A stretch of 64,000 bases of DNA from Brenneria bubanii (GTDB lineage Bacteria; Pseudomonadota; Gammaproteobacteria; Enterobacterales; Enterobacteriaceae). The stretch spans positions 54,129 to 118,128 of the forward strand of contig NZ_JAKMAJ010000018.1 in assembly GCF_022378355.1 (NCBI RefSeq). Direction: 5' to 3'. Of the stretch, positions 1 to 64,000 are shown piece by piece (within the stretch, counting starts at the first letter, position 1; each line of letters begins with the position of its first letter). The notes beneath the pieces are model-generated. The model was not told where the DNA came from. It saw nothing but the letters and a program-made list of their open reading frames with translations, and did not search any database. A program made the translations under genes and the position numbers.

Positions 1-16
1 GGCTGGAGATCGGCGT

Positions 17-48
17 TAAAATAAAACACCCCGGCACGTCGCCAGGGT
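17..48 (-). terminator. Rho-independent terminator of fumA
   Basis: On the minus strand an 8-bp stem with one mismatch (arms 28-35 and 41-48, loop 36-40) is followed by a T-rich tract complementary to the A-rich run at 17-27. It sits just past the fumA stop codon, so it should end that transcript. Confidence 0.8.
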
Positions 49-69
49 ATTCCCTACTCGTGATGGCGT

Positions 70-1713
70 TTAGCTACACTTGGCGCACTGAGATGACTGA
101 ATCAACTGGTAGAAGTCGTTGCCCTTGTCATCAACCAAGATAAAGGCCGGGAAGTCTTCCACTTCGATCTTCCAAATGGCTTCCATACCCAGCTCCGGGT
201 ATTCGACACAGGTTAGACTCTTGATGCTGTTCTGCGCCAGAATGGCGGCCGGACCGCCGATACTGCCGAGATAGAAACCGCCATGCTTGTGGCAGGCATC
301 GGTTACCTGCTGGCTGCGGTTGCCTTTTGCCAGCATGATCATGCTGCCGCCGTTGGCCTGCAGCAGATCGACATAGGAGTCCATTCGTCCGGCTGTGGTC
401 GGGCCTAATGAACCGGATGCGTAACCTGCGGGCGTTTTCGCCGGACCGGCGTAGTAAATCGGGTGGTCTTTTATGTACTGCGGCAAGCCTTCGCCATTAT
501 CCAGACGCTCCTTCAGTTTGGCGTGGGCTATATCTCGGCCGACGATGATGGTGCCGCTCAGAGAGAGGCGGGTAGACACCGGATATTTCGACAACGCCTG
601 CAGGATTTCCGGCATTGGGCGGTTAAGGTCGATTTTTACCGCTTCGCCTTCACCCGCTTTACGTAGCGATTCAGGAATGTATTGGCCCGGATTGTGTTCA
701 AGCTGCTCCAGCCATATCCCTTTACGGTTGATTTTACCCTTGATATTACGGTCAGCCGAACAGGAAACGCCCATCCCGACCGGGCAGGACGCACCGTGGC
801 GCGGTAGACGGATAATGCGAACATCGTGAGCGAAATATTTACCGCCGAACTGCGCGCCCAGACCGAGATCGCGCGCTGCCTGCAGCAGTTCCTGCTCCAG
901 CATGAGATCCCGAAATGCCTGACCGTGTTCATTACCTTCGGTCGGCAGTTCATCATAATATTTGGTTGACGCCAGCTTCACTGTTTTTAGCGTGGTTTCG
1001 GCGGAGGTGCCGCCGATGACAAAAGCGATATGGTATGGCGGACAGGCGGCCGTACCCAGCGTGCGCATTTTTTCCAGCAGAAAAGACTTCAGTGTCTGCG
1101 GATTCAACAGCGCCTTGGTTTCCTGATACAGATAGGTTTTATTGGCGGAACCGCCGCCTTTGCTGACAAACAGGAATTTATATTCTTCGCCCTCGGTGCT
1201 GTAGAGGTCGATCTGCGCCGGCAGGTTGGTGCCGGTATTGACCTCTTTGTACATATCCAGCGGCGCGTTTTGCGAATAGCGCAGATTATCTTCGATGAAG
1301 GTGTTGTACACGCCATGGGACAGCGCTTCGGCATCATCGACGCCGGTCCAGACCTGCTGACCTTTCTTGCCGACGATAATCGCGGTGCCGGTATCCTGGC
1401 AGGTCGGCAAAATGCCTTTAGCCGCAATGTCAGAGTTGCGCAGAAATTGCAGGGCAACATATTTGTCGTTTTCGCTGGCTTCGGGGTCGTGAAGAATGCT
1501 GGCGACCTGCTGTTGGTGAACGGGGCGTAGGAAAAAGGCGGCGTCATGGAAGGCCTGCTGGGCGAGAAGGGTAAGCGCTTCCGGTTCGATTTTTAAAATA
1601 TCCTGTCCTTCAAATTGCGTAACGGAAACAAAGTCGTTGCTGAGAAGGCGGTATTCGGTGTCATCCTTTTTTAATGGAAAAGGATTTTGGTAATGAAAGG
1701 GTTTATTCGACAT
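70..1713 (-). CDS. fumA: Class I fumarate hydratase (iron-sulfur)
   Basis: 547 aa, the full length of the dimeric [4Fe-4S] class I fumarases. It interconverts fumarate and malate in the cytosolic TCA cycle. The three cysteines that ligate the cluster in this family are visible: Cys105 (in LPTCQDTGT), one in TAACPPYH and one in ASCPVGMG. Fe-S alpha and beta domains follow each other as usual. The gene is monocistronic, with a terminator behind it and about 540 bp of non-coding DNA in front. FumA and FumB cannot be separated from one copy; the symbol follows the commoner paralogue. Confidence 0.93.
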
Positions 1714-2254
1714 TTTTTTCTCACTTGCGTTCGCATTATTAGTAGGATTACATCTTGTATGATTCAGTTATTAACGACCTTTGTATCCCTTCATCCTTCA
1801 AGCTGCAGACGCGTTGGCTTCTCTCACTCACCCCAGTCGCTTATTTGCGTAAGCGCTTGGGGATGACTTGGTTGCCGCCTTCCTGCCATTCGAAATCTAT
1901 CGGGTATATCAGGCGTTATCATCGCTACATATTCATTTGGTACGAATACAAAAGTAATAAACCCTATAATAGTATGGTTTTGTGTCGGTGAGCACCACTT
2001 TGCCACATCACATAATCGGCAAGAAAATCATGCAAACATCCTTTTATTTTTCGCCAAATGAAAAGTAAAAGGATTGTAATAAATCGCGCAAATGACGCCC
2101 CTTTTTTGTTATTTTAATTAATTAAGTTACTTTAATTGGAGTAATTACAGGAATAATCGTTTTATCAGCGCCGTTATTTTTTAGATTTATTACCTAAGGA
2201 TCTAAATAATATCAGTAATACACCTCACAAGCTTTTACCGACCAAGCATTGAGG
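1714..2254. other. Intergenic region upstream of fumA
   Basis: This 540 bp stretch holds the fumA 5' region and a dispersed palindromic repeat (1784-1908). The rest, about 2000-2254, is AT-rich. Small open frames here have no ribosome site or recognisable product, so I call no gene. Confidence 0.6.
1784..1908 (+). repeat. Dispersed palindromic intergenic repeat, copy 1
   Basis: About 125 bp bounded by imperfectly inverted ends (TATCCCTTCATCCTTCAAG at the left, the complement of TATACCCGATAGATTTCGAA at the right) with a GCCGCCTTCCTGC core near the right end. The plan matches ERIC-sized repeats that I recall as common between genes in Pectobacterium, Serratia and Yersinia. A diverged copy in the opposite orientation lies at 43921-44044. 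Family naming is from memory. Confidence 0.65.
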
Positions 2255-3145
2255 TTATATCGCCGGGGAAATAACGGCATTTTCCTGTTGAGCCAGCAGA
2301 TTATCAATCATCCACAGGCCTGCCGGGCCCGGCGGATAGGGTTTGGACCAAACGATATCCACATCTATAAGCTGCGGCCAGCCTGCGACGGTCAACTCGA
2401 CCAAATTTTGGTGGCCGAACTGTGACACCAGCCAGCGCGGTAGGATGCTCCAGCCAAAGCCCTGTTCCGCCATCTCCAGCAATATAAGGTAAGACGGCGC
2501 AGACCAGACTACGCCCTCGACTTGCAGCCTATCGCTACGTTTATAGGTGTTCAGATAAAGTTGGCGCACGGTGGCTAACCGAGTACGGGTCACTTTTTTC
2601 TCGGCGGCCAGCGGGTGATCCGCGGCGACGAATATCGCCATTTCCGTTTTTATCTGCGAACGGGAAATGGCGATGTCCGGCGGGTAGACGGGCTGTGCTC
2701 GCATCAGCCCTACGTGTGCGCGCTGAGACTGCAGCAAATCAATCACATCATCGTCTTCGGCCATCAGACATTCAAATTCAATATCGGGAAAACGTTGTGC
2801 GAAGCGATGCAGCACCGGTTCGTAATGCGTGGTTTTCCAGGTGTCGGACAACACGAACGTCAGCCGGGGCTCGATATTGTCGGCTAGCCTGATCGCCGCT
2901 TCATCCAGCATTTCGCTGGCGGAAAGGATTGCCTGGGCATAAGTCTGTATCTTTTTCCCCGCCGGCGTCAAACGCGGCTGATGACCAGAGCGATCGAATA
3001 AAACCAAGCTCAAATCCGCTTCCAGATTAGCGATAGCGGTGCTGACGGTGGACTGGCTTTTATGTAAATGTCTGGCCGCGGCCGAAAACGAACCGGTATT
3101 GATGGTGGCAATAAACGCCAGTAAGGATTCCGGGGAGTAACGCAT
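2255..3145 (-). CDS. LysR-family transcriptional regulator
   Basis: 296 aa with an N-terminal winged helix-turn-helix (residues about 5-64, FSAAARHLHKSQSTVSTAI) and a LysR substrate-binding domain (about 90-290). The gene is divergent from the PACE-type efflux gene at 3285 with 139 bp between starts. LysR regulators often control the divergent neighbour, and AceR-AceI in Acinetobacter is the known precedent for this pairing. A role in controlling that exporter is inference; I do not recognise a specific orthologue. Confidence 0.88.
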   Translation of the reverse strand: MRYSPESLLAFIATINTGSFSAAARHLHKSQSTVSTAIANLEADLSLVLFDRSGHQPRLTPAGKKIQTYAQAILSASEMLDEAAIRLADNIEPRLTFVLSDTWKTTHYEPVLHRFAQRFPDIEFECLMAEDDDVIDLLQSQRAHVGLMRAQPVYPPDIAISRSQIKTEMAIFVAADHPLAAEKKVTRTRLATVRQLYLNTYKRSDRLQVEGVVWSAPSYLILLEMAEQGFGWSILPRWLVSQFGHQNLVELTVAGWPQLIDVDIVWSKPYPPGPAGLWMIDNLLAQQENAVISPAI

Positions 3146-3284
3146 ATCTCTATCTATCGCTTTTATCGATGGTTTCTAATTTTATTCTATCAGTTATTAC
3201 GATGAAAATAGGTCCGAAGCGGCTAAATATCGTCGCCATAATCATGAACCCTTATAAATAATCGAAATAAAAAGTGAATGTGCT

Positions 3285-3737
3285 ATGCAAAAGAAAACAG
3301 TCGTTGAACGTATTATTCATGCGCTGGGTTTTGAACTTATCGCGTTGTTGATTTGTGCGCCAGCGGGGGCCTGGATACTGAATAAACCGCTGTTTGATAT
3401 GGGGGCGCTGGCGGTCATGCTATCCAGTATTGCCATGCTGTGGAACATTATTTATAACACGGTATTTGACCGGATCTGGCCCGCCGATCGCGTGACCAGG
3501 CGCCTGTCGGTGCGGATTGGCCATGGCCTGGGATTTGAAGGCGGATTTATGTTAATCGGTCTACCGCTGGCGGCCTGGATGCTGAACATGACGCTGTGGC
3601 AGGCGTTGACGGTAGAGATCGGGTTTTTCCTGTTCTTTCTACCTTATACCATCGTCTACAACTGGCTTTACGATAGCCTGCGCACGCGCATTATTCTGCG
3701 GCAAAACAAGAATACGCGCGGTGCGCCCGTACGCTAA
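3285..3737 (+). CDS. PACE-family multidrug/biocide efflux protein
   Basis: 150 aa, four predicted transmembrane helices, built as two tandem repeats: each carries a (I/L)xHxLGFE(L/G) start (residues about 11-18 and 78-85) and an aromatic-rich WNxxYNxxFD or YNWLYD end. This is the architecture of the proteobacterial antimicrobial compound efflux (PACE, AceI-like) family, proton-coupled exporters of compounds such as chlorhexidine. It stands alone, divergent from a LysR regulator. The ribosome site is weak (AAGTG). The substrate is not predictable from sequence. Confidence 0.88.
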   Translation: MQKKTVVERIIHALGFELIALLICAPAGAWILNKPLFDMGALAVMLSSIAMLWNIIYNTVFDRIWPADRVTRRLSVRIGHGLGFEGGFMLIGLPLAAWMLNMTLWQALTVEIGFFLFFLPYTIVYNWLYDSLRTRIILRQNKNTRGAPVR

Positions 3738-3763
3738 CCGCGATGCCTTTGCGCAGCGCGTCG

Positions 3764-4444
3764 TCAGCGAGGTTGCCGCAGCGCGCCTTTAAATTGCTGG
3801 AATTCGGGGAGTGATGGCGCCCGCCACAAATACCAGGACGCTATAGTGCGATAAGGTCGACAGGCCTGGCTTAGCGCAAGCAGAGTACGGCGTGTCGGCA
3901 TAAGCGGTAGATCGTAAACGTAGCGCAGCCCTTGCTTAATGCCCAGATCATCCAGCGGCATAATGTCCGTTCGCTCAAGGGAATAAATCAGAAACATTTC
4001 CACCGTCCAGCGGCCAATACCTTTTAACGAGCTGAGCTGTGCGATAAGCGTTTCGTCGTCCATGGCTTGCGCCTGTCGAAGGGAAGGCACCAGTCCGTTG
4101 AGCGCGCCTTGCGCAATGGCATGCAGCGTTTCCACCTTACGGACGGAAAAGCCGCATTGTCGCAGCGTATCGGCGGAGCAAGACGCGACTTGTTCCGCGC
4201 TGGGAAATGCTTGACCGCCTTCATCATGCACGCGCAGCAGTTTCGCCACCATCGCGTCGCCTGCCCGGGTGGTTAGCTGCTGGTGCGCGACCGCGCGTAT
4301 CAATGCCTCATAGGGCTCTCTGTGCGGCGCGGTTTGATGACGGCAGTCGCCGATGCGGGATATCAGTCGCGCCCAGCGATCGTTTATCGTACTCAGGTGC
4401 CTGTTGGCCTGCTGGTGGAAACGTTGTTGGCGATGGCCTGTCAT
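3764..4444 (-). CDS. DNA-3-methyladenine glycosylase, AlkA type (short form)
   Basis: 226 aa HhH-GPD base-excision glycosylase that removes alkylated purines. The helix-hairpin-helix and catalytic region read LKGIGRWTVEMFLIYSLER followed by PLDDLGIKQG, with the catalytic Asp in the DD pair. It is about 55 residues shorter than E. coli AlkA (282 aa), lacking that protein's N-terminal TBP-like domain, so it resembles the compact AlkA2/MAG-like forms. The ATG at 4444 directly follows an in-frame TTG at 4447; the latter is better spaced from AGGA and may be the true start. Divergent from ada-alkB, it completes an adaptive-response block. Confidence 0.88.
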   Translation of the reverse strand: MTGHRQQRFHQQANRHLSTINDRWARLISRIGDCRHQTAPHREPYEALIRAVAHQQLTTRAGDAMVAKLLRVHDEGGQAFPSAEQVASCSADTLRQCGFSVRKVETLHAIAQGALNGLVPSLRQAQAMDDETLIAQLSSLKGIGRWTVEMFLIYSLERTDIMPLDDLGIKQGLRYVYDLPLMPTRRTLLALSQACRPYRTIASWYLWRAPSLPEFQQFKGALRQPR

Positions 4445-4540
4445 CAATGGGTTTTCCTGCCTGGTGATAGTTTTCGGCGTCGGGACGCCGCGCGCAGGCG
4501 AGAGTATAATTCGACGGCATGCTCAGTGCAGCGTTATGCG

Positions 4541-4553
4541 AATTAAAAAGCAA
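4541..4553 (+). promoter_or_regulatory. Putative Ada box
   Basis: AATTAAAAAGCAA matches 11 of 13 bases of the E. coli ada-promoter Ada box as I recall it (AATTAAAGCGCAA), and the following bases (GAGTTGG) continue the resemblance. It lies 81 bp before the ada start, a suitable distance for autoactivation by methylated Ada. A minus-strand TATACT hexamer (about 4504-4509) could be the -10 of the glycosylase gene. Confidence 0.65.
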
Positions 4554-4633
4554 GAGTTGGACGTGTTCGGGTTTCATATTCATCTTATGGTTTGACATCA
4601 GACCTGAGAAACCTATCACGCGGGAGAATAAGC

Positions 4634-5716
4634 ATGAAATCTGTCGATAAACCCCATCAGAATGACGAATCACGCTGGCTGGCGGTGCTGGCGCGTAATA
4701 AGGCGGCGGACGGCAACTTTATTTATGCGGTAAAAACCACTGGCGTATACTGCTCGCCCTCCTGTGCATCGCGCCAGCCCAAACGCGAAAATGTGGTGTT
4801 CTTCGCCACGGCTGAAGAAGCGCAAGCCGCTGGATTCCGTCCCTGCAAGCGTTGCCGTCAGGGGTTGATCTCGCGGGAAGATCAGCAGGCGCAGCAGATT
4901 GCGCAAGCCTGCCGGATTATCGAGCAGGCCGACAGGGCGCCCGCGTTGAAAGCGCTGGCGAAAGAGGTGGGATTAAGTCCTTTCCATTTTCACCGGTTGT
5001 TTAAAGCCATCACCGGCGTTACGCCGAAGCAATATGCCAAAGCCCGACGACGACGGCAACTTCGTAAACAGCTGATGAGCGCGCGACCGGTAACCAATGT
5101 GATACTGGATGCCGGTTACCGTTCGAGCGGCCGTTTTTATGAGCAGTCTGATGCGCAATTGGGGATGACGCCGAAAACCTTTCAAAATAAAGGACAGGGC
5201 ATGACGATCCACTTTGCCGTCGGCGCCTGTTCTGTCGGGGATATTCTGGTGGCCGAAAGCGAACGAGGGATTTGCGCCATTCTGCTGGGGAGTGAGGCGC
5301 AATCATTGGTGCATGAACTACAGGATATGTTCGTCAATGCGCAATTGGTCGGCGGCGATGCCGCCTTCGAGCAACGGATGGCGCAGGTGGTTGGGTTTGT
5401 TGATGCTCCGCAAATCGGGTTGGCGCTGCCGCTTGATATTCGCGGCACGCTATTCCAGCAACGGGTATGGCAGGCGCTGCGGGATATTCCCGCTGGCGAA
5501 ACAGCCAGCTACAGCGATATTGCCGCCAGGATAGGTTCGCCGGCCGCGGTTCGCGCCGTCGCGGGAGCATGCGCCGCGAATCGACTGGCGGTAGCCATTC
5601 CATGCCATCGGGTAGTGCGTCAGGATGGTTCCCTGTCAGGCTATCGCTGGGGCGTGGAGCGTAAAAGAAGGTTATTGGCCAAAGAAACGGAGGGCGTGAT
5701 CGACCATGAATCTTGA
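4634..5716 (+). CDS. ada: Bifunctional methylphosphotriester/O6-methylguanine methyltransferase and regulator Ada
   Basis: 360 aa from the ATG at 4634, preceded by GGAG; the frame is open further upstream to 4592 but without a ribosome site. Order: N-terminal zinc/methyl-acceptor domain with Cys40, Cys44, Cys71 and Cys74 (CX3C...CX2C), AraC-type helix-turn-helix (about 90-175), then the MGMT domain with IPCHRVVR and acceptor Cys324. It transfers methyl groups from DNA to itself and then activates ada, alkB and alkylation genes. Its end overlaps alkB by 11 bp, as in the E. coli ada-alkB operon. Confidence 0.96.
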   Translation: MKSVDKPHQNDESRWLAVLARNKAADGNFIYAVKTTGVYCSPSCASRQPKRENVVFFATAEEAQAAGFRPCKRCRQGLISREDQQAQQIAQACRIIEQADRAPALKALAKEVGLSPFHFHRLFKAITGVTPKQYAKARRRRQLRKQLMSARPVTNVILDAGYRSSGRFYEQSDAQLGMTPKTFQNKGQGMTIHFAVGACSVGDILVAESERGICAILLGSEAQSLVHELQDMFVNAQLVGGDAAFEQRMAQVVGFVDAPQIGLALPLDIRGTLFQQRVWQALRDIPAGETASYSDIAARIGSPAAVRAVAGACAANRLAVAIPCHRVVRQDGSLSGYRWGVERKRRLLAKETEGVIDHES

Positions 5717-6365
5717 TTTATTTGAGCAGGAAGAGCCGCAACGCCGGACGGAATCGCTGGCAGCGGGCGCGGTCATTCTACGCGGGTTCGTTCATCAGCA
5801 GGCGCCGGCGCTGATGGCGGCGATTAATACCGTTGCCGCGCAGGCGCCATTTCGCCATATGATAACGCCGGGCGGCCATACCATGTCGGTTGCGATGAGC
5901 AACTGTGGGCCGCTTGGCTGGGTAACGGATGAAATGGGCTATCGCTATTCTCCGTTCGACCCGTTCAGCGGGCAACGCTGGCCGGCGATGCCTGATGTTT
6001 TTTCCCGACTGGCGAAAGCGGCGGCCGGCGAGGCCGGTTTTGCCGATTTCGAACCGGACGCCTGTCTGATTAACCGCTATGAGGTCGGCGCACGACTATC
6101 CTTGCATCAGGACAAGGATGAATATCATTATCGGCAGCCGATCGTCTCTTTCTCTCTGGGACTCAGCGCCATGTTCCTATTCGGCGGCATGGCGCGCAGC
6201 GATCGGACGCTGCGTGTGCCGCTGGCTCATGGCGATGTGGTGGTCTGGGGCGGAGAATCCCGCTTGCGTTATCATGGCATTTTACCGTTGAAGGCGGGAT
6301 CGGCGCCTTCTTTCTTGCCGGGGATGTATCGTTTTAACCTGACGTTTCGTCACGCGGGCGCCTGA
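5706..6365 (+). CDS. alkB: Alpha-ketoglutarate-dependent DNA/RNA dealkylase AlkB
   Basis: 219 aa (E. coli 216). Fe(II)/2-oxoglutarate dioxygenase that oxidatively removes 1-methyladenine and 3-methylcytosine lesions. The iron ligands are visible as His134 and Asp136 (LHQDKDE) and His190 (RYHGILPL); the 2-oxoglutarate-binding arginine is in YRFNLTFR. Starts inside the last codons of ada, so it is translationally coupled. It ends one base before the convergent MFS gene. Confidence 0.96.
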   Translation: MNLDLFEQEEPQRRTESLAAGAVILRGFVHQQAPALMAAINTVAAQAPFRHMITPGGHTMSVAMSNCGPLGWVTDEMGYRYSPFDPFSGQRWPAMPDVFSRLAKAAAGEAGFADFEPDACLINRYEVGARLSLHQDKDEYHYRQPIVSFSLGLSAMFLFGGMARSDRTLRVPLAHGDVVVWGGESRLRYHGILPLKAGSAPSFLPGMYRFNLTFRHAGA

Positions 6366-6366
6366 G

Positions 6367-7743
6367 CTACCGGCCGTGAATAAAATGATGTCCGTCCTCT
6401 TCGTTAAGCTGTTTGAAGACCAGGCAGCACATCGGCAATCCCATTCCCAGTAATAAAAACAGCAGACTGAAACTATTCAAATTCAAGGCGATTTCATACC
6501 GCGAGAGCACGCGCAACACCGGAAAAGTTAACGCCATGCTGACCATGACCGAGATTAACTGCGTGATGGTCAGTACATTATTGCCGCTGTTATAGGTGGC
6601 ATTGTCCAGATTGCTGAACGCCAAGGTGTTCTCCGCCGAGTGCAGGGTCGAGATTAATATCCCGAGCACCGCGGCGATGGCGCCGATCTGCATCGTGGAT
6701 TTTCCCTGCACCGCGAACCCCAGGGTCAGAATGAAAAACGAGGTAAACCCGGTGGTGAACATCAGTAGTTTACGATAGCCGGCGCGCTTAATCATCGGCT
6801 CGAAAATGACTTTCGACAGCAGCGCGCCGATGGAAAAAAGCAGCAGAATCATACTGGTTTCCATTCGGTTGCAGTCCAGGGTGGTCTGCAGCATTAAGGA
6901 GAGCACGACAGGCGTGGACGACAGCAGCACCCGGGTGAGAATACCGCCGAGGATGCCGATGGAAAATGTCCTTATCTCAAAAAGCGCCGTGGGAAATAAC
7001 GTCTCTCTGTTGGCGACGTCGCGCCGGAAATATAGGTAGGCCAAGCCCGCGCCGGACAAACCAAGCAGCAGGGCGAGCGGCGTGGGAATGATATTCTTAG
7101 GCATGGCGGTGAGAATGAATGCGGCCGTCAACAGCATTAATACCATTAATACCAGTCCGTAGGAATCGGCGTTTCGCCTCATGCGGAGGGTTTCGTTAGG
7201 AACATGCTTATTAGCCAGAAACAGGCAGATGAAGGCGAGGGGAATATTGGCGATAAAGATGATGCGCCACGAAAACAGATCAACCAGCATGCTTCCCAAT
7301 ACCGGTCCGATCATCGTTCCCAGTAAACCGAGCAGGGTAATCCGGTTAAGAAATATCAGCTTCATTGACTGCGGCGTGGTTCGCAATATCACGGTTCTGA
7401 TAATCGGCAGCATCAGCGCGCCGCCGATCCCCTGAATAAAACGGAACCCGCTCAGACTGATGACGGAGTTCGCCGTGAGGCACAGCAACGAACCCAGCAT
7501 AAATATGGCGATTGCCAGCAGATAGGTTTTCTTTTCCCCGAAACGTTCGGCCAGCCAGCCATTGACGGGCGTAAACGCGACCACGGTGATGACGTAGGAA
7601 ATCACGATCATTTCCATACGCAGCACCGGCTGGTGCAATGCGTCTGCAATGGCTGGAATGGCGATGTACAGCATGGTGGTATCCAGGGACTGCATGAAAA
7701 ATGTGATGGATGCAATCCAGAATAAAACCCATGACGTATTCAT
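6367..7743 (-). CDS. MFS drug:H+ antiporter, DHA2 family (MdtD/EmrB-like)
   Basis: 458 aa with 12-14 hydrophobic helices. The N-terminus carries FFMQSLDTTMLYIAIPAIA, the DHA2 helix-1 signature also found in E. coli MdtD, then GWLAERFGEKK (motif A) and RFIQGIGGALMLP (motif B/C region). It begins 4 bp after the stop of the nrfD-like gene, so it is probably the last cistron of the nrfC-nrfD transcript. Why an exporter should be co-transcribed with an electron-transfer pair is not clear. MdtD is normally in the mdtABC operon, and the mdtABC operon in this window lacks it; orthology is not established. Confidence 0.85.
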   Translation of the reverse strand: MNTSWVLFWIASITFFMQSLDTTMLYIAIPAIADALHQPVLRMEMIVISYVITVVAFTPVNGWLAERFGEKKTYLLAIAIFMLGSLLCLTANSVISLSGFRFIQGIGGALMLPIIRTVILRTTPQSMKLIFLNRITLLGLLGTMIGPVLGSMLVDLFSWRIIFIANIPLAFICLFLANKHVPNETLRMRRNADSYGLVLMVLMLLTAAFILTAMPKNIIPTPLALLLGLSGAGLAYLYFRRDVANRETLFPTALFEIRTFSIGILGGILTRVLLSSTPVVLSLMLQTTLDCNRMETSMILLLFSIGALLSKVIFEPMIKRAGYRKLLMFTTGFTSFFILTLGFAVQGKSTMQIGAIAAVLGILISTLHSAENTLAFSNLDNATYNSGNNVLTITQLISVMVSMALTFPVLRVLSRYEIALNLNSFSLLFLLLGMGLPMCCLVFKQLNEEDGHHFIHGR

Positions 7744-7747
7744 CGGT

Positions 7748-8710
7748 TCAGGCCGCCGTCATTTGTCCGGCGTAGAGCACGAATAACCGTAATAGGAAGA
7801 CCCCGAACAGACTTAATGCCGCCATAGCGATGAGCCTGCCCCTGCCGGGCTGACGATGCTGGTCGCGGATAAAGCTGGCGATTAACGGTATGGCGATCCC
7901 CATGCCGATGATACCGATCCAGAATATGCCGCCCCAGAAACCGCTGAGCGCGGTGCGCGCCGCCACCGTTTTTTGTCCGCCGCCGAGGAAAAGGCCGACA
8001 AAGAAGGCAAGCAGCAGGAACAGCTCGGCGTAAACCACCGGATTCTCTATTTTATGAATAAAATGGAGGGTCGCGCTATTCGCGGCGCGATTAATGCTCA
8101 TGGCGCTGACCAGTATCGCCACCGCAATACCCGAGGTGGTGCCCGACGCCAGGAACAGCACGGGCAACACCGGGTTATTCAATAGCGGGAAAGACTTCAG
8201 CGCGGACAGCAGGAAGCCGGTATAACAGCCAAGCAGTATGGCCAGCACCAGCAATACTTTCTCAATCCAGCTTGCTTTATTGGCGATAATGGCGGTGGCC
8301 CTTTGCGCCAGCGCCGTCAGACGCGGACGACGAATTCGGGTTTCTATCAGGCGCAGCAGCCCCTCACGGTAGAGATTGATAACCCATAAGGCGATTGCCA
8401 CAAAATAGATCTGAAATAACATCACCCCGAGCGACATAATTGACGTGGGGTTGTAGAAAATCATCAGATGCCAGAACGTCATCGGGCGGGTGAGGTGGAA
8501 TATCAGGATCACCAGCCCGACGATAACCGCCAGCGGAGCCACGATCGCCGTCGACTTTATAATATTGTTGCCGCCGCCGTATTCGGTTGGCACATAGTAT
8601 TTAATCAAAATGGACAGCGACACCATGCCGGCGGAAATTCCCACCAGCAACAGATAAATGGCGATGGGCCAATCCCATACCAGGGAGTCAAAGTGAAAGG
8701 CGTTATGCAT
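7748..8710 (-). CDS. NrfD/PsrC-type membrane quinol-interacting subunit
   Basis: 320 aa, mostly hydrophobic, eight or nine transmembrane segments, starting HNAFHFDSLVWDWPIAIYLL, a typical NrfD opening. Such proteins pass electrons between menaquinol and a periplasmic four-cluster ferredoxin. The ATG at 8710 overlaps the end of the nrfC-like gene by 8 bp; an in-frame extension upstream to 8764 lies inside nrfC and is less likely. No nrfA, nrfB or molybdoenzyme gene lies next to it, so its terminal reductase is unknown. Confidence 0.87.
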   Translation of the reverse strand: MHNAFHFDSLVWDWPIAIYLLLVGISAGMVSLSILIKYYVPTEYGGGNNIIKSTAIVAPLAVIVGLVILIFHLTRPMTFWHLMIFYNPTSIMSLGVMLFQIYFVAIALWVINLYREGLLRLIETRIRRPRLTALAQRATAIIANKASWIEKVLLVLAILLGCYTGFLLSALKSFPLLNNPVLPVLFLASGTTSGIAVAILVSAMSINRAANSATLHFIHKIENPVVYAELFLLLAFFVGLFLGGGQKTVAARTALSGFWGGIFWIGIIGMGIAIPLIASFIRDQHRQPGRGRLIAMAALSLFGVFLLRLFVLYAGQMTAA

Positions 8711-9407
8711 TGTCGATTTCTCCCCGTCTGCCCGGCACGCGATAGAGTTGCGGCTCGGTGCCAAGATAAACTTTTGACCGGTAGGTTGAATTGCTCTGAA
8801 TCATTTTCGAAATATCGCTTTCAGGATCGTTCAGATCGCCAAAGACCAGCGCTTTGGTCGGACATATTTCAACACAGGCAGGTTGTTTACCTGCCGCCAG
8901 ATTGGTTTCCCGGCAAAAATTACATTTGTCCGCCGTTTTACTCACCGGGTTAATGAAGCGGACATGATAAGGGCAGGCGGCGATGCAGTAACGGCAGCCG
9001 ACGCAATGTTTATCATTGACGTCGACGATGCCGGTTAATGCATCTTTAAATGAAGCGCCCGTCGGGCAGACGGAAACACAGGGGGGATTTTCACAGTGCT
9101 GACAGGATTTACGAAAATACTGCCTGAATGCCCGGGTCTTCCCTTGCGCGGGAATATCGACCGTCTTCAGTATTTCCAGCCGGGTGACGCCATCGGGCAC
9201 ATGGTTGGTGGTTTTACAGGCGCCTACGCAGGCATTACAGCCAATGCAGCGTTGCTCATTGTGCAGCAGACCGTATTTGACGCCTTTGGGGTTCGTGGTC
9301 CTGGCGGGTTCTTCCGCGGTTTGTGCGAGCGCGAGGCTGGAATTACCGGTAACGACAATGGCGCTTCCCAGGTAAGCCATAAAACGACGACGAGAAAATT
9401 CTTCCAT
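8703..9407 (-). CDS. NrfC-like periplasmic 4x[4Fe-4S] ferredoxin, Tat-exported
   Basis: 234 aa. The N-terminus has a twin-arginine signal (SRRRFMAYLG plus hydrophobic stretch ending ALAQ). Four cysteine clusters follow: CIGCNACVGAC, CQHCENPPCVSVC, CVGCRYCIAAC and CNFCRE...CVEIC, enough for four [4Fe-4S] centres as in NrfC, DmsB and PsrB. It should shuttle electrons from the NrfD-type membrane partner to a periplasmic reductase. Length and spacing are closest to NrfC (E. coli 223 aa). First gene of a three-gene minus-strand unit. Confidence 0.88.
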   Translation of the reverse strand: MEEFSRRRFMAYLGSAIVVTGNSSLALAQTAEEPARTTNPKGVKYGLLHNEQRCIGCNACVGACKTTNHVPDGVTRLEILKTVDIPAQGKTRAFRQYFRKSCQHCENPPCVSVCPTGASFKDALTGIVDVNDKHCVGCRYCIAACPYHVRFINPVSKTADKCNFCRETNLAAGKQPACVEICPTKALVFGDLNDPESDISKMIQSNSTYRSKVYLGTEPQLYRVPGRRGEIDNA

Positions 9408-9454
9408 AACATAACCTTCACATTGAAACTACAGCCATGCTGAAACGTGGTGTC

Positions 9455-9479
9455 GATATCAGCAGATCATCGTGATATC
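9455..9479. promoter_or_regulatory. Inverted repeat upstream of the nrfC-like gene
   Basis: Perfect 7-bp arms GATATCA and TGATATC separated by 11 bp, 48-72 bp before the start codon. Position and symmetry fit an operator for a dimeric regulator. No regulator can be named. Confidence 0.4.
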
Positions 9480-10185
9480 CCGCTATCCTTCATGCCGCAG
9501 CCGTCATGGTCCCCACGGCCGACTTCCGCTATTCATCTTCTGGAACGCGTAGGGGGGCGCCGGGCTGCATCTTGAAAGCTATTGGGCGCAGGTTTTTGTT
9601 GGCTTCCGCTCATTCTGACGATAAATGAAATTATTCCTGAGCTGTGCAACAAAAAAACTAATCGGGAAAAGGGCGCCAATCTGGCATCAGAGGTAATTTT
9701 TATGACTTAAAATATTCCGGGTCAGACGGCTAACTTACCCATAATCCATATTCTTGTTATTCGTTTTTATTTGACCATAGGGACAACGGGATGATTGTGC
9801 TCTTAGTCACATTTATTTCTTTGTGTATCTATATGAAAGAAACATTAATCTACTATAACCGTTTTTTATTTGGCTAACTCGCGCCAATATTTCAGTTCGA
9901 TGAAAACTGAATTATCTGCGACATAATGAATGGCGGTTTTGCAAATAATTTGCATTTGCGTTAGTGATATTTATTTAAATATTGTTAACGTAGTGGTAAT
10001 TAAAATAGTGAATTTGTGACGGATAATATGAATAGATGCTGCCGACGTCGCTTTGGCTGATTGATATAAAATGAAGATCCGCTGCTCCTCCCTTCCTCTG
10101 GCTCTTGCTGCGAACTGCTTATCGCTTGCCTGAAAATATGCCATCAAGACCAGTTTTCCCTGCCGCCGGATCCGGAATGCATAAA

Positions 10186-10201
10186 TGTGAGGTGATTCAA
10201 A
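10186..10201 (+). promoter_or_regulatory. CRP-like site of the rspAB promoter
   Basis: TGTGAGGTGATTCAAA agrees with TGTGA-N6-TCACA at 9 of 10 fixed positions and is flanked by AAA and TT as in the extended consensus. A hexamer TATGGT at 10223-10228 could be the -10; the CRP site would then be centred near -41.5, the class II activation position. Promoter placement is inference. Confidence 0.6.
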
Positions 10202-10279
10202 TTACCCATCTTAATGTACTTGTATGGTAGTAGTCATTGAGGTGCGATAGTGATAAATCGAGCGAGAAGGATACGTAAA

Positions 10280-11494
10280 GTGAAAATTGTCAGCGCAGAA
10301 GTATTTGTTACCTGTCCGGGGCGTAATTTCGTCACCTTGAAAATCACGACGGACAGCGGAGTGACGGGGATCGGTGACGCCACGCTTAATGGTCGTGAAC
10401 TGTCGGTTGCGTCTTACCTTAAGGATCACCTTTGCCCGCAGTTGATCGGGCGTGATGCGCAGCGGATTGAGGATATCTGGCAATTTTTTTATAAGGGGGC
10501 CTATTGGCGTCGCGGCCCGGTAACGATGTCGGCTATATCCGCCGTGGATATGGCGCTGTGGGATATCAAAGGTAAAGTCGCCGACCTGCCGCTTTATCAG
10601 CTACTGGGCGGCGCATCGCGCACCGGGGTGATGGTTTATTGTCATACTACCGGCCATACCATCGATGAAGTGCTGGATGATTACGCCAAACATCGCGACA
10701 TGGGGTTCAAAGCCATTCGCGTACAGTGCGGCGTACCCGGAATGAAAACCACCTATGGAATGGCGAAAGGCAAAGGGGAGGCTTATGAGCCGGCGACCAA
10801 AGGCGACTGGCCCGAAGAGCAACTGTGGTCTACGGAGAAGTATCTTGATTTTACGCCGAAATTGTTTGCGGCCGTGCGTGAAAAATTCGGATTTTCGGAA
10901 CATCTGCTGCATGACATGCACCACCGGCTGACGCCGATCGAAGCCGCGCGCTTTGGTAAGAGCATTGAGGATTACCGGCTGTTCTGGATGGAGGATCCAA
11001 CCCCTGCCGAAAATCAGGCGTGCTTCCGTTTAATCCGTCAACACACCGTAACGCCGATTGCCGTCGGCGAGGTATTTAACAGCATTTGGGATTGCAAACA
11101 GCTGATCGAAGAGCAACTGATCGACTATATCCGCACCACCATCACTCATGCCGGCGGCATTACCGGGATGAGGCGTATTGCCGATTTCGCGTCGTTATAT
11201 CAGGTGCGCACCGGTTCTCATGGTCCTTCCGATCTGTCGCCTGTCTGTATGGCGGCGGCGCTGCATTTCGATCTCTGGGTGCCTAATTTCGGCGTACAGG
11301 AATACATGGGCTACTCCGAAAAAATGTTGGAAGTGTTTCCGCATAACTGGGTGTTTGACGACGGTTATATGCACCCCGGCGATAAGCCTGGGCTGGGCAT
11401 CGAGTTTGATGAAAAGCTGGCGGCTAAATATCCCTATGAACCCGCTTATTTGCCGGTGGCGCGTCTGGAAGACGGCACCTTATGGAATTGGTGA
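10280..11494 (+). CDS. rspA: D-mannonate dehydratase RspA (enolase superfamily, ManD subgroup)
   Basis: 404 aa from a GTG at 10280 preceded by AAGGA at good spacing; this start gives [17 protein letters not shown], the same N-terminus as E. coli RspA. A mandelate racemase/muconate lactonizing N-domain precedes the barrel, and the barrel shows the ManD signatures [28 protein letters not shown] and [12 protein letters not shown]. The enzyme dehydrates D-mannonate to 2-keto-3-deoxygluconate. E. coli RspA is reported as a low-efficiency member whose role is tied to L-gulonate breakdown. First gene of the rsp operon, 13 bp before rspB. Confidence 0.95.
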
Positions 11495-11507
11495 TAAAGG
11501 TGACAAT

Positions 11508-12527
11508 ATGAAAAGTATCGTTATAAAACAGCCGAATGATTTATCGATCGAGGAAAGAGCGCTACCTCAGCCGGCCAGCGGAGAAGTCAGGGTCAAGGTA
11601 AAACTAGCCGGAATTTGTGGTTCTGATAGCCATATTTATCGCGGGCATAATCCTTTCGCCAAGTATCCCAGGGTCATTGGCCACGAATTCTTCGGTATTA
11701 TCGATGCCGTCGGCGAGGACGTGGATGCTTCGCGCATTGGTGAAAGGGTATCTGTTGATCCCGTCGTCAGTTGCGGACACTGCTATCCCTGTTCCATTGG
11801 CCGGCCGAACGTATGTAGCTCTTTGGTGGTATTAGGCGTGCATCGTGATGGCGGATTCAGCGATTATGCCGCGGTGCCGGCTAAAAACGCTTATACCATT
11901 CCGGATGAGATCCCTGATGAGTTCGCGGTAATGGTGGAGCCTTTTACCATTTCGGCCAATGTGACGGCGCAAATCAAACCCACAGAACAAGATGTCGCCC
12001 TGATTTATGGCGCCGGACCGATGGGATTGACATCCGTTCAGGTTTTAAAAGGGGTGTATCAGGTTAAAGAGGTGATTGTCGTTGATCGCATCCCTGAACG
12101 TTTAACGCTGGCGCAGCGCTGTGGCGCCACTAAAGTGATTAATAACGCGTTACTGTCATTAAAGGATGAGTTGGACAAGCTGAATATTAAGCCTACGCTG
12201 ATTATCGACGCAGCCTGTCATCCGGCAATTTTGCCGGAAGCGATCGCCATTGCCTCGCCGGCTGCCCGTATCGCGATTATGGGTTTTTCCAACGAACCTT
12301 GTCAGGTAAGCCAACAGGGAATTACCAGTAAAGAACTTTCTATTTTCTCCTCAAGACTCAATGCGAATAAATTTCCAATTGTTATTGAATGGCTGCAAAA
12401 GAAGAAAATCAATCCGGAAAAATTAATTACTCATCAGTTTGATTATCAACAGGTGGTTAATGCGATTGAGATATTTGAGAAAGATCAAAAAAGCTGCTGC
12501 AAGATATTATTGAAGTTTGATGCATAA
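11508..12527 (+). CDS. rspB: Zinc-type sugar-acid dehydrogenase RspB (L-gulonate 5-dehydrogenase)
   Basis: 339 aa, same length as E. coli RspB. Medium-chain dehydrogenase: catalytic zinc region CGSD (about 38-41) and GHEFFG, structural zinc cysteines in CGHCYPCSIGRPNVC, Rossmann glycine motif GAGPMG. Family studies assign RspB to NAD-dependent oxidation of L-gulonate to D-fructuronate. The ATG at 11508 is chosen because it gives the family N-terminus; the open frame running back to 11178 overlaps rspA and is not coding. Co-transcribed with rspA. Confidence 0.93.
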   Translation: MKSIVIKQPNDLSIEERALPQPASGEVRVKVKLAGICGSDSHIYRGHNPFAKYPRVIGHEFFGIIDAVGEDVDASRIGERVSVDPVVSCGHCYPCSIGRPNVCSSLVVLGVHRDGGFSDYAAVPAKNAYTIPDEIPDEFAVMVEPFTISANVTAQIKPTEQDVALIYGAGPMGLTSVQVLKGVYQVKEVIVVDRIPERLTLAQRCGATKVINNALLSLKDELDKLNIKPTLIIDAACHPAILPEAIAIASPAARIAIMGFSNEPCQVSQQGITSKELSIFSSRLNANKFPIVIEWLQKKKINPEKLITHQFDYQQVVNAIEIFEKDQKSCCKILLKFDA

Positions 12528-12699
12528 TTTTTTAATAAATAATTTTAAATATATAGGTGTGATTTATTTAACGGAGGGTAACAACTGATTTATACAACAC
12601 CGGGCGTTTATTTATAACAACAATCTTCTTCTGTATTCATCCGGGTCTTATTTTTAAGACCTGGATAAAGGTATAGCGCATCTAATAATCGGTTATCTG

Positions 12700-12713
12700 G
12701 TATGGTGCTATAC
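12700..12713 (+). promoter_or_regulatory. Palindromic element before ydfJ
   Basis: GTATGGTGCTATAC is an imperfect palindrome 30 bp before the ydfJ start. Its left half GTATGGT recurs in front of rspA (10222-10228), and GTATAGCGC at 12671 resembles its complement. It could be an RspR operator or an extended -10 (TGGTATGGT); the sequence does not separate the two. Confidence 0.4.
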
Positions 12714-12742
12714 GCTACCTACACATCGTAGAGAGTATAAAT

Positions 12743-14104
12743 ATGAACAATAAAAAAGTAGAGTCCAGGCCGAATAAACCTGAACGGAGCACCACTGATT
12801 TAGTAAAGGCGGCGGTATCCGGATGGTTAGGCACCGCTTTGGAATTTATGGATTTTCAGTTGTACTCGCTAGGAGCAGCATTAGTTTTTCATCAAATCTT
12901 TTTCCCGGAGCAATCCGCGGCCATGGCCTTGATTCTGGCAATGGGAACCTATGGCGCAGGATATATCGCGCGTATTGTCGGCGCATTTATCTTCGGGAGA
13001 ATGGGGGATAGGATAGGCAGAAAGAAAGTTCTTTTTATTACAATCACGATGATGGGGATCTGTACGACGCTCATCGGCGTTTTGCCTACTTACGCCCAGA
13101 TTGGCATTTTTGCTCCCATTTTACTGGTGACGTTACGCATCGTTCAGGGATTGGGCGCAGGGGCTGAAATATCCGGCGCGGGCACCATGTTGGCGGAATA
13201 TTCGCCAGCAGGAAAACGCGGGATTATTTCCTCTCTGGTTGCGATGGGCACGAACTGCGGAACGCTTAGTGCGACGGCGATCTGGGCGATCATGTTTTTC
13301 CTGCTCGACAAAGAACAATTACTGGCATGGGGTTGGCGCGTACCTTTCCTGTGTAGCGTTGTCGTCATGTTCTTTGCCATATGGCTAAGGATGAACCTTA
13401 AAGAAAGCCCTGTTTTTGAAAAAGTGAATGAAACCGGTGATGACGCATCGCCGACTAAAGCGCCGCTTATTGCCAGTAAATCAATCGTCGAGATGTTCAA
13501 GGGCAAGTCTTTCTGGCTGGCTACCGGGTTACGGTTTGGTCAGGCAGGCAATTCAGGTCTTATTCAAACATTTCTGGCCGGCTATTTAGTTCAGACATTA
13601 TTGTTTGAAAAAGCGATTCCAACTGATGCGCTAATGATAAGTTCCGCTATCGGATTTATTTCCATACCGTTACTGGGGTGGCTTTCTGATAAAATTGGGC
13701 GTCGGACGCCTTATATTATTATCAACATTTCCGCGATAATTTTAGCTTACCCAATGCTATCGATTATTGTGGATAAGAATGTCGCGGTCAGCACGATAAT
13801 CCTCTGCATTATTGTTATTCATAACGTTGCCGTATTAGGTTTGTTTGCGCTCGAAAATATCACCATGGCGGAAATCTTCGGCGCGCGGGATCGTTTCACG
13901 CAAATGGCTATCGCCAAAGAGGCCGGCGGCTTGGTTGCCGTCGGGTTCGGTCCGGTGTTGGCCGGTATCTTCTGTAATATGACCGGATCCTGGTGGCCTA
14001 TCGCGGTTATGTTAATCGTTTATTCACTGGTCGGTTTATTCTCAGCCATCTGCATGCCGGAAGTAAAAGATCGCGACCTGGGCGATCTGGAGGATGCCGC
14101 ATAA
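12743..14104 (+). CDS. ydfJ: MFS sugar-acid transporter YdfJ (metabolite:H+ symporter type)
   Basis: 453 aa, 12 transmembrane helices, with the metabolite:H+ symporter features GTALEFMDFQLYS in helix 1 and GRMGDRIGRKK in the 2-3 loop. Its place after rspAB and before the mannonate oxidoreductase matches ydfJ of E. coli, which as I recall is interrupted by the Qin prophage in K-12; here it is intact. The likely cargo is the hexonate handled by this locus. A 215 bp gap with a palindromic element suggests its own promoter. Confidence 0.85.
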   Translation: MNNKKVESRPNKPERSTTDLVKAAVSGWLGTALEFMDFQLYSLGAALVFHQIFFPEQSAAMALILAMGTYGAGYIARIVGAFIFGRMGDRIGRKKVLFITITMMGICTTLIGVLPTYAQIGIFAPILLVTLRIVQGLGAGAEISGAGTMLAEYSPAGKRGIISSLVAMGTNCGTLSATAIWAIMFFLLDKEQLLAWGWRVPFLCSVVVMFFAIWLRMNLKESPVFEKVNETGDDASPTKAPLIASKSIVEMFKGKSFWLATGLRFGQAGNSGLIQTFLAGYLVQTLLFEKAIPTDALMISSAIGFISIPLLGWLSDKIGRRTPYIIINISAIILAYPMLSIIVDKNVAVSTIILCIIVIHNVAVLGLFALENITMAEIFGARDRFTQMAIAKEAGGLVAVGFGPVLAGIFCNMTGSWWPIAVMLIVYSLVGLFSAICMPEVKDRDLGDLEDAA

Positions 14105-14173
14105 TAAATCTCTCTGGTTTTATTTGATAGCGGATCATTACCTCAATAGCTTTAAAATCAAGGTCGGTAAAAA

Positions 14174-15640
14174 ATGAAAATTACTGAATTTAGCCTGCTG
14201 AAACCACAGGTCATCGTGCCGCAATATCATCGCCGTGCCCTGAAAACGCGTATCGCCCATATCGGTTTCGGCGCGTTTCATCGGGCGCATCAGGCGGTTT
14301 GCGCCGATAAGCTGGCATCTGAACACGGCAGCGACTGGGGATACTGTGAGATCAATCTGGTTGGCGGCGAGCAGCAAATCAACGATATTCGCCAGCAGGA
14401 TTTTCTCTGGTCGGTATCGGAAATGGCCGATGCCGGATGGCAAAGCCGGATTGTCGGCGTGGCGACCTCAGCGTTGCATGCTGAAGTTGAAGGTATTGAT
14501 GCGGTGCTGGCCGTGCTGAGCGCCCCGGATATTGCCATTGTGTCGATTACCGTGACTGAAAAGGGTTATTGTCATCACCCGGCCACCGGCCGGTTAAATA
14601 CCGAACACCCGTTGATTCGCCATGACCTGGCGTCGCCCGACCGGCCACGCTCCCTGCCCGGCGTGATTCTGGCCGCCATTAAGCGCCGTCGGGAACGGAA
14701 TTTGCCTCCATTCAGCGTCATGTCCTGCGACAATATGCCGGAAAATGGTCATGTTACCCGCCGCGTGATTATGCAATTGGCCGAGCTGCGGGATAGCGAG
14801 CTGGCGCGATGGATTGAGCGGAACATCACGTTCCCCTCGACGATGGTTGATAGGATCGTGCCGGCGATCACGCCTGAGACGCTGGAAACTATTCATAACC
14901 AGTTAGGCGTGGCCGATCCGGCCGGGGTTGCCTGTGAGCCATTTTTTCAATGGGTGATCGAAGACAACTTTGTGAACGGCCGTCCTGAGTGGGAAAAAGC
15001 CGGGGCGGAGCTGGTACAGAATGTGCTGCCGTTTGAAGAGATGAAACTGAGAATGCTCAATGGCAGCCACTCATTGTTGGCCTATCTGGGCTACCTCTCA
15101 GGCTATCAATACATTAGCGAGTGCATGCAGGATGACGATCTTGTGGCGGCGGCGCGCCGCTTAATGCTGGATGAGCAGGCGCCCACGCTGCATGTTCAGG
15201 GCGTTGATCTCGTCGCCTATGCGGATGCATTGCTGTCGCGCTACCGTAATCGGGCCTTAAAGCACCGAACCTGGCAGATAGCGATGGACGGTTCGCAGAA
15301 GTTGCCGCAGCGCATGTTGGATTCCATTCGCTGGCACCTGGCTCATGATAGCCGTTTTGACATGTTGGCGTTGGGCGTGGCTGGCTGGATGCGTTATGTC
15401 GGCGGCGTGGATGAACAAGGGCGACCCATTGAAATCAGCGATCCGCTGCAGGCGGCGATAGCCGAAACGGTGCGACGAAGCGATGAGGGGGAGGACCGCG
15501 TGACGGCATTACTCTCTTTAAATGCCATTTTTGGTCAGGATCTACCCGATAATCAAACCTTCGTTCAAACGGTGACGCAGTTTTATCTGGCGCTGCTGGA
15601 CACGGGCACCAGCGCGACGTTAAAAGCGATGGCTGACTGA
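14174..15640 (+). CDS. ydfI: Mannitol dehydrogenase-family oxidoreductase, D-fructuronate reductase type (YdfI/UxuB-like)
   Basis: 488 aa, polyol-specific long-chain dehydrogenase. Visible features: HIGFGAFHRAHQA near the N-terminus (dinucleotide-binding variant), SCDNMPENG, and the active-site lysine helix MKLRMLNGSHS. UxuB-type members reduce D-fructuronate to D-mannonate with NADH. Between RspB (makes fructuronate) and RspA (uses mannonate) this supplies the middle step. E. coli has ydfI at the same place. A strong terminator follows. Confidence 0.9.
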   Translation: MKITEFSLLKPQVIVPQYHRRALKTRIAHIGFGAFHRAHQAVCADKLASEHGSDWGYCEINLVGGEQQINDIRQQDFLWSVSEMADAGWQSRIVGVATSALHAEVEGIDAVLAVLSAPDIAIVSITVTEKGYCHHPATGRLNTEHPLIRHDLASPDRPRSLPGVILAAIKRRRERNLPPFSVMSCDNMPENGHVTRRVIMQLAELRDSELARWIERNITFPSTMVDRIVPAITPETLETIHNQLGVADPAGVACEPFFQWVIEDNFVNGRPEWEKAGAELVQNVLPFEEMKLRMLNGSHSLLAYLGYLSGYQYISECMQDDDLVAAARRLMLDEQAPTLHVQGVDLVAYADALLSRYRNRALKHRTWQIAMDGSQKLPQRMLDSIRWHLAHDSRFDMLALGVAGWMRYVGGVDEQGRPIEISDPLQAAIAETVRRSDEGEDRVTALLSLNAIFGQDLPDNQTFVQTVTQFYLALLDTGTSATLKAMAD

Positions 15641-15661
15641 TTCGCAAAGCAACGCTGGCAC

Positions 15662-15691
15662 AGCGCGGGTTATTAATTTACCGCGCTTTTT
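15662..15691 (+). terminator. Rho-independent terminator after ydfI
   Basis: Seven-bp perfect stem AGCGCGG (15662-15668) / CCGCGCT (15681-15687), 12-base AT-rich loop, then a T run. It separates ydfI from rspR. Confidence 0.88.
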
Positions 15692-15820
15692 CTATGCTGT
15701 TTCCCTCAGCCTGCTGCATCCGAGCATGGTTTTTATGCAACAATTACACCTAGAGCGATAAGCGTGATGCATGTATGATAATCGATCAGTAAATAAATAC
15801 CTTGGGTTAAAAGCAGCGGC

Positions 15821-16507
15821 ATGGACACCACTTTTCACATCAATAACACTGAGCCAGTAAATCAACAGATTTATCGCGTGCTGCGTAAAGACATTGTGGA
15901 ATGCAATATTCCGCCGGGTAAATTGTTGTCTGAGAAAGAAATATCAACGCGTTTCGAGGTGTCGCGCCAGCCGGTCAGGGAAGCGTTCATCAAATTGGCC
16001 GAATCCGGGCTGGTGCAGATATTGCCGCAGCGCGGCACCTTTGTGATGAAAATTTCCGAGCAGCGGGTGGCCGATGCCCGCTTTATCCGTCAGGCGCTGG
16101 AATGCGCGATTGCGCGCCGCGCCGCCGAGATGGTCACCGATGAGCAACTCTTGATGCTGGAGCATAATTTACGTCGCCAGGCGCTGGCCGCGCAGAATGA
16201 GCAGATTCGCGAGTTTCTCAGTCTCGACGACAGCTTTCATCAATCGCTGACCCAGATAGCGAATTGTCCGCTGGCATGGGAAACCATCGAGTCAATTAAA
16301 GCGACTATGGATAGGGTGCGTTTTCTCAGCTTGAGCCAGGTTTCCCCTCCGACTAGTCTGATTCAGCAGCATTATCTTATTCTTGACGGGCTGAAAAACC
16401 GCGATCCTGATGCGGCGGAAAAAGCCATTCGTGAGCATTTACAGGAGATGATTTATTCGATCACGCCCATTGCGGAGCAAAACAGCGATTGGTTTGAGCA
16501 AACCTGA
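15821..16507 (+). CDS. rspR: FadR-subfamily GntR regulator RspR
   Basis: 228 aa, identical in length to E. coli RspR (YdfH). An N-terminal winged helix (about 17-80) contains EKEISTRFEVSRQPVREAF, the GntR recognition region, and PQRGTFV ends the wing. The C-terminal FCD domain (about 88-215) carries the metal/effector residues typical of the subfamily. In E. coli it represses rspAB. It has its own promoter region here (15692-15820). Confidence 0.92.
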   Translation: MDTTFHINNTEPVNQQIYRVLRKDIVECNIPPGKLLSEKEISTRFEVSRQPVREAFIKLAESGLVQILPQRGTFVMKISEQRVADARFIRQALECAIARRAAEMVTDEQLLMLEHNLRRQALAAQNEQIREFLSLDDSFHQSLTQIANCPLAWETIESIKATMDRVRFLSLSQVSPPTSLIQQHYLILDGLKNRDPDAAEKAIREHLQEMIYSITPIAEQNSDWFEQT

Positions 16508-16600
16508 GTGCGGGGGACGTTAGGCATGGCCGAACAATATCGGGCGACAGAGCGACGCCCGAAACAACAAAACTGATGCGTGAGTAACACCGTAAATCAT

Positions 16601-16622
16601 AAAAAGGCGCGATAAAGCCGCC
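16601..16622 (-). terminator. Possible terminator of ydfZ
   Basis: On the minus strand a short GGCG/CGCC stem is followed by five T, 13-34 bp past the ydfZ stop. The stem is weak. Confidence 0.4.
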
Positions 16623-16634
16623 GCCTGTTAAAAA

Positions 16635-16841
16635 TCAGGCACGGCTAAGGCACATCAGTTCCTGCGGGGCGAAATACTCTTTAACGCCCTTTAGCTCAAC
16701 GCATTTTGCACGACGAATTTCATCACGTTTCAGGTTTTCTGCGTGAATAGCCGCAATGGTTCCCACCAGGCGAGAATCGTTTTGCATCACGCGGTAACCG
16801 GCATCAAGCGGATTTCTATATCTGTCATACGCCTTATACAT
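16635..16841 (-). CDS. ydfZ: YdfZ-family small protein
   Basis: 68 aa. The pattern YDRYRNPLDAGYRVM ... EIRRAKCVELKGVKEYFAP matches E. coli YdfZ (67 aa; YDRNRN...GSRVM...QIRRGKTVVVEG...LAP) along its length. A perfect AAGGAGG lies just before the ATG. E. coli YdfZ was reported to bind selenium; its function is unknown. A single Cys is present (RAKCVEL), but E. coli has its Cys at a different position. Position beside rspR repeats the E. coli order. Confidence 0.85.
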   Translation of the reverse strand: MYKAYDRYRNPLDAGYRVMQNDSRLVGTIAAIHAENLKRDEIRRAKCVELKGVKEYFAPQELMCLSRA

Positions 16842-17090
16842 ATTAACCTCCTTCGTTGACGATAAAAAATCGTAACGATCCTACTGCTGGCGCAAGAGCA
16901 TCACCAGCGGATTGAGGTTTTTATAGAAAGTCCGTCTATAAACCGGGTCGTTATTAACCGCGATTGCTAAAAAATGCTGGTTAGATCACTATTTTAGCCG
17001 ATCAACAATATTGTGTTAACAGCGGCTGGCAGGATTGAAACTGGCCAGTCGGATGTTATCTGGTATAGAAACGTTTTATATTTTAAGTGG

Positions 17091-18452
17091 TTACTGTATC
17101 GGTTGCGCCAGTTTGATCAGCCACAGCTCATTGTCGGACTCCGGTTTTTGCAACGGTACGATTTCCAGCGTGGTGCCGGCGGCTTCGCCATCGCGAGTCA
17201 GTTTACCGTCCGCGCCGAGCTGATAATCGTCCGCTTTGTCTTTGGCTTTCACCGGGGATTTCAGCTCAGTTCGCAGGCCGAAATCGTTATCGTTGATCAC
17301 GGCCAGCGTCTGTTTATCAACAATCGCCAGTCCTTCGACCTTTTCCTGCTGCCAGCCTAGCTTGCGCAAATCCACCAGTTCCTGTTTTTGCGCCAGACGA
17401 ATACCGCGTTTTTCCAACTCGTGGCGATCGTCGAATTCCGGCGATTTGCCGTCGGCGTCAAACGGCGTCAGATCGGTCGCTTTGCTCAGGTCCACCAGGT
17501 AGATGCGGTTTTGCATTTGATGGTCTTTGTCGGCGCCTTGTTCCACCAGCAAAATCCGTTGATTGTCTAACGCCGCAATATCGCCGATCTTGGCGTCTTT
17601 GGCCTTTTTGTAACTGTCGACATTGATGGGGTAGCCCACCATGCGGCTGGCGCCGGTTTGCGGATTAAATATCACCAGACGCGTGAAGCGTGCTTTATTC
17701 TTGCTTTTATTATCAATATCCAAGGTGCTCTGTACCGCCATCACCAGAGTGCCGTTCGGCAGTCGGGTTAACCCCTCGAAGCCGCGGTTAGGCTGCCGCC
17801 ATTTGATGATATTGGGCAAGCCGGTGGCGACAGACTGTTCCGCGCCGACAGGCGTCGGGCCGAATTTTTGCAGGATCTTTCCCTGCGCATCGATGTGGAT
17901 AAGAAACGGCCCGTACTCATCACACAGCCAGAAGCCGCCTGTGCCGTCCGGCGTGATCCCTTCGGTATCCAGGCCGCGTTTACTGGCTTTTAACGGCTGT
18001 AATGCATCATTTAGCGCCACTTCATTGGTGGAGCCTATCAAGTCGTCGGGCAGCGGCAGGCCATTGATCGGCCCTTGTTCGTCATGCAAGGCGCGCGGAT
18101 TGGTGGCCTGCGCTTTTTCGGCGCTCACCTTGATATCCATCACCAGCGGCGTGAAGTCGGGATTGGCGAAGATTTTAGCCTCTTTATCGCCCGCCAGCGG
18201 CGCGTCGGCATTAGGGCCGCGATCGGTCAGCGTGGTAAACAGCAGGTCATCGCCCTGTTTACCGTTAAAATAGAGGCCGGAGCCAATGCCCACGGGTAAA
18301 CCATGGGGAAAATTAGCGGCGAATTTTCCCTGATAAATCACGTGGTCGCCTTCGGGAAAGGTGACCACGTAGCGGGTGACTTTTTCGCCCTCGGCAAGGG
18401 CATTGAAGGGGATAAGTCCGGCTAGCAATAGCGGAAAGATATTATGTTTCAT
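17091..18452 (-). CDS. Exported phytase-like esterase-domain protein
   Basis: 453 aa from the ATG at 18452 (KHNIFPLLLAGLIPFNALA is a clear Sec signal; AAGAG precedes it). The body fits the 'esterase-like activity of phytase' beta-propeller family: LTDRGPNAD near the N-terminus, STNEVALND, GLDTEGITPDGTGGFWLCDE and NRGFEGLTRLPNGTL, with acidic residues that bind calcium in related propellers. It should be periplasmic. Substrate, and whether it is a phosphatase or an esterase, cannot be told. It stands alone. Confidence 0.83.
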   Translation of the reverse strand: MKHNIFPLLLAGLIPFNALAEGEKVTRYVVTFPEGDHVIYQGKFAANFPHGLPVGIGSGLYFNGKQGDDLLFTTLTDRGPNADAPLAGDKEAKIFANPDFTPLVMDIKVSAEKAQATNPRALHDEQGPINGLPLPDDLIGSTNEVALNDALQPLKASKRGLDTEGITPDGTGGFWLCDEYGPFLIHIDAQGKILQKFGPTPVGAEQSVATGLPNIIKWRQPNRGFEGLTRLPNGTLVMAVQSTLDIDNKSKNKARFTRLVIFNPQTGASRMVGYPINVDSYKKAKDAKIGDIAALDNQRILLVEQGADKDHQMQNRIYLVDLSKATDLTPFDADGKSPEFDDRHELEKRGIRLAQKQELVDLRKLGWQQEKVEGLAIVDKQTLAVINDNDFGLRTELKSPVKAKDKADDYQLGADGKLTRDGEAAGTTLEIVPLQKPESDNELWLIKLAQPIQ

Positions 18453-18626
18453 CTGATTCACTCTTGTGGGCATCCGTTATCTTGAATGCGATGACTGATT
18501 TGATTATCAAAATCACAGAAGCTTAAATAACGGATGTGTCATTTACGTGACTGCCATGACGCCGTGGCGCGATCGGGAATGAAGCGGGTATTGATGACAA
18601 TCCGACGCTACGGACGGCGGCCTTGT

Positions 18627-19823
18627 CTATTCAGGTTTTTTGGCTAACCGGCGAAAGCTTAATGCAATTTGTACCGTGTTGCACAGCACCAGAAACGCCG
18701 TCGTCAGAAAGACCCAGCGGAACCCCGCCATGGCTGAAACGCCGGAGCCAACCAGCGGGCCGACAACATTGCCTAAATACATAAATGACTGATTATAGCC
18801 AAAGATGCGGCCGGTGACCTGCTGGCTGCTGTATTTTACCAGCAGCGCCTGCACCGCGGGCATCAGCGCGCCATCGGCAAAGCCGAGCATAAACCGCAGT
18901 ATGCCAAGCTGGGTCGGCGTTTTAATCACCGACATGATGCAGAATAACAGTACGCTTAGCCCCAGCGCGGCGATCAGAATACGATGCGCGCCGATGCGAT
19001 CGCCCAAACGGCCGAGCCGGGGCGCGGCCATCAGTGCCGACACGCCGGGTACGGCGGCAATTACTCCGCTGATAAAGGCGATATTATTGCTATCTGGCGC
19101 AAGGTCGCGGATGAACAACGTCAGAATGGGATTAATGGAGGCGTTCGCCAGTTGGATCATCATGGTGGTCACAAACAGGCTGACGATCAGCATCGGATAA
19201 GGCAGAGAAGTGAACACCGCTTTACCACTCAGCCGATTGGCCTTGCTGACTTTGATTACGTTTTCTTTTATCGCAAAAAGCGTAATCAAAAAGCTGATGA
19301 ACAACATGCCGGCGGTAATGAAAAATACGATCCGCAGGCCGATATAGTCGGCCATAAATCCGCCGAACAGCGGGCCGAGAATGACGCCGGAAATTTGCCC
19401 GGTGGAGAGGGTTCCCAACGCCCAACCGCTCTTTTCCCGCGGCACCTGCGAGGCGATCAACGCCATTGCGTTGGGGATAAAGCCTGACGTCAGCCCCATC
19501 AAAGAGCGTAAAATAAACAGCTGCCATACGTTGGTGGCGAGGCCCTGCAGCGCCATGACGATGGACATGCCCAGGGCCGCACGCAGCAGCATCAGCTTGC
19601 GCCCTTTTCTGTCCGCCAGACTGCCCCATAAGGGCGCGACAACGGCGGAAACCAGAAAGGAAGAGCTGAAAATAACGCCGGACCAGAGACTCAATGACTC
19701 GTGTGAATGTACGCCGAGCTGTTCTATGTACAGCGGTAGGAAGGGCAATATCTGGCTCATGGCCAGGCCGGTGAAAAAACATCCCAGCCATGCGGCGAAT
19801 AAGTTGAGTTTCCAGGTTTCCAT
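18627..19823 (-). CDS. mdtG: MFS multidrug efflux transporter MdtG
   Basis: 398 aa, 12 helices. Nearly every landmark of E. coli MdtG is present: [45 protein letters not shown] (motif A), [15 protein letters not shown] (motif C) and [23 protein letters not shown]1 proton antiporter; in E. coli it gives fosfomycin and deoxycholate tolerance and is SoxS/MarA-activated. No mar-box was assigned. Single gene. Confidence 0.92.
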
Positions 19824-20049
19824 GGTGTGCAGGACGCGCCTTTGTAAGCCGGTTGCTAAGGGTGAAATTAAGCGTCAGAACGTGATTTGCCAGGATCCAT
19901 CAAGCAAGAATATCTACAAACAACGTACGGTTACGGGTAATTCATCTGTTGTGATGAGCATAACATAGAGTGCTATGTTGTTGTTCATCCGTCCGGTAAC
20001 TATTCGCAACAAAAGCATTCAGAGGATATTCATCGCAAGGCGGCGATAT

Positions 20050-20976
20050 TCACGTCGTCTGCACCTGCTGGCGCACCATGTGCAGAAATTTCTGCACTAA
20101 AGGCGGCGTGGCGTAGGGATCGTATATCACATACAAATCCGCCGACGGCGGGTTAAGCAGCGGACAGAACTGCACCCCCGGCCAGGCGATTCTACCGTAG
20201 CTGGCGGGCAGCAGGGTGATGCCGTATCCTTCGGCGACCAGCGCCAGCGCGGTTTGCGGTTCATTGACCTGATGGGCGATCGCCGGTGAAAAGCCATACT
20301 TCAGGCATAAATTGCGGACCTGGAGCCCCAGATTCCTTTCCTGCGACGGCAAAACGATGAAAGACTCGCGTTTTAACACGTCAAAAGGGATTGAGCGGCC
20401 ATTGGCGAGTGGATGGCTGCGCGGCAGCGCGACCATAAAGTCTTCACGCGCCAGTAGCTGACATGCCATGCCCGGCAGAGACTGACTTGCCGCTTCCCGC
20501 CAGACGGCAATATCGATATGGCGTTGCCGCAGGGCGGAAAGTTGTTCAACCGGCGTCAGCTCATTCAGCGACCAGGTGGCGTATTGAAAGCGCTGGGTAA
20601 ACTGTTGCAGGGTTTGCATCAACGCACCCCAAACCGCGGTGCCGACGGCGCCCACCACCATGTGTCCTGCCTCTCCGCGCCCTAACTGCTGAACCTCGCG
20701 CAGCGAAATGTGCGCCTGATCCACCAGATTTTTTACACAACTCAGCAGCTTGCTGCCCGCCGGTGTCAGGGACATGGTGCGGGTGGTACGCAGAAACAGC
20801 GTTACCCCTAACTGGTCTTCCAGTTCTTTAATATGCTTGCTTAACGGTGGCTGCGACATATTGAGTCGGTGTGCGGCCTGAGTGAAATTCATCTCTTCGG
20901 CGACGATGCGGAAATAGTGCAGCAGACGGAAATTAATCGGTCCAAGGTCAAATTTGATCGTTTGTGGTCTTTTCAT
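20050..20976 (-). CDS. xapR: LysR-family regulator XapR
   Basis: 308 aa. Winged helix FTQAAHRLNMSQPPLSKHI (about 31-49) and a LysR effector domain containing QLGRGEAGHMVVGAVGTAVWG, VNEPQTALALV and WPGVQFCPL...ADLYVIYD, all with close counterparts in E. coli XapR. It is divergent from xapA, whereas in E. coli xapR lies downstream of xapAB. XapR activates xapAB in the presence of xanthosine. Confidence 0.85.
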   Translation of the reverse strand: MKRPQTIKFDLGPINFRLLHYFRIVAEEMNFTQAAHRLNMSQPPLSKHIKELEDQLGVTLFLRTTRTMSLTPAGSKLLSCVKNLVDQAHISLREVQQLGRGEAGHMVVGAVGTAVWGALMQTLQQFTQRFQYATWSLNELTPVEQLSALRQRHIDIAVWREAASQSLPGMACQLLAREDFMVALPRSHPLANGRSIPFDVLKRESFIVLPSQERNLGLQVRNLCLKYGFSPAIAHQVNEPQTALALVAEGYGITLLPASYGRIAWPGVQFCPLLNPPSADLYVIYDPYATPPLVQKFLHMVRQQVQTT

Positions 20977-21112
20977 CGTTATTTTCCTGGGCCGTGGTAG
21001 GGCTATTTAGGTAAACTCAGCCTTCGCGCCGCAGGAAAGCGACGCCGCCGCGGCAAATCTGGCCAGGCGCCGATTTGAACGCACATGCAGGGTATGGCTA
21101 TTTATACCAGCA

Positions 21113-21161
21113 GGTAATAAATAGGCTCGCTATATTGTATTAGTACCTGTTATTTATTGCC
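21113..21161. promoter_or_regulatory. Candidate XapR operator (inverted repeat)
   Basis: Arms GGTAATAAATA (21113-21123) and TATTTATTGCC (21151-21161) are inverted with 10 of 11 bases paired and a 27-bp spacer, 40-88 bp before xapA. LysR proteins bind such spaced sites. Confidence 0.5.
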
Positions 21162-21200
21162 CATAAGATAAAATACCTGATTTTTTTACCGGAAATAACC

Positions 21201-22031
21201 ATGTTTAATCAAAATGATGCTTTCATATCGGCGGATATTATCCGCGGTAAAATCGACGATCTGCAACCTCGCGCCGCGCTAATTCTTGGATCCGGCCTGG
21301 GAGAATTGGCCGACGCCATGACGGATACCGTTGTTATCGATTACGATGAGCTTCCTGGTTTCCCGGTCAGCGGCGTGGTCGGCCATGCCGGACAGCTGGT
21401 CGCCGGATACCTTGAAGGCGTGCCGGTTCTGGTGATGAAAGGCCGCGGACACTTTTATGAAGGGCGGGGCATGAAGATCATGACGACCCCGATTTACACC
21501 TTTAAGCTGCTCGGCTGCGAGTTTCTGTTCGCCACCAATGCCGCGGGATCGCTGCGATCGAACGTCGGTCCCGGCCGTCTGGTCGCGCTCAGCGATCATA
21601 TCAACTTCATGCCGGAATCACCGCTGGTGGGCGAAAACGATGAACGCTTCGGCCCGCGTTTTTTCAGCCTGGCGAATGCTTACGACGCTGAATTACGCAA
21701 TCGTTTGGCTGGTGTGGCGCGGCAGTCTGGCATTGAACTGGCGGAAGGCGTTTTCGCCGCGTATACCGGCCCCAATTTCGAAACGCCGGCGGAAATCCGC
21801 ATGATGCAGATCCTGGGCTGCGATGTGGTGGGGATGTCGATAGTGCCTGAAGTGCTGTCGGCTCGCCATTGCGGTTTGAAGGTGCTGGCCGTAGCGGCAA
21901 TCACCAACTATGCCGAAGGGCTGTCCGATACGCCGCTCTCGCACGAGCAAACCCTGCGCTGCGCGGCCATGGCGGCGGAAGATTTTACCCGGTTGATTCG
22001 GCAATTCTTTGCCGCCTTGCCGGCAGCGTAA
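21201..22031 (+). CDS. xapA: Xanthosine phosphorylase (purine nucleoside phosphorylase II)
   Basis: 276 aa (E. coli XapA 277). Phosphorolysis of xanthosine, inosine and guanosine to base and ribose-1-phosphate. Visible: phosphate loop LGSGLGELAD, GHAGQL, KGRGHFYEGRGMKIMT, TNAAGSLR, YTGPNFETPAEIRM and GMSIVPEV, each nearly identical to XapA. The nucleoside importer gene follows after 127 bp. Confidence 0.94.
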   Translation: MFNQNDAFISADIIRGKIDDLQPRAALILGSGLGELADAMTDTVVIDYDELPGFPVSGVVGHAGQLVAGYLEGVPVLVMKGRGHFYEGRGMKIMTTPIYTFKLLGCEFLFATNAAGSLRSNVGPGRLVALSDHINFMPESPLVGENDERFGPRFFSLANAYDAELRNRLAGVARQSGIELAEGVFAAYTGPNFETPAEIRMMQILGCDVVGMSIVPEVLSARHCGLKVLAVAAITNYAEGLSDTPLSHEQTLRCAAMAAEDFTRLIRQFFAALPAA

Positions 22032-22158
22032 TTCTCCAACGGTCAGGGACGACCGGCATATCCGTATCGTCCCCGCATGATCCGGCAAGCGGCATTTCCC
22101 TTGCCATTGGTACAGCCGGCTCGCCGACTCTGATTTTTTTATTACTACGGTAAATGTC

Positions 22159-23406
22159 ATGTCTATAACATTGCGTTTGAAAGTTTTTGTTTTTATGCAG
22201 TTTTTTATTTGGGGTTGCTGGTTGACGACGCTGGGTTCCTACATGATCAACACGCTGCATTTCAGCGGACTGGAGGTCGGGCTGGTTTACAGCGCCAAAG
22301 GCATCGCCTCACTGTTCATGCCCAGTCTGGCGGGGATTGTGGCCGACCGCTGGGTCAAGGCCAACTGGCTGTACGGTTTTTGCCACCTGCTGGGCGCGCT
22401 AGCGCTGCTGGTGGCGGCGCAGGTGTCCACCTCGGCGGCGATGTTCTGGGTCATACTGGTTTACGCCATGCTCTATATGCCGACGCTGGCGCTCACCAAC
22501 GCTATCTCCTATTTCTGCCTGGAAAAACATGGTCTTGATTCGACGAAGGATTACCCGCCGGTGCGAGTCTATGGCACGGTCGGCTTTATCTGCGCGATGT
22601 GGATCATCAGCTTCAGCAAACTGGAGCTCAGCAGCGTCCAACTGTATCTGGCCGCGGCGGTGTCTCTGGTTCTGGGACTTTATTCACTGACGCTGCCGGC
22701 CTGTCCTACTTCGCAGGCAAAGAAAGATTCGAGCTGGTTCAGTATGCTGGGTCTGGACGCGCTGGTGCTTTTCCGTCAGCGCCGTATGGCGCTGTTTCTG
22801 CTGTTTGCCATGCTGCTGGGCGCGGCGTTACAGATCACCAACACCTTTGGTAACCCTTACCTGCACGATTTCGCCAGAAACGTGCTGTATCAAGACAGTT
22901 TCGCCGTGAAATATCCGTCTGTGCTGCTGTCTCTTTCACAAATCTCGGAAGTCTTTTTCATCCTCACCATCCCGTTCTTTCTGCAACGTTATGGTATTAA
23001 GCGAGTGATGCTGATCAGCATGATCGCCTGGACGCTGCGTTTTGCCTTCTTTGCCTGGGGTAGCCCGTCGGGGCTGGGGTTCCTGTTGCTGGTGCTGTCG
23101 ATGATCGTTTATGGCTGCGCCTTTGACTTCTTTAATATCTCCGGCTCTATTTTCGTCGAGAAAGAGACCAGTCCGCACATCCGCGCCAGCGCCCAGGGGC
23201 TGTTCATGACGATGGTGAACGGATTGGGGGCTTATGCCGGCGCCATCGGCAGCGGCATGGTGGTGGATTACTTTACGCAGGATGGAGTGAAAGACTGGCA
23301 TGGCATCTGGCTGGTATTCGCCGGCTACACTCTGGTGCTGGCTATCATCTTTGCCTTTTCGTTCCATTATCCCGCCGATGAGAAAAAACGGGTGGCGGCA
23401 AGCTGA
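22159..23406 (+). CDS. xapB: Nucleoside:H+ symporter XapB
   Basis: 415 aa, 12 transmembrane helices, NupG/XapB family. Start SITLRLKVFVFMQFFIWGCW is a family signature; GIASLFMPSLAGIVADRW and PPVRVYGTVGFI follow. It imports xanthosine and other nucleosides for XapA. Placement behind xapA and the XapR regulator favours XapB over NupG. The ribosome site is weak, consistent with coupling to xapA. Confidence 0.9.
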   Translation: MSITLRLKVFVFMQFFIWGCWLTTLGSYMINTLHFSGLEVGLVYSAKGIASLFMPSLAGIVADRWVKANWLYGFCHLLGALALLVAAQVSTSAAMFWVILVYAMLYMPTLALTNAISYFCLEKHGLDSTKDYPPVRVYGTVGFICAMWIISFSKLELSSVQLYLAAAVSLVLGLYSLTLPACPTSQAKKDSSWFSMLGLDALVLFRQRRMALFLLFAMLLGAALQITNTFGNPYLHDFARNVLYQDSFAVKYPSVLLSLSQISEVFFILTIPFFLQRYGIKRVMLISMIAWTLRFAFFAWGSPSGLGFLLLVLSMIVYGCAFDFFNISGSIFVEKETSPHIRASAQGLFMTMVNGLGAYAGAIGSGMVVDYFTQDGVKDWHGIWLVFAGYTLVLAIIFAFSFHYPADEKKRVAAS

Positions 23407-23464
23407 GTTTCATCGACGGACCGCTGCCTCCGGCGCGCAGAGGCGGCGGCCTCATCAGTGATGA

Positions 23465-24184
23465 TCAGGCCGTCCGGCCTCCGAGATAGAGCTCGCGCAT
23501 GCGCGGGTCGTCCAGCAGTTCGCCGGCCTTACCGCTCAACGCCATTTTGCCCAACGCCAGCACGTAAGCGCGGTCTGAAATGTGCAGCGCTTCCATGGCG
23601 TTCTGTTCCACCATCAGGATCGCCACTTTTTCCTGCTGGCGGATAGCCTGAATCGCAGCGAATACATCCGACAGCATTTTAGGCGATAGCCCGGCGGAAG
23701 GCTCATCCAGCAGCAGCGTCGCCGGTTTGGGCATCAGGGCGCGCGTCAGCGCCAATATCTGCCGTTCTCCGCCGGAAAGCGCCGAGGCGATGGCGCGCCA
23801 TTTTTTACGCAGAAGCGGGTAGCGTTCACACAGTTCCTCCATCCGCTGACGGCGTTGATTATCAGGCAGAAACTGTCCGCCAATCTGTAAGTTTTCTTTG
23901 ATGGTCAAGTTATTGAAAACGTTATCGGTTTGCGGCACAAACCCCAGCGAGCACTCACGTACTTTTCGATGAATGGGGATCTGACCGACGTCCCGGTTAT
24001 CCAGTACGATCTGCCCGCTGCGCGGACGCAGGTAACCGGCAATGCATTTAAGCAAGGTCGATTTCCCGCAGCCGTTCGGGCCGAGCAGCGTAACGATTTC
24101 CGCATTATCAACCTGAAGGGAAATTCCTTGCAGAATATCGATGCCGGGGGTGTAGCCGGCAATCACATCATGCAGTCTGATCAT
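23465..24184 (-). CDS. ABC importer ATP-binding protein, LivF type
   Basis: 239 aa. Walker A GPNGCGKSTL (about 35-44), ABC signature LSGGERQILALTRALMPKP, Walker B LLLDEPSAGLSPK, H-loop region MVEQNAMEAL. The spacing matches LivF of branched-chain amino acid/amide importers. Last cistron of a five-gene unit, overlapping the livG-like gene by 4 bp. Substrate is set by the binding protein at 26784 and may not be a branched-chain amino acid. Confidence 0.92.
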   Translation of the reverse strand: MIRLHDVIAGYTPGIDILQGISLQVDNAEIVTLLGPNGCGKSTLLKCIAGYLRPRSGQIVLDNRDVGQIPIHRKVRECSLGFVPQTDNVFNNLTIKENLQIGGQFLPDNQRRQRMEELCERYPLLRKKWRAIASALSGGERQILALTRALMPKPATLLLDEPSAGLSPKMLSDVFAAIQAIRQQEKVAILMVEQNAMEALHISDRAYVLALGKMALSGKAGELLDDPRMRELYLGGRTA

Positions 24185-24960
24185 ACCGCCTCCGCTGACA
24201 TTGGCGTGCTGCGGCCAAGATAGGCTTCCAGCACCTGTTGATTATCGGCCAGTTCGTGAGGATGGCAGTTGGCGACAATATTGCCCCGGTTCAACACAAT
24301 GCAGCGCTGGCAGATTTCGCGAATAAAGTGCATATCGTGCTCGATAATCATCAGCGACAGGCCCTCCCGTTGCAAACGCAACAGGGTGTCGACAATGTCG
24401 CGCCGCAGGTTGGGATGAACGCCGGCCATCGGTTCGTCCAGCATCAGAATTTGAGGCTCGCCCATCAATGCGCAGGCGATGCCCAGCAGCTTTTTCTGCC
24501 CGCCGGACAGCGCGGCGGCGGGCAGATCGCGAACGCTGGTTAACAGCAGCTCATCAATCAGCGCCTGAGCTTTCTCTCTGTCTTCCCGTTCGGCCTGTCG
24601 GGCGGCAGGAAGAGACAACAGGCTGCTCCAAAAGCCGTGATGCCGGGTTCCGGCCGCCATCACCACTTCCATCACGGTCATTTTTTCAGGCATGGACGGA
24701 AGCTGAAAGGTGCGCGCCACGCCGGCCTTGATGATGCGGTGGGTAGGCAGCCTGTCGATGCGCTGCCCATCGACCAGAATGATTCCGCCGTCGATCGGGG
24801 TAAAACCGGAGATCGCGTTAAGCAGCGTACTTTTACCCGAACCGTTGGGGCCCAGTAATCCGAGGATCTCTCCCTGACGCAGCGTGAAGGTTACGCTTTC
24901 CAGTACCCGGTTGCCGCCGAAAGCTTTACTGACGGCGTCGACCTGCATCAGTGATGTCAT
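24181..24960 (-). CDS. ABC importer ATP-binding protein, LivG type
   Basis: 259 aa. Walker A GPNGSGKSTLL, signature LSGGQKKLLGIACALMGEP, Walker B LMLDEPMAGVHP and the LivG-type ending IIEHDMHFI. ATPase partner of the LivF-type subunit. Overlaps the livM-like gene by 4 bp and the livF-like gene by 4 bp, so the three are translationally coupled. Confidence 0.92.
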   Translation of the reverse strand: MTSLMQVDAVSKAFGGNRVLESVTFTLRQGEILGLLGPNGSGKSTLLNAISGFTPIDGGIILVDGQRIDRLPTHRIIKAGVARTFQLPSMPEKMTVMEVVMAAGTRHHGFWSSLLSLPAARQAEREDREKAQALIDELLLTSVRDLPAAALSGGQKKLLGIACALMGEPQILMLDEPMAGVHPNLRRDIVDTLLRLQREGLSLMIIEHDMHFIREICQRCIVLNRGNIVANCHPHELADNQQVLEAYLGRSTPMSAEAV

Positions 24961-25847
24961 GAGGGTATTCTCCTTAGTCTTTCAGGCAGCAGACCGCCGG
25001 CTCGTCCCAGCAGGCAGCCCAGCAGAATGACGCCGACGGCGCCCAGACGCAGGGCGCCGGTAATGTCGGAACTGATATTGAAGATGTCCTTGGCGAAGGG
25101 GATAAAGGTATAGAGGCATTCCACCAGCAGCACGCCCAGCAAGACGCCGGCCACGTTGCCGATGCCGCCGATCATCACCATGCTCCAGATCAAAAAGGTT
25201 TCCGAGGACAGCAGATAGTCGGGGCTAACGTAGCTGGTGTAATACGCCAGCATGATGCCCGCGCCGGTAGCAATCGCGGCGCTGCACATCAAGGTGCGGC
25301 ATTTCAGCCATTGCAGGTGATAACCCATGCAGGTCGCCAACTGCGGCTGTTCCCGCATCAGCCGCAGCGCCCGGCCAAAACGGCTTTTGCCCAAGCGCAG
25401 GGAAAGCAGGGTAACAAGCGCCAGCGCCAGTAGGATGGCGCCGGCAAAAATAACGCTGTCCTGCTGTTGATCGCCGGTGGTCCAGGTCGGGACAATATTG
25501 CCCAATCCCTGAGCGCCGCCGGTCAGCGCATCTTCATTGATGGCGATGGTGCGGATAATTTCGGCTACCGCCAGCGTGGCGATCCCCCAGTAGTCGGCGG
25601 CCAGTTGACGGCCGAGCATCGCCATTCCGACGCCGATCAGCATTGATACCACCATGCCGATAGCGGAGGCTTCGACGAAGGACAGGCCACACTGGGCGCC
25701 GATGCCGGCCGAGTAGGCGCCGATACCGACAAAGGCGATATGACCGAAGTTCAGCAGCCCGGCGTAGCCGGCCTGAATATTCAGCGCCAGCGCGATCAGG
25801 GCATAGATACCGGTAATACTCATGAGATGAAGCAGAAAGTCAGACAC
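24957..25847 (-). CDS. ABC importer permease, LivM type
   Basis: 296 aa, 8-10 transmembrane helices. N-terminal ALALNIQAGYAGLLNFGHIAF is the LivM signature; the EAA-like cytoplasmic loop LRLMREQPQLATCMGYH couples to the ATPases. Overlaps the livH-like gene by 8 bp. Confidence 0.92.
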   Translation of the reverse strand: MSDFLLHLMSITGIYALIALALNIQAGYAGLLNFGHIAFVGIGAYSAGIGAQCGLSFVEASAIGMVVSMLIGVGMAMLGRQLAADYWGIATLAVAEIIRTIAINEDALTGGAQGLGNIVPTWTTGDQQQDSVIFAGAILLALALVTLLSLRLGKSRFGRALRLMREQPQLATCMGYHLQWLKCRTLMCSAAIATGAGIMLAYYTSYVSPDYLLSSETFLIWSMVMIGGIGNVAGVLLGVLLVECLYTFIPFAKDIFNISSDITGALRLGAVGVILLGCLLGRAGGLLPERLRRIPS

Positions 25848-26733
25848 GGCGTACCTCCCGGTTAAACAGGCCGTAAGGACGCAGCAGCAGCGCCAGCAAT
25901 AGAATGATGAATGAAGCGGCGTTAATGTAGGTCACCGGAATAAAAACGAATTCGCCGCCGAACAGCCAGCCAAAATCGAGGTTGGTGACCAGCGTTTCGG
26001 TGACGGCGATCAGCAGGGCGCCTAGCACCGCGCCCATCGGGTTGCCCAGCCCGCCCAGAATGGCGGCGGCCAGCACCGGCAACAGTAAATCGTTGCCCTG
26101 ATTGAAGTAGGCGCTGGCGTTCATCGCCAGCATGGAACCGCCCAGTCCGGCCAGCGTACCGGCGATGAAGTTGACGGTATGCACCAGCGCATCGGCGTTC
26201 AGACCGGACGCGGCGGCTAGATCACGGTTGCTGGCCAGCGCCCGAATCGAACGCCCCAGCGAAGAGCGGAACAGCAGGGCGCAAAAGCCGATCAGCAGCA
26301 GGCACGTCACCGCGACGGACCAGAGCTGGTTGCGGGAGATATGGCTGCCGGCCAGCGACAGCATCGGACTGAGCGGCAGGTTATAGCTCTGCGGCGACGA
26401 TCCGGCGACGCCGAGAACCAGGGCGATCAGGATCATCGACAGCGCCAGCGATCCGATCATGGCATTCGCCGGACCGGCCTGAGCCAGCCGGCGGAAGATC
26501 CAATGGTGCAATAACGCCGCCATCACCCCGCATAGCACGCTGGCCGCCAGGATCGCCAACAAAAACGGGCAGCCGAGCTGTAACAGAGCGAAGGTCATAA
26601 ACGACCCCACCATGGCGTACTGCACATGCGCCACGTTGGCGAACCGCACCAGACCATAGACCAGACTCAGGCCGACGGCGATCAGCGACAGATCGGCGGT
26701 GCGGAGCAATGTATCAAGGATGAACTGAAACAT
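25840..26733 (-). CDS. ABC importer permease, LivH type
   Basis: 297 aa from the ATG at 26733, which has GGAAGG five bases upstream; an in-frame start 15 bp earlier lacks that support. Signature SLVYGLVRFANVAHVQYAM near residue 25 and an EAA-like loop IRALASNRDLAAASGLNAD. Second membrane subunit of the importer; 50 bp after the binding-protein gene. Confidence 0.92.
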   Translation of the reverse strand: MFQFILDTLLRTADLSLIAVGLSLVYGLVRFANVAHVQYAMVGSFMTFALLQLGCPFLLAILAASVLCGVMAALLHHWIFRRLAQAGPANAMIGSLALSMILIALVLGVAGSSPQSYNLPLSPMLSLAGSHISRNQLWSVAVTCLLLIGFCALLFRSSLGRSIRALASNRDLAAASGLNADALVHTVNFIAGTLAGLGGSMLAMNASAYFNQGNDLLLPVLAAAILGGLGNPMGAVLGALLIAVTETLVTNLDFGWLFGGEFVFIPVTYINAASFIILLLALLLRPYGLFNREVRRV

Positions 26734-26783
26734 AGTGCCTTCCTGCAAGGAAACGAACCTGTTGCGAGTGAATCACTCATGGA

Positions 26784-27896
26784 TTAACGAAGTACCTGAG
26801 CGCCGTCGATCACTTTGACCTTTTTATAAGGCTGCGTTTGGCGCAGGTTGTCGGCATCCAGATTCAGCGGACCGGTGACGCCGTCGAAGCGCGGGGCGAC
26901 GATCTGCATCGCCGCTTGCAGCGCGGCGGGATCGGCCGATCCGGCTTTATTGATCGCCGCGGCGGCCAGCGTCACGCTGTCGTAGGCATAGCTGCTGTAA
27001 GCTGACTGCGGATCGGCGCCGTAGCGTTTGTGGAACATCTCGATATAGCCCTGGCCTTCATCGCCGGTGCCGGCGACTTCCATTCCCATTTTCCCTTCGA
27101 TGTACTGCGCCGGCGTATTGGCCGTAGACATGGTCAGATACATGCCGTACCAGGGGGTCTGATTCAGCCCCATTTCATAGGATTCGCGGTTGAGCACCAC
27201 CGCATCCTGCCCGTAGGTGGTGTAAACATAGGCATCCGGTTTGATGCGCGAAAGCTGTCCCAGTTCGCGGCGGTAGGAGGACTGACCGCCGGTGTACAGC
27301 ATTTTGGCCGCGACTTTGCCGCCCAGTCCCTGAAAGTCTTTGCTGAACTGATCCAGCATGCTCTGGCCGTAGGCGCCGTTAGGCGCGATAAACGCCACCT
27401 TGCGGTAACCCATGTCATAGACGTCCTGCGCGGAGAAGCGGGTTGCCAGATCGGCCAGTCCAATCACGCTGTAGGAGTATTTGCCGACCTTACGCATATC
27501 GGTGCTGGAGGACGTGACGTTGATGTGCACCAGCTGATTTTTCACCAGATATTGTCCGACGGGAATGGTGACGCTGGATGAGAACTCGCCGATCACCAGG
27601 GGGACGCGGTTAACCTGAGTGAGCTTGCGCACCGCATCCAGTGCGGTCACCGGGCTGCCGGCGGAATCTTCAATCATTACCGCCAGCTTTTGTCCGTTAA
27701 CGCCGCCATGTTCATTGACCTGTTCCACGGCCAGGGCGATGCCGCGGCGCATGTCCTCGCCAATGGTGGCGCTGACGCCGGTTAGCGGCAGAATCGCCCC
27801 TACCGTGATATCGGCTTTCGCCGGTAGGGTTGCGCCTAACAGTGTGCTGCCTAACAATGCCGAAGCCAAAAAAACATGACGAATACGTAAGGCCAT
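26784..27896 (-). CDS. Periplasmic substrate-binding protein of a Liv-type ABC importer
   Basis: 370 aa from the ATG at 27896 (AGGAG upstream); the signal peptide RIRHVFLASALLGSTLLG...LPAKA follows. Type I periplasmic fold (Peripla_BP_6): mature start DITVGAILPLTGVSATIGED, then GVNGQKLAVMIEDSAGSPVTA and VIGEFSSSVTIPV. It sets the specificity of this importer. Sequence features do not identify the ligand, and the linkage to a glyoxalase-like protein and a ProC paralogue argues against ordinary leucine uptake. First gene of the unit. Confidence 0.9.
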   Translation of the reverse strand: MALRIRHVFLASALLGSTLLGATLPAKADITVGAILPLTGVSATIGEDMRRGIALAVEQVNEHGGVNGQKLAVMIEDSAGSPVTALDAVRKLTQVNRVPLVIGEFSSSVTIPVGQYLVKNQLVHINVTSSSTDMRKVGKYSYSVIGLADLATRFSAQDVYDMGYRKVAFIAPNGAYGQSMLDQFSKDFQGLGGKVAAKMLYTGGQSSYRRELGQLSRIKPDAYVYTTYGQDAVVLNRESYEMGLNQTPWYGMYLTMSTANTPAQYIEGKMGMEVAGTGDEGQGYIEMFHKRYGADPQSAYSSYAYDSVTLAAAAINKAGSADPAALQAAMQIVAPRFDGVTGPLNLDADNLRQTQPYKKVKVIDGAQVLR

Positions 27897-28527
27897 ACTG
27901 AGTCTCCTGATCAGAATAAATGCGGGCGGAGTTTTACGCTGAAGCGGTGTATCCCCGTCGGCATTGCTGCGTAACTGTCTGTGATCGGCAGGACGTGAAG
28001 TCTTGCTGTTCCTGCTCACTAGCAAAGTGAATAACCTAGTGAATGATAAAGTGAATACACTTTGCCGAAAGTATTCAGCAATTGCTATGCCAGCCGGAGA
28101 GAAAAGCGTTGCATAGTGGGGAGGAAATATCGCCTTATTGCTGATGAAATTGATTAATTAATATAAATAACAATGAGTTAAGTGATTTTGGCGATGTGAG
28201 AAATATGGCTTGTAGATTTATACGGAAAAAGAATATCTAATAAATGGACGGAATAAATTATACAAGCACCCGATGATTTTGCTTTTTTTTGGTGCGAAAG
28301 GATTATTTTAGTGCAATGAATTTTTTATTATAAATATATAAGAAAATGATATGTGCCATAAGTGTGGATATGCAGGTTTTATATTTGATTCCGCAGATAA
28401 ATATGTGTAGATAGAAGTGTATGCACATTGTGGTTATGTTATCTTTTCGCTCTCAGCTTAATTAATCTGTTTTGCGGGAATGAACCCGCCAGTTAATCAG
28501 TCAACGCAGTCATCAAGAGGAAATAAC
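27897..28527. other. Divergent control region, Liv importer / GntR regulator
   Basis: About 630 bp, strongly AT-rich from 28130 to 28450, with no gene. It contains the operator-like array at 28026-28063 close to the importer side. The regulator side ends with a good ribosome site (AGAGG) before a GTG. Confidence 0.6.
28026..28063. promoter_or_regulatory. Triple direct repeat with palindrome, candidate operator
   Basis: AGTGAAT occurs at 28026, 28038 and 28050, exactly 12 bp apart. The last copy is part of a perfect palindrome AAAGTG-AATA-CACTTT (28048-28063). It lies 130-167 bp before the binding-protein start. The GntR protein encoded beside it is the obvious candidate ligand. Confidence 0.55.
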
Positions 28528-29235
28528 GTGCCGGTGAGTCAGAAAACAGTGCGTAGCGCAGACAGTGTGGAAAAAGTGTATGAAGCGGTGAAAACACTCG
28601 CGATAGATTATCACTTCAAACCTGGCGAGCGCATTAACGAGGTTGAACTGGCCAGTCGGCTGGGCGTCTCCCGCACGCCGGTTCGTGAGGCGCTGAATCG
28701 TCTGGCTCAGGATGGCTTTATGAGCTTCGTTCCCAATCGCGGGTTTTATTCCAGGGACATCACGCCCGAAGGCGTGCGCGAGCTTTATGAGATGCGCGCG
28801 GTGATCGAGCAGGCGGCGTTCCGCTTTGCCTGCCAGCGCGCCAGCGATGAAGATATCAATCAGACGGCGGAAATCTGGGAGCGGAGCTGCCGCGATTTTC
28901 CCGATCCGGCCTCCGTGACGGACTGGACCAGGATTGCGGAAGATGATGAAGCCTTCCATATGTCGATCGCCCGTATCGCCCGCAACGGGCGCCTGTACGA
29001 CACGCTTGATGGCCTGAATTCGCTGATCCGTTTTTTCCGCCGCATCGATTTGGAAACGCCCAGTCGGCGTAATAATGCCTATGACGAACACGTCGGCATC
29101 ATTGAGGCATTGCGCCGGCGTGACGTGGAAAGCGGAGTCCCGTTAATGGAAAAACACGTTTCGCTGAGTGCGGAACATGCGATAGCGGTGACCAAAGAAG
29201 GTTTGGCGCGTATTTATTTCGGCAAGCTGACGTAA
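28528..29235 (+). CDS. FadR-subfamily GntR transcriptional regulator
   Basis: 235 aa from a GTG at 28528 preceded by AAGAGG at 7-8 bp; the ATG at 28480 has its purine tract too close to serve. Winged helix: INEVELASRLGVSRTPVREAL (residues given in two parts: INEVELASRLG, VSRTPVREAL), wing FVPNRGFYSRDI. The C-terminal FCD domain (about 85-220) binds small organic acids or metal in relatives. It probably controls the divergent importer and the two genes behind it. No named orthologue recognised. Confidence 0.87.
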   Translation: MPVSQKTVRSADSVEKVYEAVKTLAIDYHFKPGERINEVELASRLGVSRTPVREALNRLAQDGFMSFVPNRGFYSRDITPEGVRELYEMRAVIEQAAFRFACQRASDEDINQTAEIWERSCRDFPDPASVTDWTRIAEDDEAFHMSIARIARNGRLYDTLDGLNSLIRFFRRIDLETPSRRNNAYDEHVGIIEALRRRDVESGVPLMEKHVSLSAEHAIAVTKEGLARIYFGKLT

Positions 29236-29416
29236 GAAAAATAAGCGGTGAGTGCGGCGGCGAAAATAAGCTTATCGTCAAAAAAGGATCGCCGTAAAAA
29301 ATAACGTTTATCGCCTCAGCTTATATATTAGGAATGTCGTATCGCCGATGCCATTCTATTTTCGCCGGCTTGCTTTAGGTTACACCCCTGATTTTTTCAG
29401 GAGAAGGAATAAGGAA

Positions 29417-30319
29417 ATGAATATAAATCAGAAAGCGACATTAAGTCTCGATCATGTGTTGGTCACGGTCAATCATTATGAGCAGTCCTTAGAAAATTAC
29501 CGCCGAATGGGGTTTTCCCCATCGCCCGTCAGCTATCATCCGTGGGGAACCGTCACCTGCTTTATGATGTTTGAGGATAATTTCATTGAGCTTATCGGGG
29601 TCAACGACGCCAGTAAATTCGGCGCCGGCGCGGTTAACGGTTTCTGCTTCGGCCGTCAGATGGGATCATTTCTGGAACGTGGCGAGGACGGCATCTCCCT
29701 GATTGCGCTGCACAGTAAAGATGCCCGCGGTGATTACGCGCAGCTGATTCAACGCTTTGAACAGCATCAGGGCGTGATTGATTTCCGCCGTGAAATCATG
29801 ATGGATAACGGCCAACTGGATGAAGTGGTGGTGTCTATCGGGTTATTGATCGACCCTTGCTACCCGGAAGCGTCCGGTTTTATCTGCCAGCAGTTCCGTC
29901 CTGACCTGATTTGGGTGGACGCCTGGCGCCATCATCCGAATGGCGCGACCGGCATTGAAGCGGTGACCTACCTGGCGCAGGAAGGCGACATGAAGGTGCT
30001 GGAGTCCCGTTGGCGCCATACCTACGGCGAACGCGTGAGTCGGCAGGACGGCGTACTGACGGCGGAAACCGGTTCCGGCGCGCTGCGCGCCTTGACGCCG
30101 AATCAGGCCGAAGAACACTTTGCCGGCGTGGCGCTGCCGGTTTCGGTGAATGGCAAACCCCATGCCATCGCCCTTACGCTGGGTACGCGGGATAGCCGCG
30201 CGCTGCGCGACATTTTGACAACCAATCAGGTGAGTCACCACCAAGCCGACGGACGCGTATGCGTGGCGCCTGAAACCGCGGGTAATATCATTCTTGAGTT
30301 TGTTGACGTCGATCGCTGA
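29417..30319 (+). CDS. Glyoxalase-like (VOC fold) protein
   Basis: 300 aa from the ATG at 29417, which has AAGG and GGAGAAGG upstream; the longer frame from 29348 begins in a poor context. LSLDHVLVTVNHYEQSLENY begins the first beta-alpha-beta-beta-beta unit (metal-ligand His in LDHV), and FEDNFIELIGV closes it; the family is the Glyoxalase_3-like group. Some members cleave or isomerise small metabolites, but function here is unknown. Sits between the GntR gene and the ProC paralogue, 18 bp from the latter. Confidence 0.8.
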   Translation: MNINQKATLSLDHVLVTVNHYEQSLENYRRMGFSPSPVSYHPWGTVTCFMMFEDNFIELIGVNDASKFGAGAVNGFCFGRQMGSFLERGEDGISLIALHSKDARGDYAQLIQRFEQHQGVIDFRREIMMDNGQLDEVVVSIGLLIDPCYPEASGFICQQFRPDLIWVDAWRHHPNGATGIEAVTYLAQEGDMKVLESRWRHTYGERVSRQDGVLTAETGSGALRALTPNQAEEHFAGVALPVSVNGKPHAIALTLGTRDSRALRDILTTNQVSHHQADGRVCVAPETAGNIILEFVDVDR

Positions 30320-30337
30320 ATATCTGGAGACGAGACC

Positions 30338-31138
30338 ATGAGTCAGATTCATTTTATTGGGGCAGGGCAGATGGCGGAAGCCATTATTCGGGCTGGGCTG
30401 AACGGCGGTAAACTGTCGCGCGACGCGGTTACCCTGGATGACATCGATACGGCAAGAATCGCCACGCTGGAACAGCGTTACCAGTTGACGTCCGGCCTGC
30501 ACGGCGAGGATGCGCTGGCGGCGGCCGATTATATCGTGATGGGGGTGAGGCCGCAGGACGACATCGCGTCGGTATCCGCCCGCATCCGCCAGCATGCGTC
30601 GCCGCAGGCGACGGTGATTTCCATCATCGCCGGCGTGACGATCGCCACGCTGACCGAACAGCTGGGCGACACGCGCCCGATTGCCCGGGTGATCCCGAAT
30701 ACGCTGACCGATACCGGCTATGGCTATAGCGGCGCGGTACTGAACGCCTATGTTGAAGAAGCGCCGCTGCTGGCGTTTCTGGAAAGCTTCGGCAAAGTGA
30801 TGCTGGTGGAAGAGCGGCTGCTGGATATTTTCACCGGCTACGGCGTGGCGGGTCCGAATTATGTCTACTACTTCCTCGAATCGCTGATTGACGCCGGCGT
30901 GCTGGCCGGCATGCCCCGTCCGCAGGCCACGCAGATCGCCTATGAAAACCTGATGGGCGCGGTGGCGATGCTCAATATCAGCGGCAAGCATCCGCGCCAG
31001 TTGATGGATATCAATAACTCTCCGGCCGGGGTAGGCATGAACGGGCTGTATGCGCTGAACGGCAGCGATTTTGCCGCCGGGCTACAGCGCAGCGTGCTGG
31101 CGGCGGTGAAACGCACCACCGAGCTGGCGGGTAAATAA
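30338..31138 (+). CDS. Pyrroline-5-carboxylate reductase paralogue
   Basis: 266 aa, ProC family. Rossmann start IHFIGAGQMAEAIIRAGL, then VMGVRPQD, SIIAGVTIATL and RVIPNT, as in ProC. The C-terminal dimer domain differs: the family motif around TSPGGTT reads NNSPAGVGMNGL, losing the threonine that contacts the imino acid in known structures, and the usual GPAY reads GPNYVYYFLESL. It is therefore probably not the housekeeping proline enzyme; reduction of another cyclic imine or an amino-acid-like substrate is possible. Co-transcribed with the VOC gene. Confidence 0.85.
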   Translation: MSQIHFIGAGQMAEAIIRAGLNGGKLSRDAVTLDDIDTARIATLEQRYQLTSGLHGEDALAAADYIVMGVRPQDDIASVSARIRQHASPQATVISIIAGVTIATLTEQLGDTRPIARVIPNTLTDTGYGYSGAVLNAYVEEAPLLAFLESFGKVMLVEERLLDIFTGYGVAGPNYVYYFLESLIDAGVLAGMPRPQATQIAYENLMGAVAMLNISGKHPRQLMDINNSPAGVGMNGLYALNGSDFAAGLQRSVLAAVKRTTELAGK

Positions 31139-31146
31139 ATATTTCA

Positions 31147-31236
31147 GCCGGGTAATCACGCCGTCTCTTTGCATGGCGCGGCGTATCCCGGCCGATTCTG
31201 AAATAACGCGCGCTGATACCGCCGTCGGCGCGCGTT
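31147..31236. terminator. Two consecutive strong hairpins after the ProC paralogue
   Basis: First hairpin: GCCGGG (31147-31152) with CCCGGC (31187-31192) and inner ACGCCG/CGGCGT. Second: AACGCGCGC (31205-31213) with GCGCGCGTT (31228-31236). They lie between convergent genes. No long T run follows either, so termination is likely but not certain. Confidence 0.5.
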
Positions 31237-31257
31237 GAGCTCTACCCTTGGCATGGA

Positions 31258-31896
31258 TCACGCCCGCAGCTCGTCATAGGAAACCATCACATGCTGTTCA
31301 AAGGCTGGGCGTTGCGTCAGTCGTTGGTAGTAGCTCCTGACGGCGGGAAGCGCCGGGCGTTCAATCGCGATATCGTAATAACGGTAAAGCACATGGCCGA
31401 ACTGGATATCCGCCAGGGTGAACTGAGGGCCGGCCAGATAATCATGCGCCGACAGCCTCTCTTCGGCGATTTTTAGCTTGAGCGTCAATGCCGCCAGCGC
31501 TTTTTCGATCGCCGCATCATCGCGTTCGTTTGCCGGCGTACGCACTACGCGCCAGAAAATCGGCGCGGTAAACATCAGCGCGATATTAAGCTTGGACCAT
31601 TCGGCCCATTTATCGACCTGAGTGCGTGCCGACAACGCTTGCGGCCAGAAGGCCTCCGAACCATAGCGACTGGCCAGATAGCGGAGAATCGCGCCGGTTT
31701 CCCATAATGCTTCCCCATCCTCATCTTTCAGTACCGGAACCGTTCCATTTGGATTCATCGCCAGAAACGCCGGGGTATCGGTGCCGCCGTAGAGATGGCC
31801 GGCATCATGGCGATGGTACGGCAGACCCAGCTCGCCGATACACCACATTAGCGCCTGAACATTGGATGAAGACCGTCTTCCCCAAACTGTTAACAT
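31258..31896 (-). CDS. Glutathione S-transferase, GstB-like
   Basis: 212 aa. Thioredoxin-fold N-domain TVWGRRSSSNVQALMWCIGE, AMNPNGTVPVLKDEDG and WETGAILRYLASRYG (glutathione site), then an all-helical C-domain with LAGPQFTLADIQFGHVLY (N-capping box). Overall pattern resembles E. coli GstB (208 aa; TLWGRNNSTNV, AMNPNGLVPLL). Cytosolic conjugation or detoxification role; substrate unknown. Divergent from the acetyltransferase gene with 92 bp between. Confidence 0.87.
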   Translation of the reverse strand: MLTVWGRRSSSNVQALMWCIGELGLPYHRHDAGHLYGGTDTPAFLAMNPNGTVPVLKDEDGEALWETGAILRYLASRYGSEAFWPQALSARTQVDKWAEWSKLNIALMFTAPIFWRVVRTPANERDDAAIEKALAALTLKLKIAEERLSAHDYLAGPQFTLADIQFGHVLYRYYDIAIERPALPAVRSYYQRLTQRPAFEQHVMVSYDELRA

Positions 31897-31988
31897 ACTG
31901 CTCTCCTGTGAATGTGTTGGTTCGTACCGTGGGATTGTATTCTAATTACGACATTGTTATCAGACGAAGTGCGGGAATAGTGGACAGA

Positions 31989-32423
31989 ATGAAAATCGTT
32001 ACCAGAAATGATGTTTTGAAGATCGACTGGCAAGCGCTGGCCGCCATGCTTAACCGTGCCGGATTGGGCGACAGAGACAGGGTGAAATTAGCGCAGGCCT
32101 TTCAAAACAGCCAGTTTTACTGGATCGGCCATGTTGATAACCAAATCATCGCCTGCGCGCGCGCCATCAGCGATTTAACCTACGCCACCTATCTGGCTGA
32201 CGTGGCGATATCGCCTGAGTATCAGGGCCGCGGGTATGGCAATCGATTGATGAACGAGGTTATGGCGACGTTATCGCCGTATGGGAAAACCTTTATCTAT
32301 TCGGTGCCGGATAAAGTCGGCTTCTATAAAAAATATGGCTATCATGTGCTGGCGACCGGTATGGTCTATGCCAATCCGCCTGAGATAACACGACTCAGCG
32401 GCGCTGGCTACATTGCTGATTAA
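31989..32423 (+). CDS. GNAT-family N-acetyltransferase
   Basis: 144 aa. The acetyl-CoA-binding motif A is clear: LADVAISPEYQGRGYGNRLM (V..eyqgrGyG). A second part reads FYKKYGYHVL, the usual motif B ending. The ATG at 31989 is chosen as the first with full-domain context; the frame stays open further 5' into the GST gene. Acceptor substrate cannot be predicted. Confidence 0.82.
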   Translation: MKIVTRNDVLKIDWQALAAMLNRAGLGDRDRVKLAQAFQNSQFYWIGHVDNQIIACARAISDLTYATYLADVAISPEYQGRGYGNRLMNEVMATLSPYGKTFIYSVPDKVGFYKKYGYHVLATGMVYANPPEITRLSGAGYIAD

Positions 32424-32690
32424 GGACCCGCCTTGGGGAGCGCTTAGCGCCCGATCGAATGACTGGCGAATTGATTGATCAGCCGCTGCGATGTCGTCAT
32501 AAAGCGCCAAGGGCGGGATAAGTTCCTTTCATAAAGCCGCGTCCGCGGCTGAAAATTCTGAACATTCTTAACGAAACGATTACGGTTAAAACGTGGAAGT
32601 CGTCGTCATAGTTGACGATAATGGATATCAAATACTCTCCTTTCCCGCATATGGGCGAGGTATCCGCCCTTAACTACGATTAAGATTTTC

Positions 32691-33899
32691 ATGACAAAAT
32701 CATCGCGTTCCCGACTGTTGAAGTTTCTGTTGCTTGTCGTATTGGTATTGATCATTGCCGGCGTGGTCTGGCGTTTGTGGCCCAGCGGGCAGAACGGGCA
32801 AGCCAGAATGGGCGGGCCGGGCGGACGCGGTATGATGAGCGGCGCCACCACGCTGGTTCACGCCGGAAGCGCAACGCAGGCCGATGTGCCGGTGTACCTC
32901 AATGCGCTGGGTACGGTAACGCCGAACGCCACGGTAACGGTGACCAGCCGCGTTGATGGCCAGTTAATGAAAGTCTTTTTTACCGAAGGGCAAAAGGTTG
33001 AGGCCGGCCAACAGCTGGCGCAAATCGATCCGCGCAGCTACCAGGCGACGCTGGCTCAGTATCAGGCTGAACTGAGCGAAAATCAGGCGCTGTTGAAAAG
33101 CGCGCAGTTAACCCTGGACCGCTACAAAAAACTCTTCGCGCAGGATTCGCTTTCCCGTCAGGATCTGGATACCCAGGTAGCCACCGTCGGGCAGTACAGC
33201 GGAGCAATCAAAGCCGACGAGGCGCAAATCGCCGCCGCCAAGCTGAATATCGAATATGCGCGCATCACCTCGCCGATTAGCGGCCGAGTGGGTCTGCGGC
33301 TGGTGGATGCGGGCAATATGGTGACCAGCAGCGATACTACCGGCATCGTCACCATCACGCAGACCCAGCCCGTCGCCGTCACCTTTAGCGTGCCGCAAGG
33401 CAACATTCCGGTATTGTTGAAGGCGCTGCATAATGGACAGAGCATGCCGGTGACCGCTTTTGATCAGGATAACAAAACGACGCTGGCCGAAGGCAAAGCG
33501 CAATTCATCAGCAACAGCATCGATACCAGCACCGGCACCGTGCAGTTAAAAGCCCTGTTCGACAATGAGGATGAGGCGCTGTACGCCAACCAGTTCGTCA
33601 ATGTCCGCCTGCAAACCGGCCTGCTGTCGCAGGCAACGGTAATTCCTTCTCAGGCGTTGCAGCTCAGCAGCGACGGCAGTTTTGTCTTTGTGATTAATAA
33701 AGACGATACCGTGACGCGTAAAGTCGTAAAAACCGGGCCGAGCTTCGGCGAAGACCAGCGGGCTATTCTTGACGGCGTGGCGCCGGGAGATCGCGTGGTG
33801 ACGGAGGGGATCGACCGGCTGGCCAACGGCAGTAAAGTCAGCGTGGTGACGGCGGAGCGGCAGACCGGCGCGGCCAGTGGGAGCGTCAAGGCGCAATGA
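32691..33899 (+). CDS. mdtA: RND efflux periplasmic adaptor MdtA
   Basis: 402 aa. Single N-terminal membrane anchor ([16 protein letters not shown]), glycine-rich spacer, then the lipoyl/hairpin/beta-barrel order of membrane fusion proteins: [19 protein letters not shown], long alpha hairpin about 100-170, [15 protein letters not shown]. It links the MdtBC pump to an outer-membrane channel. Overlaps mdtB by 4 bp. The ribosome site at 32691 is weak. Confidence 0.95.
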
Positions 33900-36800
33900 A
33901 TCCGTCAAGACTGTTTATTGAGCGTCCGGTCGCCACCGTCTTACTGATGGTGGGCGTGCTGATCTCCGGGATTTTTGCCTATCGCTCACTGTCGACTTCC
34001 GCGCTGCCGCAGGTTGACTATCCCACCATTCAGGTGACGACGCTTTACCCTGGCGCCAGCCCCGATGTGATGGCCTCATCCGTAACCGGACCGCTGGAGC
34101 GTCAGCTCGGGCAAATGGCCGGGCTGAGTCAGATGACGTCCAACAGCAGCAGCGGTTCTTCGTTGATTACCCTGAAGTTTTCACTCGATCTGTCGCTGGA
34201 CGTCGCCGAGCAGGAAGTGCAGGCGGCGATCAACGCCGCCGACAGCCTGTTACCCACCGATTTGCCTAATCCGCCGACCTATAAAAAGGTCAATCCGGCG
34301 GACAGCGCGGTCATCACCCTGGCCGCCAGTTCGGATACGCTGCCGTTGATCAAAGTGCAGGATCTGGTGAACACGCGCATCGCGCTCAAGCTGTCGCAGA
34401 TCTCCGGCGTCGGCATGGTGACGTTGGCGGGCGGTCATCAGCCGGCGATCCGCGTGCAGGTGGATCCCAACGCGCTGGCGGCGCGGGGATTGACGTTGGA
34501 AGACGTCAATACCTTGATTAGCAACAGCAACGTGAATGGTTCCAAGGGCGGCTTTGACGGCAAATATCATTCGGTCACCATCGACGCCAACGATCAGCTG
34601 CGTACCGCCGAAGAGTACGGCAATCTGATTCTGACCTATCAGAACGGCGCGGCGCTGCGCCTGCATGATATCGCCCATATTGAGGAAGCGTCGGAAAACA
34701 GCTATCAGTCGGCGTGGGCCAACCGCAGTCCGGCGATTGTCATCAGCGTGCAGCGCCAGCCCGGCGCCAACGTGATCTCGGTGGTCGACAATATCAAAGC
34801 CCAACTGCCGACGCTGCAGGCGGCGCTGCCGGATGGCGTGAAAATGACTATCTTGTCCGATCGCACGCAAACCATCCGCGCCTCCATCAGCGATGTGCAG
34901 TTCGAGCTGATGCTGTCGATTGCGCTGGTCATCATGGTCACCTTCCTGTTCCTGCGCAATATCGCCGCCACGCTGATCCCAAGCGTCGCCGTTCCTTTGT
35001 CTCTGGTGGGCACCTTCGGCGTGATGTACCTGGCCGATTTCAGCCTCAACAACCTGTCGCTGATGGCGCTGACCATCGCCACCGGCTTTGTTATCGATGA
35101 CGCCATTGTGGTGGTGGAAAATATCTCCCGTCGGCTGGAAGAGGGCGAAACGCCGATGCAGGCGGCGTTAAAAGGCTCGCAGCAGATTGGCTTTACCATT
35201 ATCTCGCTGACTTTCTCGCTGATTGCGGTGTTGATCCCGCTGCTGTTTATGGGCGACGTGGTCGGACGCCTGTTCCGCGAATTCGCCATTACGCTGGCGG
35301 TGTCGATATTGGTGTCGATGGTGGTGTCGTTGACTCTGACGCCGATGCTTTGCGCCTATTTGCTACGCCATATTCCGCCGGAAAAACAGTCGCGTTTTTC
35401 GCGCAAGGGCGGCGAGTTCTTCGACAAACTGGTGCACGGCTACGATCGTCTGCTGAAGGTGGTGCTTAACCATCAAAAATTAACGCTGCTGGTGGCGTTT
35501 GGCACTTTCGTGCTGACCGCGCTGCTGTATCTGGTTATCCCCAAGGGCTTCTTCCCGACGCAGGATACCGGGCTGATTCAGGGCATCAGCGTAGCGTCGC
35601 AGGATGTTTCTTTTGGCGAAATGAGCAAGCGGCAACAGGCGCTGGCGGACGTCATTTTACAGAACCCGGCGGTAGAGAGCGTCTCCTCCACCGTGGGTAT
35701 CGACGGCAACAACACCAGCCTGAACAGCGGTCGTCTGCAAATTAATCTCAAATCGTTCGATGAGCGCGCCGATCGCGCCGACGTGGTGATCGCCGAGCTG
35801 AAACAGGCGGTGCGCAGCGTGCCGGGCATAGAACTCTACCTGCAATCGGCGCAGGATCTGACGGTGAACGATCAGGTCACGCCGAGCCAGTATCAATTCA
35901 CGCTGGATGATTCGGACAGCGAAAATCTGGTGAAGTGGTCGCCCGCCCTGGTGTCGGCGTTGGCGAAACGACCCGAATTCAGCGATCTGGTCAGCAATCT
36001 GCAGGATCAGGGGCAGGTGTCCTACGTCGAGATGAACCGCGACAAGGCCGCGCGCTACGGCATTACCGCGTCCGACATCGATACCGCGCTGTACAATGCT
36101 TTCGGGCAACGCCTGGTGTCGACGATTTTCACCCAGTCGAATCAGTATCGCGTGGTGCTGGAAGTGGCGCCCGGCTATCAGCAATCTCCGGCGTCGTTCG
36201 ACGATATCTGGCTGGTCAGCGCGACATCCGCCTCAGGCGATAGCAGTACCTCCTCTTCGTCGTCTTCAACCTCGTCGACGACATCGACCGCCGGCATGGT
36301 GAAACTGACCTCGATCGCCACCATTCACCAGCGTACCGGCTCGCTGATGCATATGCGGCTCAACCAGTTTCCGGCGGTGACGGTGTCGTTCAACCTGAAT
36401 GACGGCTATTCGCTGGAAGACGCGCAGCAGGCGATCGCCGATGTCAGTAAGCAACTGGCGCTGCCGTCAAGCATTACGCTGCGTTATCAGGGGGAGACCT
36501 CCGCCTTCCAGAACGCCAGCAGCAACACGCTATGGCTGATTCTGGCGGCGCTGCTCACCATGTATGTGGTGCTGGGTATTCTGTACGAAAGCTTTATTCA
36601 TCCGGTCACCATTCTGTCGACCTTGCCTTCGGCGGCGGTGGGGGCGCTGCTGATCCTGCTGCTGGCCGGAACCGAATTCAGCCTGATTGCGCTGATTGGC
36701 GTGATTTTGCTGATCGGCATCGTCAAGAAAAACGCCATTATGATGATCGACTTTGCGCTTGAGGCCGAGAATCACCAGCACCTCAGCCCGCGGGAGGCGA

Positions 36801-37066
36801 TCCATCAGGCCTGTTTACTGCGTTTTCGACCGATTTTGATGACCACCATGGCGGCGTTGCTCGGCGCGCTGCCGCTGATGCTGGCGTCCGGTTCCGGCGC
36901 GGAACTGCGTCAGCCGCTGGGGCTGGTGATCGTCGGCGGCTTAATCGTCAGCCAGGTGCTGACGCTATTTTCCACGCCGGTCATTTACCTGTGGTTCGAC
37001 GGTCTGGCGCAGCGCGGCAAACGCTATATGCGTAACGCGCAGCGGCAGTCTCAGGGCGAGGAATAA
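33896..37066 (+). CDS. mdtB: RND multidrug efflux pump subunit MdtB
   Basis: 1056 aa, 12 transmembrane helices and two large periplasmic loops. [18 protein letters not shown] starts it; helix 4 carries the proton-relay acidic pair in [32 protein letters not shown] is the repeat-two counterpart. Forms a heteromultimer with MdtC; in E. coli it exports bile salts, novobiocin and zinc-linked substrates. A serine/threonine-only run (783-798) within 775-800 is extra relative to E. coli MdtB, which has a few residues there. Two bp before mdtC. Confidence 0.95.
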
Positions 37067-37068
37067 AT

Positions 37069-40000
37069 ATGGTGCGGTTGTTTATCTTCCGTCCGGTCGC
37101 CACGCTATTGCTGACGCTATCGATCATGCTGCTGGGCCTTCTGGGCTATCGGCTGCTGCCGGTGGCGCCGCTGCCGCAGGTGGATTTCCCTACCATCATG
37201 GTGACCGGCTCGTTGGCCGGCGCCAGCCCGGAAACCATGGCCGCCACGGTGGCGACGCCGCTGGAGCGGGCGCTGGGGCAAATCGCCGGTATCACCGAAA
37301 TGACCTCCAGCAGCTCGTCCGGCAGCACCAATATCATTTTGCAGTTTGCTCTGAACCGCGATATCAACGGCGCGGCGCGCGACGTGCAGGCGGCGATCAA
37401 CGCCGCCCGCAGCCTGCTGCCGAGCAGCATGTCCACGTTGCCCACCTACCGCAAGGCCAACCCGTCCGATGCGCCGATCGTGATGCTGGCGCTGACCTCG
37501 GCGACGCGCCCGGCCGGCGAGCTTTACGATCTGGCGGATAGCCAAATCGATCAGAAAATCGCCCAGGTGCAGGGCGTCGGAGAGGTATCCCTGATGGGCA
37601 GCGCCCTGCCGGCGGTGCGTATCGATCTGCAGCCGCAGATGCTGACCCACTTCGGCGTCTCGCTGGATAGCGTTCGCGCCGCCATCGCCGACAACACCAC
37701 CAATCTGCCGAAAGGCATTCTCAACGGCGCCAGTCAGTCGTGGGTGGTGGATAGCAACGGCCAGTTGGATAAGGCGGCGCAGTACCGCAATCTGGTGGTC
37801 AGCTATCAGGAGGGCCGGGCGGTTCATCTTAGCGATGTGGCGACGGTGTATGACGCGATAGAGGATAAGTATAAGGCCGGTTACTACAACCAGCAGCCGG
37901 CGGTGATGATCGGCGTAACCCGTCAGGCGGGCGCCAACATGCTGCAGACCATCGATGCGGTCAAGGCGCTGCTGCCCGATCTCCAGCAGGATCTGCCGGC
38001 GGATACCCAGTTGAAGCTGGTGGTGGATCGCTCCTCCACCGTGCGCGCCTCGCTGTACGATACCGAAGAGACGCTGCTGATTGCGGTGCTGCTGGTAATC
38101 GGCGTGGTGTTCGTGTTCCTGCGCAATGTCCAGGCGGTGGTGATACCGGCGCTGGCGCTGCCGGTATCGCTGATCGGCACCTGCGCGGTGATGTACCTGC
38201 TGGATTACAGCCTGGATAATCTGTCGCTGATGGCGCTGATTATCGCCACCGGTTTTGTGGTGGATGACGCCATTGTGGTGCTGGAGAATATCACCCGTTA
38301 TATCGAAGCGGGGCTCAGCCCGGTGCGAGCCTCGATAAAAGGGGCGCGCGAGGTCAGTTCCACCGTGCTGTCCATGACCCTGTCGCTGGTGGCGGTGTTT
38401 ATTCCGATCCTGCTGATGGGCAGCGTGGTCGGACGGTTGTTCCGTGAATTTGCGGTGACGCTGACGGTGTCGCTGCTGATTTCGATGCTGGTATCGCTGA
38501 CCTTGACGCCGATGCTCTGTTCGCGTCTGCTGAAACGCAAACCGGCGGTGACGCAGCGTCCGCATCCGCTGTACCAGTGGATTGAAAACCGGCTCAACGC
38601 CTTGTTGGCTGCCTACTCGCGCGGACTGGGCTGGGTAATGAAGCACCAGCGCCTGACGCTGTTCAGCCTGCTGCTCACGATGGTGCTCAATATCTTCCTC
38701 TACACCGTAGTGCAGAAAGGCTTCTTTCCCACCCAGGACACCGGGCTGCTGATGGGGATGGTGCGCGCCGACCAGAATATTTCGTTTCAGGCGATGAAGC
38801 CCAAGATGGAACAGGCCGCCAAACTGATCGCCGCCGATCCCGACGTGGACGGGGTGATGGCGTCGATGGGCAGCGGCGCGTTCGGCTCGCGCAATAGCGC
38901 CAACTTTTTCGTACATCTGAAAGATTTCAGCCAGCGTAGCGCCACGGCAAGCGAAATCGCCAACCGCCTGAGCGCCAAGGCGCAACATCTGGCCGGTATG
39001 CAGCTGTTTCTGATGGCGGCGCAGGATTTGCGCGTCGGCGGCCGCAGCGCCAACGCCAGCTATCAGTACACCCTGCAGGCGGACGATCTTAGTACCCTGC
39101 GTACCTGGACGCCGAAGGTGCAGGCGGCGCTGGCGCAGATCCCGCAACTGACCAGCGTGGATTCCGACTCGCAGAACGGCGGGCAGGAAGTGATGATCAA
39201 TATCGATCGCGACAAGGCCTCGCGCATGGGGGTGGACGTCAATATGCTGGATACCCTGCTGAACAATGCCTTTAGCCAGCGCAAAATAGCCACTCTGTAC
39301 CATACGCTCAATCAATATCATGTGGTGATGTCGGTGGAGGATAGCTTTACCAGCAATCCGGACACGCTGCAGGCGCTGTTCGTGATCAACGACAACGGCG
39401 AACGGGTACCGCTCTCCGCCTTCGTCAGTTTCAGCAGCGATACCGCGCCGCTGTCGGTGGCGCATCAGGGCCAGTCCGCCGCCAGTACCGTCGCTTTTAA
39501 CCTGCAGGACGGCGTTTCGCTGGAGCAGGCGCAGGTACTGATTAAAGACGCCATGGCGCAGATCGGCCTGCCGAGCGACGTGCAGGCCGGCTACAGCGGC
39601 ACCGCGCGCGAGTTCGGCGAACTGACCGCCACCATGCCCTGGCTGATTTTGGCGGCGCTGGCCGCGGTTTATATCGTGCTGGGCGTACTGTATGAGAGCT
39701 ATATTCATCCGTTGACCATTTTGTCGACGCTGCCGTCCGCCGGCGTCGGCGCGCTGCTGCTGTTGCTGTTGACCAATACGCAACTGACGGTGATCGCGCT
39801 GATTGGCATTCTGTTGCTGATCGGCATCGTAAAAAAGAACGCCATTATGATGATCGATTTTGCGCTGATGGCCGAACGCCAGCAGGGCATGTCGCCGCAG
39901 CAGGCGATCACCCAGGCCTGCCTGATGCGCTTTCGTCCGATCATGATGACCACGCTGGCGGCCTTTTTCGGCGCGCTGCCGCTGGCGCTGGGCAGCGGCG

Positions 40001-40161
40001 GCGACGCCGACCTGCGCAGCCCGCTCGGCCTGGCGATTGCCGGCGGTCTGGCGCTCAGCCAATTACTTACGCTGTTCACCACGCCGGTGGTGTACCTTTA
40101 TCTTGATCGCGCCAGCCGCGCCACTCGTCGTCAGTGGCAGCGTTTGCGCCACGCTGAATAA
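37069..40161 (+). CDS. mdtC: RND multidrug efflux pump subunit MdtC
   Basis: 1030 aa (E. coli 1025). Same fold as MdtB: FIFRPVATLLLTLSIMLLG at the N-terminus, TGFVVDDAIVVLENITRYIE in helix 4, [15 protein letters not shown] in helix 10-11. In the MdtB2C trimer MdtC is the drug-binding partner. Followed after 5 bp by the outer-membrane channel gene rather than mdtD. Confidence 0.95.
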   Translation: MVRLFIFRPVATLLLTLSIMLLGLLGYRLLPVAPLPQVDFPTIMVTGSLAGASPETMAATVATPLERALGQIAGITEMTSSSSSGSTNIILQFALNRDINGAARDVQAAINAARSLLPSSMSTLPTYRKANPSDAPIVMLALTSATRPAGELYDLADSQIDQKIAQVQGVGEVSLMGSALPAVRIDLQPQMLTHFGVSLDSVRAAIADNTTNLPKGILNGASQSWVVDSNGQLDKAAQYRNLVVSYQEGRAVHLSDVATVYDAIEDKYKAGYYNQQPAVMIGVTRQAGANMLQTIDAVKALLPDLQQDLPADTQLKLVVDRSSTVRASLYDTEETLLIAVLLVIGVVFVFLRNVQAVVIPALALPVSLIGTCAVMYLLDYSLDNLSLMALIIATGFVVDDAIVVLENITRYIEAGLSPVRASIKGAREVSSTVLSMTLSLVAVFIPILLMGSVVGRLFREFAVTLTVSLLISMLVSLTLTPMLCSRLLKRKPAVTQRPHPLYQWIENRLNALLAAYSRGLGWVMKHQRLTLFSLLLTMVLNIFLYTVVQKGFFPTQDTGLLMGMVRADQNISFQAMKPKMEQAAKLIAADPDVDGVMASMGSGAFGSRNSANFFVHLKDFSQRSATASEIANRLSAKAQHLAGMQLFLMAAQDLRVGGRSANASYQYTLQADDLSTLRTWTPKVQAALAQIPQLTSVDSDSQNGGQEVMINIDRDKASRMGVDVNMLDTLLNNAFSQRKIATLYHTLNQYHVVMSVEDSFTSNPDTLQALFVINDNGERVPLSAFVSFSSDTAPLSVAHQGQSAASTVAFNLQDGVSLEQAQVLIKDAMAQIGLPSDVQAGYSGTAREFGELTATMPWLILAALAAVYIVLGVLYESYIHPLTILSTLPSAGVGALLLLLLTNTQLTVIALIGILLLIGIVKKNAIMMIDFALMAERQQGMSPQQAITQACLMRFRPIMMTTLAAFFGALPLALGSGGDADLRSPLGLAIAGGLALSQLLTLFTTPVVYLYLDRASRATRRQWQRLRHAE

Positions 40162-40166
40162 CGCTT

Positions 40167-41579
40167 ATGAAACTGAAAAATACCGCATTTAGCCCACTGT
40201 TTTTCGCTCTGTTGCTCGGCGGTTGCGCCGTGGGACCCGACTATCAGCGCCCGAGCGCCAGCGTGCCGCTGCAATATAAAGAGGCCAGGGGCTGGCAACC
40301 GGCTACGCCGCAGGATCAGGCCGGCAAAGGCGAATGGTGGTCGGTGTATAACGACGCCACGCTATCGTCGCTGCTGAGACAGGTCAGCATTTCAAACCAG
40401 AATGTCGCGCAGTATGAAGCGCAGTATCGGCAGGCCAAAGCATTGGCGGCGGAATCGCGTTCCGATCTGTTCCCCACCATCGGCGCCACCGGCTCCGGTA
40501 CGCGCAGCGGCAGTCAGAGCAGCACCGCCGGCCAGCGCAGCGTCAGCAACAGTTTCTCGGCGCAGGCCAGCGCCAGTTGGGAGCTGGATCTGTGGGGAAA
40601 ACTCAGACGCACGCTGGAAGAAAACCAGGCCGGCGCGCAGGCCAGCCTGGCGGAGCTGGCGAATATCACGTTGAGCGCTCAGTCGGAACTGGCGCAGGAT
40701 TACTTCCAACTGCGTATTATGGATCAGCAGATCGCGCTGTATCAGCAGAGCGTTCAGGCGTACGAGCGTTATTTACAGGTAATCGACAACAAGTATCAGG
40801 CGGGGGCGGAATCGCGCAGTACGCTGGCGCAGGCGCAGTTACAACTGGAAAGCGCCAGAGCATCGGCGTTGGACTATGTCTGGCAGCGCGCGCAATTGGA
40901 ACATGCGATCGCGCTGCTGATTGGCAAAACCCCGGCGGAATTCAGCCTGGCGGCGGCGCCGCTGACGGCGACAATGCCGGAGATTCCCCGAGCCTTACCG
41001 TCACAACTGCTCCAGCGCCGGCCGGATATCGCCTATGCCGAACGTAATGTCGCGGCGGCGAATGCGGCGGTGGGCGTGGCGATTGCCGGTTACTACCCGG
41101 ATCTGACGTTAAGCGCCAGCGGCGGCTTCAGCAGCTCGGCGTTGCATAATCTGATCTCGCTGCCGAACCGCGTCTGGTCGCTCGGCCCGGCGCTGAGCGG
41201 CACGCTGCTGGATTTCGGCGCGACGTCGGCGCAGGTCGAACAGGCGCGCGCCGCTTATGACGCCAGCGTCGCCAGCTATCGCCAGGCCGTGCTGCAAGGC
41301 TTCACCGAAGTGGAGAATTATCTGGTGCAGTTGAATACCCTGCAGGCGGAGCTTGCCGCTCAGCAGCGCGCCGCCGCCGCCGCGGGGGATTCCGCCCGCG
41401 TGACCCGCAATCAGTACGAGGCGGGGATGATCGACTATCTCGATGTCGCCACCACGGAAAACGCCAATCTTAGTCAGCAGCAAAGTTTATTGTCGCTGCA
41501 AAGCACGCAATGGGTCACCAGCGTTGAGCTGATTGCCGCGCTGGGCGGCGGCTGGAACGCCCAAACCCTGGCGCCGTAG
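40167..41579 (+). CDS. Outer-membrane efflux channel lipoprotein (NodT/OprM family)
   Basis: 470 aa. Lipobox LLGGC with lipidated Cys20 and Ala at +2 (outer-membrane sorting), then CAVGPDYQRP, the usual start of NodT/OprM proteins. Two TolC-type repeats: ASWELDLWGKLRRTLE and the second half LLQRRPDIAYAERNVAAANAAVG. It should serve as the dedicated exit duct for MdtABC. E. coli MdtABC uses TolC; a tandem arrangement like this resembles MuxABC-OpmB of Pseudomonas. Confidence 0.92.
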   Translation: MKLKNTAFSPLFFALLLGGCAVGPDYQRPSASVPLQYKEARGWQPATPQDQAGKGEWWSVYNDATLSSLLRQVSISNQNVAQYEAQYRQAKALAAESRSDLFPTIGATGSGTRSGSQSSTAGQRSVSNSFSAQASASWELDLWGKLRRTLEENQAGAQASLAELANITLSAQSELAQDYFQLRIMDQQIALYQQSVQAYERYLQVIDNKYQAGAESRSTLAQAQLQLESARASALDYVWQRAQLEHAIALLIGKTPAEFSLAAAPLTATMPEIPRALPSQLLQRRPDIAYAERNVAAANAAVGVAIAGYYPDLTLSASGGFSSSALHNLISLPNRVWSLGPALSGTLLDFGATSAQVEQARAAYDASVASYRQAVLQGFTEVENYLVQLNTLQAELAAQQRAAAAAGDSARVTRNQYEAGMIDYLDVATTENANLSQQQSLLSLQSTQWVTSVELIAALGGGWNAQTLAP

Positions 41580-41713
41580 CGGATTGTTCCCCTGCGAGGC
41601 GCCGGCTTGTCTCTATACGCCAATGCCGGGGATCATGGCGGCGTTGGCCGCTTTTAACCGTTATATAATGGCCCTGCAAATATTAACGATTGCCTAGACA
41701 GATGGAGTTGAGC

Positions 41714-42628
41714 ATGACATCGAAAGCGAACATCCCCGTAGAGATTGAAAGAAAGATAAAACAGCTGGGGCCGGTTATTGATGTGCCGGCGATGAACGCT
41801 TTATATGCGCCGCTGCTGGCGGTTCAGCCCAAGGAAGGCGTAAGTGTGCGCAAAGATATTGCCTACGGCGAGGATGAAAAGCAACGCGCTGATGTCTACC
41901 TGCCGACCCGCGGCGTGAGCAAAAAAAGCCCGGTTCTGATTTTCGTGCACGGCGGCGGTTTCATTGGCGGCGATAAAATCGCGCTCAGTAATCAGGGCTA
42001 TTTTTACGCGCGTCAGGGGATGATCGTCGTCGTCCCAAATTACCGTCTGGCGCCCATGCATCAGTGGCCGACGGGCGCGCAAGATATCTCATCGGCGCTG
42101 ACATGGGTACGCGCGAACATCGGCGAGTTCGGCGGCGATCCTGAGCAGATGGTGTTGGCGGGGGAATCAGCCGGCGCCGCGCATGTGGCTGCCGCCACCT
42201 TGATTCGCCGTTTCCATCCCGCCGAAGGGCTGAAACTGGCCGGGGTGGCGCTGATCTCCGGGGTTTATAACGCGCGGCTGGAATATGTGGCGCGTCAGCA
42301 ACTGAGAATTCCCACGCCCGATCCTTTCGGCGATGCCTATTTTGGTTCAAATATCAACGATCGGGCCGGCATGTCGACCGTCGAGCTGATAGACGCCGCG
42401 CCGTTTCCGCTGTTTATCAGTTATGCCGAATTGGATCCGCTGCCGATGCAGGTTGAAGCGGGAGAGCTGTTCGCCCGGTTGATTACCCGGCATGGGTTTA
42501 CGCCTGATCTGCAGGTGGTGTACGGACATAACCACCTCAGCCAGATGTATGCGGTCAATACCGGCGATACATCGCTCAGCGAGCCAATGATGGGATTTTT
42601 GAATCGGCAATTTAGGTTGGACGCCTAG
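41714..42628 (+). CDS. Alpha/beta hydrolase (HSL/esterase-lipase family)
   Basis: 304 aa from the ATG at 41714 (GGAG upstream). HGGGF forms the oxyanion hole, GESAGAAH holds the nucleophile Ser, the acid and His lie in AELDPLPMQ and YGHNHLSQM. No signal peptide, so cytoplasmic. Related to arylformamidase- and carboxylesterase-like members; substrate unknown. It stands alone. Confidence 0.87.
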   Translation: MTSKANIPVEIERKIKQLGPVIDVPAMNALYAPLLAVQPKEGVSVRKDIAYGEDEKQRADVYLPTRGVSKKSPVLIFVHGGGFIGGDKIALSNQGYFYARQGMIVVVPNYRLAPMHQWPTGAQDISSALTWVRANIGEFGGDPEQMVLAGESAGAAHVAAATLIRRFHPAEGLKLAGVALISGVYNARLEYVARQQLRIPTPDPFGDAYFGSNINDRAGMSTVELIDAAPFPLFISYAELDPLPMQVEAGELFARLITRHGFTPDLQVVYGHNHLSQMYAVNTGDTSLSEPMMGFLNRQFRLDA

Positions 42629-42833
42629 TGTTTTCGGCGGGGGCGGATCATATAACGCCTTGAAGGATCCGGCGTTGGCGCGGGTCAAATTCGTTTTCGA
42701 CGAGTTTGACATTTTCTGGCGTATGGCTGAGTCATGATGAATTGCCTCAGCCATACCGCGTCAATGCGTTGCGCTATTCAGCACGGCGACGTATTGCCCT
42801 GCTAATTCATTGGGTAAATGCCGTGGGTATACT

Positions 42834-43313
42834 TTATTTAACCCAGTTCAGACCGAAGTTGTGCAGATAGATATCCTCTTGTTCGCAATCGCTGCCCCGG
42901 GCAAATTCACACGTATCGACATACTGCATGGAGACCGATTTTACTTTTCCGCAGGCTTGCCCATTGGCGGTGCTGGCCAGCAGCGCGGCTTGGCCCGGCG
43001 CAATCGGATCTGAGAATGAAAATTTGACGGCGTCGCACATGAAGGTGCCCTTATCGTTGGTAACCTCAATATTGGCGACCAGCTTTTTGAGCGGGCTGCT
43101 TCGCAGGTTTTTAACGATATAAATACAGTTACATCCCATTCCGGTATCGACAAAGGTTCCGCCGTAAATGGCTAAAGATTTGTCTTTCAGCAGCGGAGCA
43201 ATGCCTTCCCCGGTATCCGGCAATTGAGGAACGGCGATATCTTCTCCCTGAGCCTGACTCCATACCGTGGCGCAGAGTAATAAAGAAAGGCAGCATGATA
43301 CTAGCGGCTTCAT
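42834..43313 (-). CDS. Exported cysteine-rich hypothetical protein
   Basis: 159 aa, not recognised. A Sec signal peptide KPLVSCCLSLLLCATVWSQAQG is followed by a mature domain of about 135 residues with six cysteines (GCNC, MCDA, ACGK, TCEF, DCEQ), probably three disulfides in the periplasm or outside. AAGGA precedes the ATG. Immunoglobulin-like beta content (alternating hydrophobic strands such as KLVANIEVTND) is plausible. No neighbour suggests a role. Confidence 0.7.
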   Translation of the reverse strand: MKPLVSCCLSLLLCATVWSQAQGEDIAVPQLPDTGEGIAPLLKDKSLAIYGGTFVDTGMGCNCIYIVKNLRSSPLKKLVANIEVTNDKGTFMCDAVKFSFSDPIAPGQAALLASTANGQACGKVKSVSMQYVDTCEFARGSDCEQEDIYLHNFGLNWVK

Positions 43314-44089
43314 AACGTATCCTTGATTAAGTTGAAAATAAGCGAAATTTAGCCTGCGGCTAAAAAATAAATATGGTCTTTCGGGAGATTATTCGACAGA
43401 CAGTTGCTTTTCGGCATGATTCTGACAATGGCGACTTTAAGGATTTATTCCTTATTATTACGCCGACTGATTGAAAAATAATCTTTCCACTAATTTAATT
43501 ATCGGCGGAAGTATACCTTTAAAATTTGATGCGTCATAGCAATCACTTTGAAATATATTGTTTTTTTCATATTTTCATTAATTCGTTTCAATATTTATTG
43601 ATCGCTGAGTTTGTCCTGGATGAATATTTTTTCTTAATAAATAAAAACAGGATGAAATTTTATCGATATCGAGTTGGCGATAAAATATCGTTGATCTCTT
43701 CAGTGAGACTAAACAATATGTTCCCAATGAGTGCTGAATCGCGGGATGTCGGCTTTAAGCGGTATCTTTTGAATATGGCTCATCAGGCGGTCAGCATTAT
43801 TTAAAAAAACAGGGCAATCGTCGGCGTAATGAGAGGTGATATCGACAGGCTAATCACCGAGGGAGAAAAAAAGATTTTTCCTAATAAACACCGCTGGCGC
43901 AGAGCCGATTACTCACGCAGTATATAGCCTAAATAATTTGAGCCGCAGGAAGGCGGCGACGCAACCAATTTAGACGTTTGCACCGATAAGTAGCCGGGGA
44001 GTGGCGCCGGCGTGTGTCTACCTTGAGGTATGACGATTAGGGGGCGTTGTGGTTTCCTGTCGCGTTAGGTTAAAGAGAGTGCAAAGTTA
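43314..44089. other. AT-rich intergenic region
   Basis: 776 bp, AT-rich from 43370 to 43720. A 92-codon plus-strand frame at 43526-43804 has no ribosome site and low-complexity composition, so I do not call it. The second palindromic repeat occupies 43921-44044, just before the DUF2501 gene. Confidence 0.55.
43921..44044 (-). repeat. Dispersed palindromic intergenic repeat, copy 2
   Basis: About 124 bp. GCAGGAAGGCGGC and an ATAAG...GGGG block align with the complement of copy 1 at 1784-1908, and it has the same overall length; the rest is diverged. It lies directly in front of the 44090 gene. Confidence 0.55.
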
Positions 44090-44569
44090 ATGAAATCAAT
44101 CAAAATGCTCATCAGCGCCATGAGTCTGGCGGCCCTTGTGACGGCTAGCAGCGTGCATGCCGCCCATTTGCAGGATTCGCTGTCCGCGATGGCGTCGAAA
44201 TTGAATCAAAAGGAGTCTTCGTCGACAGGTTTATCAGGGCCGACCAGCCAGCTTAATGGCGACGGTCAGACACTGATCGCCGGCAGTATGAGTAATGCCG
44301 CCGGTGTTTTGCAATATTGTGTGAAACAGAAGCTCATTTCGGCCACCAATATGGAAAATATCAAAAATCAGGTATTGGAAAAACTGGGCCTCGGTTCGCA
44401 GGAAACGCAGCAGCAGACCGACTATACGCAGGGCGTCGCCGGACTGCTGAAAACCAAAGATGGTAAGCAACTGAATCTGAACAATATCGGCAGCACGCCA
44501 CTGGCGGAAAAAGTGAAAACCAAGGCCTGCGATCTGGTATTGAAGCAGGTCGTGAAGTTTATTGTTTAG
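44090..44569 (+). CDS. DUF2501 exported protein (YjjA-like)
   Basis: 159 aa with a Sec signal (KSIKMLISAMSLAALVTA...VHA). The mature part has two cysteines in VLQYCVKQKL and KACDLVLKQ, and DUF2501-type features (AAGVLQYCVKQ.L, ...GVAGLL..KDG). E. coli YjjA is about the same size and of unknown function. AGAG precedes the start. A strong hairpin follows. Confidence 0.78.
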   Translation: MKSIKMLISAMSLAALVTASSVHAAHLQDSLSAMASKLNQKESSSTGLSGPTSQLNGDGQTLIAGSMSNAAGVLQYCVKQKLISATNMENIKNQVLEKLGLGSQETQQQTDYTQGVAGLLKTKDGKQLNLNNIGSTPLAEKVKTKACDLVLKQVVKFIV

Positions 44570-44655
44570 CGGCGGGACTTCTCCATTTTCCGGTGACCGC
44601 GTTCTGCCGCGGCATGGGGCGTCAGCAAGGGCGATGGCGCCGGCTTAACAGGGCG

Positions 44656-44678
44656 AACCGGGCGAGAGGCGCCCGGTT
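44656..44678. terminator. Hairpin between convergent DUF2501 and yghU genes
   Basis: Perfect 8-bp stem AACCGGGC / GCCCGGTT with a 7-base loop. Its position between convergent stops (44569 and 44688) suits a shared terminator, although no T run follows. Confidence 0.6.
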
Positions 44679-44687
44679 GAACGACGG

Positions 44688-45554
44688 TCACGCCTGACGT
44701 TTATCTTCGGTGTTGGTATCGAAGTCGCTGGCGGCGTGGCGTTCATGCAACTGCTCATTGAGCGGGCCATATGGACGATTAACCATCGTTCCGCGTTTTA
44801 CCGCCGGCCGATCGCCGATCTCCCGCGCCCAGCGCATCACGTTTTTATAGCTTTCCGCGTCAAGAAACTGCGCGGCGTTATAGACGTTTCCCAGAACCAC
44901 ATTCCCGTACCACGGCCAGATGGCCATATCCGCAATGGTATACGTTTCCCCGGCCACGTACCTGTCGCGCGCAAGTTGTTTATCCAGCACATCCAGTTGG
45001 CGCTTGGCCTCCATGGCGAAACGGTTGATGGCGTACTCGATTTTTACCGGCGCATAGTTATAAAAATGACCGAAACCACCGCCGAGGAAGGGCGCGGAAC
45101 CCTGCAACCAAAATAGCCAGTTTAGCGTCTCAGTGCGGCCGGCAAAGTCTTGCGGTAAAAAATGACCAAACTTCTCCGCCAGATAGAGCAGAATATTGCC
45201 GGATTCGAAAACGCGCAGCGGCGGCGTGATGGAGTGGTCGCGCAGCGCCGGAATTTTAGAGTTGGGGTTAACGTCGACGAAACCGCTGGCGAACTGATCG
45301 CCTTCGCTAATGTTAATCAGCCAGGCATCATACTCCGCCGCGGTGACGCCGATCGCCAGCAGCTCTTCGAGCATGATCGTCACTTTCTGGCCGTTGGGCG
45401 TGCCGAGCGAATAGAGCTGGAGCGGGTGCTTGCCGACATGAAGCGTTTTCTCATGCGTGGCCCCGGATATCGGACGGTTGATGTTGGCAAACGCGCCGCC
45501 GCTGTTTGACTGCCATTCCCATACTTTCGGCGGTTGATAGCTATTCTCTGACAT
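44688..45554 (-). CDS. yghU: Glutathione-dependent disulfide-bond oxidoreductase YghU
   Basis: 288 aa, same size as E. coli YghU/Nu-class GST. N-terminal extension YQPPKVWEWQSNSGGAFANI with the NRPISGATH segment is diagnostic; thioredoxin domain NGQKVTIMLEEL, then a C-terminal helical domain with YTIADMAIWPWYGN. It binds two glutathiones and reduces disulfides or peroxides. Lies 325 bp from gsp, divergent; E. coli has the same pair side by side, so shared glutathione/trypanothione-like thiol metabolism is likely. Confidence 0.93.
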   Translation of the reverse strand: MSENSYQPPKVWEWQSNSGGAFANINRPISGATHEKTLHVGKHPLQLYSLGTPNGQKVTIMLEELLAIGVTAAEYDAWLINISEGDQFASGFVDVNPNSKIPALRDHSITPPLRVFESGNILLYLAEKFGHFLPQDFAGRTETLNWLFWLQGSAPFLGGGFGHFYNYAPVKIEYAINRFAMEAKRQLDVLDKQLARDRYVAGETYTIADMAIWPWYGNVVLGNVYNAAQFLDAESYKNVMRWAREIGDRPAVKRGTMVNRPYGPLNEQLHERHAASDFDTNTEDKRQA

Positions 45555-45879
45555 CGTTTCCTGCCTTGTTGGTTGCGGTTTTTAGTCATTTTAGCAGGTG
45601 ATGACGCAGGTGTTTAATGTCTATGGGTATAATTAGCTCGTTAATTATCCTGGCCGTCGCGGCGAGTGGATCGGCCTGACACAGAAAGCCGGCGCGTGGT
45701 TAACCGGCGGCGGCAAGCTGGGTATACGCGCGCAGGTCGCGGTAATTTTCCGCGCCGCCATCCTGATCATATTGAATGAGTGCTATCATCAAACCACCTC
45801 TGTCGGGTATTGCCTGGACGGGATAAATAGAGGGTTTCTACAGCCAAAGGTCCGGGCAGCGTTAATTTGAGGTCAGGCA
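45555..45879. other. Divergent region between yghU and gsp
   Basis: 325 bp with no supportable gene. It should hold both promoters. No clear operator was recognised. Confidence 0.5.
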
Positions 45880-47748
45880 ATGAGCAAGGGAACAACAGGT
45901 AATGAAGCCCCATTCGGCACGTTGTTGGGGTATGCGCCGGGTGGCGTGGCGATTTATTCATCGAATTACAGAAGTCTGGATCCGAAAAACATGCCGGGCG
46001 ACGCCTCGTTTCGCAGCTATATCGACAACGAATACATGGGGCATAAATGGCAGTGCGTCGAGTTCGCTCGCCGTTTTCTGTTTTTGAACTACGGCTTTGT
46101 CTTTACCGATGTCGGTATGGCGTATGAAATCTTCTCGCTGCGCTTTTTGCGCCAGGTCGTTAATGACAATATCCTTCCTTTACAGGCATTCGCTAACGGC
46201 TCTCTGCGCGCGCCCGTGGCCGGTTCGCTGCTTATCTGGCAAAAAGGCGGCGAGTTTTACGAAACCGGCCATGTGGCGGTGATTACCCAGCTGGTGGGGA
46301 ATAAGGTTCGCATCGCCGAGCAAAATGTGACTCACATGCTGTTGCCGCAAGGGCAGCAGTGGACCCGTGAGCTGACGCTGGAGGTGAACGACGGTCGTTA
46401 CATCATTCACGATACCTTCGATGACACCACGATTCTCGGCTGGATGATCCAGACCGATGAAACGCAGCACAGTCTGCCGCAACCGACCATCTCCGCCGCG
46501 GCATTAGCCATTCAAGGCGCGCGTCTGGATAAACAGGGACAGTTCGACGGCAAATGGCTGGATGAGCAAGACCCCCTGCAAATGGCTTATGTGCAGGCCA
46601 ATGGCGGGCATATTATCAATCAGGATCCCTATCAGTACTTCACCATTACCGAAAACGCCGAGCAGGAGTTGATCAAGGCGACCAACGAGCTTCATCTGAT
46701 GTATCTGCACGCGACCGATAAGGTGATGAAAGATGATGACCTGCTGGCGCTGTTTGATATTCCTAAAATTCTCTGGCCGCGTTTACGGCTTTCCTGGCAG
46801 CAGCGCCGGCACGATATGATCACCGGACGTATGGATTTCTGCATGGACGAGCGCGGCCTGAAAGTCTATGAATACAACGCCGATTCCGCGTCCTGCCATA
46901 CCGAAGGCGGATTGATTCTCGAACAGTGGGCCCGTCAGGGGTACCTTGGCAAGGGGCATAATCCGGCGGAAGAATTGCTTAGCGAGCTGACCGGGGCGTG
47001 GAAGCATAGTCTGGCGCGGCCTTTTGTCCACATCATGCAGGACAAGGATCTGGAAGAAAACTACCACGCCGGGTTTATGCAACGCGCCCTGACGCAGGCC
47101 GGTTTCGAAAGTAAAATTTTGTATGGGCTTGATGAACTGCGCTGGGATGCCGCCGGACGGCTTATCGACGGCGATGGTCGGCTGGTTAACTGCGTCTGGA
47201 AAACCTGGGCCTGGGAAACGGTGATTGAACAGGTGCGCGAGGTTAGCGCAACCGAGTTTGCGGCGGTGCCGATTCGCACTGGTCAGCCGGATAACGAGGT
47301 GCGCCTGATCGATGTGCTGATGCGCCCGGAAGTTATGGTGTTTGAGCCGTTGTGGACCGTGATCCCGGGCAATAAAGCGATTTTGCCGGTGCTTTGGTCG
47401 CTGTTCCCGCATCATCGTTATCTGCTGGATACCGATTTTGTGGTGAACGATGAGCTGACGAAAACCGGTTATGCGGTCAAACCGATTTCCGGACGCTGCG
47501 GCAACAACATAGACCTGGTCAGCCACCATGATGAAGTGCTCGATCAGACTTCCGGCCAGTTCGTCGACCGGAAAAATATCTACCAGCAGCTGTGGTGTCT
47601 GCCTAACGTCGCCGGGAAGTACATTCAGGTCTGTACCTTTACCGTCGGCGGCAACTATGGCGGCGCCTGCCTGCGCGGCGATGATTCGCTGGTCATCAAA
47701 AAAGAGAGCGATATCGAACCGTTGATTGTGCTGAAGGATAATCAGTAG
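45880..47748 (+). CDS. gsp: Bifunctional glutathionylspermidine amidase/synthetase
   Basis: 622 aa (E. coli 619). The N-terminal CHAP amidase domain has nucleophile Cys59 (HKWQCVEFARRF), exactly the E. coli position, and the His in TGHVAVI. The C-terminal ATP-grasp synthetase (about 210-620) has MDFCMDERGLKVYEYNAD (substrate/Mg site) and SGRCGNNIDLV. It makes and hydrolyses glutathionylspermidine in the cytosol. GAGG precedes the ATG. Confidence 0.95.
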   Translation: MSKGTTGNEAPFGTLLGYAPGGVAIYSSNYRSLDPKNMPGDASFRSYIDNEYMGHKWQCVEFARRFLFLNYGFVFTDVGMAYEIFSLRFLRQVVNDNILPLQAFANGSLRAPVAGSLLIWQKGGEFYETGHVAVITQLVGNKVRIAEQNVTHMLLPQGQQWTRELTLEVNDGRYIIHDTFDDTTILGWMIQTDETQHSLPQPTISAAALAIQGARLDKQGQFDGKWLDEQDPLQMAYVQANGGHIINQDPYQYFTITENAEQELIKATNELHLMYLHATDKVMKDDDLLALFDIPKILWPRLRLSWQQRRHDMITGRMDFCMDERGLKVYEYNADSASCHTEGGLILEQWARQGYLGKGHNPAEELLSELTGAWKHSLARPFVHIMQDKDLEENYHAGFMQRALTQAGFESKILYGLDELRWDAAGRLIDGDGRLVNCVWKTWAWETVIEQVREVSATEFAAVPIRTGQPDNEVRLIDVLMRPEVMVFEPLWTVIPGNKAILPVLWSLFPHHRYLLDTDFVVNDELTKTGYAVKPISGRCGNNIDLVSHHDEVLDQTSGQFVDRKNIYQQLWCLPNVAGKYIQVCTFTVGGNYGGACLRGDDSLVIKKESDIEPLIVLKDNQ

Positions 47749-47776
47749 AAGAGACGCGAATGGCCCCAGCGCGTTG

Positions 47777-47809
47777 CCGGCGATGGCGGGATATTGCCGC
47801 TATCGCCGG
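47777..47809. terminator. Hairpin between convergent gsp and scrB
   Basis: Outer stem CCGGCGAT (47777-47784) / ATCGCCGG (47802-47809) extended by partly paired inner bases. It lies between the stops of gsp (47748) and scrB (47858), so it probably terminates both. Confidence 0.6.
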
Positions 47810-47857
47810 TTGGTCAAGCCGCTCGCTTTTGCTCCCGTTCGGGAAGATAAGGCGGCT

Positions 47858-49276
47858 TTATTGCGTAATATCAGCGCCGGTCTGGCTTGCGGTTAGCGGC
47901 CAGTAGTCGAGCGTGATCTCCGCGTTCCCGCTAAATGTTACCTCGGCCTGCTGCGCAGGGAAGTAGCGCGAGGACATGACGCCAACGCCGTCATTAATGA
48001 AGATCTCCAGACTGGAGCTGTCGCAAAGAATTTGCAGCTTCTCGACTTTGCCCTGCCAGTAACGCGTTTCCTCTTCGCCGTTACGCAGTCCCTTACGGCT
48101 TAAGGTGATGCCCTGTTCATCACAGGTTAACCACATGGTATCGCCGAAATTCGCCTGAAAGTTTCCGGCCACCTGCAGCGCGATCTCGGCGCTGCGGGTA
48201 TCCAGCGTCGGCAGCGAGTCGGCGCGTCCGCTGGATTGCTGTTGCGCGCCGCGCAGCGCCTGCAGTTCTCGCGCCGGTTTCTGGCAAACCAGGCCGTCGC
48301 GCACGCTTAGCTCGCGCGGGCAGGTCATCATATGCACCCAGCCATGTTGCAGGGTAGGCTGCTCAAACTCGTCCTGGTCGGGCACGCCCATCCAGCCTAT
48401 CAGCAGGCGACGGCCGTCGTCGGTCAGGGTGGTTTGCGGCGCATAAAATTCGTGGCCGCAGTCCAGTTCGTGGAATGCGCCGTGAGGATAGTCGCCGCTC
48501 GCGTAGTCCAGCTTTCCGAGCAGATAGCCGCACTGGTACTGGTTCAGATAACGACGCGCTTCGGCGGCGACGCCCTGCGGGCAGGTAATGAGTACATCGT
48601 GACCATCAAGGTTAAACAGATCCGGACATTCCCACATGTAGCCGAAGGTATCGCTGCCGCGTACCTGGCTGCCGGCAATCTCACCAATCAAGGTCCAGGT
48701 CGTCAGGTCGGGGGATTTCAGCAACAACACTTTACCTTGCAGCTGTGGATCCTGCGCCGCCAGCACCATGTACCAGTTATCTTCATGTCGCCAGACTTTC
48801 GGGTCGCGAATGTGGCCGGTGTAGCCCTCCGGCTGTCCCAGCACCGGCTGCTTCTCAAACTCGCCCTGTTCATTCTGCCGGGCGATGCACTGCCAGGCGG
48901 TACGATCGCCGGGAAGCATCACGTTGCCGGTGTAGATCAGCACCAGTTGCCCGTTGTCGTTTACCGCGGAGCCGGAGAAACAGCCGTCAATATCGAAGGC
49001 TTCACTCGGCAACAGCGCGACGGGTTCATGTTGCCAGTTCACCAGGTCGGCCGAGCTCCAGTGGCCCCAGAATTTATCGTCATGATTACAGGCCAGCGGG
49101 TTCCATTGATAGAACAGATGGTAACGTTGCTCGAACTGAATAAAGCCATTAGGGTCGTTCATTAATCCCACCACCGGGGACAGGTGCCATAGCGGCCGGT
49201 AGCGGTCGGATGGATTACGCCGATGGCCTTTCATCACCGCGAGTAGCGTTTGCTTCAGGAGGTGTCTTTCTCTCAT
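47858..49276 (-). CDS. scrB: Sucrose-6-phosphate hydrolase (GH32)
   Basis: 472 aa. GH32 five-blade propeller plus C-terminal sandwich: nucleophile Asp41 in LMNDPNGF, stabiliser in HIRDPKVW, acid/base Glu in WECPDLF. It splits sucrose-6-phosphate into glucose-6-phosphate and fructose. Starts in the last bases of scrA (4 bp overlap). The fructokinase gene scrK expected for the freed fructose is not in the window. Confidence 0.94.
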   Translation of the reverse strand: MRERHLLKQTLLAVMKGHRRNPSDRYRPLWHLSPVVGLMNDPNGFIQFEQRYHLFYQWNPLACNHDDKFWGHWSSADLVNWQHEPVALLPSEAFDIDGCFSGSAVNDNGQLVLIYTGNVMLPGDRTAWQCIARQNEQGEFEKQPVLGQPEGYTGHIRDPKVWRHEDNWYMVLAAQDPQLQGKVLLLKSPDLTTWTLIGEIAGSQVRGSDTFGYMWECPDLFNLDGHDVLITCPQGVAAEARRYLNQYQCGYLLGKLDYASGDYPHGAFHELDCGHEFYAPQTTLTDDGRRLLIGWMGVPDQDEFEQPTLQHGWVHMMTCPRELSVRDGLVCQKPARELQALRGAQQQSSGRADSLPTLDTRSAEIALQVAGNFQANFGDTMWLTCDEQGITLSRKGLRNGEEETRYWQGKVEKLQILCDSSSLEIFINDGVGVMSSRYFPAQQAEVTFSGNAEITLDYWPLTASQTGADITQ

Positions 49277-50649
49277 TGGTCGCCCTTTTCGTTATAGCTG
49301 AACAGTAAAGTAATAATAAATGGCAGGCTGAACGCCATCGCCAGACCAATCAAGTGGTTGATTAACGAACTGGCCTGAATAATGGCCAGACCCGGCAGAC
49401 CGGTCAGACCCACGCCGGTAGCATAAACTTTGTTGTAGACTACCCAGGCGCCGCCGAGCGCGCCGCCGGCCATTGCGGCAATAAAGGGTTTCACAAAACG
49501 CAGATTGACGCCGAATACCGCGGCCTCAACCGAACCGATCATAGCCGAGAACGCCGCCGGAATGGCGATCTTGCGTATTTTGCTGTCGCGGGTGCGGAAC
49601 CACACGGCCAGACAGGCGCCGCCCTGGGCGACATTGGCCATTGACCAAATCGGCAGCAGGTAGTTGACGCCGATATTCGGGTTGATCAGCAGTCCGGCTT
49701 CGATGGCATGGAAGCTGTTCTGGATGCCGGTCATCGCCACAATCGAATAAAGACCGCCGAAAATAACCCCGGCAATCCAGCCCGTCTGAGCAATCAAGGT
49801 GGTCAGCACGTAAGCGATGCCGTCACCCAGCATACGGCCGGCCGGGCCGATAATCAGCAGCGCGACAAAGCCGGAAACGATCAACGTCAGGAATGGAACG
49901 AAAATGATCTCGACGATATCGGGGACGATGCGCCGCAGACGTTTCTCAACAAAACACATAAACCAAACGGTCAGCAGAACCGGAAACACCGTTCCCTGAT
50001 AGCCAATCATGGCGATTTGCAGCCCGTAAAAATCCAACGTATGGTAGCTGCCTAATCCGCCCCAGATATTCGCCAGGGTCGGGTGCGTCAGAATCCCGCC
50101 GATGGTGGCGCCGAGAAACGGGTTCCCGCCGAATACGCGGGCGGCGGTAAAGCCAATCAGCACCGGCAGGATGATAAAGGCGGAGGAACTAAACATCTCC
50201 AACAAGACGTAGACCGCGTTTTTCGAATCCAGCCAGCCGTAGGTTTTGATCAGGCTCATTAGTCCCATCAAAAGGCCGGAGGCGATGATAGCAGGAATAA
50301 TGGGGATAAAAACGTTGGACAGCGTGCTGGCTATGCGCTGGAAGTAGCTGAGATTTTTGGCGGCATTTTGTGAAGCTTCTTCTTTTTGCGTGGAGTCATC
50401 GATCATCGCCGCGTGAGCAAAAGCGTCGTAGATATCGTTAATCACGCTGCTATCGAATACAACCTGTACTTGCCCTGCCTTACGAAAACTTGCCTTTACT
50501 CCTTTGACCGCATCAATCGCGTTAAGATCCAGTTTTGATTCGTCTTCCAGTACTACTCTAAGTCGTGTGGCGCAGTGAATGGCCGACGCAATATTATCCT
50601 TACCGCCCATCAGCGGAACGAGCTGTCGGGCTACCTGCTTATAATCCAT
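49273..50649 (-). CDS. scrA: Sucrose-specific PTS enzyme IIBC
   Basis: 458 aa. EIIB domain at the N-terminus with phosphorylated Cys26 (SAIHCATRLRVVL), then the EIIC membrane domain from about residue 105, with GFTAARVFGGNPFLGATIGG and ending SLPFIITLLF. It imports and phosphorylates sucrose; it lacks EIIA and would use the glucose EIIA (Crr), as other ScrA proteins do. A CRP-like site precedes it. No scrR, scrK or scrY adjoins. Confidence 0.94.
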   Translation of the reverse strand: MDYKQVARQLVPLMGGKDNIASAIHCATRLRVVLEDESKLDLNAIDAVKGVKASFRKAGQVQVVFDSSVINDIYDAFAHAAMIDDSTQKEEASQNAAKNLSYFQRIASTLSNVFIPIIPAIIASGLLMGLMSLIKTYGWLDSKNAVYVLLEMFSSSAFIILPVLIGFTAARVFGGNPFLGATIGGILTHPTLANIWGGLGSYHTLDFYGLQIAMIGYQGTVFPVLLTVWFMCFVEKRLRRIVPDIVEIIFVPFLTLIVSGFVALLIIGPAGRMLGDGIAYVLTTLIAQTGWIAGVIFGGLYSIVAMTGIQNSFHAIEAGLLINPNIGVNYLLPIWSMANVAQGGACLAVWFRTRDSKIRKIAIPAAFSAMIGSVEAAVFGVNLRFVKPFIAAMAGGALGGAWVVYNKVYATGVGLTGLPGLAIIQASSLINHLIGLAMAFSLPFIITLLFSYNEKGDQ

Positions 50650-51156
50650 GAACTTCCTCGGAAACTTTAGCTTTGTAAATAGTGAACGTTAATCTGATAA
50701 AATAGTGAAATAGATCACAAATAACATCTGAAAGCGATGTATGTAAACACATAATCGCCTTCCGGTACAATTCGTTAAAGCGAGAATGGGCTATGCCGAA
50801 GCGCATATTGAAAGGCGTACATCGCGATTGTTGGTTGTCAGAGAGGTCGTCCGCCAGAATGAAAACGGTGGATGATGAGCGAGATAAAATGAGGCGCGGG
50901 TTGATTTCTCAGACCGAGAAAAATAGCTATTCCATGATATAAAACAGGTTGTTATTCATATCATGCCATGGCTTTTTAGTGACGGTGTTACTACACTTTA
51001 GCGCCAGCTTTTCGTTTTTTCGGCCGGCACTCCGCGCCATATATTGTATCCAATAACAATATCACCCACAGCGTTGACGAAACGGTCGCCGGATTTTGTC
51101 AGCAAATTTAATATTACCCTGCTTATCGAGCACTGAGACTAGGTGGACAGCGACAA
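50650..51156. other. Divergent region between scrA and the alpha-2-macroglobulin gene
   Basis: 507 bp without a supportable gene. It carries the scrA control region with a CRP-like site at 50704-50719. The half towards 51156 is the 5' region of the alpha-2-macroglobulin gene, where I recognise no operator. Confidence 0.55.
50704..50719 (-). promoter_or_regulatory. CRP-like site upstream of scrA
   Basis: AGTGAAATAGATCACA matches TGTGA-N6-TCACA at 9 of 10 fixed positions, 55-70 bp before the scrA start. Catabolite control is usual for sucrose PTS genes. Confidence 0.65.
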
Positions 51157-54100
51157 ATGGACTTACTCAAATTTTTACTCCGCCTGCCTTTTACATTGAT
51201 AAAAGGTTTCTTTCACATGCTGGGTCTGGTTCTCGGTTTGCTTGGCCGCGTGATTAAACCCATCGTCGGCAATATCGACTGGCGCGCGCCGGGCTGGTGG
51301 ACGGCGATGTCCGGTTGGTTGAAACGCGGTTTTCAGCGTCTGGAAAGCGGCGTGGATAAACACCCGCAAGCCGCCGGCGCGACGATCTTACTGTTGCTGT
51401 GCGCCGCCTGGGCAGGAGTTTATGGTTGGCACTGGTGGTTGAATCGGCCGCAGCCCATCGAGGCGGCGCCGATGGCCTATCAGGAAACCCGCATGTCGTC
51501 TATCGAAGCGGGCGTGGTGAACTACGCCGCTCAGAGAATTACGCCGGCGCAAGTGCGTTTTAATTTCAGCAACTCGGCCGCGCCGCTGACGGACGTGGGT
51601 AAAGTGGTTGAGAAAGGCATTTTGCTGAAGCCCGCCGCCGAAGGCCAGTGGCAATGGGCCAGCGGCGCCACCTTACTCTTCACGCCGAAAAATCCGCTGC
51701 CGTTGGGCGGCAAATACACCGTGGAATTCACGCCTGACGCGCTGCTTGCGCCGCAAATCAAACTGGCGACCACGCAATATTCATTCACTGTTCCCGCGTT
51801 CGATTCTCAGCTCGGCGAGTCTGAGTACTATCAGGATCCGCAGAATCCGCAAGCGCGCCACGCGGTGTTTAATATTCAATTCAACGCGCCGGTGGACGCC
51901 GCCAGTTTCGAAAAGCAGATCTCTCTCGGCCTGAGCGCGGCGCAAGCCAAATCAGAGACAAAACTCAATTATTCCGTGGTTTATGACCAGAAGAAACTCA
52001 ACGCCTGGGTGCATTCCGAACCGTTGCAATCCCTTGAGCACGGCGGTTCGGTGCATCTCGCCATCGGCGAAGGGGTCAAAGCCTCCGTGCCGTCCAACGC
52101 CACCACCCAGCCCCGCAACGGCTGGGTCGCCGTGCCGACGCTCTATAGCCTGGCGGTGAGCGAGGCCAGCGCACAGGTGGTCGATGGCGGAAATGCGAAA
52201 GGCGAGCGCGCGTTGATCCTCGGTTTCAGCGACGCGGTAAAAGATAACGATATTCGCCGGGCGGTGAAGGTCTGGCTGCTGCCGCAGCACGATCCTAACG
52301 ACCCGGAGGTCAGCGACGATCCGGACGATTTTTACCCCTGGGATGTGGATAGCGTGCAGAATAACGTGCTGGCGGAGTCAACGCCGCTGAATATCCATTT
52401 GAACGACGCCGAAAACGACTATCAGCCGCAGTTCAGTTTCCGTTTTGATGCGCCGGCGCATCGGTCGCTGCTGGTAAGGATCGACAATGTCCTGACATCG
52501 TCCGGCGGCTATAAAATGCCGGAAACCGTCTATCGCATCGTGCAGGTGCCGGACTACCCGAAACTGCTGCAATTTATGTCGCAGGGTTCGCTTCTGTCGG
52601 TTAACGGCGACAAGCAAATCAGCGTCGCCGCGCGCAACGTGCCGGGGCTGCGCCTTGACGTCAAGCGGGTGATCCCAAGCCAGTTGCAACATATCGTTTC
52701 GTTCAAGCGCGGCGAATATTCCTCGGCGGAGTTTAACCGGCTGAATGACGAATATTTTACCGAACGCTTTAACTATCAGACGGCGCTGAATAACGATAAG
52801 CCGGGTGAGGTGAATTATCGGGGCGTGGATCTTTCGCGTTACTTATCTACCGATCCGCGTTCGCATCGCGGCATATTCCTGCTGACGCTGTCGGAATGGA
52901 ATCCGCAGAAGAAAGAAGCCGCCGCGGCCGCCGATGGCGATGGTTATCAGGATGAAGATGAAAGCGAAGACGCGCCGCGCATCGGCGATTCGCGCTTTGT
53001 GGTGGTCACGGATCTGGGGATTATCGCCAAGCGGTCGCAGGATAAGACCCGCGACCTGTTTGTGCAGTCCATCTACAGCGGCGCGCCGGTCGGCAACGCC
53101 AAAGTATCGGTTATCGCCAAAAACGGCGTCACGCTGCTGACGCGGTTCACCGATGCCGACGGCCATGCGCGTTTCCCGGCACTGGACGTTTACGCCAATG
53201 AACGTCAGCCGGTCATGTTTCTGGTGGAAAAAGAGGGCGATGTGTCCTTCCTGCCGACCGACCGGGATAACGATCGCGGCCTGGATTTTTCCCGCTTTGA
53301 TATCGGCGGCGACGAAGCGCCGAACGATGCGCGTACGCTGAGCGGCTATCTGTTCTCCGATCGCGGCGTCTATCGTCCGGGCGATACCTTCAACATCGGT
53401 CTGATTACCCGCGCCGCCGACTGGGGCACCGGCCTGACCGGGGTACCGGTGCGCGCTGAAATTCATGATCCGCGCGCCAGGCCGATGAGCACCATTCCGC
53501 TGACGCTCAATGCCAGCGGTTTCAATGAACTGAGTTACACCACCGATGAGAATTCACCGACCGGCGAGTGGTCCGTTTATCTGTATCTGGTCGGCAAGGA
53601 TAACGAATCGTCGGCATTGTTGGGCTATACCACGGTAAACGTCAAAGAGTTCGAGCCCGATCAGCTGAAGGTGAAACTGCAACTGACGCCGGAGCGCAAG
53701 CAGGGCTGGGTTAAACCTTCCGAACTACAGGCCAATATCGATGTGCAGAACCTGTTCGGCACGCCGGCGCAGGATCGCCGCGTGGCGTCCAAACTGACGT
53801 TGCATCCGACATATCCGCGATTTGACGCGTTTCCGGATTATGCTTTTTACGAGAACCGGCAGAATCGGGACAGTTTTGAAACCGAGCTGGAAGATCGCGT
53901 CACCGATGCTCAGGGCGCGGCGACAATTCCGTTGGATCTCAACGCCTACGCCGATGCGACTTACCAGCTGCAGCTCTTGTCGGAAGCCTTTGTCGCCGGC
54001 GGCGGGCGTTCCGTCGCCGCTAGCGCGCGCACGTTGGTATCGCCGAATGATTATCTGGTCGGCGTAAAGCCGGACGGCGATCTCGGCTACATCAACCGCG

Positions 54101-57100
54101 ACGCCGCGCGTCATGTGAATATCATTGCCGTCGATCCCTCGCTGAAGCAGATTGCGCAGCCGGATTTGAACCTGAAGCTATTTGAGCAGAAATACTTTTC
54201 CGTGCTGACCAAACAGGATTCCGGCGTTTACAAATATCAATCGAAAATGAAGGAAGTTCAGCTGTCGCAACAGCCGCTGTCGCTGGCTGAGCAGGGTAGC
54301 GATCTGACGCTGGCGACGGATAAACCGGGCGATTTCGTGCTGGTGGTCGAAGATGCGCAGGGTAAAGCGCTGAATCGTATCGCTTACACCGTGGCCGGCA
54401 ACGCCAATCTCAGCCGTGCGCTGGATCGTAACGCGGAGTTGAAGCTAAAGCTCAACCAGAGCGAATACCAGCCGGGCGATGAAATTGAAGTTTCGATCAA
54501 TTCGCCCTATACCGGCAGCGGGCTGATCACCGTAGAGAAAGACAAGGTTTACGGCTGGCAATGGTTCCGCACCGATACCACCAGTTCGGTGCAGAAAATC
54601 CGTATTCCGGCCGGTATGGAAGGCAATGGCTATATCAATGTGCAGTTTGTGCGTGACGTGAACTCCGATGAAATCTTTATGAGCCCGCTGAGCTACGGCG
54701 TGATGCCGTTTAAAATCAGTACCGCAGCGCGGCAAAATAATCTGCGAATCGATGTGCCGCCGGTGATTAAGCCGGGGGACAATCTGCCTATTACCGTAAC
54801 GACCGACGGCCCGCAGCAGGTGGCGCTGTTTGCCGTTGACGAGGGAATTTTGCAGGTCGCGCGCTATCGGCTGAAGGATCCGCTCGAATATTTCTTCCGC
54901 AAACGTGCGCTGGGCGTGGAAAGCGCGCAAATCCTCGATTTGATCCTGCCGGAATTCGGCAAGCTGATGCAATTGACCGCCGCGGCCGGCGGCGATGGCG
55001 GCGAGGGGCTGGATCTCAGCGTTAACCCGTTTAAACGTAAACGGGATAAGCCGGTGACTTACTGGGCCGGTATTAGCGAAGTGAATGGCGAGCGGCAGTT
55101 CAATTATCCGGTGCCGGACTATTTCAACGGTAAAATCCGCGTCATGGCGATTTCCGTTACCGCGGACAAAATCGGTAAAGCGCAAACGTCGGCTACCGTG
55201 CGCGATAACTTCATCATGACGCCCAACGTGCCGGCGATGGTCGCGCCGGGCGATGAGTTCGACGTCAGCGTCGGCGTCAGCAATAACCTGAGCGAGTTAC
55301 ATGGCCAAAGCATTGCGATTGCGTTGCGGCTGAACGCGCCGCCGCAACTGGAGGTCGTAGGCAACGCCGTGCAAAGCCTATCGCTGGCGGAAAAACGCGA
55401 AGGCGTGATTAATTTCCGTCTGCGCGCCAAAGCCATTCTGGGCGATGCGCCGCTGGCGTTCGAGGCTAAATACGGCGACAAAATCAGCCGTCGCACCATC
55501 AGCACCTCGGTGCGTCCGGCGATGCCGTTCCGCACTCAGTCGATTATGGGCCGTATGAACCGCAGCCACAACGTCGATAATCTGCGCCAGATGTTTGATG
55601 CCTATGCGGTGCGCAAGACCGCCGTGTCCAACTCGCCGCTGGTGCTGGCCGGCGGTCTGTCGCAGTATCTGGCGGATTATCCGTACTACTGCTCCGAGCA
55701 GATCGTCAGCCGTTCAGTGCCGCTGATGCTGGCGGCGGCGCACCCGGAAATGCGTGGCGATCAAAATCAAATGGAAAGCGCCAAGCAGTTGAATGCGATG
55801 CTGGCGGTGTTGCGTTCGCGGCAAAACGATCGCGGCGCGATCGGGCTGTGGCGTTCATCGCCGGAAGCCGATCCTTTCGTCACCCCCTACACGGTGCAAT
55901 ACCTGCTGGAAGCCAGAGCCGCGGGCTTTGCATTGCCAATCGGTATGCTGGAAGAAGCCAATGCGTCGCTACGTGAACTGGCGGCCAACCCGTCCGAGGA
56001 TTTGTATATGCTGCGTTTGCGCGCATGGGCGGTGTATCTGCTGACCCGTCAGGGCGAAATCACCACCAGCGCGCTGGCCTCGGTGCAAAACGCCCTGCAG
56101 CAGTATCCGAATAGCTGGACAACCGACCTCGGCGCCCTGTATCTGGCCTCCTCATACCGCTTGCTGAGAATGGACGATGAAGCCAATGCGCTGTTGCAGC
56201 CGACCTGGAAGCAGATGAGTCAGGCGTATGACCAGGCCTGGTGGACGCAAAACTATTTCGACCCGCTGGCGCAGGATGCGACGCGTTTGTATCTGATTAC
56301 GCGCCACTTCCCGGAAAAAGCGTCCTCAATTCCGCCGCAGGTGTTGGAAAATATGCTCAAGTCGCTGAAAGAGGAGCGTTACACCACCTATTCATCGGCA
56401 ATGAGCATTTTGGCGCTGGAGAGCTATTCCACGCAGATTGCGGCGCAATCCGCAGCGGCGGACGGATTGAAAATCACGCAGGTCGCTAAAGCCGCCGATG
56501 TCGCTCCGCAGTTGATTTCCACCCTGCAGGGGCTATTCGCAAAGGGCAGTTTCACTGCGGATGCCACATCAATCCGTTTCGACAACGCCAATGATGCGCC
56601 GGCCTGGTATGTGGTGACGCAGGCCGGTTACGATCTGGCGCCGCCGAAGCAGGCCGTCTCGCGCGGATTGGAAATCACGCGCGATTACACCGATGAGCAG
56701 GGAAAACCGGTTATACAGGCGGTATTGGGGCAGAAGATTAACGTGCATTTGAACGTGCGGGCGAATTCCAGGGAAGGGCAGAGCAACCTGGCGATCGTCG
56801 ACCTGCTGCCGGGCGGCTTCGAGGTAGTGCAGCAAACGCCGCCGGCGCCGGAGTCCGACGACGGCGACGAAAACGGCGATGGGCCTGCGTCCGGCGCGTG
56901 GCTGTCGCCGCTGGCGGCAACCGGTTCCACCTGGGCGCCGGATTACAGCGATATCCGTGAAGATCGAGTGATCATTTACGGCAGCGCCGGCACCGACGTA
57001 CAGACGTTCGTGTACCAAATCAGGGCCACCAACACCGGCAGCTTCGCCATCCCGCCGGCGTACGGGGAAGCCATGTATGATCGCGAAGTTCAGGCGCTAT

Positions 57101-57162
57101 CCGTCAGCGGGCAAAGACTGGTGGTCGTACCCGCCGATGAAGCGTCCAATGCGAAAAAATAA
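51157..57162 (+). CDS. Bacterial alpha-2-macroglobulin (thioester-containing), YfhM-like
   Basis: 2001 aa, longer than E. coli YfhM (1653). A protease-trapping envelope protein that works with PBP1C. N-terminus: amphipathic start, then one membrane span at about residues 74-91 (ILLLLCAAWAGVYGWHWW) instead of the YfhM lipobox, so it is an inner-membrane-anchored periplasmic protein. MG domains follow, with acidic low-complexity loops near 590 (DGYQDEDESEDAP) and 1905 (PESDDGDENGDG). The thioester motif CSEQ is at Cys1512 within YYCSEQIVSR. C-terminal receptor-like domain about 1830-2000. pbpC follows after 59 bp. Confidence 0.92.
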   Translation: MDLLKFLLRLPFTLIKGFFHMLGLVLGLLGRVIKPIVGNIDWRAPGWWTAMSGWLKRGFQRLESGVDKHPQAAGATILLLLCAAWAGVYGWHWWLNRPQPIEAAPMAYQETRMSSIEAGVVNYAAQRITPAQVRFNFSNSAAPLTDVGKVVEKGILLKPAAEGQWQWASGATLLFTPKNPLPLGGKYTVEFTPDALLAPQIKLATTQYSFTVPAFDSQLGESEYYQDPQNPQARHAVFNIQFNAPVDAASFEKQISLGLSAAQAKSETKLNYSVVYDQKKLNAWVHSEPLQSLEHGGSVHLAIGEGVKASVPSNATTQPRNGWVAVPTLYSLAVSEASAQVVDGGNAKGERALILGFSDAVKDNDIRRAVKVWLLPQHDPNDPEVSDDPDDFYPWDVDSVQNNVLAESTPLNIHLNDAENDYQPQFSFRFDAPAHRSLLVRIDNVLTSSGGYKMPETVYRIVQVPDYPKLLQFMSQGSLLSVNGDKQISVAARNVPGLRLDVKRVIPSQLQHIVSFKRGEYSSAEFNRLNDEYFTERFNYQTALNNDKPGEVNYRGVDLSRYLSTDPRSHRGIFLLTLSEWNPQKKEAAAAADGDGYQDEDESEDAPRIGDSRFVVVTDLGIIAKRSQDKTRDLFVQSIYSGAPVGNAKVSVIAKNGVTLLTRFTDADGHARFPALDVYANERQPVMFLVEKEGDVSFLPTDRDNDRGLDFSRFDIGGDEAPNDARTLSGYLFSDRGVYRPGDTFNIGLITRAADWGTGLTGVPVRAEIHDPRARPMSTIPLTLNASGFNELSYTTDENSPTGEWSVYLYLVGKDNESSALLGYTTVNVKEFEPDQLKVKLQLTPERKQGWVKPSELQANIDVQNLFGTPAQDRRVASKLTLHPTYPRFDAFPDYAFYENRQNRDSFETELEDRVTDAQGAATIPLDLNAYADATYQLQLLSEAFVAGGGRSVAASARTLVSPNDYLVGVKPDGDLGYINRDAARHVNIIAVDPSLKQIAQPDLNLKLFEQKYFSVLTKQDSGVYKYQSKMKEVQLSQQPLSLAEQGSDLTLATDKPGDFVLVVEDAQGKALNRIAYTVAGNANLSRALDRNAELKLKLNQSEYQPGDEIEVSINSPYTGSGLITVEKDKVYGWQWFRTDTTSSVQKIRIPAGMEGNGYINVQFVRDVNSDEIFMSPLSYGVMPFKISTAARQNNLRIDVPPVIKPGDNLPITVTTDGPQQVALFAVDEGILQVARYRLKDPLEYFFRKRALGVESAQILDLILPEFGKLMQLTAAAGGDGGEGLDLSVNPFKRKRDKPVTYWAGISEVNGERQFNYPVPDYFNGKIRVMAISVTADKIGKAQTSATVRDNFIMTPNVPAMVAPGDEFDVSVGVSNNLSELHGQSIAIALRLNAPPQLEVVGNAVQSLSLAEKREGVINFRLRAKAILGDAPLAFEAKYGDKISRRTISTSVRPAMPFRTQSIMGRMNRSHNVDNLRQMFDAYAVRKTAVSNSPLVLAGGLSQYLADYPYYCSEQIVSRSVPLMLAAAHPEMRGDQNQMESAKQLNAMLAVLRSRQNDRGAIGLWRSSPEADPFVTPYTVQYLLEARAAGFALPIGMLEEANASLRELAANPSEDLYMLRLRAWAVYLLTRQGEITTSALASVQNALQQYPNSWTTDLGALYLASSYRLLRMDDEANALLQPTWKQMSQAYDQAWWTQNYFDPLAQDATRLYLITRHFPEKASSIPPQVLENMLKSLKEERYTTYSSAMSILALESYSTQIAAQSAAADGLKITQVAKAADVAPQLISTLQGLFAKGSFTADATSIRFDNANDAPAWYVVTQAGYDLAPPKQAVSRGLEITRDYTDEQGKPVIQAVLGQKINVHLNVRANSREGQSNLAIVDLLPGGFEVVQQTPPAPESDDGDENGDGPASGAWLSPLAATGSTWAPDYSDIREDRVIIYGSAGTDVQTFVYQIRATNTGSFAIPPAYGEAMYDREVQALSVSGQRLVVVPADEASNAKK

Positions 57163-57221
57163 TCACTCGCCGTCCGCGCTCCGCCGAAAACGGCGGGGCC
57201 TAACCGGCTAGGCGTCGTTAA

Positions 57222-59588
57222 ATGCATAGCTCTCCGCCGTTTTTCAATCGTGCGAAACGTTTGTTGCAGAATAGCGCCATGGCGATCTTTTTACTGGCAT
57301 TGATCGTGCTGGCCTGTCGCCTGTGGCCCCATCCGCCCCTCTCTCAGGGGCAGCCTTTTTCATCGGTTTATTACGATCGGCACGGCACGCTGATGCGTAT
57401 CTCGCTGGCCAACGACGACCGCTACCGCCTGTGGACTCCGCTGGAGGCGATTTCGCCGCTGGCGATCAATGGACTGATGTTGCATGAAGACCGCTGGTTT
57501 TATTACCACGCCGGCTTCAATCCGCTCAGCCTGCTGCGCGGCTTCTGGCATAGCTATATCGCCAGAGAGAGAACGATGGGCGGCTCCACCATCACCATGC
57601 AGCTGGCGCGCATGTACTGGCATCTTAATACCCGCACGCCCCCGGGCAAGCTGATGCAGGTTATGCGGGCGATACAGCTGGAATTGAGCTACTCCAAACG
57701 CGATATTCTTGAAGCCTATCTGAACTACGCGCCCTATGGCCGTAATATTGAAAGTATCGGCGCGGCCAGCCTGATCTATTTCAACAAAGCGCCGCAGGAT
57801 CTGACGCTGCCGGAAGCCTTGACGCTGGCGGTATTGCCGCAATCGCCGAGTTATCGTATCGACGGCGATATCGGCGTGTTGAGCCCGGCGCTGACGCAGG
57901 CGCGCAATCGCCTGTTCCTGCGCTGGCGGGCGCGCTATGGGGCGGACGACAGCCAGCTTGCGTTGTTCAAATTGCCGCTGGCGCTGCGTCAGCCGGAAGG
58001 GATGCCCTATATCGCGCCGCATTTTATTGAACAGTTGCGCCAGCAAAATCAACAGCTGACGCAGGCCGATACCCGCATCGACACCACGCTGGATGCCGGT
58101 TTACAGCGGCTTGTCGAGCGTCAGGTTAACGCTTTTATCACCCGCAATCACGGCCTCGGCATCCATAATGCGGCGGTATTACTGGTCGATAGCCGCGATA
58201 TGGGCGTGCGGGCCTTGATGGGATCGGCCGACTATTACAACCGCGCTATTTCAGGTCAGGTGAACGGCACCAACGCCAAGCGTTCGCCGGGGTCGTCGCT
58301 GAAGCCCTTTATCTATGCGCTGGGCATGGAGCAAGGGGTACTGCACCCGATGACGGTCCTGCGCGACGTGCCTTCGGTGTTCGGCGCCTACGCGCCGGAG
58401 AACTTTGACCGCCGTTTTCTCGGACCGGTCACCGCGACGGACGCGCTGAACTACAGCCGCAATATCCCCGCCGTTTATATCGCCGCGCAGCTACGTCAGC
58501 CGACCTTCTATCAATTCCTGCGTCTGTCCGGCGTCGCCAACATGTTCAGTGAGAATCACTATGGCCTGTCGTTGGTGCTGGGCGGCGGCGAAGTAACGAT
58601 GCAGGAACTGGCGAAGCTGTATGGACTGCTGGCGAATCGCGGTTTGCTGCAGCCGCTGCGCCTGCAAAGCAACGAGCCGATGCCGCAGCCGGTGCGTTTG
58701 CTCAGTGAAGAAGCAAGTTTTATGACGCTGGACATGTTGCGTCGGCATCGTCGTCCCGGCGATACGCTGGCGCAGACTCACTCCGCGCTGCCGGTATACT
58801 GGAAAACCGGCACGTCGTGGGGATTTCGCGATGCCTGGAGCGTCGGCATTTTCGGGCCTTATGTTCTGGTGGTTTGGGTGGGCAATTTCGACAGCAGCGG
58901 CAATAACGCGTTTGTCGGCGTAGATGCGGCCGCTCCGCTGTTTTTCAATATCATCGACAGCCTGCAGGCCAGTTATCCGACGCTACAGGCGCCGAAATAT
59001 CCGTTCCCGAAACGACTCAAGCGGGTGGATATCTGCCTTGCCAGCGGCGATTTGCCGACGCCATGGTGTCAGCAACAGGGAAAAACCTGGTTTATTCCCG
59101 GCAAGTCGCCGATCAAGGTCGATACGGTTTATCGCCCGGTGCGGCTGGATAAACAAAGCGGGGAGGTGGCTTGTCCGCCTTACGATGACGATGAGATCCG
59201 TACCGAAGTGTTCGAGTTCTGGCCGTCTGATCTGGCGAACGTGTTTGCGCAGGCCGGTCTGCCGAAACGCAAGCCGCCGGTTAATCGCTGTAAAGACGGC
59301 GGCGTGGATATCAGCGGCAATCCGCCGCGCATCACGTCGCCGTTGAAAAATACCGTCTACACGCTGCGGCAGTCGCAGCAAGGGCGCGACCGGATTTCCT
59401 TCAACGCCGTGACGGATGCCGACAGCAAAACGGTGTACTGGTTTGTGGATGATATTTATCTCGGCAGCTCGGCCAGTAAAGCGACTATAGACTGGCGGCC
59501 GATCGATAACGGACAGTATCGGATCCGTGCCGTGGACGAGCGCGGACGCGCCGATAGCCGATTGATTCGCATAGAAATCGTGGACTAG
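57222..59588 (+). CDS. pbpC: Penicillin-binding protein 1C
   Basis: 788 aa bifunctional class A PBP. Membrane helix about 18-35; GT51 transglycosylase with catalytic Glu in LHEDRWFYYHAGF and GGSTITMQLARM; transpeptidase with Ser358-x-x-Lys361 (SPGSSLKP) and KTGTSWGFRDAW; C-terminal BiPBP_C domain (from about 690). Paired with the alpha-2-macroglobulin gene as in E. coli and many proteobacteria; the pair is thought to repair and protect murein after protease attack. Confidence 0.95.
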   Translation: MHSSPPFFNRAKRLLQNSAMAIFLLALIVLACRLWPHPPLSQGQPFSSVYYDRHGTLMRISLANDDRYRLWTPLEAISPLAINGLMLHEDRWFYYHAGFNPLSLLRGFWHSYIARERTMGGSTITMQLARMYWHLNTRTPPGKLMQVMRAIQLELSYSKRDILEAYLNYAPYGRNIESIGAASLIYFNKAPQDLTLPEALTLAVLPQSPSYRIDGDIGVLSPALTQARNRLFLRWRARYGADDSQLALFKLPLALRQPEGMPYIAPHFIEQLRQQNQQLTQADTRIDTTLDAGLQRLVERQVNAFITRNHGLGIHNAAVLLVDSRDMGVRALMGSADYYNRAISGQVNGTNAKRSPGSSLKPFIYALGMEQGVLHPMTVLRDVPSVFGAYAPENFDRRFLGPVTATDALNYSRNIPAVYIAAQLRQPTFYQFLRLSGVANMFSENHYGLSLVLGGGEVTMQELAKLYGLLANRGLLQPLRLQSNEPMPQPVRLLSEEASFMTLDMLRRHRRPGDTLAQTHSALPVYWKTGTSWGFRDAWSVGIFGPYVLVVWVGNFDSSGNNAFVGVDAAAPLFFNIIDSLQASYPTLQAPKYPFPKRLKRVDICLASGDLPTPWCQQQGKTWFIPGKSPIKVDTVYRPVRLDKQSGEVACPPYDDDEIRTEVFEFWPSDLANVFAQAGLPKRKPPVNRCKDGGVDISGNPPRITSPLKNTVYTLRQSQQGRDRISFNAVTDADSKTVYWFVDDIYLGSSASKATIDWRPIDNGQYRIRAVDERGRADSRLIRIEIVD

Positions 59589-59642
59589 CCGTCGGTTATC
59601 GGGCGCTTCTCTCCAAGAATTACTGTCGTCCGGTGTTAATCG

Positions 59643-61124
59643 CTATTTTGCTGAATCGCCACTCAGTCGGATAATATTGGCCGCCAGCAAATCTTTTTCC
59701 TGCCCGTTTATTCGCGCGGTTGCGGAATCAATATGGATAGTGAAGTCACTCTGGCAAAAAGCGGGGTTCTGTTCGGCAACCCGAGTGGATGAGCGAAAGG
59801 AACTATATTCCTGGCCATTAAGGCTCTCATTCATGGTATTCATGCCGAAAGGCGCGAACGTCAGCAGATATTTCCCCGTCACGCCCTCAGTATTGGTTAA
59901 TTTGACGGCCACATGAAGATTGGTTATTTCGCCGATTTGATCCGTATCGACAATAAAATAGTTTTCACACTCCATCGCAGAATTGCTACCGCCTAAGAAT
60001 CGATCGTCGGCTTTCAATGTCAATTTGGGTAACGTCTGGCGGTTTTGTTCACGCGCGCGATTATCGTTAATACAGTGCGCAATATAATCGGCTTTCTCGT
60101 CGCCCGTACCTGTCTGAGTACGATATTGCCAGGCTTTCTGACAATCGACCGGCATACCTTGCCCATTGAAATAGATCCATGCCAGGTATTTTGCCGCTCT
60201 TGATCTGGATAGGTCCATTTCATGGGCTTTGATGAATAGCGTCAGCGCTTTGCTGTAGTCAACGTCAACGCCTTCACCGGTGTAATACATCTCTGCCAGA
60301 TTGATAATGGCATCGTCATTATCCTGATCCTGCTGTGCCGCGCGCTCAAACCAGGTGATGGCTTCTTGCGGCGCGGCGTTCACCCCCCAGCGACCTTCCC
60401 GATAGGCTAGACCAAGAATATTCTGTGATTTGGGCTCACCCCCTTCCGCTGCGCGGCGAAACCAGCGTAGCGCTGCAATGTTTTTATCTTTAAGCGAGGA
60501 GTAACCGAAATTGTAGAAATGCCCAACGTAGAAATTGATTTCAGGATCGCCCTGCAGCGCCCAACGCTTCGCCAATCGTAACGTTTCGCTTTTACTGAAT
60601 CCGATACGGCTGAATATGCGGAGAGTCTCGGCATCTGCGCTGTTTAAAAAGCGGGAAGCGTATTTGAGAATCGATACACGCACCTTTGCATCGGTTTCGG
60701 CCTGTGCTTTGGCTTTATACAGGGTGTCGCCGATCTTTTTGGTGATGTTAATATCAATATCCGAGACGTTAATCTTGCCCAATAGTTGGCCGGCTCGCGC
60801 TTGATCCTCCGGTACGCCAATACCGTATTGATAAAAATATCCTGCGTTATAGCAGCCGTAGTCTCCGCCCAACGCGCAGGCTTGTTGATAATAACGTATT
60901 GCCTGTCGGGTATCTTTGGGAACGGAAACGCCAAACTCATAGACAAAACCCAACACTGAAAGCGCCTGAGAATTTGCGTGTTTTGCTAACTTGGTGAGTG
61001 TGGTGAGCGCGGACACATCCTGTTGTTCAAGGCGCTCATAGAGCCGGTCTACATCATTATTGTCCTCTGCAAAAGCAGAGCAGGATAGGCTCAACAGCAG
61101 CATTAATACCGGCATTTTCTTCAT
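59643..61124 (-). CDS. Exported Sel1-repeat protein
   Basis: 493 aa from the ATG at 61124, which begins a Sec signal KKMPVLMLLLSLSCSAFAED; the longer frame from 61247 adds 41 residues that look non-coding. At least five Sel1-type TPR repeats of about 36 residues follow (ALSVLGFVYEFGVSVPKD, SQNILGLAYREGRWG, AIINLAEMYYTGEGVDVDY, AAKYLAWIYFNGQGMPVD). The C-terminal 130 residues (about 365 on) form a distinct beta-rich domain. Function unknown; convergent with pbpC, 54 bp apart. Periplasmic scaffold or adaptor role is likely for the family. Confidence 0.82.
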   Translation of the reverse strand: MKKMPVLMLLLSLSCSAFAEDNNDVDRLYERLEQQDVSALTTLTKLAKHANSQALSVLGFVYEFGVSVPKDTRQAIRYYQQACALGGDYGCYNAGYFYQYGIGVPEDQARAGQLLGKINVSDIDINITKKIGDTLYKAKAQAETDAKVRVSILKYASRFLNSADAETLRIFSRIGFSKSETLRLAKRWALQGDPEINFYVGHFYNFGYSSLKDKNIAALRWFRRAAEGGEPKSQNILGLAYREGRWGVNAAPQEAITWFERAAQQDQDNDDAIINLAEMYYTGEGVDVDYSKALTLFIKAHEMDLSRSRAAKYLAWIYFNGQGMPVDCQKAWQYRTQTGTGDEKADYIAHCINDNRAREQNRQTLPKLTLKADDRFLGGSNSAMECENYFIVDTDQIGEITNLHVAVKLTNTEGVTGKYLLTFAPFGMNTMNESLNGQEYSSFRSSTRVAEQNPAFCQSDFTIHIDSATARINGQEKDLLAANIIRLSGDSAK

Positions 61125-61489
61125 TGTTAACGGCTCTTTCGTCAGATTTTTTCTGTTCCCGGCGGGAATCGTTCCACCCCGGAAACGCGGTAGCGGCGCA
61201 GGGCAAAACGATGCGCGTTTTTGTCCCATAAAGGTTGTGGCCGGCAACTATATTAACGTGGTTTATATCCTTATGCGCAGTTACTTTACACATTATCAGG
61301 CAGAGCAGATAATAGCCGAAAGTAGCAGAGCATTAGCCGGGACATAGAACCCGCAACGCTGAAATAAGCTGGCTGGATGTTTGATTTTTTATAAAAACGT
61401 GGTGAAGTTTTGGGGACGCCTGGCAATACTGTTCTTGTAACGTCTGATCCTGAAAATAATGCCATGCAAAATATTATAAGGTTACCATT
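61125..61489. other. Intergenic region before the accessory tail
   Basis: 365 bp. It carries the 5' side of the Sel1 gene and, from about 61370, the start of the AT-rich tail. I see no gene or repeat. Confidence 0.5.
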
Positions 61490-61930
61490 GTGATACGTAA
61501 ACTAAAAAAAAATGATAGTCAATGGACCATGGAAAGTGTAAGCGATCCACTTTTTAAATATGAAGAGCATGGGTTGGAAATCTCCTTTATGATATTTATA
61601 GGCGATGATGAAAGGAAAAAACACATCAACGATTATATGAAAAAAAATAATATAAAGCATGAGGGTGACATTCCGGATGACGTTTACAATAATGCCGGTT
61701 ATGCAGTTATCTACTTTAATTTCAATGGGTTTGATGAACTATTTTGCACTAGCACTAATGATTTTTTAAAGAAAATAAATCAGGCCGATAAGATAACACC
61801 CGGTGTCTATGAAGAGATAGACGACGACGATAAAATAAAGGGATATGTTTTCATCGGTCATGATATATCACTGTCAGTATACACAAAAAAAGCCCCTTTG
61901 GATCGTATAAAAAATATACTGAAGGCATAA
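61490..61930 (+). CDS. Immunity-like small acidic protein of unknown family
   Basis: 146 aa from a GTG with AAGG eight bases upstream. Not recognised. It is cytoplasmic, charged, rich in Asp/Glu/Lys (EEIDDDDKIKGYVF) and coded by AT-rich DNA unlike the preceding genes. Such small, acidic, AT-rich orphan genes beside Rhs remnants are usually toxin-immunity genes of displaced C-terminal modules, and that is the inference here. No matching toxin tip is seen next to it. Confidence 0.65.
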   Translation: MIRKLKKNDSQWTMESVSDPLFKYEEHGLEISFMIFIGDDERKKHINDYMKKNNIKHEGDIPDDVYNNAGYAVIYFNFNGFDELFCTSTNDFLKKINQADKITPGVYEEIDDDDKIKGYVFIGHDISLSVYTKKAPLDRIKNILKA

Positions 61931-62061
61931 GTCTTATTACCAAAGTAATTAGATGGCGATTGCTTCCCAAATGATAACTTGATTTCATTTGATATGAGAA
62001 TGTTATTGGCTGAATTGAAAGTGAAATGTATCAGTGTGTCTGTTACGATTGGGTTATATAA

Positions 62062-62390
62062 AATCCGTCGAAAGTTTATTATTTATTTTATATTTTGAGT
62101 TGTTTATCTGTAGTGGATGAACCTGATCAATTTTTACTATGTCTACGGATGTTGAAAAGTGAGGGGTTAAATACATCAGATGAAAGATATTTAGATAAAA
62201 TATACTATAAAAGATAGATAAGTTAAAAATTATAGATGATGTGCGCGAGCATTTATTTATTTGCAAGGCAATATCAAAGCCTGTACGTTCATCATTGTTT
62301 AAAAACAGGTTTGAATTGCTAAAATTATGTGGTGTGAAATTTTTAAAGATAGATGATAATTATAAATATGATGCCTGGAGTGGCTGGTGA
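62062..62390 (+). pseudogene. Frameshifted immunity-like gene
   Basis: Two adjoining open stretches read as one protein interrupted by a one-base shift. Frame one, to the TAG at 62215: DEPDQFLLCLRMLKSEGLN then TSDERYLDKIYYK. Frame two, from 62211 to the TGA at 62388: KIDKLKIIDDVREHLFIC, then SLFKNRFELLKLCGVKFLKI and DAWSGW. No clear start or ribosome site is visible. Amino-acid texture resembles an immunity protein; family not recognised. Confidence 0.5.
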
Positions 62391-62573
62391 ATTTTGTCAA
62401 AGCAGAAAGTTAAACATTGCCTTAATAAATCTGAATTAGCACCTGACAGGTTAGGCGCAGCAGACGCCGAAAGCCATGCTATAGGACGATAAATGGTTGC
62501 GGAAAAGGAGATAGTTGACGCGGGACTCGGGGGGCTGGCAGATCCGAAATAGCAAAAGCGGCCTGTGCGATGA

Positions 62574-62650
62574 CCGATTTCTGTACTACGAGCCGACCGG
62601 CGGAGGGGATTGCCTGACCCGTTAGTGTGGCTGGGTGAGGCTAACCCGGA
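62574..62650 (+). pseudogene. Degenerate Rhs core end, remnant A
   Basis: Translates to RFLYYEPTGGGDCLTR, resembling the Rhs RYYEPxxGRFxxQDPIGLAGG end with frameshift and stop damage; bases after it (TGACCCGTTAGTGTGGCTGG) align with a decayed QDPIGLAG codon string. Too short and damaged to be functional. Confidence 0.5.
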
Positions 62651-62757
62651 TGCGTAGGTATATAACCCACCGTGTAGTAAAGTTATGTTTTAGTCGCTTT
62701 ATTTGCCGCATCGTCTGACTTGGAATGCTTCTTGTCCATAGTCAACTTTCTCTGCGG

Positions 62758-63176
62758 CGGGCGGTAGCGTGAGCAATTTCCTGCGCTATGACGACTGAAT
62801 GAGGGGAGTTTACAGCCGAAACAAGCAGTACGAACCGAAAATCGGATAGACCATTGCGTAGGACCTGATAGGGCTGGCGGGTGGGATAAGGCCACAGGGG
62901 GATGTTTATAATCTGCTGACCCGTGTTGATCCGCCAGGATTAGCTGAATCTGCATGTGAATAGCTGCATAAGATATTTGATAATATTGAGGAAAGTCGGA
63001 GAACCTGGGAATCATCTAATTTCTTGGCTCATAATGAGTGGCCGCCAAATAGAGCCTCGAAACCGGGGTCAGATGGTAGACCCTATAATGTTTATGAAGT
63101 TACTAAGCCGATTACTGTTGGTACCGGTGATGTCACAGGCTGGTTCGGATGTGAAGGTGGCGGAACTCAGTATTAA
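62758..63176 (+). pseudogene. Rhs core remnant B with TNT-type toxin tip
   Basis: In one frame, with three or more stops, it reads QYEPKIG, stop, then DLIGLAGG (from QDPIGLAGG, Gln codon now TAG at 62859), NLLTRVDPPGLAESACE, stop (62961), and the tip HKIFDNIEESRRTW...NEWPPNRASKP then RPYNVYEVTKPITVGTGDV and WFGCEGGGTQY, ending at the TAA 63174. The ending is characteristic of TNT (DUF4237) toxins, NAD+ glycohydrolases. About 40 residues usual between WPPN and YNVYEV are absent, so the tip also looks internally deleted. Not expected to make active toxin. Confidence 0.7.
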
Positions 63177-63235
63177 TTATCAGATAATATAATAAATTTA
63201 TTGAATAATGTTTCGTTAAAGATATTGTAATTTTC

Positions 63236-63475
63236 ATGAATAAAAAAGAGTTAAAAGAAAGGCTTGTAAAAGAAAAAATCTCGAGATCTTTATATTCCTT
63301 GGATGGCGGTTTACCAAATGAAAAATTATGTCTCGAGCACGAAAATGGTTTTTGGGTTGTTTATTATTCAGAAAGAGGTGTTAAAACCGGGATGATAAGT
63401 TTCCTGAGGGAATGTGAAGCCTGTAAATATATATATGATCAAATTAATGCGGTTTTTTCTGGTAATGTAAAATAG
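63236..63475 (+). CDS. Small protein, probable cognate immunity to the TNT tip
   Basis: 79 aa, intact, 59 bp after the TNT stop. SLYSLDGGLPNEKLCLEHEN then WVVYYSERGVKTG matches a pattern I recall in small proteins found beside TNT-domain toxins (YSLxGGLPNExYCL...W.VYYSERGxKTG). The AT-rich composition fits the surrounding tail. Immunity by binding the toxin is the inferred role. The ribosome site is poor. It could be retained protection against kin strains. Confidence 0.7.
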   Translation: MNKKELKERLVKEKISRSLYSLDGGLPNEKLCLEHENGFWVVYYSERGVKTGMISFLRECEACKYIYDQINAVFSGNVK

Positions 63476-63647
63476 ATAAACAGCCGTAAGTTATTACGCG
63501 ATCCTTCCGTTTTTTATTTTATTAGCGATTAGTTGCTATAAATTAATCTGCGTCTCAATAATAATTCCCCCCTTTCTACCGTCAAGGTGACAGGTATGCC
63601 GGTGATAAAACCGGACTTTTCGAGCCAACGGCCTTTGAGGCTGATGA

Positions 63648-63807
63648 CGGGCGGTAGCGTGAGCAATTTCCTGCACAATGACGACTGAATGAGGGAGTTT
63701 ACAGCCGAAACAAGCAGTAAGAACCGAAAATCGGATAGACCATTGTACAGGACCCAATAGGGGTTGATGAATGTAATATAGTCCATCGGGTAGTGACTTC
63801 TGAATAA
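63648..63807 (+). pseudogene. Degenerate Rhs core end, remnant C
   Basis: The first 116 bp repeat remnant B at about 92% identity with one single-base gap. The Gln codon survives here: QDPIG is encoded at 63748-63762, then VDECNIVHRVVTSE and a stop. Stops at the expected Arg of IGR (TAG 63736) and upstream (TGA) are shared with remnant B. It is followed by a different tail than B. Confidence 0.65.
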
Positions 63808-63925
63808 GCAGCAAATTTCCGGGCAGGCAATGGAATATCAAGGCCGACTCCATATCATAGAACGACACCGACTCAGCATATAGCCGGAGCACCGTACTCG
63901 CGTGATCCGTGGATATCAACAACTA

Positions 63926-64000
63926 GGCTGTGTCCCGCAATAGATTTTGATAGAATAACTCTCTGATTTTTCATGTAGATACCACCATGGCTCGTTACGA
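63926..64000 (+). mobile_element. Probable left end of an IS5-type insertion sequence (truncated by window)
   Basis: GGCTGTGTCCCGCAATAG at 63926 looks like an IS terminal inverted repeat, preceded by CTAG. An ATG at 63987 starts MARY, the opening of many IS5-family transposases (MARYDLSD...). Only four codons are visible, so the family is tentative. Confidence 0.45.

What the first reader, a model, noticed from the sequence alone, without database searches (positions are those of the whole stretch)
62758..63475. Internally deleted TNT toxin tip next to an intact immunity gene
In one frame the sequence ends YNVYEV...WFG-EGGGTQY, the hallmark of the TNT (DUF4237) NAD+ glycohydrolase family, after a decayed Rhs core. 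WPPN joins the YNVYEV block directly; other family members have some 40 residues between, including catalytic positions. The gene behind it, 63236-63475, is open and matches small proteins that accompany TNT toxins. A toxin lost while immunity is kept is the signature expected of orphan protection in polymorphic toxin systems. Seen: the frames, motifs and stops. Inferred: deletion and function.
Basis: partly seen in the sequence, partly recalled or inferred. Interest (0 to 1): 0.75.

Follow-up and report, generated by a model that had tools for sequence, protein, structure and literature searches.

The report
Broken toxin beside intact immunity gene
A bacterial toxin gene of a known NAD-destroying family has lost an essential part while the small gene that normally protects the cell from it stays intact, a pattern seen again in related bacteria that may leave the cell shielded against rivals that still use such toxins.

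Summary
Window 62967-63173 matches Pfam TNT (PF14021, 44.2 bits, cut-off 27). It lacks the 38 or 45 residues, DRYG included, that 11 of 11 complete enterobacterial TNT domains carry behind the WPPN position, and a stop at 63174 removes the C-terminus. No complete TNT domain was found in this draft genome. The 79-aa gene at 63236-63475 is open; its family matches nothing in Pfam, NCBIfam or PADLOC. Of 30 relatives pooled, window included, 9 lie directly behind a complete TNT, 6 behind a broken one, 15 behind none found; of the ten best-scoring, 4/5/1. The same genome holds a second such pair. In one orthologous pair sharing a truncated toxin the immunity gene has dN/dS 0.23. Best reading: orphan immunity left by a dead Rhs-TNT cassette. 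Orphan immunity against a TNT-type Rhs toxin is already shown in Serratia (PMC10539506). For this gene, expression, protection and selection are untested, no intact partner of its own subtype was found, and a neighbouring Imm11 gene is dead. New member of a known kind.

The parts
61490..61930 (+). open 146-aa ORF upstream in the array, unknown
   Evidence: ORF list; no Pfam match over cut-off, none in NCBIfam or PADLOC; found in 1 of 295 family genomes, its own
61949..62387 (+). decayed Imm11-type immunity gene (frame breaks, in-frame stops, first 59 residues not found)
   Evidence: tblastn pieces of the open 208-aa gene of own contig C34; that gene hits Pfam Imm11, 33.7 bits, cut-off 22.1
62596..62739 (-). 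symE remnant, 5' part, antisense to the cassette
   Evidence: tblastn with G296 symE, E 2e-9, stops inside
62759..62942 (+). decayed Rhs core tip and junction repeat
   Evidence: tblastn with G296 Rhs core, 62811-62942; 8 further places in own genome, one of them the second copy below; window 62663-62887/62889 is 83-85% identical to two G296 places
62964..63176 (+). TNT toxin remnant with one internal in-frame deletion, ended by TAA
   Evidence: Pfam PF14021; alignment with 11 complete domains
63177..63230 (+). weak remainder of the TNT tail behind the stop, same frame
   Evidence: alignment over the stop; alone only E 0.3
63236..63475 (+). 79-aa immunity gene, open
63544..63654 (-). symE remnant, 3' part, antisense
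   Evidence: tblastn with G296 symE, E 3e-13
63648..63762 (+). second copy of the decayed Rhs-tip junction repeat (92% to the first)

Best explanation
This is the remains of one orphan Rhs-tip cassette in a decayed rhs array: antisense symE, Rhs tip, TNT-type NAD+ glycohydrolase tip, immunity gene. One in-frame deletion has removed two of three named NAD-binding residues and a stop has removed the C-terminus (shown); the toxin is therefore almost certainly inactive (inferred). The downstream immunity gene stays open (shown) and most likely still makes a small protein that blocks TNT-type toxins injected by competitors that keep an intact cassette (inferred). A genome of the same genus has an intact cassette of this immunity family, though not of the window's own subtype. 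What remains would be one-sided protection.
For: TNT hit and deletion. The NAD-binding residues named in PMC10539506 (TNT Arg757, Tyr765, Gln822; section 11) map by spacing to the Arg of DRYG and the aromatic residue 8 or 16 further on, both absent here, and to the Gln of GTQY, present (my mapping by eye). Immunity link: of 30 loci TNT is complete in 9, broken in 6, not found in 15; in the ten best 4/5/1 (7 of those ten built the profile). Toxin and immunity divergence co-vary over 11 loci: rho 0.48, 2 and 0 of 999 permutations in two runs; 0.40, 13 of 999, without one of two near-identical Photorhabdus rows; 0.53, 4 of 999, with the window and G012 dropped as well. Six genomes with broken or missing TNT were searched and none has a complete one: G144, E. 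sichuanensis and E. sp. Bisph1 no hit, G000, G012 and G219 only broken ones. T6SS sheath gene in 5 of 5 genomes tested, own included. One pair testable after toxin loss, G144/E. sichuanensis: same truncated remnant in both, immunity dN/dS 0.23 (11 nonsynonymous over 168 sites, 11 synonymous over 45; Fisher p 0.0014), no indel in 213 nt against 9 gap runs in the 371-nt remnant and spacer (p 0.03).
Against: No promoter-like site on the + strand of 62400-63236, and no more such sites in the region than in shuffled DNA. A neighbouring Imm11 immunity gene in the same array is dead. The window gene has no close orthologue, so its own selection is untested; the one other pair (own C44 vs G296, whose toxin is intact) gives dN/dS 0.6 on 7 changes, uninformative. 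No intact toxin close to the window's subtype was found. 15 of 30 relatives have no TNT found, and two of those 15 (L057, L061) have a stop inside the match. The G144 and E. sichuanensis toxin remnants are weak by profile (pieces at E 0.02 to 0.35) and rest also on position and mutual identity.
Confidence: 0.72

Rival explanations
1. Neutral leftover: the toxin died recently and the immunity gene has simply not yet been hit.
For: No promoter found; neighbouring Imm11, symE and Rhs tips are decayed; no orthologue to test selection on the window gene.
Against: All 6 loci with a broken TNT, window included, keep an open immunity ORF, though the collection was searched with immunity proteins, which favours open ones; one shared-loss pair shows purifying selection.
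Confidence: 0.2
2. The immunity gene is kept for a different job, such as countering another toxin or regulating a cell gene.
For: 15 of 30 relatives, most of them remote, have no TNT found nearby, and Imm63, to which the family may be distantly related, accompanies several toxins (PMC3482391, passages).
Against: 9 of the 10 best-scoring relatives sit behind a whole or broken TNT; toxin and immunity divergence co-vary.
Confidence: 0.05
3. The apparent deletion and stops are assembly errors in a draft of 533 contigs.
For: The window ends at the contig end, and repeats surround the cassette.
Against: Separate lesions in the toxin, symE, Rhs tip and Imm11, and stop codons in the junction repeat shared with the one-contig genome G296, point to real decay. 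No reads were seen.
Confidence: 0.03

Closest known systems
Serratia marcescens Db10 SMDB11_2280, orphan immunity against the TNT-type Rhs1CT of SJC1036 (PMC10539506; abstract, passages, sections 11 and 12 read)
   Same: An immunity gene without its toxin, directed at a PF14021 Rhs toxin, in a T6SS-bearing bacterium.
   Different: That protein is 88% identical to the 124-aa RhsI1 of SJC1036 and lies behind an intact Rhs pair; here the protein is 79 aa and lies behind a visible toxin wreck. The two proteins' letters were not compared here, so that they are different families is inferred from length.
Orphan cdiA-CT/cdiI and rhs-CT/rhsI modules (PMC4927057, PMC3150448; passages read)
   Same: Displaced tip-plus-immunity cassettes behind the main gene; one E. 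coli CdiA (FCH1) carries DUF4237 = PF14021.
   Different: The passages speak of functional orphan toxins (EC93) as well as fragments; here the toxin is broken.
SAIDI-1 immunity islet of Salmonella Typhi (PMC7400221; passages read)
   Same: Immunity genes kept while the toxins are absent, with Rhs-related fragments near.
   Different: A multi-gene islet; no TNT immunity is named in the passages seen.
Imm63 (PF15599)
   Same: Found behind complete TNT domains (L011 tested by Pfam); shares a YxERG motif; hhalign probability 79%, E 1.7e-5 over 48 columns.
   Different: No Pfam Imm63 hit for the 79-aa protein; about 140 aa instead of 79.

Membership tests
TNT / DUF4237 (PF14021) NAD+ glycohydrolase | Profile score over curated cut-off | tested here: met
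   44.2 bits against 27
TNT / DUF4237 (PF14021) NAD+ glycohydrolase | DRYG Arg and following aromatic residue for NAD binding | tested here: not met
   Absent from the window piece; DRYG present in 11 of 11 complete domains; residue roles from PMC10539506
TNT / DUF4237 (PF14021) NAD+ glycohydrolase | Gln of the GxGTQ motif | tested here: met
   GGGTQY at the end of the piece
TNT / DUF4237 (PF14021) NAD+ glycohydrolase | Complete C-terminus | tested here: not met
   TAA at 63174-63176
TNT / DUF4237 (PF14021) NAD+ glycohydrolase | NAD+ glycohydrolase activity | not testable with these tools
   Inactivity is inferred from the lesions
Orphan Rhs tip cassette | Rhs core tip, toxin tip and immunity gene in this order without a full rhs gene | tested here: met
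   intact counterpart in G296
Orphan immunity gene | Homologous to genes directly behind intact toxins | tested here: met
   9 of 30 loci
Orphan immunity gene | No complete cognate toxin in the same genome | tested here: met
   One TNT place only, the broken one, in a draft of 533 contigs
Orphan immunity gene | Expressed and protective | not testable with these tools
   No promoter-like site found upstream on the + strand
Orphan immunity gene | Maintained by selection after toxin loss | tested here: inconclusive
   Met for one related pair (G144/E. sichuanensis); no orthologue for the window gene
Imm63 (PF15599) | Pfam profile hit | tested here: not met
   No Pfam family for the 79-aa protein; only a weak profile-profile match

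The most novel reading that the evidence does not exclude
Toxin trimming is a recurrent and selected route to one-sided immunity in this family. Deletions remove the toxin and stop short of the immunity gene. In own C44, G012 and G144/E. sichuanensis only 3' stubs of different lengths remain, in E. sp. Bisph1 only an 18-nt trace; the window lost an internal piece instead. The toxin's end may be spared because it carries the immunity gene's start (sequence TGTGGATAG or TGTGGATAA, toxin stop over immunity GTG, in 5 of 10 rows printed). Cells would thus collect a record of past toxins as protection without weapons.
Probability: 0.3. Interest if true: 0.6.

Novelty: new member of a known kind. Interest (0 to 1): 0.42.

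Why it matters
It adds an immunity family for TNT-type NADase toxins that the three libraries scanned do not hold, and a small natural series in which the toxin is lost and the immunity kept, with one pair that shows purifying selection after the loss. That makes the idea that orphan immunity is retained for protection testable by sequence, not only by single experiments.

Tried and rejected
Full-domain reading: PF14021 aligns 15-69 with almost no gap, which at first suggests no deletion; comparison with complete domains shows the gap. Immunity family names: no hit in Pfam, NCBIfam or PADLOC (sub-threshold Pfam matches of relatives not believed); PHROGs not scanned. PDB sequence search: nothing useful (best E 0.73). 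Structure of the immunity protein: mean pLDDT 56.8 from 4 sequences, too poor, so no fold search was run. E. coli genomes (DNA of toxin piece and gene) and phages (immunity protein; 146-aa protein): no match. Plasmids: 7 remote immunity matches, 2 TNT matches, one plasmid (Caballeronia) with both close together. A shared breakpoint at the RA block in unrelated remnants was considered; the cases are too few. A short direct repeat as cause of the deletion was considered, but no close intact relative was found to map it. The toxin/immunity co-variation test used 11 of the 30 loci; C44, G144, E. sichuanensis and G219 were left out for short or scattered pieces, the other 15 have no TNT found. On re-check I corrected one point of my draft: the window's lesion is internal, not a 5' trim.

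Full report
Where it lies. The window is the last 64 kb of contig C18 (118,128 bases) of a 4.89-Mb draft genome of 533 contigs; the window's end is the contig's end. The genus search returned ten genomes, the window's own included. The species was not determined.

The observation. The piece 62967-63173 scores 44.2 bits against Pfam TNT (cut-off 27). I took the 11 complete TNT places (two from G296, nine from the family search; the broken ones were left out) and aligned the window piece with them. All 11 carry 38 or 45 residues between the WPPN position and the RA block, with DRYG inside; the window has none. The spacing from RA to Y(E/K)V is 14 residues in the window and 14 or 15 in the others. 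In addition a TAA stands right behind GGGTQY; what follows in frame is a weak trace of the tail (E 0.3 on its own). PMC10539506 (section 11) names Arg757, Tyr765 and Gln822 of TNT, and Arg1401, Phe1417 and Gln1467 of a Serratia Rhs toxin, as residues suggested to bind NAD(P)+; the spacings of 8 and 16 residues from Arg to the aromatic residue match the two length classes (counted by eye). By that mapping the window has lost the Arg and the aromatic residue and kept the Gln. The toxin is almost certainly inactive; this was not assayed.

The surroundings. The cassette lies in a decayed rhs array. Upstream is a wreck of an Imm11-type immunity gene (61949-62387), whose open paralogue lies on contig C34. 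A symE remnant runs antisense at 62596-62739 and another at 63544-63654; a Rhs-tip junction repeat stands at 62759 and again at 63648 (92% identical), with further copies elsewhere in the genome (nine matches in all, the query itself included) and two in G296 that share one or more of its stop codons. In G296, a one-contig genome of the same genus, the same order is seen with open genes: a long rhs-TNT gene, then orphan tips, antisense symE, and one orphan TNT tip followed by an immunity gene of the window's family. So the window shows a ruined version of a known architecture.

The immunity gene. The 79-aa protein matches no Pfam, NCBIfam or PADLOC family. Relatives were sought in 295 family genomes (6 with a match, own included), 394 order genomes (18), 10 genus genomes (2), 369 class genomes (5) and one scan of named genome contigs (4 loci, two of them already known); the groups overlap. 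I pooled 30 distinct loci and scored TNT pieces on both strands near each. TNT was complete in 9, broken in 6 (window, own C44, G012, G144, E. sichuanensis, G219) and not found in 15. Of the ten best-scoring loci 4 are complete, 5 broken and 1 without TNT; seven of these ten built the profile, so their scores are high by construction. The remnants in G144 and E. sichuanensis are weak by profile (pieces at E 0.02 to 0.35) and are accepted because they lie in order just before the gene and are homologous to each other. The one without TNT, Enterobacter sp. Bisph1, keeps a trace: 16 of 18 bases just before the gene match the end of the E. sichuanensis toxin remnant at the same offset, 0 of 300 shuffles as good; the same test against G296 was negative (174 of 300). 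All six genes behind a broken toxin are open, but the search began from immunity proteins and so favours open ones; two of the 15 without TNT (L057, L061) have a stop inside the match. If independent by locus, the broken cases stem from at least five events, since G144 and E. sichuanensis share theirs.

The second case in the same genome. On contig C44 an immunity gene with 93% amino-acid identity to that of G296 follows a stub of the toxin's end; 97% nucleotide identity to G296 begins within the toxin and a second block, 90% identical, covers symE, so what lay between is gone. There G296 shows what was lost; the window's own cassette has no such close intact counterpart.

Selection. G144 and E. 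sichuanensis share the truncated toxin remnant (84% nucleotide identity over 1050 aligned positions that also cover the gene upstream), so the toxin was most likely already dead in their ancestor. Since then the immunity gene has dN/dS 0.23 with no indel, while the remnant and spacer have 9 gap runs in 371 bases and more substitutions (0.177 against 0.103; Fisher p 0.016). Neither genome has any TNT hit at E 0.001. This is the strongest sign that the family is kept after toxin loss, and it rests on one pair. The pair C44/G296 has only 7 changes (dN/dS 0.6) and says little.

Cognate link. Toxin and immunity distances co-vary over 11 loci (rho 0.48; 2 of 999 permutations, 0 of 999); without one of two nearly equal Photorhabdus rows rho is 0.40 with 13 of 999, and with the window and G012 dropped as well 0.53 with 4 of 999. 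Among these 11 the window's nearest relative in both parts is G012 (toxin piece 56% over 27 residues, immunity 42% over 73), itself broken.

Other immunity types. Complete TNT domains are followed by at least three sorts of small protein: this one, a type of about 125 aa (L010, L016, L017, L018, grouped by eye), and an Imm63 type of about 140 aa (L011-L014; one of the four scanned, Pfam Imm63 at 87.1 bits). The 79-aa family may be a distant relative of the last (hhalign probability 79%, E 1.7e-5, 48 columns ending at the ERG motif). PMC3482391 (passages) lists an Ntox40 domain with a DRxxG motif that goes with Imm63 among others; that Ntox40 equals PF14021 is my guess.

How it probably works. 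A rival with a T6SS and an intact Rhs-TNT tip injects an NAD-destroying domain; the orphan protein, if made, would bind and block it, as an orphan immunity protein protects Db10 in Serratia (PMC10539506, section 12). Five of five genomes tested carry the T6SS sheath gene VipB: own, G144, G012, G219, which hold orphan cases, and G296. Not shown: transcription (no promoter-like site on the + strand of 62400-63236; in E. coli EC93 the orphan region is transcribed from upstream of the main cdiA tip, PMC3150448, passages, and here the array upstream is decayed), binding, or protection. The predicted model of the protein was too poor to use.

Verdict. It is a new member of a known kind; the recurrence and the one selection test raise it above a single pseudogene.

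Noticed in passing
window 62596-62739 and 63544-63654 (-); L046 5884-6216 (+): symE-like genes stand antisense just before orphan Rhs tips, open in G296 and decayed here; in own C44 and G012 the toxin stub lies right next to the symE 5' end. symE beside orphan hcp genes is noted for Pantoea ananatis (PMC3942780, passages).
   Followed up: partly
window 62759-62873 and 63648-63762: A Rhs-tip junction repeat with in-frame stops, 92% identical between the copies and 80-86% to two places in G296, i.e. a dead repeat kept across cassettes and species; it may serve recombination between cassettes.
   Followed up: partly
window 61490-61930: Open 146-aa ORF at the head of the array with no relative in 294 other family genomes; perhaps another orphan immunity gene.
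   Followed up: partly
L047 (G219) 4038-4241 and 9389-9625: G219 carries two broken TNT tips about 5 kb apart, one without its first part and one with frame breaks and a 72-aa immunity relative behind it.
   Followed up: partly
L042 5201-5560 (-) and L067 3257-3616 (+): In G144 and E. sichuanensis a gene that looks SMI1-like by eye (no profile run) precedes the TNT remnant and has dN/dS 0.27.
   Followed up: no
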